A stretch of 33,752 nt of DNA from Candidatus Gastranaerophilales bacterium (GTDB lineage Bacteria > Cyanobacteriota > Vampirovibrionia > Gastranaerophilales > Gastranaerophilaceae): positions 1-33,752 of the forward strand of contig CALUYX010000009.1 of NCBI GenBank assembly GCA_944325115.1, written 5' to 3'. Shown here piece by piece: positions 1 to 33,752 of this stretch. Each line of letters starts with the position of its first letter. Positions within the stretch are counted from its first letter, which is position 1. The position numbers and the translations under genes were made by a program. Under the pieces are notes generated by a model that searched no databases, had not been told where the DNA came from, and worked only from the letters and a program-made list of their open reading frames with translations.

Positions 1-70
1 CGAACCGGCACGTGGGGTGAACCACACCAGATTTTGAGTCTGGCACGTCTACCAATTTCATCACACCGGC
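1..70 (-). tRNA. tRNA-Leu (anticodon CAA), 3' end outside window
   Basis: On the minus strand the gene starts at base 70 with acceptor strand GCCGGTG, followed by a class II-type D arm (ATGAAATTGGTAGACG), the anticodon stem-loop CCAGA-CTCAAAA-TCTGG giving anticodon CAA, a long variable arm (TGTGGTTCACCCCACG) and the start of the T arm (GGTTCG) at the window edge. The long variable arm and the anticodon fit tRNA-Leu reading UUG. The 3' acceptor strand lies outside the window, so the seven-pair acceptor stem cannot be checked. gatB lies upstream on the same strand, so the tRNA could be co-transcribed with it; I see no clear promoter in between. Confidence 0.9.
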
Positions 71-115
71 AGGTAAAGTTATTCAATTTTCAATCTGCTA
101 TGTGATGAAATTGGT
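51..115. repeat. 15-bp inverted repeat between tRNA-Leu 5' region and upstream repeat
   Basis: Bases 51-65 (ACCAATTTCATCACA) are the complement of tRNA-Leu nucleotides 6-20. Bases 101-115 (TGTGATGAAATTGGT) are their perfect reverse complement, and the same arm recurs at 193-207 in the second repeat copy. A transcript reading through the repeats into the tRNA would carry two sequences antisense to the acceptor/D-arm region of the tRNA. Confidence 0.85.
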
Positions 116-259
116 CTACATATTTTCTAAAACATGCTCCGCCTGTTTTGCATCACACCGGCAGGTAAAGTTATTCAATTTTCAATCTGCTATGTGATGA
201 AATTGGTCTACATATTTTCTAAAACATGCTCCGCCTGTTTTGCATCACACCGGCAGGTA
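61..259. repeat. 92-bp tandem repeat (two identical copies plus a 15-bp partial) with tRNA-Leu-derived ends
   Basis: Bases 61-152 and 153-244 are identical copies of a 92-bp unit, and 245-259 begins a third before diverging. On the minus strand each unit boundary carries TACCTGCCGGTGTGATG, which is the immediate upstream flank plus the first 12 nucleotides of tRNA-Leu. In the repeat units this is followed by CAAAACAGG instead of the tRNA body. The unit also holds a short hairpin (AAAACA / TGTTTT). No ORF or RNA family explains it. It fills most of the gap between tRNA-Leu and gatB. Confidence 0.93.
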
Positions 260-281
260 GAATTATCATACCAGAAAAAGA

Positions 282-1733
282 TTATTTTTCCAGTTCTTTT
301 TTTAGAATTTCATTTAACAGTTGCGGATTAGCTCTACCCTTGGTTTCTTTCATAACTTGACCCACAAAGAAACCAAAGAGTTTATCTCTACCGCCTTTGT
401 AAGCTGCAACTTGTTCAGGATTTGCTGCAACAACTTTTCTTGCAAGCTCTTCAAGAGCACCAGTGTCAGATAGCACGCTTAAGCCTTTTTTCTCAACCAG
501 CTCTTGAGCATCATCACCGCTTTTTAAAATGTCAACAACAAGTTGTTTTGCTATGTTGTTTGAAATTGTTCCCTTCTCAAGTAGTGAAAGTAGTTTTACA
601 AAGTTTTCAACCGTTAACTTTGAATCATTTATTGAGATTTTCTCTTCTTTTAGATAAGCTGCAACCTCGCCCATAAGGAAGTTTGAGGCAACTTTTGGAT
701 TTACGCCCGCTTCAAGAGTTTTATCATAAAAAAGTGCTATATCCATTTGATTTACAATGACATTTGCGTCATATTCGCTTAAGCCAAGACCCACATATCT
801 TTCTATTTTTTGAAGAGGCAGTTCTGGCATTGTGGATTTTATCTCATCAATCCACTCTCTGCTTATCTTAAGTGGCATTAAGTCGGGCTCAGGGAAGTAA
901 CGGTAATCATGGGCATCTTCTTTGCCGCGCATGGATGAAGTTGTGCCGCTGTTATCATCCCAGAGTCTTGTTTCTTGGACGACTTCGCCACCGTCTTCAA
1001 TAATTTCCGTTTGTCTTTCAAATTCGTATTCTATGGCACGAACAAGAGCTTTAAAGCTGTTTACGTTTTTAATTTCAGCTCTTGTACCAAACTCTTTTTG
1101 ACCTCTTGGTCGTACCGAAATATTGGCGTCAGCTCTCATTGAGCCTTCTTCCAAGTTTCCGTCGCATACGCCAATGTATCTTAATATGTTTCTTAGTTGC
1201 TCTACATATTCTCTTGCTTCTTCAGAAGAGCGCATGTCGGGTTCTGAAACAATTTCCAAAAGCGGTGTGCCTGCTCTGTTTAAATCAACAAGAGAGTATG
1301 ATGACCCGTATAGACCTGCTGCACCTGCGTGTACAAGTTTGCCTGCGTCTTCTTCAAGGTGTGCTCTTGTTATTCCTATTTTTTTATTTGAAATTTGTAC
1401 CCAGCCGCCAAGACAAATAGGCTCGTCAAATTGAGATATTTGATAGCCCTTTGGTAAATCAGGATAAAAATATTGTTTTCTGTCAAATTTGCATCTTTCG
1501 GGAATTTGAGAATTTAGTGCCAATCCTGTCAAAATACCCATTCTTACGGCTTCTTTGTTTAAAACTGGCAATACACCGGGCATACCAAGTGTAATAGCCG
1601 AAGTTTGTGTGTTTGGTTCTTTTCCAAAGCTTGCGCCGTCGGGTGCAAATATTTTAGTGTTTGTTTTCAATTGAGCATGGACTTCAAGCCCAATGACCAT
1701 TTCGTATTTTTCTTTCATATCGACAGGTGTCAT
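282..1733 (-). CDS. gatB: Aspartyl/glutamyl-tRNA amidotransferase subunit B
   Basis: This is the GatB subunit of the GatCAB amidotransferase, which phosphorylates and transamidates misacylated Glu-tRNA(Gln) and Asp-tRNA(Asn). The 483-residue length is normal. The N-terminus has VIGLEVHAQL, then the GatB signature region FDRKQYFYPDLPKGYQIS near residue 85. The C-terminus ends in the YqeY-like tRNA-binding domain with KETKGRANPQLLNEILKK. The start is supported by GAGGAG a few bases upstream of ATG. gatA and gatC are not adjacent in the window. Its presence suggests tRNA-dependent Gln and/or Asn charging. Confidence 0.97.
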   Translation of the reverse strand: MTPVDMKEKYEMVIGLEVHAQLKTNTKIFAPDGASFGKEPNTQTSAITLGMPGVLPVLNKEAVRMGILTGLALNSQIPERCKFDRKQYFYPDLPKGYQISQFDEPICLGGWVQISNKKIGITRAHLEEDAGKLVHAGAAGLYGSSYSLVDLNRAGTPLLEIVSEPDMRSSEEAREYVEQLRNILRYIGVCDGNLEEGSMRADANISVRPRGQKEFGTRAEIKNVNSFKALVRAIEYEFERQTEIIEDGGEVVQETRLWDDNSGTTSSMRGKEDAHDYRYFPEPDLMPLKISREWIDEIKSTMPELPLQKIERYVGLGLSEYDANVIVNQMDIALFYDKTLEAGVNPKVASNFLMGEVAAYLKEEKISINDSKLTVENFVKLLSLLEKGTISNNIAKQLVVDILKSGDDAQELVEKKGLSVLSDTGALEELARKVVAANPEQVAAYKGGRDKLFGFFVGQVMKETKGRANPQLLNEILKKELEK

Positions 1734-1780
1734 TTTCTCTCCTCGGTAAAAGTATTTTACTAAACTATATCATAAAAAAA

Positions 1781-1786
1781 ATTATA
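1781..1786 (-). promoter_or_regulatory. Candidate -10 element for gatB
   Basis: A perfect TATAAT on the minus strand, placing a start of transcription near 1774, about 40 bases before the gatB start codon. The -35 match at proper spacing (TGTTAC or similar) is weak. The surrounding 1734-1876 region is AT-rich and shared with the divergent gene at 1877. Confidence 0.35.
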
Positions 1787-1876
1787 AAAAAGTTAATAAT
1801 TTGTAACATAAGCTTAAAAATAAGCACATTATTTTGTCGTTTTGAGTTTATTTATATAAGGAAGTGGAGTTATAAA

Positions 1877-2662
1877 ATGAGTTATCCTTTAAATAACCAA
1901 CAGTGTGTACCTCAGCAAACAATGCCTTATGCAACTTGCGGCGCTGTTTCAATAAATATCATGAATCCTACCGTAGGTATGGCAAATCCCATTTGTCAAC
2001 CTTGTCCAAACGGTTTGTATCAATATCCGCAAGCAAGTTTGTATGCTCAACAACCGACACAAATGCAGTATCCGATGAATTACAATAATAATATTAATAC
2101 TCAATCGCCGATGAATGCGATTAATTCTGACCAGCCAAATACTGCTGCTGTTCCTCCTGCACCTCAGCCTAGCGCACAGGAAACAAAAACAGAAGAAAAA
2201 AAGGATGAGAAAAAAGAAGAAAAATTAAAAGAAAAAGTCCCCCTGACAGATGAATATATTATGTCATTGGAAAATTATCTAAACTCTCAGGATTCTAAAA
2301 TTCGTTTGATGGCAGCAAAAGATATTCTGGAAAGATTCAAAGAAGATTCAACAAGAAAAAATGACGCAGCATTAACTGCACTGTTAAATAAAATATTACA
2401 AGACCCAAATTCTGCAGTAAGATTTTTAGGTTTGACAACACTTGAGGCAGGCTATGCTTCAGGTGATGACAAGACTGTACAAATTCTAAAATCAATACAA
2501 GCGGACGGTCAAAAAGAATACGGTGAAGATTCACTGTTAGCCTCACAAATACTTCTTAATATGAGCGCAGGTGACAAGGTTAAGTTTAAGCCTGCTGATG
2601 GAGAAGTTACTCCTGATGAAACTACAAAAGACAACAAAGATACGACTAAGGAGGCTGCATAA
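1877..2662 (+). CDS. P/Q/Y-rich AVSINI-motif protein with C-terminal HEAT-like repeats
   Basis: 261 residues, function not known. The ATG at 1877 is chosen because AAGGAAGTGGAG precedes it; the longer frame upstream has no such site. Residues 1-95 are rich in Gln, Pro, Tyr and Asn and carry CGAVSINIMNP at 21-31. A charged Lys/Glu linker (about 100-120) leads to a helical region (about 125-235) with HEAT-like repeats: one helix pair around NSQDSKIRLMAAKDILERF and another around DPNSAVRFLGLTTLEAG. No signal peptide or membrane segment is visible. It overlaps the next gene by one base (TAATG), so the two are translationally coupled. The protein at 3244 has the same architecture. HEAT repeats usually mediate protein binding, so a scaffold or adaptor role is an inference only. 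Confidence 0.8.
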   Translation: MSYPLNNQQCVPQQTMPYATCGAVSINIMNPTVGMANPICQPCPNGLYQYPQASLYAQQPTQMQYPMNYNNNINTQSPMNAINSDQPNTAAVPPAPQPSAQETKTEEKKDEKKEEKLKEKVPLTDEYIMSLENYLNSQDSKIRLMAAKDILERFKEDSTRKNDAALTALLNKILQDPNSAVRFLGLTTLEAGYASGDDKTVQILKSIQADGQKEYGEDSLLASQILLNMSAGDKVKFKPADGEVTPDETTKDNKDTTKEAA

Positions 2663-3111
2663 TGGGTGCACTTTTAAATGTAGCAACAAAAGCAGCAGCT
2701 CTTATGGCAACAGGAGTTTCTTTGTACGAAATAAACTCACTTGGTGTTCGTCAGGCAAATATTAAGCGCGAAAGTAATTATGCTGATGACTTTATTGCTC
2801 AAAATATCGGTTCATCGAAACTAAATTATCCGAGCGAAAAACATAATGCAGTTAAAAAATGGATAAGAGATTTCCAATATTTGCCTCAGCCATCAGAAGC
2901 TTGGAATACTGTTAGCGGTTATGTCCAAGGTGCTGCTCAAGGAATATTCTATAATGCTTTGAATCTGGGCTTTTCCGCTTTGACATTCTTTGCTAAAAAA
3001 GATGGTCTGAAAAAAGCAGGTGTGGTTGGACTCGGACTTTCTATGGCATGGGATTTTATTGCAAATGGTACAAATTTATTTGAAAAAACCGACTATTTGC
3101 GAAAGAAATAG
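2662..3111 (+). CDS. Small hydrophobic protein of unknown function, coupled to the AVSINI/HEAT gene
   Basis: 149 residues, not recognised. The start codon overlaps the stop of the upstream gene by one base and is preceded by AAGGAGG, a strong ribosome binding site. Two hydrophobic Ala/Gly-rich stretches are visible, at about residues 6-22 and 118-136, with a weaker one near 90-108. The middle is polar and aromatic (SSKLNYPSEKHN, KKWIRDFQYLPQPSEAW). The C-terminus is basic (DYLRKK). The spacing suggests a membrane-associated partner of the upstream HEAT protein; the partnership is inferred from coupling only. Confidence 0.72.
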   Translation: MGALLNVATKAAALMATGVSLYEINSLGVRQANIKRESNYADDFIAQNIGSSKLNYPSEKHNAVKKWIRDFQYLPQPSEAWNTVSGYVQGAAQGIFYNALNLGFSALTFFAKKDGLKKAGVVGLGLSMAWDFIANGTNLFEKTDYLRKK

Positions 3112-3129
3112 CCATAACTCTCAGGCTAT
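3108..3129 (+). terminator. Weak hairpin after the coupled pair
   Basis: ATAGCC and GGCTAT form a 6-bp stem around a 10-base loop at the stop codon of the preceding gene. Only a short T stretch follows a few bases later. It may be a weak terminator. Confidence 0.25.
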
Positions 3130-3134
3130 AGGGT

Positions 3135-3162
3135 TTTACATCAACTTTACAAAACTTAATAT
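3135..3162 (+). promoter_or_regulatory. Candidate promoter for the gene at 3244
   Basis: TTTACA (3135-3140), a 16-base spacer and TAATAT (3157-3162). This would give a leader of about 75 bases, suggesting the 3244 gene is transcribed separately from 1877-3111. Confidence 0.4.
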
Positions 3163-3243
3163 TTTTTAAAAAAATAGCAATTTAATTTATTCACAAGATT
3201 TAAAACTACTGTTAAAAGATATATTAATTAAAAGGAGATTTAT

Positions 3244-4311
3244 ATGATACAACCGCAGTATTCACAACCTCAGTATTCAATGCCAAGTGCAGTAAGCATT
3301 AATATATATGAACCAAAAAGTTATGGTACTGCTCCTGCTCAACAAAATCCGTATGCAACTTCTCCAATGCAGCAAGCTCCATATGGATTCACAAACCAAC
3401 TTTATGCAATGCCTGAAGCATCAGCTTGGGGTGCACAACCTTCTACGGTTCAATCTCCTTACCAACAGTATGCTACAAACCCTGTAATCCCCCAATATAC
3501 TCCCGCTGCTCCTGCGGCACAAGCTCCTGTAGCTCCTGTTGCACCTCAACCAATGCCCGAGAGCACAATTGAACCACAACAACCTGAAGCAACTCAAATG
3601 CCTGAAGTAAAAGATGCGCAAGATGCTCCCAAGGTTGATACAGATGCTTTAATTAAAGACCTTAAAAGCACGGATTACAATGCACAGGCTGAAGCAATAA
3701 CTTCAATTGCTAACTTTACGCAAGCAAGCCCTGATATAGCACTTCAAGTTGCTACTGACCCTGTTAAACAGTCTTTAATTGACATTATTAATGCTGATAC
3801 AAGTGCTCTTCCCGATACAACCGATGCACAAAAAGCACTTCAAGAAAAACAAAACAAAGGTGAAAAATTAACTCCTGAAGAACAAGCACAACTTGACCAA
3901 CTTTCACCCAAGGTAGCAGCTGACAAAAACAAAATCTTTGCATTGTTCACTTTAGCAATGGTACAAAAACTTGCAAGAGATAACGAAGCACAATATGCTC
4001 AATTCCAAACTGAACAAGGCAAACAAGCTCCTGCTCAACAAGGTTTAAAAGACCTTATGGGCTATAATGAAATAGTTAACACTATTCAAAATGAACCCAA
4101 CAAAGAACTTAAAATAGCTGCTATTCAAGCTCTTCAATATGTAGCAAAACCTGAAGAAAAGGCAGAAGTTGAACAAATTCTTCAAACTTCACTAAACAGC
4201 CAAGATGCTGATGTTAAACAAACTGCACAAGACGCTTTGGCTAAATTAGGCGAAGTACCTGCTGCAGATGCACAACAACAAAATACTCAAGAGGCTCAAA
4301 AAGCAGCTTAG
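3244..4311 (+). CDS. Second P/Q/Y-rich AVSINI-motif protein with HEAT-like helical repeats
   Basis: 355 residues, function unknown. AAAGGAGAT precedes the ATG. Residues 1-120 are low-complexity Pro/Gln/Ala/Tyr with SAVSINIYEP at 15-24, matching the AVSINI peptide of the protein encoded at 1877. From about residue 130 the chain is helical, with repeats such as LKSTDYNAQAEAITSIANF and NEPNKELKIAAIQALQYVA, plus SQDADVKQTAQDALAKLGE near the end, all HEAT-like. A Glu/Gln/Lys-rich insert lies between the repeats. No signal peptide or membrane segment is seen. The shared head motif and shared fold mark this and the 1877 product as paralogues. A clear terminator follows. Confidence 0.82.
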   Translation: MIQPQYSQPQYSMPSAVSINIYEPKSYGTAPAQQNPYATSPMQQAPYGFTNQLYAMPEASAWGAQPSTVQSPYQQYATNPVIPQYTPAAPAAQAPVAPVAPQPMPESTIEPQQPEATQMPEVKDAQDAPKVDTDALIKDLKSTDYNAQAEAITSIANFTQASPDIALQVATDPVKQSLIDIINADTSALPDTTDAQKALQEKQNKGEKLTPEEQAQLDQLSPKVAADKNKIFALFTLAMVQKLARDNEAQYAQFQTEQGKQAPAQQGLKDLMGYNEIVNTIQNEPNKELKIAAIQALQYVAKPEEKAEVEQILQTSLNSQDADVKQTAQDALAKLGEVPAADAQQQNTQEAQKAA

Positions 4312-4337
4312 TAAATAATATTTTATAGCAAATATTA

Positions 4338-4370
4338 CCCGTACCATTATTTTGGTGCGGGTTTTATTAT
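4338..4370 (+). terminator. Rho-independent terminator after the AVSINI/HEAT gene
   Basis: CCCGTACCA and TGGTGCGGG form a 9-bp stem with one G-U pair around a 6-base loop, followed by TTTTATTATT. Confidence 0.88.
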
Positions 4371-4387
4371 TAATATATATTAATATT

Positions 4388-4416
4388 TTGAAAAAAAATA
4401 AAAGCTGTTGTTTAAT
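4388..4416 (+). promoter_or_regulatory. Promoter of the 4423 gene, placing the transcript start at the start codon
   Basis: TTGAAA (4388-4393), a 17-base spacer and TTTAAT (4411-4416). Transcription would begin about seven bases later, at 4423, which is the A of the ATG. No Shine-Dalgarno sequence is present, so a leaderless mRNA is likely. Confidence 0.55.
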
Positions 4417-4422
4417 TAGAAT

Positions 4423-4740
4423 ATGAGTAAAATTACCAGATTTGAGCCGAATAATAACAATAAAAAGGTCGCACAGCTAAAATCATATCTTGGCTTTGAG
4501 TATATAAAGCTTAAAAAGGATGTAAACGGTCTTGAGTTTAATTTTGAACATTTGACCGAATACGCAAGGGAAGTGCGCTATATTGTTTCTGTTGCAAGAA
4601 AAACAGCTGATGGCACTTGTGTTTATAATTATTTTGTTGAATGCGGTAAACTAAATTTGTTTTTTGATGCGTATTTTAATGGTAAAATTGAAGGTGAAAT
4701 TATTGATATAGACAAATTAAAGCCGGAAAACCTCGCATGA
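4423..4740 (+). CDS. Small protein of unknown function, coupled to the B12-binding radical SAM gene
   Basis: 105 residues, not recognised. It is soluble-looking and of mixed alpha/beta composition: MSKITRFEPNNNNKK at the N-terminus, then LKSYLGFEYIKLKKDV, a likely strand pair in VRYIVSVARKTADGTCVYNYFV, and a C-terminal acidic segment GEIIDIDKLKP. No signal peptide or membrane segment. Its stop overlaps the start of the radical SAM gene (ATGA), which implies stoichiometric co-expression, but there is no domain evidence of a shared function. No Shine-Dalgarno site precedes the ATG; see the promoter entry. Confidence 0.75.
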   Translation: MSKITRFEPNNNNKKVAQLKSYLGFEYIKLKKDVNGLEFNFEHLTEYAREVRYIVSVARKTADGTCVYNYFVECGKLNLFFDAYFNGKIEGEIIDIDKLKPENLA

Positions 4741-6515
4741 AAACAAACGATTTTTTAAACGAATATTCATTAATCTTGCACTCTTGTGAAAGACCCTCGA
4801 GGTACATAGGTGGCGAGTTTTTAAGTGAAAATAAAGACTTTGACTCATCAGAAGTTAAAGTTGCGTTTGTTTTTCCTGATAAATATGAGATAGGCATAAG
4901 TAACTTTGGGCACAAAATTTTATACCACATCGTAAATTCAAAAGAAAAATACATGGCAGATAGAGTTTATGCTCCCGATAAAGATTTTCTGAATTTATTA
5001 AAAGAAAATAATAAAACTCTCTATGCACTTGAGTCAAAAAAACCTCTTAAGAGTTTTGATTTTTGGGCTGTTGCGCTTCAATATGAAATGTCTTATACAA
5101 CTGTTTTGAAACTTCTTGAAGTATCAAATATACCGCCATTAAGCGCAGATAGAGGTGAAGACGACCCGATTATTTTTGCAGGCGGTCCTTGTGCGTATAA
5201 CCCTGCTCCTATGAGCGATTTTATTGATTTGTTTCTTATAGGTGATGGCGAAGAAGTTGTTATAGAGGTATTAGATAAGTATAATTCTTTGAAAAATATG
5301 ACAAGGGATGAGTTATTAAAAGAATTATCATCCATCAAGGGTGTATATTGTCCAAAATACCCTAAGAAAACGGTTAAGAGGGTTTTTATTCCCGACAAAG
5401 AATCCCACCCTATAAAATCTCCAATATCACACTTTGTAAGTGTCCATGACAGGGCTACGGTTGAAATAAGACGCGGCTGTGGCAGATTGTGCAGATTTTG
5501 CCAGAGTGCTCATACTAATTTGCCGATTAGAGAAAGAAGCAAGGAGGATGTAATTTCTCTTGCTTGTGAATATGTTAAAAATACCGGATATGACGAATAT
5601 TCACTGCTTTCTTTATCCTCAAATGACCATACTTCTATTGAACAAATTATAGAAGACCTAAACAAGCACTTTGATGGTACAGGAATAAGTGTTTCTTTAC
5701 CCAGCCAGCGTGCTGACAAATTTTCTCTTAAGTTGGCAAAACTTATGCAGGCTGAGAGAAAAAGCACAATAACTATTGCTCCTGAGGCAGGAAGCCAGAG
5801 GATGAGGGATATCATAAATAAAAATCTCAGTGAAGAGCAGATTTTAAACGCTGTTTTGTCCTGTGTTGAGTCCGGTTGGGATAAAATAAAATTTTATTTT
5901 ATCATAGGTCTGCCTTTTGAAGAAGACTCAGACGTTTTGGCGATTGCTGATTTAATTAAAACAATAAATTATAATTGCAAAAAGCGCGGTTTTAGGCTGC
6001 CTTCAATTACTTGCTCGATTTCAGTTTTCGTTCCAAAGCCTCATACGCCTTTTTCTTGGCACGGGCAAAATACTCTTGAAGAAATTGAGAGAAAAAAATC
6101 TTTGCTTTTGTCAAGGAAACATGAAATTAAAAATGCCAGATTAAATTTTCACTCTCCAAAAGTCTCACGACTTGAGGCTTTTTTCACAAGAGGCGATGAC
6201 AGGGTGGCAAAATTTATCTATGAGTTGTATAAAAGCGGCTCTTACCTTGATTCTTGGGAAGAAAATATTGATTTTGAATTGTATGATGCGATAGCAAAAA
6301 AACTTGATATCGATATTCAAAAAGAGGCTTCATTGCATATGAACCCAAATGATGCAGCACCTTGGGATGTCATTGATTGCGGTATTGATAAAAACTGGCT
6401 TATAAACGAGTATAACAGAGCAAAAGAAGTTAAAACAACGATTCCTTGTGAGGTTGCTTGTTCAAATTGCGGAGTTTGCAAGAATCTAAACGTTAAGAAA
6501 ATTCTTGATAAATAA
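4737..6515 (+). CDS. B12-binding radical SAM protein (TIGR03960-like)
   Basis: 592 residues. The N-terminal part (about 35-200) looks like the cobalamin-binding domain of this family: VKVAFVFPDKYEIGISNFG, then IIFAGGPCAYNPAP and a GDGEE motif. The radical SAM core follows with CGRLCRFC at Cys248, Cys252 and Cys255, ligands of the 4Fe-4S cluster that cleaves S-adenosylmethionine. Later core elements include APEAGSQRMRDIINKNLSEE and KFYFIIGLPFEEDSD. The C-terminal end carries a further Cys set (571, 575, 578, 581). In other bacteria the family can be fused to a DUF2344 domain; that domain is absent here. The substrate of the family is, to my knowledge, not established. It converges end to end with the response regulator gene, with no spacer. 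Confidence 0.88.
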   Translation: MKTNDFLNEYSLILHSCERPSRYIGGEFLSENKDFDSSEVKVAFVFPDKYEIGISNFGHKILYHIVNSKEKYMADRVYAPDKDFLNLLKENNKTLYALESKKPLKSFDFWAVALQYEMSYTTVLKLLEVSNIPPLSADRGEDDPIIFAGGPCAYNPAPMSDFIDLFLIGDGEEVVIEVLDKYNSLKNMTRDELLKELSSIKGVYCPKYPKKTVKRVFIPDKESHPIKSPISHFVSVHDRATVEIRRGCGRLCRFCQSAHTNLPIRERSKEDVISLACEYVKNTGYDEYSLLSLSSNDHTSIEQIIEDLNKHFDGTGISVSLPSQRADKFSLKLAKLMQAERKSTITIAPEAGSQRMRDIINKNLSEEQILNAVLSCVESGWDKIKFYFIIGLPFEEDSDVLAIADLIKTINYNCKKRGFRLPSITCSISVFVPKPHTPFSWHGQNTLEEIERKKSLLLSRKHEIKNARLNFHSPKVSRLEAFFTRGDDRVAKFIYELYKSGSYLDSWEENIDFELYDAIAKKLDIDIQKEASLHMNPNDAAPWDVIDCGIDKNWLINEYNRAKEVKTTIPCEVACSNCGVCKNLNVKKILDK

Positions 6516-6875
6516 TTATTTTGTTAATTTTTCAACAGTTGCCATAAAATTCATTATGTCAATTGGCTTTGTAAGATAGTTTTCGCAACCGAGCATTTTT
6601 GCGCTTTGTTTATCTTTATCCATAGCAAATGCAGATACAACAACTGTCTTTGGATAATCAATCTTTTCTTCTTTGAGTTTTTTTAATAGCGAAAAGCCAT
6701 CAAGCTTTGGAAGTTGAATGTCTAAAATCATCAAGTCAAAAGACTCTTTTAAAAGCGTATTGTATGCTTGTTCGCCGTCGAAGTTTTTTGTAACGCTGTA
6801 GTTTTTGTATTCAAGTATATCCGTAAACAATTTCATATTTGTCGGATTGTCTTCAACTACAAGTATTTTTTTCAT
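6516..6875 (-). CDS. Stand-alone receiver-domain response regulator (CheY/DivK type)
   Basis: 119 residues, a single receiver domain. Key residues are present: acidic pair Glu8/Asp9, phospho-acceptor Asp52 in LMILDIQLPKLDG, Ser81 and the conserved Lys103 in LTKPID. There is no output domain, so it must act by protein contact, as DivK and CheY do. Its ATG overlaps the stop of the kinase gene (ATGA), so it is very probably the partner of that kinase. The operon also encodes a separate winged-helix protein. Confidence 0.92.
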   Translation of the reverse strand: MKKILVVEDNPTNMKLFTDILEYKNYSVTKNFDGEQAYNTLLKESFDLMILDIQLPKLDGFSLLKKLKEEKIDYPKTVVVSAFAMDKDKQSAKMLGCENYLTKPIDIMNFMATVEKLTK

Positions 6876-8098
6876 ATTAATGCGCCTTTTAATACTACTT
6901 TAAACGTAGTGCCCTTGTTTACAGTGCTTTCTAAAGTGATTTTTCCTTTTAGCAGTTTGACCAGTTCTTTTGTTATGGTCAAACCCAGCCCTGTTGAGCT
7001 TTGGTTTTTTACATAAATGTTGTTCAGGTGAACAAATTTTGTGAAAATTTTGTTATGGTATTTTTTGTCTATTCCGACACCATTGTCTTGCACTTCTAAT
7101 ATAAAGTCTTTATTCTCGTTTGAGATTCTTATTTCAATTTTTCCGTTATCAGGGGTAAATTTTATCGCATTACTCAAGAGATTATACAGTATTTGTTGCA
7201 GTTTTTGATAATCTGAGATGATATTTCCCTTGCAAGTGTTTATAAAGTTTACTGATATAGATTTTTGTTCCGATAGCGGTGTTAGAATATTTATTGCTTC
7301 TTGAATTACAACCCCGGGGTCAAGCTCCATAAGTGAAGCCTTCATAGCTTTTGATTCTATTTTTGATAAATCCAATATTTCATTTATCATCCCCAAAAGG
7401 TGCAGACTGGAGATTTGAATATCTTTTATGTATTCTTCCTGCTTTGGATTTAATTCTCCAAAAATTTTACATCCCAGTGCTTGAGAAAAGCCTATTATAG
7501 CATTTAGCGGGGTTCTTAGTTCGTGGGAAATATTAGCCAAAAAGGCGTTTTTTGTTTTATCAAGTTCTATTAGTTTTTTGTGCTGTTTTTCAATTACTTC
7601 ATATGCGCTATTCTTTTCAGCTATGGCGTCTTGAAGTGCTTTTAATTGCATTTTGTAAACGTCATTAAGTTCATAGTCTTTAATAAGGTAAGAAGCAATG
7701 GCGCAAAATGCTGCAAATGAAGATAATTCTGACTCACTGTATTTTGCCTTGCTTTTAAGCAGAATAAGCCCGTATAAGGAGTTTTTAATCAAGAGTTTTG
7801 ATATCGTGAGAAAACCATAGTTAGAATCATCAATTTGTGTTTCGTATGTATGATTTTCGCATTCAATAATTTTTTTTGAAAGCTCTTTATCTAAAACAAG
7901 CGGTATGATGTCATCGTTTGTCCTTTGTGAAACACGATAAAATTCATCATCGTTGATAAAATATACTCCCGCAAAGTTGAATTTTAATATTGTAGATAAG
8001 TTTTCAAGTAATGAGTCATAAAAATTGCCCCTACAAGCATCCGCATTATTGAGAAGGGATGTCATAAGGGCTAAAGTTTTTCTTTCGCAATTGTTCAT
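6872..8098 (-). CDS. Cytoplasmic GAF-type sensor histidine kinase
   Basis: 408 residues from the ATG at 8098; a TTG at 8119 would add seven residues, and neither has a good ribosome binding site. Residues about 15-150 look like a GAF-type sensor (FYDSLLENLSTILKFNFAGV, later LYGLILLKSKAKYSESE). A coiled-coil linker follows, then a HisKA domain with HELRTPLNAIIGF (phospho-His about 192) and a HATPase domain with the N box NLLSNAIKF, DNGVGID and TGLGLTI. No membrane segment is visible, so the kinase should sense a cytoplasmic signal or ligand. Downstream it overlaps the receiver gene by four bases. Confidence 0.93.
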   Translation of the reverse strand: MNNCERKTLALMTSLLNNADACRGNFYDSLLENLSTILKFNFAGVYFINDDEFYRVSQRTNDDIIPLVLDKELSKKIIECENHTYETQIDDSNYGFLTISKLLIKNSLYGLILLKSKAKYSESELSSFAAFCAIASYLIKDYELNDVYKMQLKALQDAIAEKNSAYEVIEKQHKKLIELDKTKNAFLANISHELRTPLNAIIGFSQALGCKIFGELNPKQEEYIKDIQISSLHLLGMINEILDLSKIESKAMKASLMELDPGVVIQEAINILTPLSEQKSISVNFINTCKGNIISDYQKLQQILYNLLSNAIKFTPDNGKIEIRISNENKDFILEVQDNGVGIDKKYHNKIFTKFVHLNNIYVKNQSSTGLGLTITKELVKLLKGKITLESTVNKGTTFKVVLKGALI

Positions 8099-8143
8099 AT
8101 TAAAATTATAAACCCACAAACAAAATGGGGCAAACTCTTAACA

Positions 8144-8650
8144 CTAGTCAATATTAAGTTTGTAGCCACCTTTTGTAGCGTTTTGTAAAATGTCTTCGTT
8201 TATTTTTGTTCTTAGGTTTTTGATGTACTTGTAAACGTAGTCTGTAGGCAGCTCAAGAACGCTTGCCAAGTCTTTAGCGTAGACAATTTGATTTTTGTTT
8301 TTTATAAAGTGGTCAAGAACCATTTGTTCTCTTTGTGTCAAAGACTTTTTAAATGAAATTTGTAAATTTGCAAAAGCTTCTTTTTTATTTTCTTTTTTGT
8401 CCATTACCTCTTTTTGCATTTCAACAGACTTAGAAGCTACTTTTAATATTTTGTCCTTAGGTTTTTCTTTTTTAATTTCAGAAACAGAAGCTGATATCTT
8501 CTCGTTTTTAAGTACTATATCTACAATATCCCTTGTTTGCTTTTCTTCTTTTAATGTTTTGCCAAGGCGTTTTGCAAACTCCTCAAGAGTAATTTTTTCA
8601 AGAGAACTTCTCCATTGTTTGATTTCTTCTTTGCTTAAGTATTCACTCAT
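8144..8650 (-). CDS. Winged-helix DNA-binding protein lacking a receiver domain
   Basis: 168 residues. The C-terminal 65 residues (about 104-168) resemble an OmpR/PhoB-type winged helix: LTQREQMVLDHFIKN, a recognition-helix region PTDYVYKYIKNLRTKI, then the wing hairpin NATKGGYKLNID. The N-terminal 100 residues are charged and helical (LEEFAKRLGKTLKEE; many Lys and Glu) and are not a receiver. AAGGGG lies about ten bases upstream of the ATG. The gene is first in an operon with a histidine kinase and a stand-alone receiver, which suggests the output function of a split response regulator; that link is inferred from context. Confidence 0.8.
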   Translation of the reverse strand: MSEYLSKEEIKQWRSSLEKITLEEFAKRLGKTLKEEKQTRDIVDIVLKNEKISASVSEIKKEKPKDKILKVASKSVEMQKEVMDKKENKKEAFANLQISFKKSLTQREQMVLDHFIKNKNQIVYAKDLASVLELPTDYVYKYIKNLRTKINEDILQNATKGGYKLNID

Positions 8651-8695
8651 TTAGATTATTCCCCTTATATGTGTGAAGTGTTATCCATTAACTCT

Positions 8696-8704
8696 TTTAT
8701 AGCA
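8696..8704 (-). promoter_or_regulatory. Extended -10 promoter for the signalling operon
   Basis: TGCTATAAA on the minus strand is an extended -10 element about 45 bases before the winged-helix start codon. The -35 region is poor, as is common with extended -10 promoters. Confidence 0.45.
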
Positions 8705-8785
8705 TATTCCATGCCTAAAATCAGCAAATATTGCCTAAATTAAATTTTTATGTATAAAATTAAAATTTATAAAAAAAGGCTTGAC

Positions 8786-8820
8786 AATAAAAAATGAGCC
8801 CTGCATTTGCAAGGCTCATT
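8786..8820 (-). terminator. Rho-independent terminator of fba
   Basis: AATGAGCC and GGCTCATT form an 8-bp stem with further TGCA/TGCA pairing inside. Read on the minus strand it is followed by TTTTTATT. It lies about 20 bases after the fba stop codon. Confidence 0.88.
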
Positions 8821-8838
8821 CAAGTTTATGAATTTTGA

Positions 8839-9798
8839 TTAGTCGTCAGCGTGACCTGCTGTGCCTAATACATCTTTCATTTTGTGCATTACCATTTCTT
8901 TAACGGCAGTTCTACCCGGTCCCATATATTCTCTCGGGTCGAATTTTTCAGGATGTTCAACAAAGAATTCACGAATTGTAGAAGTCATTGCCAATCTCAA
9001 GTCTGTGTCAATGTTGATTTTTGCTACACCGTGTTTAGAAGCATATGCTAACATTTCTTCGGGAACACCTTGAGCATCAGGTAGGTTACCACCGAATTTA
9101 TTACATTTAGCAACAAATTCTTTTGGTACTGAAGATGAACCGTGAAGAACGATAGGATAGTCATATCCTACTACATCAAAAATAGCTTTCTTACATTCAG
9201 CAAGTCTTTCAAAGTCAAGTTTAGCTTCGCCTTTGAATTTGTATGCGCCGTGAGATGTACCGATTGCAATAGCCAAAGAGTCGCAGCCTGTTTCTTTAAC
9301 AAATCTTGCAGCTTCTTCAGGGTCAGTGTATGTAGCGTGTTTAGCATCAACTTTAACATCGTCTTCAACACCTGCTAATTTACCAAGTTCAGCTTCAACT
9401 GAAACTCCTCTTGCATGAGCATATTCAACAACTTGTTTTGTAAGTGCAATGTTTTCATCAAGCGGGAATCTTGAACCGTCAATCATAACTGAAGAGAAAC
9501 CGCCATCGATACAAGCTTTACAAATTTCAAAATCTGCACCGTGGTCTAAGTGAAGTGCAATCGGAACTGTTGTTGTAGCAAGTGCAGCTTCAACAAGTTT
9601 AATAAGATATGTTTGATTAGCATATTTTCTAGCGCCTGCAGAAACTTGCAAAATAATGGGCGAGCGGGTTTCTTCCGCTGCTTCTGCTATACCTTGTAAG
9701 ATTTCCATGTTGTTTACGTTGTAAGCACCAATTGCGTATTTTCCGGCAAGTGCTTTTTTGAACATTTCGCCTGTTCCAACGAGTTTTCTTTCTGTCAT
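8839..9798 (-). CDS. fba: Fructose-bisphosphate aldolase, class II
   Basis: 319 residues. This zinc-dependent enzyme interconverts fructose 1,6-bisphosphate with dihydroxyacetone phosphate and glyceraldehyde 3-phosphate. Visible signatures are HLDHGAD (catalytic Asp85, zinc ligand His86), GTSHGAYKF and IVLHGSSSVP for the other metal and phosphate contacts, and NIDTDLRLA near the C-terminus. The start at 9798 (MTERKLVGTG) has GAGGA upstream and lies downstream of a good -10 element; the frame stays open further upstream, but that region includes the promoter. With rpiB and pfl in the same window it fits a fermentative sugar metabolism. Confidence 0.96.
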   Translation of the reverse strand: MTERKLVGTGEMFKKALAGKYAIGAYNVNNMEILQGIAEAAEETRSPIILQVSAGARKYANQTYLIKLVEAALATTTVPIALHLDHGADFEICKACIDGGFSSVMIDGSRFPLDENIALTKQVVEYAHARGVSVEAELGKLAGVEDDVKVDAKHATYTDPEEAARFVKETGCDSLAIAIGTSHGAYKFKGEAKLDFERLAECKKAIFDVVGYDYPIVLHGSSSVPKEFVAKCNKFGGNLPDAQGVPEEMLAYASKHGVAKINIDTDLRLAMTSTIREFFVEHPEKFDPREYMGPGRTAVKEMVMHKMKDVLGTAGHADD

Positions 9799-9837
9799 AA
9801 AGTTAATCCTCATTAATGTACCGTATACGCTGATAAT

Positions 9838-9846
9838 ATTATAACA
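9838..9846 (-). promoter_or_regulatory. Extended -10 promoter of fba
   Basis: TGTTATAAT on the minus strand, an extended -10 with a perfect hexamer about 40 bases upstream of the fba start. A -35 match such as CTTGTA at 16 bases is only partial. Confidence 0.6.
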
Positions 9847-9969
9847 AAATGCAGACAATTACAAGCTAAAGTTATTTGTAACGTTTTCTTTACAATTTAT
9901 AAAGTATTTTCCATGCTCTGCCGATAAAACATACATATTCTATGTTAATGTTACGGAAAGGATTTTTGG

Positions 9970-11862
9970 ATGGCTAGCGGTGTAAATGACAATCTTGCCG
10001 AAGGTTTTTTTAAGGTTACTGTAAACCCATGGGGTCAAGGCAAGGGTGACGACTGCTTATGGAATATTGCAGTAGGAGTTTTGGCAAGGGAAGGAAATGA
10101 TAATCCTACCGTGCAAGAAATTAACGATACAATTGAAGCAATAAAAGAAAACAATAACAAAGCTGATGGTTATCACATTCGCGAAGACAACATTATTTAT
10201 GCAAAACAGGAAATACTTGTACCACTTGAGGATGCAATTGCAGGTATTAAAGAAAAAGTGAACACGCTGACAAGTGAATACAATACACTAAAAAGTCAAT
10301 ATGACTCATATTGCGATGAACTTAGCGGAATTAATCTCAATGTTTATTTTAAAAAACAGGCATATGATGAAGCATATGAGGCATATTCCAAATATCCTTC
10401 TGGTGCAAATATCCAGGCAAAGACTAATGCAGAAGAAGTTATGAATAGTGCAAAAAAAGATTATGAGACCGCTTTAGAGGCGTTGGAAGCTCATAAGCAA
10501 AAAATAGATGATACTAGTGCTTTACTAGGTGAAAAAAATAATGAAATTAATGCTTTCAAGGAAGATTTAGAAGTTTATATTGATGATTATGATGATAGCA
10601 AAGAGACGTTGGATGAGCAACTTAAAGAAGTTGCAGGCTATATTACTGAAATAGATGATGAGACTGATGGCTTACTAAAAGAATTAAATGATTTGTATAA
10701 TGAGCTTAATGAATTTGGCAATGACGCTCCGAATCCTGAAAGCAATGATGAGTATGCCAAGGCACAAGAGTACCTCTCGAATGGCGTACAGGATGGTGTG
10801 TTAGAATCAAATGATAAAACTGCACAAACAACATACCCTGACGAATTTGCAAGTGATTCGGCACTAACAAGTTATGTTATCGATAAAAATACAGGTAAAA
10901 ACCGTGACTATGTAAACGATACAAGTATGTCTGCAGATGGCAAGAAATATACAATCACATTTAATGACGGTAGAAAAATTACATATACAAAAGATGAAGA
11001 AACGGGAAAATGGGTTGCAAACAATGCTGCTAGCAGCACTTCAGATACAAAGCAAACTGAAAAGACTACTCCTGAAGAAGAGTCAGAAGATTTGTATAAT
11101 AAGTTAAACAAGAAAGAATTGACAGACACTGATATAATCAACTATCTGGCAAATGATCAAAATGTTAATAGCGATAATTTGAATGATATATTTGTCGGAT
11201 TAAATGATGATGGTGCGAAAGATAAGCTAACAGAAATTGTAAATGGTTTATTATACAAAGATGAAGATGAGCTAACAAAAAATGAAGAAACAGTTCTTGA
11301 AAAATTTGCAAAAGAAATTGAAAATAACTCTGAATCAGAAACAAGTAAGGCGTTGAAAAATGATTCAAAACAAAACGGCAAAGGACTTACATATGCTCAA
11401 AAGTGGGAGCAATATAATTGTGTCAGATTAGTGCAAAATGATTCTGATTTTCAAAAGTTCCTTGATGGTGCAAATACGGGAATGAATTCTGAAAGTATAA
11501 ATGACGCTAAAGACCCCGACTACTTTGATGATGTAAACGAGCAGTATGATTTATACACTGAGTATAAGAAGTATTGTGAAAACTATAGTGAACTAATTGT
11601 TATGATGGCGAATACTTATAGGGAAACAGGACAAGCAGAGTCGGGCAAGGAATATGATACCATAAGTAATAATTATCCACAATATTCAGTGTATCGTAAC
11701 CGCATTGTTACAGAAAGTGACAAATACAACTCCGAAATTTTGGATGGAACGCAAAACAATGCCAAAAACTTCGTTGATATGTGCAAAGAATGGGTAGATT
11801 TTATCAATGAAAATGGCACTGATGAACAAAGAGATAAACTTTCAGAGTTTGGCTTAATTTAG
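9970..11862 (+). CDS. Large acidic coiled-coil protein with divergent N-terminal LysM-like domain
   Basis: 630 residues, function unknown. GGAAAGGA precedes the ATG. Residues about 14-85 look like a divergent LysM: GKGDDCLWNIAVGVLARE, EINDTIEAIKENN and the closing IIYAKQEILVP resemble the GDTLWSIA ... NPEI ... GQxLxIP pattern of that fold. Residues about 88-250 are a long, acidic coiled coil (IKEKVNTLTSEYNTLKSQYD and similar). A Ser/Thr/Glu-rich linker and a helical C-terminal half follow, with a YTITFNDGRKITYTKDEETG beta hairpin near residue 330-350. No signal peptide or membrane segment is visible. If LysM is right the protein binds glycan, but export would need a non-classical route. The protein at 23590 is similarly built. 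Confidence 0.78.
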   Translation: MASGVNDNLAEGFFKVTVNPWGQGKGDDCLWNIAVGVLAREGNDNPTVQEINDTIEAIKENNNKADGYHIREDNIIYAKQEILVPLEDAIAGIKEKVNTLTSEYNTLKSQYDSYCDELSGINLNVYFKKQAYDEAYEAYSKYPSGANIQAKTNAEEVMNSAKKDYETALEALEAHKQKIDDTSALLGEKNNEINAFKEDLEVYIDDYDDSKETLDEQLKEVAGYITEIDDETDGLLKELNDLYNELNEFGNDAPNPESNDEYAKAQEYLSNGVQDGVLESNDKTAQTTYPDEFASDSALTSYVIDKNTGKNRDYVNDTSMSADGKKYTITFNDGRKITYTKDEETGKWVANNAASSTSDTKQTEKTTPEEESEDLYNKLNKKELTDTDIINYLANDQNVNSDNLNDIFVGLNDDGAKDKLTEIVNGLLYKDEDELTKNEETVLEKFAKEIENNSESETSKALKNDSKQNGKGLTYAQKWEQYNCVRLVQNDSDFQKFLDGANTGMNSESINDAKDPDYFDDVNEQYDLYTEYKKYCENYSELIVMMANTYRETGQAESGKEYDTISNNYPQYSVYRNRIVTESDKYNSEILDGTQNNAKNFVDMCKEWVDFINENGTDEQRDKLSEFGLI

Positions 11863-11882
11863 ATTTACCCCTGCTACCCATA

Positions 11883-11911
11883 TTTACACACTCCCAAAAA
11901 AACTGTATAAT
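11883..11911 (+). promoter_or_regulatory. Strong promoter of rpiB
   Basis: TTTACA (11883-11888), an exact 17-base spacer, and a perfect TATAAT (11906-11911). Transcription should start near 11918, giving a short 26-base leader with GGGAG as ribosome binding site. Confidence 0.8.
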
Positions 11912-11937
11912 AATATTACACAGTATATTGGGAGTGT
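11888..11937. promoter_or_regulatory. 10-bp inverted repeat flanking the rpiB -10 element (possible operator)
   Basis: ACACTCCCAA (11888-11897) lies in the promoter spacer and its perfect reverse complement TTGGGAGTGT (11928-11937) lies in the early leader over the ribosome binding site. Arm centres are 40 bp apart, close to four helical turns. A nested ACTGT/ACAGT pair (11902-11906, 11920-11924) lies inside. Because the left arm precedes the predicted transcript start, it suits a looping operator better than an RNA hairpin. Confidence 0.5.
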
Positions 11938-11943
11938 TGTATT

Positions 11944-12378
11944 ATGGAAAATTTAAAAATCGCAATCGGTTGTGACCATGGTGGTTTTCACCTGAAAGAA
12001 AAAATTCTTGAGTATCTGGGCGTACACAACATTGAGTACAAAGACTTTGGTATCTATACCCTTGAACAAAGCGATTACCCGATAGTTGCAAAAGAAGTTG
12101 CGCAAGAAGTTGCAGCAGGTAACTTTGACAGAGGTATATTAATCTGTGGTACGGGTCTTGGCATGTCAATTACTGCAAACAAAACAAAAGGCGTGCGTGC
12201 TGTTTGCCTTGAAAATACTTACTCTGCGAGAGTTTCTCGTGCTCACAATAATGCAAATATTTTGTGCTTGGGTGAGAGAGTAATCGGTCAAAACCTTGCG
12301 CTTGATATAGTTGATGTTTGGCTAAAAACAGGATTTGAGGGCGGCAGACATAAACGCAGAATTGATATGATTGAGTAA
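11944..12378 (+). CDS. rpiB: Ribose 5-phosphate isomerase B
   Basis: 144 residues, normal for the RpiB/LacAB family. It interconverts ribose 5-phosphate and ribulose 5-phosphate in the non-oxidative pentose phosphate pathway. GCDHGG with Asp11 and His12, the catalytic Cys68 in ILICGTGLGMS, and HNNANILCLGERVIG with His101 are all in place. It is preceded by its own strong promoter with an unusual inverted repeat. Confidence 0.96.
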   Translation: MENLKIAIGCDHGGFHLKEKILEYLGVHNIEYKDFGIYTLEQSDYPIVAKEVAQEVAAGNFDRGILICGTGLGMSITANKTKGVRAVCLENTYSARVSRAHNNANILCLGERVIGQNLALDIVDVWLKTGFEGGRHKRRIDMIE

Positions 12379-12388
12379 TAAAATAAAA

Positions 12389-12410
12389 ATTGAATCTCAA
12401 TATTTTTGTT
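12389..12410 (+). terminator. Weak terminator-like hairpin after rpiB
   Basis: ATTGA/TCAAT, a 5-bp stem with a 3-base loop, followed by ATTTTTGTTTT. The stem is short and AT-rich. Confidence 0.3.
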
Positions 12411-12460
12411 TTAAAATAAAACTAAAGAATTAGTAACAAAATATTAGGAAGTTTATAACA

Positions 12461-14914
12461 ATGTTTGAAAGATTTACGGAAAAAGCAATACGTGTAATTA
12501 TGCTGGCTCAGGAAGAAGCTCGCAGGTTGGGACACAACTTTGTGGGTACCGAGCAAGTCTTACTTGGTCTTATAGGCGAAGGCACAGGTATTGCGGCTAA
12601 GACGCTTAAATCAATGGGTGTCAACATAAAGGATGCTCGTGCTCAGGTTGAAAAAATTATCGGTCGCGGCAGTGGTTTTGTTGCCGTTGAAATTCCGTTT
12701 ACTCCTCGAGCAAAGAAAGTTCTTGAGCTTTCTTGGGATGAGGCAAGACAACTCGGACACAACTACATAGGTACTGAGCACCTTTTGTTAGGCTTGATAC
12801 GCGAAGGTGAAGGTGTTGCAGCAAAAGTTCTTGAAAATCTCGGCGTAGACCTCAATAAATGCCGCAGCAATGTTATTAAGCTTTTAGGAGAATCAAAAAC
12901 TTCATCATCGGGGGGACAAACTGCAACCCCCGGTGCTTCTCAAAGTAAAGCAAAAACACCGAGTCTGGATGAGTTTGGTACAGATTTAACTCTTGCTGCG
13001 CAAGAACAGCGTCTTGACCCTGTTGTCGGCAGGGAAAAAGAGATAGAACGTGTTATACAAATCCTTGCACGTCGTACAAAAAATAATCCGATTTTAATAG
13101 GTGAACCCGGTGTAGGTAAAACAGCCATAGCTCAAGGTTTGGCACAAAAAATTGTTGACTGTGAAGTTCCTGACATTTTAGAGAACAAAAAAATCATTCA
13201 GCTTGACATGGGCTTGCTTGTTGCAGGTACTAAATACCGTGGCGAGTTTGAAGAGCGCCTTAAAAAGATAATGGATGAGATTCGTCAAGCGGGTAATGTT
13301 ATTCTTGTAATTGATGAAATGCACACACTTATAGGCGCAGGCGCTGCTGAAGGCGCTATTGACGCTGCAAATATTCTAAAACCTGCATTATCAAGAGGTG
13401 AAATTCAGGTAATAGGTGCTACAACGCTTGATGAATACAGAAAACACATCGAAAAAGACTCTGCTCTTGAGCGTCGTTTCCAACCTGTAATAGTCGATCA
13501 GCCCTCTGTTGAAGAAACGATTGAAATCATTCGCGGATTAAAACCTAAATACGAAGAGCACCACAAGCTTCATATTTCTGATGAAGCTATTGTTGCTGCT
13601 ACTGAGCTTTCAAGCAAGTTTATAACAGAGAGATTTTTACCCGATAAGGCAATAGATATTATAGATGAAGCAAGTTCAAAAGTTCGTTTGAACGTTTCAG
13701 CATTGCCTCCCGAGGGTAGAGAGCTTGAAAAACAGTTAAAAGCTATTATTAAAGAAAAAGAAGATGCAATACGCAATCAGGAATTCGAAAAAGCTTCTGA
13801 CTTAAGAGATGATGAAGCTAATTTGAAAGACCAGATAAGAGAAATACAAGAAAAATGGCGTACTGAGCAAGATGCCAACAAACCTACTGTTGGTGTTGAA
13901 GAGGTTGCACAGGTAATTTCGACCATAACAGGTATTCCTGTTACAAAAATTACCGAAGGTGAATCTCAAAGACTTCTTAAACTTGAAGATACTCTGCACT
14001 CAAGAGTTATCGGACAACATGAAGCTGTTGTATCTATTTCAAAGGCTATTCGCAGAGCTCGTGTTGGCTTAAAGAGCCCGAACAGACCAATAGGCAGCTT
14101 TATTTTCTCAGGTCCAACCGGTGTTGGTAAAACCGAGCTTGCAAAAGCGCTTGCAGAAGCTGTTTTTGGCTCTGAAGACAATATGGTAAGAATTGATATG
14201 TCTGAGTTTATGGAAAAACATACAACTGCAAAGCTTATCGGCTCACCTCCGGGATATGTAGGTTATGATGACGGCGGACATATGACTGAAATTATCAGAA
14301 AGAAACCTTATTCGGTTGTTTTGTTTGATGAAATCGAAAAGGCTCACCCTGATGTATTTAATATTATGTTGCAAATACTGGATGATGGTAGATTGACAGA
14401 CTCCAAGGGTCGTCATGTAAGCTTTAAGAACACAATTATCATAATGACATCAAACGTTGGTGCTCATATGATTCAAAATACGGCAAAACTTGGCTTCTCT
14501 GTTACAAATGATGAGAAAAAAGATAAATATGAAAAACTGAAAGAAACTGTTATGGAAGAGCTCAAAAAGTCATTTAGACCTGAGTTCTTGAACAGAATAG
14601 ACGACATCATAGTCTTTGCTCACCTTAACAAAGAAGAAATCAGAGAGATTGTCGACCTTATGCTTAACGACTTGTTTAAGCGTTTGGGAGAACGTCAACT
14701 CAAGATTGAAGTTACGGATGCTGCAAAAGATTACCTCGCAAAAGAAGGATACTCTGAAACTTATGGTGCAAGACCTCTTAGAAGAGTTATACAGAAAAAT
14801 GTTGAAGATGTCCTTGCTGAGGAGATTTTAACAGGTAATTACCAAGAAAACGATGAGCTTATAATGGATGTTCGAGATGACAAAATTGTCATTGAGAAAA
14901 AAGTAAAAGCTTAA
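12461..14914 (+). CDS. clpC: ATP-dependent Clp protease ATP-binding subunit ClpC
   Basis: 817 residues, full length for ClpC. This AAA+ unfoldase feeds proteins to ClpP. The N-domain has two Clp_N repeats (about 1-70 and 78-145, each with the pattern [16 protein letters not shown]). The first AAA+ module has Walker A GEPGVGKT at 214-221. The UVR-containing middle domain follows ([20 protein letters not shown]). The second AAA+ module has GPTGVGKT at about 551-558, with sensor and arginine-finger regions, and ends in the ClpB D2-small domain. The middle UVR domain separates ClpC from ClpA. AGGAAG lies nine bases before the ATG. No mcsA/mcsB or ctsR gene lies beside it. Confidence 0.97.
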
Positions 14915-14938
14915 TTGTAAATGATTGTTAATTTGAAA

Positions 14939-14972
14939 AATGCCCGTAATCACTGATTATTGGGCATTTTTT
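14939..14972 (+). terminator. Rho-independent terminator of clpC
   Basis: AATGCCC and GGGCATT enclose a second pairing (TAAT/ATTA), and the stem is followed by a run of T. Confidence 0.9.
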
Positions 14973-15066
14973 ATAACTGTTTTATTAGAATATATAAATA
15001 CTATTGGCAATTTTTTATATTTATCAATTTTATTTACATATAAAAAGAATTTATATATGGAATAAA

Positions 15067-15786
15067 ATGAAAAGTAATCTAAAGACTGTTCAAAAGAATG
15101 TAAACAAAGAAAATTTAAACAAGAAAAGCCTGTACCTTGTCGAAAGCGACAAGTTGCTGCGAGTTGCCCTAAGAAAGAAAATATTTGAATCAGATAAGCT
15201 AATACCGCTTGGCGAGTCTTCTTATTGCGATGATTTGTCTGATAAAATTATAAATCTTAAGCCAAATATTCTTGTGTTATCTTCTTTCAAGGCTGATACG
15301 GATAATATAAAACACCTGCAAAGGATAAAGTTTGAATCGCCGACAACTAAGACAATTGTCATAGCAAATGAATCTGATGAATCAGAATTTTATAAAGCTG
15401 CAAGAGCGGGTGTTAAGGCGTATTGTTTACAGGATTACACTGCAGATAAACTTCTTTGCGTTATAAATAAAGTAGTGCAAGGTAATTGCCACTATGATGA
15501 ATCAGTAAGTAACCTAATTTATAACTTAGTTTTAAGACTGGGTACGGTTGATTATTTCCCGATAGATAAACCTGTTGAAGAGCAGCTTGGAATAACCGAG
15601 AGAGAATGTGAAGTTGTTCTTGCGGCGGCTAAATATGATGAATATGTAATTATAGCAAAACACTTGTGTATTTCTCCGCACACAGTAAAAGTGCATTTAA
15701 CAAATGCATACAGAAAACTGAATGTTTCTGGCAAACTCCCTGCAGTACTAAAGGTGCTTGAGCATTTTTACGGTATTAAATTTTAG
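15067..15786 (+). CDS. NarL/LuxR-family regulator with a degenerate receiver domain
   Basis: 239 residues from the ATG at 15067, which has a weak GGA upstream; the frame stays open further 5' in very AT-rich DNA. Residues about 20-142 align with a receiver fold, but the phospho-acceptor Asp position in NILVLSSF is Ser72 and the conserved Lys in YCLQDYT is Gln122, so phosphorylation is unlikely. The C-terminal HTH is intact: LGITERECEVVLAAA, then ISPHTVKVHLTNAYRKLNVS as the recognition helix region. It probably binds DNA as a dimer, controlled by a ligand, a partner or abundance. No kinase gene is adjacent. The target is unknown. Confidence 0.87.
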   Translation: MKSNLKTVQKNVNKENLNKKSLYLVESDKLLRVALRKKIFESDKLIPLGESSYCDDLSDKIINLKPNILVLSSFKADTDNIKHLQRIKFESPTTKTIVIANESDESEFYKAARAGVKAYCLQDYTADKLLCVINKVVQGNCHYDESVSNLIYNLVLRLGTVDYFPIDKPVEEQLGITERECEVVLAAAKYDEYVIIAKHLCISPHTVKVHLTNAYRKLNVSGKLPAVLKVLEHFYGIKF

Positions 15787-15815
15787 TTTACATTGTGCTA
15801 TGCTTCAGGTAATAT
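15787..15815 (+). promoter_or_regulatory. Promoter of tRNA-Ser
   Basis: TTTACA (15787-15792), a 17-base spacer and TAATAT (15810-15815), placing the transcript start a few bases before the tRNA. Confidence 0.7.
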
Positions 15816-15829
15816 AGTCTTATGCACTT

Positions 15830-15916
15830 GGAGAGGTGTCCGAGTGGTTTAAGGTGCAAACCTGGAACGTTTGTGTGGGGGCAACTCCACCGGGGGTTCG
15901 AATCCCCCCCTCTCCG
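15830..15916 (+). tRNA. tRNA-Ser (anticodon GGA)
   Basis: The acceptor strands GGAGAGG (15830-15836) and CCTCTCC (15909-15915) pair fully, with discriminator G at 15916. The anticodon stem-loop CAAAC-CTGGAAC-GTTTG gives GGA, reading UCC and UCU. There is a long class II variable arm (TGTGGGGGCAACTCCACC) and a T arm with GGTTCGAATCC. CCA is not encoded. Confidence 0.96.
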
Positions 15917-15990
15917 ATTTTTATTATCTTTTTGTCGAATGTTTTTTCCATAATTTTATTTAATACTTTCTTTATAGATAAGGAGAAAGT

Positions 15991-16296
15991 ATGTATTATA
16001 ACGTTTTAAATGCTAAAGAAATAGTTCAGCTTGATTCTCAAAAAATGCAAAAGAAAACATTGCTTGAAGATGGCGATAGCAATTTTAATATTATTGCATT
16101 AAAAAAAGAAGAGATAATCGATACGCACACTTCCGTATGCAATTCTGCTGTTTATGTGATAGGGGGTGAAATCGAAATGCATTTTGATGCACAAAAATTT
16201 CTTTTAAACGAGGGTGATGTCTTAATGTTTAAAAAAGACCACGAGCACAAAGTTAGAGCACTAAGCGATTCAAAATTCTTTCTAATTAAAATTTAA
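15991..16296 (+). CDS. Small cupin-fold protein
   Basis: 101 residues, a single compact cupin. AAGGAGAAAGT precedes the ATG. Cupin motif 1 is recognisable in IIDTHTSVCNSAVYVIGGEIEM (His46, Gly58-Gly59-Glu60), although the usual HxH has become DTH. Motif 2 is in LNEGDVLMFKKDHEHKV (His84, His86). A mononuclear metal site with reduced ligands is possible. Function is not predictable from the fold. The gene lies just upstream of a DRE-TIM aldolase, but a strong hairpin separates the two. Confidence 0.8.
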   Translation: MYYNVLNAKEIVQLDSQKMQKKTLLEDGDSNFNIIALKKEEIIDTHTSVCNSAVYVIGGEIEMHFDAQKFLLNEGDVLMFKKDHEHKVRALSDSKFFLIKI

Positions 16297-16317
16297 GCCT
16301 GATTATTCAGGCTTAAA
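16292..16317 (+). terminator. 11-bp perfect hairpin after the cupin gene
   Basis: TTTAAGCCTGA and TCAGGCTTAAA form a perfect 11-bp stem with loop TTAT, overlapping the cupin stop codon. The T run after it is interrupted (GCTTTTAT), so termination is probable but not certain. Confidence 0.6.
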
Positions 16318-16328
16318 TGCTGCTTTTA

Positions 16329-16354
16329 TGTTAAAATCTACTCACAGTGAGTAG
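16329..16354 (+). promoter_or_regulatory. Extended -10 and palindrome overlapping the aldolase GTG start
   Basis: TG-T-TAAAAT (16329-16337) is an extended -10 element. It is followed at once by the perfect palindrome CTACTCACAGTGAGTAG (16338-16354), whose centre is one base before the GTG start at 16347. Predicted transcription begins within the palindrome, so the mRNA has almost no leader. The palindrome is well placed for a repressor. Confidence 0.5.
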
Positions 16355-17351
16355 AATAAGTATACTTGATTGCACGCTAAGAGATGGCGGATATGTCAAC
16401 AATTGGTATTTTGGCAAAGAAACTATGAGAAATATTGCCAAAAAGCTGCAATGTGCCAAAGTTGAGCTTGTAGAGTGCGGTTTTTTATTGGACAACATTA
16501 CAGATGAAAACTGTACGCTTTTTTCATCTTTTGAAGCTTTTAAAAAGAATTTTGATGACTATATCGACATTAAAAATACTGTTTTAATGATAAAAACAGG
16601 CACTTTTGATATAAAAAATCTTCCTGCATGCAGTAATTCCACCCCTAATTTTCTAAGAATAATTTTTAAAAAAAATCAGCTAAAAGACGCTCTCAATTTC
16701 GCAAAAGAACTGTTAGATAAGGGATATAATGTCTTTTTAAATCCAACATTTTTATCTTTGTACAGTGAACAGGAATTTTGCGAGCTTGCAGGTAAAATAA
16801 AGGAAATAAACCCCTATGGCTTTTCTTTTGTAGATTCAATAGGTTCGCTTAACCCTAAAGTTTTAAACAATTACTATAATATTGCAGATGAAATTTTATC
16901 TGATAAAACCGTATTTTGCCTGCATCTGCACAATAGTATGCAATTAGCTTTTAAAAATGCCTGTGCTTTTATTGATAATTCACGCGATAGAAAAATTATA
17001 ATCGACTCCAGTTTGTACGCTATGGGCAGAGCTGCGGGAAATCTGCGTACCGAAGTGATTTGCGAGTATTTAAATAAAACTTTTTCTAAAGAATATAAAC
17101 TTGATGAAATATATAAATTACTTGATGAATACATGTATGATTTATATGAAACTTACAGGTGGGGGTTTTCGCTAAAGTATTATTTATGCGCAAAGCTTGG
17201 TATTCATACGGATTATGGCTCATTTTTAAGAAAAAACCCTGATATAAAATTGAGCAGAGCAACGCAAATACTATCAATGATTCCGGATGAAAAAAGAGGT
17301 ATTTTTGACAAAAAATTAATAGACAACATTATTAAATCGTTTAAAATTTAA
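16347..17351 (+). CDS. DRE-TIM (HMGL-like) aldolase family protein
   Basis: 334 residues. The metal-dependent DRE-TIM fold is shown by DCTLRDGGY at the N-terminus (Asp8, Arg12, Asp13) and the HxH metal ligands in FCLHLHNS (His193, His195), with GRAAGNLRTE near 231. It is closest in pattern to 4-hydroxy-2-oxovalerate aldolase-type and related proteins that often sit in surface-sugar clusters; the substrate cannot be read from sequence. The DCTLRDGG core lies so near the N-terminus that GTG at 16347 is the only workable start; an in-frame stop lies just upstream at 16332. No Shine-Dalgarno sequence is present. The 3' end overlaps pflA by four bases, convergently. Confidence 0.82.
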   Translation: MSRISILDCTLRDGGYVNNWYFGKETMRNIAKKLQCAKVELVECGFLLDNITDENCTLFSSFEAFKKNFDDYIDIKNTVLMIKTGTFDIKNLPACSNSTPNFLRIIFKKNQLKDALNFAKELLDKGYNVFLNPTFLSLYSEQEFCELAGKIKEINPYGFSFVDSIGSLNPKVLNNYYNIADEILSDKTVFCLHLHNSMQLAFKNACAFIDNSRDRKIIIDSSLYAMGRAAGNLRTEVICEYLNKTFSKEYKLDEIYKLLDEYMYDLYETYRWGFSLKYYLCAKLGIHTDYGSFLRKNPDIKLSRATQILSMIPDEKRGIFDKKLIDNIIKSFKI

Positions 17352-18091
17352 CTTAACAATACCTCGTAACCTGCTGCTTCTATTATTGATTTAAATTCTA
17401 TTACATCTTTTTTATCGGGCGGTTCAACATCTAATTGATACTTTAAACCGAGATTTTTCCACTTTTGCTCACCCATTTTATGATAAGGCAGAAGCTCAAC
17501 TTTTTGAATTATCGGTCTGTATTTTTCAAGAAAAGCAACAAGTTTTTCTACATAACCTTTCTCAGCAGTAAAAGTGGGAACAAGTACTTGTCTTATCCAC
17601 ACCTTTTTATTTTGAGAAAATAAGTAATCAAGAAAATTGATGACTTTTTTATTGTCCTTACCTGTCAATTCCAGATGCTTTTTCTCATCAAGATGTTTAA
17701 TATCAAGCAAAAAAAGGTCAGTGTATTTTATGGCTTCTTTAACATCGTCGGTTAAATCTACATATCCGCAAGTATCAAGTGCCGTGTGAATTTCCCCCCC
17801 TTTTAATTTGCTGTAAAGTTTAGCTATGAAACCTGCCTGCAAAAGAGGTTCTCCGCCAGAGGATGTTACTCCGCCTCCTGAGAAGTTGAAGAAATTTTTG
17901 TATTTTAAAATATCGCAATAAAGTGAGTCAAGCGTCTTTATGTTAAGTGAATTTTTAAACCAAGTATCAGGATTGTGGCAATATTTGCAGCGAAACGGAC
18001 ACATTTGAAAAAATATAACATATCTCACACCCGGACCGTCAACCGTACCGCCCGTAACTATTGAATGAATATATGCTAAATTGTTGCTCAT
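17348..18091 (-). CDS. pflA: Pyruvate formate-lyase-activating enzyme
   Basis: 247 residues, typical for PflA. The radical SAM motif CPFRCKYC (Cys31, Cys35, Cys38) binds the cluster; GGGVTSSGGEPLLQ follows as the SAM-binding GGE region. The N-terminus, IHSIVTGGTVDGPGVRYVIF, is diagnostic of the family. It installs the glycyl radical on PflB. The gene lies 61 bases downstream of pflB, with a strong terminator between them and no good ribosome binding site, so it should be made at much lower level than PflB, by read-through. Confidence 0.96.
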   Translation of the reverse strand: MSNNLAYIHSIVTGGTVDGPGVRYVIFFQMCPFRCKYCHNPDTWFKNSLNIKTLDSLYCDILKYKNFFNFSGGGVTSSGGEPLLQAGFIAKLYSKLKGGEIHTALDTCGYVDLTDDVKEAIKYTDLFLLDIKHLDEKKHLELTGKDNKKVINFLDYLFSQNKKVWIRQVLVPTFTAEKGYVEKLVAFLEKYRPIIQKVELLPYHKMGEQKWKNLGLKYQLDVEPPDKKDVIEFKSIIEAAGYEVLLS

Positions 18092-18107
18092 TTTATTATT
18101 TTCGCAT

Positions 18108-18136
18108 AAAAAAACGACACGGACAAAGCCGTGCCG
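18108..18136 (-). terminator. Terminator/attenuator between pflB and pflA
   Basis: On the minus strand CGGCACGG and CCGTGTCG pair over 8 bp (one G-U) with a 6-base loop, followed by seven T. It lies just after the pflB stop and before pflA. Confidence 0.9.
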
Positions 18137-18152
18137 TTAAGTGTTGTATTAT

Positions 18153-20405
18153 CTAGAATCTTTCGTGGAAAGTTCTTGAAATAACATCCTCTTGTTGTGC
18201 TCTTGTTAATTTTATGAAATTAACAGCATAGCCTGATACTCTTATTGTTAATTGAGGATAGTTTTCAGGATGTTCCATAGCATCTTTTAAGGTTTCTCTG
18301 TCTAATACGTTAACATTGAGGTGTTGACCCATATTTGACATGTAACCGTCTAACATACCTTTTAAGTTGTTTACTCTGTCATCTTCTGTTTTACCTAAAG
18401 AATTAGGAATAATTGAGAAAGTATTTGAGATACCGTCTTTTGCGTGTTTAAAAGGTAACTTTGCAACAGAGCATAATGAAGCTAATGCACCACATTCATC
18501 TCTGCCGTGCAATGGGTTAGCACCAGGTGCAAAAGGAACATTTGCCTTTCTGCCATCAGGTGTATTACCTGTCTTTTTACCGTACACAACATTTGATGTA
18601 ATTGTAAGGATTGATTGTGTAGGAATTGCGTTTCTGTATGTAGGCAGCTTTTCGATTTTGCTCATAAAGCGCTCAACTAAATCTGTTGCAATTGAGTCAA
18701 CTCTGTCATCGTTGTTACCGAATTTAGGGAAGTCACCTTCAATTTCAAAGTCAACCGCGATACCTTCTTCGTTTCTTACGGGTTTAACTTTTGCATATTT
18801 TATAGCTGAAAGTGAATCAACAGTAACTGAGAATCCTGCAATACCACAGCCCAATTTTCTTACTACATCTCGTTCCATAAGAGCAAGTTGTGCTTTTTCG
18901 TAGTAATACTTATCGTGCATAAAGTGTATTATGTTTAGTGCGTTTACATATGTTCTTGCAAGCCATTCCATCATGGAGTCAAATTTTTCCATTACTTCAT
19001 CGTAGTTTAAATATTCTGAAGTAATAGGTTCAAAACCGTTTGCTACACGAGCAAAAGATTTTTCATCCACGCCACCGTTAATCGAGTAAAGAAGAGCTTT
19101 TGCAAGGTTAGCTCTTGCGCCGAAGAACTGCATTTCTTTTCCGATTATCATCGGAGAAACACAACATGCAATACCGTAGTCATCACCAAACATCGGGCGC
19201 ATTAAATCATCATTTTCGTATTGAATTGATGATGTATTGATAGAGATTTTTGAACAGAATTTTTTAAAGTTATCAGGTAAATTTACTGACCAAAGCACTG
19301 TCATATTAGGCTCAGGTGCAGGTCCAAGGTTAGTTAGTGTGTGTAGCATTCTGTAGCAGTTTTTTGTAACCAAAGTTCTGCCGTCATCACCCATACCGCC
19401 AATAGATTCTGTTACCCATACAGGGTCGCCGCTAAAGAGTTCATTGTACTCGGGAGTTCTTAGGAAGCGAACCATTCTTAGTTTAATAACAAAATCATCC
19501 ATTATTTCTTGTGCTTCAGATTCTGTTAAAGTACCGTTTTTAATATCTCTTTCAGAATATATGTCTAAGAAAGTTGAAACTCTGCCAAGTGACATTGCTG
19601 CACCGTTTTGGTCTTTAATTGCGGCAAGGTAGGCAAAATAAGTCCATTGAACGGCTTCGCGGAAATTGTTTGCAGGTTTTGAAATATCATAACCATAGCT
19701 TTCTGCCATTCTTTTCATTGCTTCAAGAGCAAGGATTTGTTCTGAGAGTTCTTCTCTTTCTCTTACGATGTCTGCTGTCATATTAAGAGAATCAGAAGAA
19801 GATTTTTCTTGTTGTTTTTCTTCAATTAATCTGTCAATACCATAAAGTGCTACACGTCTGTAGTCACCAATAATTCTGCCTCTGCCGTAAGCGTCAGGCA
19901 GACCTGTTATGATGCCGCTTTTTCTGCAAGCACGAATTTCAGGAGTGTACGCTTGAAATACACCTTCGTTGTGAGTTTTTCTGTACTTAGTAAAAATTTC
20001 TTTTACTTTTTCATCTTCCTGTAGTCCGTATGCCTTACATGAAGCTTCAACCATTCTATGACCGCCATATGGCATAATTGCTCTTTTTAAAGGTGCGTCA
20101 GTTTGCAAGCCCACTATGAGTTCTTTGTCTTTGTTAATATAGCCTGCTTTATAAGCATCTATTGCAGATGGAGTTGAAACATCAGCATCTAATAGACCAT
20201 TGTTTTCATGTTCTTTTCTCATTAACTCTTTAACTGTGTTCCAAATGTCAAGAGTTCTTTGTGTAGGTCCTGCTAAAAATGAATCATCACCTTCGTAGGG
20301 TGTGTAGTTGCGTTGAATAAAGTCGACAACATCAATTGTGTCGTTCCAAGCGCCGCTATTAAATCCTTGCCAGCAAGACAAGGTCTTATCAAGAGTACAT
20401 TCCAT
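18153..20405 (-). CDS. pflB: Formate C-acetyltransferase (pyruvate formate-lyase)
   Basis: 750 residues from the ATG at 20405, chosen because AAAGGAGA precedes it; an upstream in-frame start lies outside a sensible leader. The enzyme converts pyruvate and CoA to acetyl-CoA and formate by a glycyl radical. The active-site cysteine pair is Cys414-Cys415 in GIACCVSPM and the radical glycine is Gly725 in [10 protein letters not shown], near the C-terminus as expected. With PflA downstream and the consensus promoter upstream it is likely a major fermentation enzyme of this organism. Confidence 0.97.
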
Positions 20406-20483
20406 GATTTTCTCCTTTTTATTATTTATAGTGTCGTTGTTAACTTGTCGGCAAGACGCACGCTGCGTCATTGTAACAGTAAA

Positions 20484-20512
20484 ATTATATTTTAATAAAA
20501 CTCCTATGTCAA
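20484..20512 (-). promoter_or_regulatory. Consensus sigma-70-type promoter of pflB
   Basis: TTGACA (20512-20507), a 17-base spacer and TATAAT (20489-20484) on the minus strand: a full match to consensus. The predicted start near 20477 gives a 72-base leader holding a GACGCA/TGCGTC hairpin (20455-20469) and a smaller CTTG/CAAG hairpin beside it. Confidence 0.9.
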
Positions 20513-20533
20513 ATTAATGACAGTACGCTGTAA

Positions 20534-20547
20534 TTAACAAATGTTAA
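20534..20547. promoter_or_regulatory. CRP/FNR-type palindrome (TTAACA-AA-TGTTAA) between pflB and nrdD
   Basis: TTAACAAATGTTAA is a perfect 14-bp palindrome with 5-4-5 CRP/FNR geometry, and it equals the known PrfA-box pattern TTAACAnnTGTTAA. Its centre is about 63 bases upstream of the predicted pflB start, near the class I activator position, and it overlaps the -35 region expected for nrdD. A CRP/FNR-family regulator acting here is inferred; its gene is not in the window. Confidence 0.55.
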
Positions 20548-20562
20548 CGCTAAAAAATCAGC

Positions 20563-20568
20563 TATACT
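20563..20568 (+). promoter_or_regulatory. Candidate -10 of the nrdD transcript
   Basis: TATACT, about 25 bases before the first conserved riboswitch strand. The -35 at 17 bases is AATGTT, a poor match lying inside the CRP/FNR-type palindrome, so the promoter may depend on an activator or be blocked by a repressor. Confidence 0.45.
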
Positions 20569-20591
20569 CTATTAACATGATTTTTACAAAA

Positions 20592-20727
20592 AAGTATTCG
20601 ACCATGCTCAACTTTTATAATAAACTAAGAATAATTAAGGAAAGCAAGGGTGCAAGTCCCTCACTGGTCCGCAGCCGTTAAAGTCGGAATACTTAATTTG
20701 CCACTGTATTACGAGACTAATAGGAGG
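20592..20727 (+). promoter_or_regulatory. Cobalamin riboswitch controlling nrdDG
   Basis: The conserved core is clear: GGAA (20639-20642), GGGTGCAAGTCCC (20648-20660), GGTCCGCAGCCGTTAA (20666-20681), and a B12-box-like AGTCGGAATACTT with GCCACTG ending at 20706. AAGTATTC (20592-20599) pairs over 8 bp with GAATACTT (20687-20694), closing the domain. A TATTA/TAATA hairpin (20707-20722) with loop CGAGAC ends directly at the ribosome binding site GGAGG (20723-20727). The short form without the large peripheral domain resembles the compact cobalamin class. Hidden or exposed GGAGG suggests translational control, off when B12 is bound. The effector preference (adenosyl- or methyl-cobalamin) is not readable. 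Confidence 0.85.
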
Positions 20728-20735
20728 TTTACACT

Positions 20736-22994
20736 ATGCAAAATGCACTTAACAACGACGAGAAAGTCGCAAGCATTAATTCGTCCTTGGTGACAGACGC
20801 AATTAAAAGAGCAAGAGAGGGGAATTTAGAATTTGCCAGTCAGATTATCGATGCTTCTTTTGCAATACTTGAAAACGTATCAATAATTAAAAAAGACGGC
20901 ACAAAAGAAAAGTATAACGTGCAAAAAGTTGTTTCGGCAGTTAAAAAATCTGCTGCCAGAATGCTTATTGAATTTAGTGAAGCCGAACTTGAAAAGATTT
21001 GTTCATTTGTCAATAAAAATGTTGCACAATTGAAAAAAAATGAAATAGGTATACTTGAAATACACAATATTGTAGAAAGCGCTCTTGAAGATATTAACCC
21101 AAGAGTTGCTCAAAGCTACAGAAACTATAGAAATTATAAAACTGATTTTGTACATATGCTTGATAAGGTATTTCAAGAAAGCCAAAAGATTATGTACATA
21201 GGCGACAAAGAAAACTCAAACGCTGATTCGGCATTAGTTTCTACAAAAAGGTCGCTAATATTTAACCAATTGAATAAAGAGCTCTACAAAAAGTTCTTTC
21301 TAACGGTTGAAGACTTGCAAGCTATCAGGGACGGCTACATTTATATTCATGATATGTCTGCAAGACGAGATACAATGAACTGTTGCCTTTTTGATGTTGC
21401 AACAGTTTTAAAGGGCGGGTTTGAAATGGGAAATCTTTGGTACAATGAGCCAAAGACCCTAGATGTAGCTTTTGATGTAATCGGCGATATTGTTATGGCT
21501 GCTGCAAGCCAGCAATACGGCGGATTTACAGTCGCTGAAGTCGATAAATTACTCGCGCCATATGCTAAAAAAACATACGAAAAACAATACGACAGATATG
21601 TTTGCATGGGGCTTTCTTTTGAAATAGCTAAAGAAGAAGCGCTAAAAGATGTTCAAAATGACTTTGAACAAGGCTTTCAAGGCTGGGAGTACAAATTTAA
21701 CTCTGTGGCTTCATCACGTGGGGATTATCCTTTTATAACCATGACTTTTGGTCTTGGTGTTGAAGAATTTGAAAAAATGGCTTCATATGCGATACTTAAA
21801 ACACGTGAAGGCGGACAAGGCAAAAAATCCTGCAAAAAACCCGTATTATTCCCTAAACTTGTTTTCTTATACGATGAAAATCTACACTCTAAGGGTTGCG
21901 AACTATACGACTTGTACAAAGCAGGCATTATGTGCTCAAAGAAAGCTATGTACCCCGACTGGCTTTCATTAACCGGTGAGGGATATGTTGCATCTATGTA
22001 TAAAAAATACAAGAAAGTAATATCTCCAATGGGTTGCAGAGCTTTTCTTTCACCGTGGTTTAAACGCGGCGGTATGACACCTGCGGATGAAAATGACACG
22101 CCTATTTTTGTGGGACGCTTTAATGTAGGCGCTGTTAGTTTGCATTTGCCTATGATTTTAGCTAAGGCAAGAAAAGAAAGTAAGGATTTCTACGAAGTTC
22201 TTGATTACTATTTGGAATTAATCAGAAAAATACACATAAGAACATATGAGTATTTGGGTGAAATGCGTGCTTCCGTAAACCCTCTTGCATATTGCGAAGG
22301 AGGTTTTTACGGCGGACATCTTAAACCGTCTGATAAAATTAAACCACTGCTAAAAGCTGCTACGGCGTCTTTTGGTATTACTGCGTTGAATGAACTTCAA
22401 GAATTGTACAATGGAAAATCTCTTGTAGAAGACAATACTTTTGCAATTGAGGTTATGGAGTACATAAACAAAAAAGTTATACAATTTAAAGAAGAAGACG
22501 GAAATTTATACGCAATTTACGGCACGCCTGCAGAAAATCTGTGCGGTCTGCAAGTAAAACAGTTTAGAAAAAAATACGGCATTGTTGATAAAGTTTCTGA
22601 CAGAGGCTATGTTTCAAACAGTTTTCATTGTCATGTCAGCGAAAAATTAACGCCCATTGAAAAACAAGATATTGAAAATAAATTCTGGAACTTATTTAAC
22701 GGCGGAAAAATACAGTACGTTAAATATCCGATATCATATAATACTCAGGCTATTGAAACTCTTGTTGAGCGTGCAATGGACAAAGGATTTTATGAGGGTG
22801 TAAACCTTTCCCTTGCATACTGTGATGACTGTGGTCACAAAGAGTTATCCATGGATGTTTGTCCAAAGTGCGGCAGCAAAAATCTGACAAAGATTGATAG
22901 AATGAACGGCTATCTATCTTATTCAAGAGTTAATGGTGATACAAGGCTAAATGAAGCCAAAATGGAAGAAATTAAAGATAGAGTGAGTATGTAA
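20736..22994 (+). CDS. nrdD: Anaerobic (class III) ribonucleoside-triphosphate reductase
   Basis: 752 residues. It makes dNTPs from NTPs under anoxia by a glycyl radical. An ATP-cone (about 47-140, starting IIKKDGTKEKYNVQKVVSAV) gives allosteric control. The C-terminal zinc site is CDDC (Cys696, Cys699) and CPKC (Cys709, Cys712), and the radical glycine is Gly725 in RMNGYLSYSR. The start has TAGGAGG nine bases upstream, next to the riboswitch. nrdG follows after one base. This operon diverges from pflB-pflA, placing two glycyl-radical enzymes with their activases back to back. Confidence 0.97.
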   Translation: MQNALNNDEKVASINSSLVTDAIKRAREGNLEFASQIIDASFAILENVSIIKKDGTKEKYNVQKVVSAVKKSAARMLIEFSEAELEKICSFVNKNVAQLKKNEIGILEIHNIVESALEDINPRVAQSYRNYRNYKTDFVHMLDKVFQESQKIMYIGDKENSNADSALVSTKRSLIFNQLNKELYKKFFLTVEDLQAIRDGYIYIHDMSARRDTMNCCLFDVATVLKGGFEMGNLWYNEPKTLDVAFDVIGDIVMAAASQQYGGFTVAEVDKLLAPYAKKTYEKQYDRYVCMGLSFEIAKEEALKDVQNDFEQGFQGWEYKFNSVASSRGDYPFITMTFGLGVEEFEKMASYAILKTREGGQGKKSCKKPVLFPKLVFLYDENLHSKGCELYDLYKAGIMCSKKAMYPDWLSLTGEGYVASMYKKYKKVISPMGCRAFLSPWFKRGGMTPADENDTPIFVGRFNVGAVSLHLPMILAKARKESKDFYEVLDYYLELIRKIHIRTYEYLGEMRASVNPLAYCEGGFYGGHLKPSDKIKPLLKAATASFGITALNELQELYNGKSLVEDNTFAIEVMEYINKKVIQFKEEDGNLYAIYGTPAENLCGLQVKQFRKKYGIVDKVSDRGYVSNSFHCHVSEKLTPIEKQDIENKFWNLFNGGKIQYVKYPISYNTQAIETLVERAMDKGFYEGVNLSLAYCDDCGHKELSMDVCPKCGSKNLTKIDRMNGYLSYSRVNGDTRLNEAKMEEIKDRVSM

Positions 22995-22995
22995 T

Positions 22996-23484
22996 ATGAA
23001 TTATCATGATATAACAACGGACGATATGCTAAATGGCGATGGTCTAAGGGTTGTGTTGTGGGTTTCAGGCTGTACACATCACTGTAAAGGTTGTCAAAAT
23101 CCAATAACTTGGGATATAGCAGGCGGATTACCTTTTGATAAATCTGCTGAAGAAGAACTTTTTGAAAAGCTTAATAAAAAGCATATTTCAGGAATAACAT
23201 TTAGCGGCGGCGACCCTATGCACCCTTTAAACAGAGAAGAAGTTTGCAGACTTATTAAAAAAACGCATGACTTATATCCAAATAAAACGATTTGGCTGTA
23301 TACTGGCTTTTTATTTGAGGATATAAAGGACATAGACGAACTAAAATATGTAGATGTCCTTGCTGACGGTCGCTTTGAAGAAGATAAGCTTGATAATAAT
23401 CTGCATTGGGTTGGTAGTCCTAATCAAAGAGTAATTGATGTTAAAAAAACGCTGCAAGAGGGTGTTATTGTTTTACACAACTAA
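22996..23484 (+). CDS. nrdG: Anaerobic ribonucleotide reductase activating protein
   Basis: 162 residues, usual for NrdG. The radical SAM motif CTHHCKGC (Cys26, Cys30, Cys33) and the ITFSGGDPMHPLN region are typical. It generates the glycyl radical on NrdD. It begins one base after the nrdD stop, so expression is surely coupled and under the same cobalamin riboswitch. Confidence 0.96.
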   Translation: MNYHDITTDDMLNGDGLRVVLWVSGCTHHCKGCQNPITWDIAGGLPFDKSAEEELFEKLNKKHISGITFSGGDPMHPLNREEVCRLIKKTHDLYPNKTIWLYTGFLFEDIKDIDELKYVDVLADGRFEEDKLDNNLHWVGSPNQRVIDVKKTLQEGVIVLHN

Positions 23485-23556
23485 AATGTAACAATTTTGC
23501 AACAATAGTAGATTTTTACTAAATTTGTACAAAAATTTGCCGATAACCTTGATAAG

Positions 23557-23562
23557 TATAAT
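23557..23562 (+). promoter_or_regulatory. -10 element for the gene at 23590
   Basis: Perfect TATAAT, about 28 bases before the ATG. The -35 at 17 bases is AATTTG, a poor match, so strength is uncertain. Confidence 0.5.
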
Positions 23563-23589
23563 TGCAACAAAAGGTTAAAGGGTGACAAT

Positions 23590-25320
23590 ATGGGTACAAA
23601 TGTAAATTTAACAGACGTTTTAAAGAAAATTGCTCTTAATACCGATTTTATCAGCGGTGCCGCCGAAAAATTCGGCAGTGGCGAAAAACTTGAGTTTCTC
23701 TTTATCTCAAAATCGGAAGATAAAGCAGACACTGTTGTTTTAAGAGATACAAGCGGTGACAGCTACAGTATTTCTGCTCAAAATCTTCAGGGCTATCTTA
23801 CTGATGAAGAGTACAATGCTCTTATAGCAGAAAATGAGAACAAGAAGGCTGAAAAAGAAAAAGAAGTGCTTGCTAACACTCAAGCACGCCTAAATAATGT
23901 TGGCGCGCTTAATCAAGTAGGCAAAGTTGAGTTTATTCAAGAAACAAATTCTCCTGAAAAATTAAAAGGAGAAATTGACTCTTTAAAACAACAAAAAACT
24001 TCAAATTTAAGTACAATGACGTATTTAAAAACTCAAATAGAAATGTTGCAAACAAAAATTGAAAAAGCAATTGAAGATGCAGTGAATTCAATGGAAGAAG
24101 CAACCGAAGAGCAAGAGAAAAAAGCAAATGAAATTGTTGAAAATAAAATAAAAGAATTTCAAGCTAAAAAAGAACGTGGTGAAAACGTTTCACCTGACTC
24201 AGTTGCATCACAGGTTAAGTCGGAAGTTGCAGCACTTGGTACACCGCAAGGCTTTAGTAATGCAGTATCGCAATTGCTCTTTGCAAATACAAATTACACA
24301 CTTATGAACAGCCTTACTGACCAACTAAGCGACAAAGTATCTTTAGATAAAGAGCTTGATAAACAAATTGAAGCCAAAACTACAAGGCTTAGTGAACTTA
24401 CTGCACAAGATGTAATGGGATTCACCATGAATTCTGTTGATGCAAACGGTGACGGTAAATCAGGCAATGTCCAATTTGACATGTTCTTTGACAAGGACAA
24501 TGATAACTTAATTAATTCTTCAAGTGATTTTGTTGGAGCAACGGGTCAAAAATCTGCAGCAAGCGGCTGGAGTCAATTAAGCTCGCTTGATGGAAACGGC
24601 GGCGAAAAAGACGGAAAAATTACATCCGATGAACTGTCACAGGCAGGTATTAAATTTGCTGTTACAGATGAAACCGGTAAGCAATCTGCAATGGATGTAA
24701 GCAAATTTGAAGAATTATTTGACAAAATAGAAATTAGTACTCAACAGTCAAACTCTGCCGGTAATGCTTCAAATTCACCGAGAAACTTTAACAGTGACAA
24801 AATAAACAAATTTATGGGCGCATTTACGGTTAAAGTAGGTGATAATTCAGTCTCAGGATATCAAACAAGAAATACACAAGACTGGCTGCAGGATAACTAC
24901 TCGGGCGTTATGAGCCAAAAAGGTGTAAAAGATGTTGGTGTTGAATCATCTAAAAATTCTGACCCAACACAAAATGCAGAAACTTATGAAGAGTTTGTAC
25001 AGGAATACAAGGATACCGGTTTACCTGAATTAAAAGAAAAAATTGAAAATGCACAAGATAAACTAAGTTTGTCACAAGATACGGTTGATTCTCTAAAAGA
25101 ACTTGCCGAGTCAAGTGCTGAAGCTGAAGCTCAAAATATTGAAAACAATATTGAAAGCCCAAAAGAAGAATCAGAAGAAAATGCTAACAAAATATCAGAA
25201 AGTGATTTAAACAACGAAGAAAAAGAATACATAAAAAATGCAGGCTTAAAAATCGAAGAAATGACATTCGATGATTTAAAAGTAATTCAAGACAAAATCA
25301 AACAAGAATCACAAAACTAA
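23590..25320 (+). CDS. Coiled-coil protein with EF-hand-like calcium-binding motifs
   Basis: 576 residues, function unknown. AAAGGGTGA lies before the ATG. Residues about 75-200 form a charged coiled coil (KKAEKEKEVLANTQARLNNV, later EEQEKKANEIVENKIKEF). A middle block has Asp/Asn-rich loops like EF-hands or thrombospondin-type calcium repeats: DANGDGK at 284-290, DKDNDN at 301-306 and LDGNGGEKDGKITSDEL at 333-349. The C-terminal third is Glu/Ser-rich and helical. No signal peptide or membrane segment is seen, which is odd for a calcium-binding protein unless it is secreted by another route. It ends with a strong terminator. Confidence 0.78.
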   Translation: MGTNVNLTDVLKKIALNTDFISGAAEKFGSGEKLEFLFISKSEDKADTVVLRDTSGDSYSISAQNLQGYLTDEEYNALIAENENKKAEKEKEVLANTQARLNNVGALNQVGKVEFIQETNSPEKLKGEIDSLKQQKTSNLSTMTYLKTQIEMLQTKIEKAIEDAVNSMEEATEEQEKKANEIVENKIKEFQAKKERGENVSPDSVASQVKSEVAALGTPQGFSNAVSQLLFANTNYTLMNSLTDQLSDKVSLDKELDKQIEAKTTRLSELTAQDVMGFTMNSVDANGDGKSGNVQFDMFFDKDNDNLINSSSDFVGATGQKSAASGWSQLSSLDGNGGEKDGKITSDELSQAGIKFAVTDETGKQSAMDVSKFEELFDKIEISTQQSNSAGNASNSPRNFNSDKINKFMGAFTVKVGDNSVSGYQTRNTQDWLQDNYSGVMSQKGVKDVGVESSKNSDPTQNAETYEEFVQEYKDTGLPELKEKIENAQDKLSLSQDTVDSLKELAESSAEAEAQNIENNIESPKEESEENANKISESDLNNEEKEYIKNAGLKIEEMTFDDLKVIQDKIKQESQN

Positions 25321-25331
25321 AAAAAATATTT

Positions 25332-25359
25332 CCCCCTTTAAGACAAGGGGGATTTTTTT
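25332..25359. terminator. Bidirectional rho-independent terminator
   Basis: CCCCCTT and AAGGGGG form a 7-bp GC-rich stem with loop TAAGAC. T runs follow on both strands, so it serves the plus-strand gene ending at 25320 and the minus-strand MFS gene ending at 25358. Confidence 0.9.
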
Positions 25360-26956
25360 ATATAACACCTCTATGTTTAAAAATTCGATAATACGCACGA
25401 ATTGTTGTTGTAATTTTTCTTTTTTTAGGCATTTTGAAAAAGAAAACCAGAGGAATTGCCAGTATACACATTAGTGCCAATAAAAGAAAAACATCATAAA
25501 AAGCGCATAATTTTGACTGCAGCAGCATTTGCTTATACAAATACCCTCCTGCTTTTTTTGCTGCAATGTATGGTGAAAAATAAGTCATAAATTTTACCTT
25601 TAATGCAGCTAATTTATAGTAAAAATTTAAATTTGTATCCGACAGGTAAGCTACAAGATAATTTTGGTGTATTTGAGAAACTCTTGTAACAAAGGTTGAT
25701 ACCGCAGATGTTGAAATAGCGGTTACTATGTTTTTAAATAAGGCATGAAGCCCTGCTGCGTCAGCAAGCTTTGTTTTGGATAAAGTTAAAAATGACAGCG
25801 CACTAACAGGGACAAATGTGACCGCTATACCTATGCCAAGGATAATATTTGGCAATATAATACTCTCAAGGGACGAAGTTGTATTTAATCTTGAAAACAT
25901 AAATACCGAGCTTGCCATAATCATAAGACCTATGACTGTAAGTAATCTGTTTTCAACTTTATCTGCAATTTTACCCATAATTAAAAGCCCTAAAAAGCAA
26001 GATATGGCTCTTGGAAACACAGAAACACCTGCAAAAAAGGGTGAATAACCGAGCAAATTCTGTGCAAATTGAGGTATTAAAAGCAAAGTGCCATATAACA
26101 TTATATTAATAAATGAGCTTGTAACTGTACCCACTAAAAAGTTTCTGTCCTTAAAAACCCTGACATCAACAATAGGTTTTTTTGTTTCTAATTCCCAAAC
26201 ATAGAAGAAAACAAAAGAAACAACAGACATTAAAGTAAGCCAATATATCCAGTAAGTGTCAAACCAGTTAAACTGCTCACCCTTGTCAAGGACAATCTGC
26301 ATACACGCCATACCGGCAATTATCGCCATTAGTCCTACGATGTCCATTTTTCCTTTTGGAGCAGACTCATTTTTGGAATCGGTTATAAAAAATTTAATTA
26401 AAACAAGGCTAATTAAACATATTGGAATATTCATAATAAATACCCACTTCCAAGAGTAATTATCTGTAAGATAACCCCCGACAAACGGACCAAAAAGGGG
26501 TGAGAACATGGCTGCAAAGCCAAAAAATCCCATTGCAACACCTTTTTTTTCGGGCGGAAATGTTTCAAGCAATACTGCTTGTGCTAAAGGCAAAAGCGCT
26601 CCTCCTGCCGCGCCTTGTACAACTCTGCACAAAATTAACATATGTAGGTCTTTTGACAATAAACATAAAATGCAGCCAAGGCAAAATAAACTTACGCTCC
26701 AATATGCAACAGCTTTCTTTCCTGCAGTATTCATCCACCAACCAAAAATTGGAAGCATGATACCCCCTGAAATGATATAAGCCGTAATTACGCTGTTTGC
26801 CTCGTATGGCGTTGCGCCAAAGTAGCCTGCAATGTGCGGTTGACAAACGTTAGTTGCGGAGGAAGCGACCATTGACATAAAAGCAGGCAATAGTATGGTT
26901 ATTGCTACAATATATGGGTTAATCTTTTTTGGTTTTGTTGTTAACGTTTCGCTCAT
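25358..26956 (-). CDS. DHA2-family MFS drug/metabolite exporter (EmrB/QacA type)
   Basis: 532 residues from the ATG at 26956. It is a 14-helix major facilitator: PYIVAITILLPAFMSMVASS begins helix 1, LCRVVQGAAGGALLPLAQAV carries motif B, and GFFGFAAMFSPLFGPFVGGY is motif C, which marks drug:proton antiporters. The C-terminus is basic (KMPKKRKITTTIRAYYRIF). A longer start at 27001 overlaps the dtxR-like stop as ATGA; I prefer 26956 because residues from MSETLTTK match the usual family start, but neither has a strong ribosome binding site. It is the last gene of an operon under the DtxR-type operator. No EmrA-type adaptor is nearby, although a TolC-like gene is. Confidence 0.9.
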   Translation of the reverse strand: MSETLTTKPKKINPYIVAITILLPAFMSMVASSATNVCQPHIAGYFGATPYEANSVITAYIISGGIMLPIFGWWMNTAGKKAVAYWSVSLFCLGCILCLLSKDLHMLILCRVVQGAAGGALLPLAQAVLLETFPPEKKGVAMGFFGFAAMFSPLFGPFVGGYLTDNYSWKWVFIMNIPICLISLVLIKFFITDSKNESAPKGKMDIVGLMAIIAGMACMQIVLDKGEQFNWFDTYWIYWLTLMSVVSFVFFYVWELETKKPIVDVRVFKDRNFLVGTVTSSFINIMLYGTLLLIPQFAQNLLGYSPFFAGVSVFPRAISCFLGLLIMGKIADKVENRLLTVIGLMIMASSVFMFSRLNTTSSLESIILPNIILGIGIAVTFVPVSALSFLTLSKTKLADAAGLHALFKNIVTAISTSAVSTFVTRVSQIHQNYLVAYLSDTNLNFYYKLAALKVKFMTYFSPYIAAKKAGGYLYKQMLLQSKLCAFYDVFLLLALMCILAIPLVFFFKMPKKRKITTTIRAYYRIFKHRGVI

Positions 26957-26966
26957 ACGATATCTT

Positions 26967-26992
26967 TCTTGTGTTACAATGATAACACAAGA
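26967..26992. promoter_or_regulatory. 26-bp palindrome between the dtxR-like and MFS genes
   Basis: TCTTGTGTTA (26967-26976) and TAACACAAGA (26983-26992) are perfect 10-bp arms around CAATGA. It ends 11 bases before the preferred MFS start codon and lacks a T run, so it is an operator or an intercistronic RNA hairpin rather than a terminator. If the MFS starts at 27001 it would be coding. Confidence 0.6.
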
Positions 26993-26997
26993 AAAAA

Positions 26998-27414
26998 TCA
27001 TGAGCGATAAATATTTTTAAAATCATCACCAAAATTTTTTTTATAATATTTTGTAAAGGCTACTATTCTCTTTAGAATGTCATTTGATACAATGTGTTCA
27101 ATTTTACAGGCATTATCTTGTGCTTCGCTATCTGAAGCACCAAGTACGCAAGAAAAAAATTCATGCAAAGAGTTGTGTTTTTTTATGACCTCTTTTGCAG
27201 CCGCCTCACCTTCGGGAGTAATAGAAATAGCATCGTATCTGCCATAGTTAATAAGTTTTTTCTCAGCAAGCTTTTTAAGTGCTTCAGTTGTAGATGCACG
27301 ACTTACATTTAACATTCTTGATACATCTATTGCTTTAACTGCATTATTCTTGGTTAATATTGTATAAACTGCCTCTAAATAATCTTCAAGACTTGATGTT
27401 AATTTTTCACCCAT
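26998..27414 (-). CDS. DtxR-family metal-dependent transcriptional repressor
   Basis: 138 residues: an N-terminal winged helix (AIDVSRMLNVSRASTTEALKKLAEK) and a metal-binding/dimer domain, without the C-terminal SH3-like domain, so of MntR length. Likely metal ligands are Asp11, Glu14, His80, and Cys103/Glu106/His107 in ACKIEHIVS. The Cys-x-x-Glu-His set matches DtxR (C102, E105, H106) rather than MntR, which has Glu at the Cys position, so iron is a more likely signal than manganese; this is an inference. The gene starts three bases after the stop of the upstream membrane gene, and the operon promoter carries a DtxR-like operator, implying autoregulation. Confidence 0.92.
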   Translation of the reverse strand: MGEKLTSSLEDYLEAVYTILTKNNAVKAIDVSRMLNVSRASTTEALKKLAEKKLINYGRYDAISITPEGEAAAKEVIKKHNSLHEFFSCVLGASDSEAQDNACKIEHIVSNDILKRIVAFTKYYKKNFGDDFKNIYRS

Positions 27415-27417
27415 TAA

Positions 27418-28473
27418 CTAATTATGTTTGTCGTTGCTTTGTTTGTCAAGGGTTGAGTTGTCGTGTGAATTTCTGTAGCCGATTGCACTTCTGTACCCTG
27501 AAACAAGATACATAACAGGCAACAATGGCTCTATCCACTTTACGCCCGATAGTACACCTGCTGTTGCAATATCATCTGTATGAAGTGCAATATCAAGTGC
27601 TTCAGGCTTTCTTGTTTCCTTTTGTTCTGACTTTTTACCTGTAATTTTATTTATTAATGGATTTACAATTTTATTCCCTATGCAATTTGCAATGCAACTT
27701 CCGCCAAGCACACCTACGGCAAGTATACCGCCCAGTATAACACCTGTTTTTTTAAGGGGAGTAAGTTGTTTTATAATTCCTTTTTCATTGAGCTTTTCTG
27801 CAGCGAAAAGAAAAGTCCCCGCACCTACGTTACACAAGAAAATGTTTGCAAAAAACTGGTAAATTCCTTCTTTTATTTTATTTGTAGTTTTTGTCTTGTC
27901 AGATTCACCAACTACATTATCAGCAACAATGCCTCCTGCTATTCCGCTTGCAACGGGGATAAAGCCCATAATGGACAGTTTTGCAATTTCTTGCATAATT
28001 TTATTTGATGTAATGTTTTCTTTATTTCCAAAAAGTGTATTAATTAGCCTGTTAGCATCTTTTTTGTCTTTTACACTATTTAAAAGCCTGTCGGTATCAC
28101 CAAGGTTTAGCATTTTTTCTTTTGCCTTATTTAAAATGTTTAAAGTTTCCTGTGGCAAGTTGGAATTTTTGCCTACAAATTTATCAATGACATCTGACTG
28201 TGTTTTTAAAATTTCTTTTTTTGGCACAACATCAATAAGTCTTTCACCTTTTATTTTAATGCCTTTTGCGCCAATTAGTGAGGCTGCGGTAATTGTTGTG
28301 AGTATAATTGCATTTTTAATGGCAGATTTTTTTCTCTCTTCCTTAGGTTTTTCTAAAGTATCTTTAATACCGAATATGGCAGCCGAACCTACAAGTATAG
28401 CAGGCATTTTTCTTGCTAAAGAATTTGATAAAAGCGGTTGGTCTAAAAACTTTCCTACAGATGAAATTTTCAT
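27418..28473 (-). CDS. Membrane protein of unknown function, first gene of the DtxR-regulated operon
   Basis: 351 residues, not recognised. GAGGT lies before the ATG. Hydrophobic segments are visible at about residues 24-36 (short), 53-71, 165-186, 205-225, 242-266 and 313-326, with a basic, helical, soluble stretch between about 75 and 160. The C-terminal tail is polar with His (SHDNSTLDKQSNDKHN). A Cys pair (Cys260, Cys264) sits in the Gly-rich fifth segment. The gene starts directly downstream of the DtxR-type operator and is tightly linked to the regulator gene. Metal handling or envelope response is a reasonable guess from regulation only. Confidence 0.78.
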   Translation of the reverse strand: MKISSVGKFLDQPLLSNSLARKMPAILVGSAAIFGIKDTLEKPKEERKKSAIKNAIILTTITAASLIGAKGIKIKGERLIDVVPKKEILKTQSDVIDKFVGKNSNLPQETLNILNKAKEKMLNLGDTDRLLNSVKDKKDANRLINTLFGNKENITSNKIMQEIAKLSIMGFIPVASGIAGGIVADNVVGESDKTKTTNKIKEGIYQFFANIFLCNVGAGTFLFAAEKLNEKGIIKQLTPLKKTGVILGGILAVGVLGGSCIANCIGNKIVNPLINKITGKKSEQKETRKPEALDIALHTDDIATAGVLSGVKWIEPLLPVMYLVSGYRSAIGYRNSHDNSTLDKQSNDKHN

Positions 28474-28484
28474 AAATTACCTCA

Positions 28485-28524
28485 TTGTTAGTTATTCCTA
28501 ACATATGTTAGGTTAGACTAACAA
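28485..28524. promoter_or_regulatory. Nested DtxR-type operator
   Basis: TTGTTAGT (28485-28492) and ACTAACAA (28517-28524) form an outer palindrome whose centre (28504.5) coincides exactly with that of the inner palindrome CCTAACATATGTTAGG (28497-28512). An 11-bp palindrome GTTAGACTAAC overlaps the right side (28512-28522). Four TTAG/CTAA half-sites resemble the known DtxR operator (TTAGGTTAGCCTAACCTAA). The array overlaps the -10 element and the transcript start of the operon, a repressing position. Confidence 0.85.
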
Positions 28525-28549
28525 TACATCCAAAAAAAATTTCTGTCAA
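28521..28549 (-). promoter_or_regulatory. Promoter of the membrane protein-dtxR-MFS operon
   Basis: On the minus strand TTGACA (28549-28544), 17-base spacer, TATTGT (28526-28521). The -10 hexamer shares bases with the right arm of the DtxR-type operator. Confidence 0.8.
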
Positions 28550-28556
28550 TAGACAA

Positions 28557-29855
28557 CTAAAGACTTACTAAATCGTCAAGATTTTCTACATCAACTTCTC
28601 TTAGGAAATTTATCCAGGCTGAATAGTACTGAGCAAGTGCGCTTGTATAACCTAAAATAATTGACCTGTAGGATTGCTCAATAAGTATCAGGGAAGTAAG
28701 GTCTGTTTTACCTTGTTCATAGTTTTTCTTTGAAGTTAACATCATATGACGCGAGTCTTCTATCAAACTGTCAGTATAATAGTTTAAATTAACTTTAGCA
28801 TTTAGAAGTTTTTCATACGCACTGCTTAAATTCGCAAAGGCGTTGTTTTGCGCTGCAGCATATTTTAATTCAGCTTTTTCTATTTCTAGCTTTGCGTTTT
28901 TAATTTCAGGGGAATAATTGTAAAATATCGGCATATTAACAAGGCTTACATTTGTATATGCACCACTTAAAAATCTTCCCGAATCATTCATACCAACAGG
29001 CTGAAAAAGGTACCCTGCACCAACTTCAAGGTCAGGAACTCTTTTGCTTGTTTCTATTTTTAAGTTATTTTTTGCCACTTCAATTTCTTTTTGAGCAATT
29101 TTTAAGTCGTACCTATTGTGCTCGGCAAGCGCGAGTATGTCATTAAATGGTGGTACTGTTAGCTTAGGCGAGGGCGTGTGAAGCTTTTCAAAAGCGTTAT
29201 CGTCTTCAAAAGATTCAACGCTTGAATCATAAATAGGGTCTGTATCCATTACGCTGTTAAACTGAAACCGTGCCGCCATAATATTTGTACGCGCAGTGTT
29301 GAGCTGTGTTTTTATGTGATTTATTGAAATATCCGATTGAATAACATCGGTTTCGCTTGCTTTTCCCTGTTTGTAGCGCTGTTTAACAAGACGATTAATT
29401 TCAAGCAATGACCTTTCTTCTATTTCAAGTGAATCAACAATAGATTTTGCGCTTACAAGATTTATGTAAGCTTCTCTGACGTCCATTTTCAAGTCAAAAT
29501 TTTTATATTTAGATGTTTCATCACTTACTTCATAACTTGCTTGAGCGCTTTTTTTACGATGTTTTCTCTTAAAAAGTTCAATTACCTGTGTTGCACCGAT
29601 TCCATGGGGGTTACCAGAGCCTGCTTCACCAAACATCCATCCTGAATCAATTGAGGGATTTTGCAGTCTGTTTGCTGATTTTATATTATTCTTTGCAATT
29701 TGAACATTTAACTTTTCACTTTGAAGGTCAATGCTGTTTTCAATAGCTATTTGAATTGCTTCATCTAGCGATATTTTGCTTAATTCCTCTATGCAAAATG
29801 CACATAGAGTAAAGCTAAAAAATATAAACAATGTCAGTAAAGATTTTTTGTGCAA
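28557..29855 (-). CDS. TolC-family outer membrane efflux protein
   Basis: 432 residues. A signal peptide (MHKKSLLTLFIFFSFTLCAFC) is followed by the two tandem OEP repeats of the family: SLDEAIQIAIENSIDLQSEK begins the first and ILALAEHNRYDLKIAQKEIE the second, each with long helical hairpins. It would form a trimeric outer-membrane channel, which shows the cell is diderm. The start is TTG at 29855, preceded by AGGAAAG; there is no in-frame ATG near enough to keep the signal peptide. It lies upstream of the DtxR-regulated operon, and the MFS exporter there could use it, although no adaptor gene is present. Confidence 0.92.
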   Translation of the reverse strand: MHKKSLLTLFIFFSFTLCAFCIEELSKISLDEAIQIAIENSIDLQSEKLNVQIAKNNIKSANRLQNPSIDSGWMFGEAGSGNPHGIGATQVIELFKRKHRKKSAQASYEVSDETSKYKNFDLKMDVREAYINLVSAKSIVDSLEIEERSLLEINRLVKQRYKQGKASETDVIQSDISINHIKTQLNTARTNIMAARFQFNSVMDTDPIYDSSVESFEDDNAFEKLHTPSPKLTVPPFNDILALAEHNRYDLKIAQKEIEVAKNNLKIETSKRVPDLEVGAGYLFQPVGMNDSGRFLSGAYTNVSLVNMPIFYNYSPEIKNAKLEIEKAELKYAAAQNNAFANLSSAYEKLLNAKVNLNYYTDSLIEDSRHMMLTSKKNYEQGKTDLTSLILIEQSYRSIILGYTSALAQYYSAWINFLREVDVENLDDLVSL

Positions 29856-29877
29856 CTTTCCTGCCCGACTGTACTAT

Positions 29878-29883
29878 TTTATA
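29878..29883 (-). promoter_or_regulatory. Candidate -10 of the tolC-like gene
   Basis: TATAAA on the minus strand, 23 bases before the TTG start; the -35 region is poor. Confidence 0.4.
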
Positions 29884-29923
29884 CTAGCATACACACAATA
29901 TTGTGGCATGTTTTTAACAAATC

Positions 29924-29932
29924 TGTTATCCT
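29924..29932 (+). promoter_or_regulatory. Extended -10 placing transcript start at the sugar-transporter ATG
   Basis: TGTTATCCT is a weak extended -10 (TG-n-TATCCT). Its end is six bases before the ATG at 29939, and no Shine-Dalgarno sequence is present, so the message may be leaderless. Confidence 0.4.
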
Positions 29933-29938
29933 ATATAT

Positions 29939-31297
29939 ATGAAAAAACATGATTTTTGGCTATATTTTACGGCTTTAATGGCTGCACTTGGGGGTTTACT
30001 GTCAGGCTATGACACAGGTGTCATATCAGGAGCATTGCTCTTTATTAATCAAACTTGGGACTTAAGTGTATCCCAACAAGGCTTTCTTGTAAGTTCCGTC
30101 CTAATCGGAGCACTCACGGGTGCTCTTACAACGGGCATTTTTGCAGATATGTTCGGCAGAAAAAAGATAATTATTGCAACAGCCATAATGTTCTTTGTAG
30201 GTTCAATACTTTGCGCATTTGCCCCGAGTGTTGAATTTCTAATAGCTTCAAGAATCTTTACAGGCTTTGCGGTTGGCGCAGTAAATTTTGCCACGCCTCT
30301 TTATCTTTCCGAGGTTTCTCCAAAAGAAAAAAGAGGCATGTTTGTATCTTTATTTCAGCTTGCAATAACAGCAGGTATATTGTTCTCATACGGAGTAAAT
30401 GCTGTTTTTGCAAATGTTATTCATGACTGGAGGCTAATGCTTCTTGCGGGAGTTGTGCCGGCTGCCGTACTGTTTTGCGGAATGCTCTTTTTAACAGACA
30501 CGCCCCGCTGGCTTGTTTTAAAAGGCAGGGACAATGACGCAAAACTTGCTTTTAAAAAAATACAAGGTGATATTGATACTGATTATGAAATTTCAGAGAT
30601 AAAAAAATCTTTTGAAAGCGGCAAGGATAATAAATTTGAGTTTAAAAAATGGCTCATTATGCCCTTTGTTGTCGGAATAGGCATTATGTTTGCACAAATT
30701 TGTACGGGCGTTAATACTATCATTTACTATGCGCCGACAATTTTTAAGCTTGCAGGATTTGACAGTAATCAAAGTGCAATATATGCAACTAGCCTTATAG
30801 GTATAGTTAATTTTCTTATGACTTTTGTTGCAATAGCTTATTCAGACAAAATAGGCAGAAAACCTCTTTTATACATTGGTTTAACAGGCGTAATGTTTAG
30901 CTTAATCATTATGGGTGGTGTTTTTGCCTTCTCTAGTGAATTAGGAGGCTTTGTTAAATGGTTTGCCGTCGGTAGTTTAATATTCTATATTGTGTGCTTT
31001 GCATTTAGCCTTGGACCTGTTGGTATGACACTTATATCAGAGGTTTTTCCGCTAAAAGTTCGCGGTGTAGCTATGAGTATTTGCATGTTTTCAAATTTTG
31101 TTTTTAACTTTATCATTACATACAGTTTTCCTGTTATGCTTCACAAAATCGGTGCCGCATACACATTCTGGTTCTTTGTATTTATATGTATAATATGCTT
31201 GTTCTTTGTGTATTATCTGGTACCTGAAACAAAAGGTATTGCACTTGAAAAAATTGAACAAAATTGGAAAAACGGTGTCAAGGCAAGAGATTTTTAA
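29939..31297 (+). CDS. Sugar:proton symporter, MFS sugar porter family
   Basis: 452 residues, twelve predicted helices. Family motifs are present: GYDTGVISGAL in helix 1, DMFGRKK between helices 2 and 3, TDTPRWLVLKGR after helix 6, DKIGRKP between helices 8 and 9, and PETKG at the end. In the sugar-binding helix 7 region, FAQICTGVNTIIYYAP has Ala at the first position of the usual QQ pair, so the sugar preference may differ from XylE or GalP. It probably imports a hexose or pentose for the fermentative pathway in this window. The stop overlaps the Memo-AMMECR1 gene by four bases, convergently. Confidence 0.93.
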   Translation: MKKHDFWLYFTALMAALGGLLSGYDTGVISGALLFINQTWDLSVSQQGFLVSSVLIGALTGALTTGIFADMFGRKKIIIATAIMFFVGSILCAFAPSVEFLIASRIFTGFAVGAVNFATPLYLSEVSPKEKRGMFVSLFQLAITAGILFSYGVNAVFANVIHDWRLMLLAGVVPAAVLFCGMLFLTDTPRWLVLKGRDNDAKLAFKKIQGDIDTDYEISEIKKSFESGKDNKFEFKKWLIMPFVVGIGIMFAQICTGVNTIIYYAPTIFKLAGFDSNQSAIYATSLIGIVNFLMTFVAIAYSDKIGRKPLLYIGLTGVMFSLIIMGGVFAFSSELGGFVKWFAVGSLIFYIVCFAFSLGPVGMTLISEVFPLKVRGVAMSICMFSNFVFNFIITYSFPVMLHKIGAAYTFWFFVFICIICLFFVYYLVPETKGIALEKIEQNWKNGVKARDF

Positions 31298-32619
31298 ATG
31301 TATTCCGTATAAAACCTGTATGCTTTAAATGTTTTTGAAAAGTGATTTGCGTGTAATCCTGCCTTTTGTTTTAAAGAATTTAAAAATTCTTTCTTGTCGG
31401 GTAATTGTTCCCAAACGCTTGGCAAGTATACTGCGCGATAGTTTTTATCCGATATTATAATACCGTCTTTATTTGGCACAATCTGCCCTAAAAGGTCATT
31501 TTCGTCTTTAAAATTTATCTCAGACGGTATGCTTAAAAGAGAAATTTTAATCTCTATATCAGACATTTCTGATACTCTTAAAGGTTCAAAGCGCGGGTCA
31601 GAATATGCTGCAGACTTTGCGTTTTGAATTATATCATCTATAAGCCTGCGATAAGGTACAATTGAGCCTATACAACCTCTTAGCATACCTTGTTTTTCAA
31701 GGGTAACAAAACACGCACCTCTTTGTTTTAGAACATCTGGACAGTTCTCGGGATAGTATTTGCCGTTATTTTTTATTGACTCCATACAAGTTTTTTTAAT
31801 AAATTCTGAATAATTGTTTTTTATGTAAGAATTAACACTTGATTCACTAAGAACCCAACAACCGTAACCGACAACACTATCTTTGTCATTTGTTGTTTGA
31901 GAAGAGTTATGCATATCAAGCCTGATAAAGTTATAATCATTTTTCTTGGCAAATTTTACTGCCCCTAAAATACCTATTGAATTGCACGCCTGCTTATACA
32001 TAAACCCGTTTATTTCTTTTGATTCAATCATATCAGCCGTATGCTCATCCAGTTTATTTGCATCTTTATCGTGCAAAAAATGGCTTAAATCTGAAGAAAT
32101 AACAAAGGCGTTTGTTTTATCGTCATAATATCTTGAGATAATATTTTCTACTTCTTGAGGGGTTGAATCGCCAATAACAATGGGGACTATTTTAAATTCC
32201 TGAAAAATAGATTGCAAAAGTGGCAGTTGTACCTCTATGGCGTGCTCGCTTTTAAAAGCATCATCATTGCGTTTACAATTGTAATTACGGTATAAATCAT
32301 TCACAACTTCACGATTAACCTCGACATTTCCGAGCGGAGTTTCAAAATTATCAAAATTTGAAACCGCAATTCCGTGAAAATATACCTTATGCGAGGGTGC
32401 AAGCACAAAAATGCTCCTAACTTCCTTATTAAGCTTTGAAAGACCCAAAAAGGCAGTTTTTCCCGAATAAATATATCCTGCATGGGGCACAATAACAAGT
32501 CTTGAGCTAAACTGCGGATATTCAAGGGTAGAAATTTTGAAATCTAACACAAGTAAAGAAATTTTATCTTTACTGTTTGGGTAAAACGTCCCTGCTACCG
32601 ATGGTTTTTTTGTATACAT
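31294..32619 (-). CDS. Memo-AMMECR1 fusion, AmmeMemoRadiSam system proteins B and A
   Basis: 441 residues from the ATG at 32619, which has GGAGTG upstream. Residues 1-260 are a Memo domain, related to catechol dioxygenase LigB: VPHAGYIYSG with His46, APSHKVYF with His77, and SEHAIEVQLPLLQ. The cysteine that completes the metal site in human MEMO1 is a Thr here (SSQTTNDKDSVVGYG). Residues about 265-441 are an AMMECR1 domain with the invariant LRGCIG at 313-318 and DPRFEPL. In many genomes these are separate genes next to a radical SAM gene; here they are one chain, and the radical SAM gene is divergent next door. The biochemical role of the set is, to my knowledge, not settled. Confidence 0.94.
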   Translation of the reverse strand: MYTKKPSVAGTFYPNSKDKISLLVLDFKISTLEYPQFSSRLVIVPHAGYIYSGKTAFLGLSKLNKEVRSIFVLAPSHKVYFHGIAVSNFDNFETPLGNVEVNREVVNDLYRNYNCKRNDDAFKSEHAIEVQLPLLQSIFQEFKIVPIVIGDSTPQEVENIISRYYDDKTNAFVISSDLSHFLHDKDANKLDEHTADMIESKEINGFMYKQACNSIGILGAVKFAKKNDYNFIRLDMHNSSQTTNDKDSVVGYGCWVLSESSVNSYIKNNYSEFIKKTCMESIKNNGKYYPENCPDVLKQRGACFVTLEKQGMLRGCIGSIVPYRRLIDDIIQNAKSAAYSDPRFEPLRVSEMSDIEIKISLLSIPSEINFKDENDLLGQIVPNKDGIIISDKNYRAVYLPSVWEQLPDKKEFLNSLKQKAGLHANHFSKTFKAYRFYTEYI

Positions 32620-32658
32620 ATAATCACTCCGCAGTATTTTAGAAATCAATAAATCAAT

Positions 32659-32672
32659 TATAATATATTATA
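32659..32672. promoter_or_regulatory. Symmetric bidirectional -10 element
   Basis: TATAATATATTATA is a perfect palindrome and reads TATAAT from both strands. The plus-strand hexamer (32659-32664) would start transcription at about 32671-32672, the A of the radical SAM ATG. The minus-strand hexamer (32672-32667) would start it near 32660, giving the Memo-AMMECR1 gene a 41-base leader. The -35 regions are poor on both sides. Confidence 0.5.
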
Positions 32673-33676
32673 TGAATTATTATACCCGTTTAGATGAAAA
32701 TACTATCATCTGTGACATTTGCCCAAGACATTGCAGACTTAAAACAGGACAAAGCGGATTTTGCAAGATAAGGGTCAATACCGGAAAATCTATAGAAATA
32801 CCCTCTTTTGGTCACATTGCAGCAATTAATATTGACCCTGTCGAAAAAAAGCCCCTGTATCATTTTTACCCATCCTCAAGAGTATTCTCAATAGGCACAT
32901 ACGGGTGTAATATGGGCTGCAGATTTTGTCAAAATTACTCTTTAACCAAAATAAATAGCAATCCCTTTGACTTAAAAAAATATATGCCTGTACAGATTGT
33001 AGAGGCTGCTCTTATGCACGGCTGTAAAAGTATTGCTTTTACATATAATGACCCTATTGTTTTTATGGAATATGCAATATCTGTAGCTAAAATTGCTAGA
33101 AAAAATAATCTAAAAACTATAGCCGTAAGTTCTGGTTATATGGAAGAAAAGCCAAGAATTGAGTTTTATAACCACATAGATGCTGCAAATATTGACTTAA
33201 AAGGTTTTGATGAAAAATTTTACTCAAAAAATTGTCTTGCACACCTAAAACCCGTCCTTGAAACAATAAAATACATACGCTATCAGACAAACTGTCATCT
33301 TGAACTTACGACATTGTTAATTGAGGGGGAAAATGACTCAGACAGTATGCTCCACAAGCAATGTGAGTGGATAGCCCAAAATCTTGGCGAAAATACTCCC
33401 TTGCACTTTAGCGCTTTTCACCCTGCATACAAGTTTAACAATAAAAATCGAACATCATATGAAACATTAAAAAAAGCCTGCAAAATTGCTAAAAGCTACG
33501 GCTTAAACTATATCTACACGGGAAATGTACACAGTATTGAAACATCAACTACTTATTGTAAAAACTGCACTAAGCCCTTAATAGTGCGTGACGGTTTTAG
33601 GGTGCTAGAATACAATTTAGACACATCAGGAAACTGTAACCACTGTAAAACCAAATGCGATGGTGTTTTCACCTAG
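32672..33676 (+). CDS. amrS: AmmeMemoRadiSam system radical SAM enzyme
   Basis: 334 residues. The N-terminal Cys set (Cys14, Cys17, Cys21, Cys31 in CDICPRHCRL and GFCKIR) and the radical SAM motif CNMGCRFC (Cys79, Cys83, Cys86) are both diagnostic of this PflA-related family, as is the DPVEKKPLYHFYPSS segment. The C-terminus holds further Cys pairs (YCKNC, CNHCKTKC) like a zinc ribbon. The partner Memo-AMMECR1 gene is divergent, 52 bases away. No ribosome binding site precedes the ATG, and a -10 element lies seven bases upstream, so it is probably leaderless. The end overlaps the next gene convergently by eight bases. Confidence 0.94.
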   Translation: MNYYTRLDENTIICDICPRHCRLKTGQSGFCKIRVNTGKSIEIPSFGHIAAINIDPVEKKPLYHFYPSSRVFSIGTYGCNMGCRFCQNYSLTKINSNPFDLKKYMPVQIVEAALMHGCKSIAFTYNDPIVFMEYAISVAKIARKNNLKTIAVSSGYMEEKPRIEFYNHIDAANIDLKGFDEKFYSKNCLAHLKPVLETIKYIRYQTNCHLELTTLLIEGENDSDSMLHKQCEWIAQNLGENTPLHFSAFHPAYKFNNKNRTSYETLKKACKIAKSYGLNYIYTGNVHSIETSTTYCKNCTKPLIVRDGFRVLEYNLDTSGNCNHCKTKCDGVFT

Positions 33677-33752
33677 ATTCATACATTTTCTTAACGATAT
33701 TTCTTTTAATTTTTCTTGTAGTAGTCTTTGGTAAAGATTCGTTTGTGACATG
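33669..33752 (-). CDS. C-terminal fragment of a probable AMP-forming acyl-CoA synthetase
   Basis: The minus strand is open from the window edge to a TGA at 33669-33671 and encodes 27 residues containing LPKTTTRKIKRNIVKK. This matches the C-terminal LPKTxTxKIKR motif of adenylate-forming ligases, where the Lys is the catalytic residue that closes on the acyl-AMP. Everything upstream is outside the window, so the substrate class cannot be judged. Confidence 0.6.
   Translation of the reverse strand, partial: HVTNESLPKTTTRKIKRNIVKKMYESR

Follow-up and report, generated by a model that had tools for sequence, protein, structure and literature searches.

The window, that is, the whole stretch of 33,752 nt analysed here, starts inside a tRNA-Leu(CAA) gene carried on the minus strand (1-70). 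G1 of this tRNA, and thus the 5′ end of the gene, lies at position 70, and the 3′ end is unseen, since the gene is cut by the contig edge at position 1. The assignment comes from the sequence and from the Rfam tRNA model, which aligned to positions 70-3; ARAGORN misses the gene because it is truncated by the contig start. The upstream neighbour is gatB (282-1733, minus strand; Pfam GatB_N and GatB_Yqey), and between both genes lies an array whose features all read on the minus strand. As the first-pass annotation had described, the array comprises two identical units of 92 bp, each beginning with upstream flank and the first 12 nt of the tRNA. Unit 1 (59-150) adjoins the real tRNA and contains its nt 1-12 (59-70), and unit 2 (151-242) carries a decoy copy of the same 12 nt at 151-162. 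To these we add a partial third copy (243-266), formed by another decoy of nt 1-12 (243-254) and a diverged flank (89% over 240-266). It stands beside a -10-like TATGAT (265-270, minus strand), which puts the array downstream of a promoter-like site.

Each unit also contains, as previously noted, a 15-nt segment (101-115 in unit 1, 193-207 in unit 2) that is a perfect reverse complement of tRNA nt 6-20, located at 51-65. The inverted-copy pattern gave 3 matches against 0.16 expected. Next to this antisense segment lies a sequence common to units at other tRNAs, CAGATTGAAAATTGAATAA (79-97 and 171-189), which we call boxA-like because of a presumed resemblance to cyanobacterial rRNA spacers. On the other side is a small hairpin, AAAACAGGC-GGA-GCATGTTTT (129-149 and 221-241). 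Read along the minus strand, the order is therefore gatB, TATGAT, decoy, hairpin, antisense segment, boxA-like segment, second decoy, hairpin, antisense segment, boxA-like segment and the real tRNA-Leu(CAA). The minus strand of positions 1-281 has a predicted folding energy of -89.6 kcal/mol (z -5.2).

As the contig begins at position 1 of the window, the copy number of the array rests on the assembly of a metagenome-assembled genome (MAG). In G000, contigs C9, C15, C31, C40, C45 and C95 have an array inside or adjoining their first ~250 bases. Since many contigs of this genome begin at arrays, the repeats are a probable cause of assembly breaks, and the arrays are probably longer than they appear. 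Elsewhere in the window, the sole complete tRNA gene, tRNA-Ser(GGA) at 15829-15917, has no detectable 5′ or 3′ unit, and a 15-bp tandem repeat occupies an ORF start at 3249-3279.

Units at the ends of other stable-RNA genes

The search for further copies that the first-pass annotation had proposed found at least eight tRNA genes of the source genome with units matched to their own tRNA. Units precede the genes for Phe, Asn, Asp, Gly(TCC), two Met, Leu(GAG) and Leu(CAA), and follow those for Pro(GGG) and Glu(TTC), while many other tRNA genes have short leaders devoid of units. For example, contig C31, found with a 22-nt piece of the leader, carries a tRNA-Leu(GAG) gene whose own sequence is arranged in the same layout.

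We also compared the gatB-tRNA-Leu junction between relatives, another of the suggested checks. One or two units were present in 12 of the 13 assessable genus members, the window included, but none in G003, so that copy number at this orthologous locus varies from 0 to 2 within the genus; two further assemblies break there. In the 11 species that could be aligned, the antisense segment (14-15 nt) was invariant amid drifting flanks, and the stem of the unit hairpin varied through mostly compensating substitutions, with A-U, G.U and G-C found at one and the same pair. The inserts found at this tRNA in other genera (36-105 nt) are unrelated, and their antisense segment tracks the host tRNA (GTGATG/CATCAC, GTGGCG/CGCCA). 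Given these orthologous units with their invariant antisense segment, the recurrence at many tRNAs in many genera and the mirror units at tRNA 3′ ends, the array is not the outcome of a single recent event, as had been envisaged from the perfect identity of the two copies.

To quantify the association, we counted direct copies of at least 9 nt of a tRNA's own 5′ end located 45-280 nt upstream. Such copies occurred at 102 of 228 distinct tRNA genes, a set enriched for positives, as unit patterns had been used to retrieve many of the loci, compared with 15 of 2071 (0.7%) in the swap control. Among 108 tRNAs fetched without unit-based choice, namely the tRNA sets of four genomes, one of them a partial sample, 22 attained an antisense score of 10, where swapping predicts 3.5. 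Copies mostly stop at tRNA nt 11-19, and the antisense segment bridges the junction, which falls after about nt 13. In 66 antisense segments, 1028 of 1122 positions (92%) were Watson-Crick to the own tRNA. These statistics use ARAGORN numbering, which for the window's tRNA-Leu starts one nt earlier than the numbering used above (nt 6-20 here are nt 7-21 there).

Mirror units exist at 3′ ends. A downstream copy of the own 3′ end was found at 25 of 137 tRNAs (control, 1 of 1162), often together with an antisense T-arm segment and in many cases beyond a terminator-like hairpin. Hence, a dedicated 5′-leader function cannot explain the family in general. Downstream of tRNA-Val(TAC), two species have orthologous 3′ units (L149 and L151), again past a terminator-like hairpin, whose stem has been wholly replaced and is still paired (GTCAC/GTGAC versus GCCG/CGGC). 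In one set of units, a hairpin of the form ACTCTGCCGA-stem-GAGAGG stands in the copy in place of its D-loop or T-loop region. Where it follows a tRNA-end copy, this hairpin shares the strand of the tRNA at all 29 of the 5′ ends and lies on the other strand at all 15 of the 3′ ends, so that it points inward from the adjoining tRNA end in all 44 cases. It is thus the gene end, not transcription, that sets the orientation, and this is our main argument for a process acting at the DNA level.

Overall, units adjoin stable-RNA gene ends in Gastranaerophilales, mostly of tRNA and at least once of 5S rRNA: in L272 (308-767) a 5S rRNA gene is followed by copies of its own end bearing the hairpin. Inward from the gene end, a unit opens with a copy of approximately the first 11-18 nt and continues with one or two small hairpins, in most cases a junction-spanning gene segment in inverted copy, and a flank repeat that leaves the real gene intact.

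The ACTCTGCCGA hairpin and its distribution

The ACTCTGCCGA-stem-GAGAGG pattern was detected in 95 of 117 genomes of the order, with up to 86 copies per genome and none for the reversed control; the genomes scanned outside the order had none. Between the conserved feet, ACTCTGCCGA and GAGAGG, the stems vary yet pair, 907 of 1088 positions being Watson-Crick. Not all copies adjoin a tRNA. Thirty-five had no tRNA within 420 nt of available sequence, and G103 holds more than ten near-identical copies inside longer dispersed repeats, with no tRNA found alongside. These repeats (L416-L429) are structured, and their arms, for instance GAATTTGC/GCAAATTC, covary from one subfamily to another. A longer element in which the ACTCTGCCGA hairpin comes after TGTCCGAGAAA-stem-TTTTGAGTGRCGTWTTAGACAGC is shared by L286, L287 and L288. 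The units of the window do not have the ACTCTGCCGA hairpin, and the source genome has no exact match to it and a one-mismatch form on contig C40. From their architecture, we infer that the window units are linked to the dispersed family through the tRNA-end copy, the small hairpin, the inverted copy and the boxA-like segment.

A scan for inverted tRNA-Leu D arms in one genome per species (84,980 species) matched 51 stretches, nearly all labelled Gastranaerophilales, Melainabacteria or gut bacteria. Three from other groups (L093, L107 and L118) look like chance matches, being devoid of the boxA-like segment and of a true unit. The D-arm inverted-repeat pattern was present in 42 of 286 Gastranaerophilales genomes (reversed pattern, 0) and in none of ~210 Cyanobacteriota genomes outside the order. 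Among the genomes tested the architecture is therefore restricted to Gastranaerophilales, a boundary that is thinly sampled within the class, which has few genomes outside the order.

As for what might mobilise the family, no transposon-like ORF was recognised by eye near eight dispersed copies, whose arms differ by site. We discarded Y1/RAYT because the presence of Y1 transposases does not track copy number; PF01797 is absent from G062, G080, G116 and G107, which have 25-41 hairpin copies, and present in some other genomes. A phage origin was likewise set aside: viral contigs matching the hairpin pattern did not have a long stem, and the single viral D-arm inverted repeat found has no tRNA. 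Searches with Rfam covariance models gave credible matches only to tRNA and rRNA, with none to a T-box, riboswitch or ribozyme, and the repeat family was not described in the literature searched.

Possible origin and roles of the units

Alongside the observed anatomy, recurrence, end-inward orientation, tandem copy-number variation and within-genome spread of the shared hairpin, we favour, at a probability of roughly 0.55, that the array belongs to a lineage-specific, non-autonomous family of short non-coding DNA repeats that incorporates copies of its target. Units would arise and spread by a DNA-level process, possibly hairpin-dependent template switching or, alternatively, insertion ~13 nt inside the gene end by an enzyme acting in trans. 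Recombination between direct repeats would expand and contract the arrays, and quasi-palindrome repair may help to keep the inverted copy perfect. Units at 5′ ends would join the tRNA leader, where they would be tolerable provided that RNase P cuts at the real 5′ end. Several results sit uneasily with this repeat-family explanation: no mobilising enzyme was found, the window units are tied to the family by architecture and not by the ACTCTGCCGA hairpin, hairpin stems lean to the tRNA strand, and the invariance of the antisense segment in 11 genus members amid changing neighbours also fits selection on RNA.

The latter would be expected if 5′ units were functional pre-tRNA leaders, in which the antisense segment pairs with either the decoy or the D arm and so switches tRNA folding or RNase P maturation, a reading that we consider possible but doubtful. 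Most 5′ units are predicted to pair with the tRNA, and folding of leader plus tRNA strongly predicts the pairing onto the acceptor/D arm that the first-pass annotation had proposed. The predicted gain over the separate parts, 11.6 kcal/mol for 96 unit-bearing genes versus 2.2 for 120 unit-less ones, arises because units carry an inverted copy, any of which is predicted to fold onto its tRNA, and cannot be taken as a sign of regulation. Pairing with the tRNA is minimal in several units that carry the ACTCTGCCGA hairpin (L220, L243). In favour of functional leaders, 12% of unit-bearing genes have a -10-like hexamer close to the tRNA, compared with 46% of unit-less ones; this displacement suggests that units are probably transcribed. 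Furthermore, G.U intermediates occur in the hairpin within the genus, and in 20 of 93 cases TTTAGA stands ahead of the antisense segment when read on the tRNA strand, and never in reverse. The strand-specific wobble evidence for RNA selection is suggestive only: G.U exceeded A.C deviations as a trend (35 versus 23 and 16 versus 8), without significant bias. Strand stability was confounded, as unit-less leaders show the same bias, and outer-stem pairing beat shuffles but hardly unit swaps, and equals extra complementarity to the tRNA itself. Against a leader function also stand the mirror units at 3′ ends, often past terminators, and the copies away from tRNAs.

Site-specific recombination, whereby minimal circles integrate at a core site ~13 nt inside tRNA ends and attL/attR-like copies restore the gene, would yield the layout flank-T(1-13)-E-flank-T(1-13)-rest, and roughly nt 1-11 and nt 18-28 are retained in some of the units with a hairpin. 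We nevertheless judge it improbable, as the ~90-135 bp units carry no gene and an inverted site copy is not part of a normal attachment-site product. Even less credible is an RNA-mediated mobile element using the antisense segment as a guide across the insertion point, as in reverse splicing. The segment would indeed splint decoy nt 13 to tRNA nt 14, but 3′ units are inverted relative to tRNA transcription, no Rfam model matched, and, to our knowledge, no self-splicing core fits into inserts of 36-105 nt. Finally, the contig ends within the tRNA and several contigs start in such arrays, as an assembly artefact or isolated tRNA debris might produce. We give next to no weight to either, given that the architecture recurs, each time with tRNA-specific sequence, in separately assembled genomes of many species. 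Thus, of the integration or template-switch debris initially suggested, both processes stay live for the origin of the units, whereas the units are not debris, as their recurrence at many tRNAs and in many genera shows.

Going further, the units may tentatively be regarded as a new class of mobile or self-propagating DNA, although we hold this to be less likely than not. Each copy would be built partly from its target, a stable-RNA gene end in forward and reversed form, with orientation set by the gene end, and would rewrite the leaders of mostly single-copy tRNA genes. Spread by target copying would represent a mode of propagation aimed at essential tRNA genes, one that, as far as we know, has not been described for bacterial REP, REPIN or MITE families. 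If 5′ units are instead kept for function, this common gut lineage would control tRNA expression at a level not described so far. In either case, the units help to explain MAG breaks at tRNA genes and the variation in leader length between relatives.

Comparison with known systems

Like T-box and other tRNA-sensing leaders, the units offer a structured leader with potential tRNA binding; unlike them, they lie upstream of the tRNA itself, match the D arm or the T arm, and have no Rfam match. Elements integrated at tRNA genes with attL/attR also duplicate part of the tRNA and leave the tRNA intact, but our units are gene-free, use both gene ends and contain an inverted copy. Direct repeats are present in our arrays, and units of ~90-135 bp could not hold an integrase. 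With MITEs they share being short, non-coding, dispersed repeats with self-complementary arms; they differ in having no fixed terminal inverted repeat, in flanking repeats that contain gene sequence, and in that no parent element was found. Template switching is able to generate inverted copies and to maintain them (PMC8794818). Such quasi-palindrome mutations make or repair inverted copies beside a gene and can keep stems perfect, and the units do have an inverted copy of adjacent sequence at short distance. However, template switching is a mutation process and not a repeat family, and alone it leaves the shared hairpin, the tandem units and the dispersed copies unexplained.

The nearest known miniature mobile DNA is the REPIN (PMC3116915). 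REP/REPIN sequences, which go with RAYT (Y1), have a conserved tag (GTAG, CGTC or similar) beside the stem, in place of which the dispersed hairpins have the feet ACTCTGCCGA and GAGAGG. Our units further depart from them in their variable, covarying stems, their association with tRNA ends, the sense and antisense target sequence in each copy, and the lack of correlation with RAYT. Both are nonetheless short, extragenic, hairpin-forming, dispersed and non-autonomous, with genome-specific variants (PMC3116915), and the copy number of the ACTCTGCCGA hairpin within single genomes is of the kind expected of REP/REPIN sequences.
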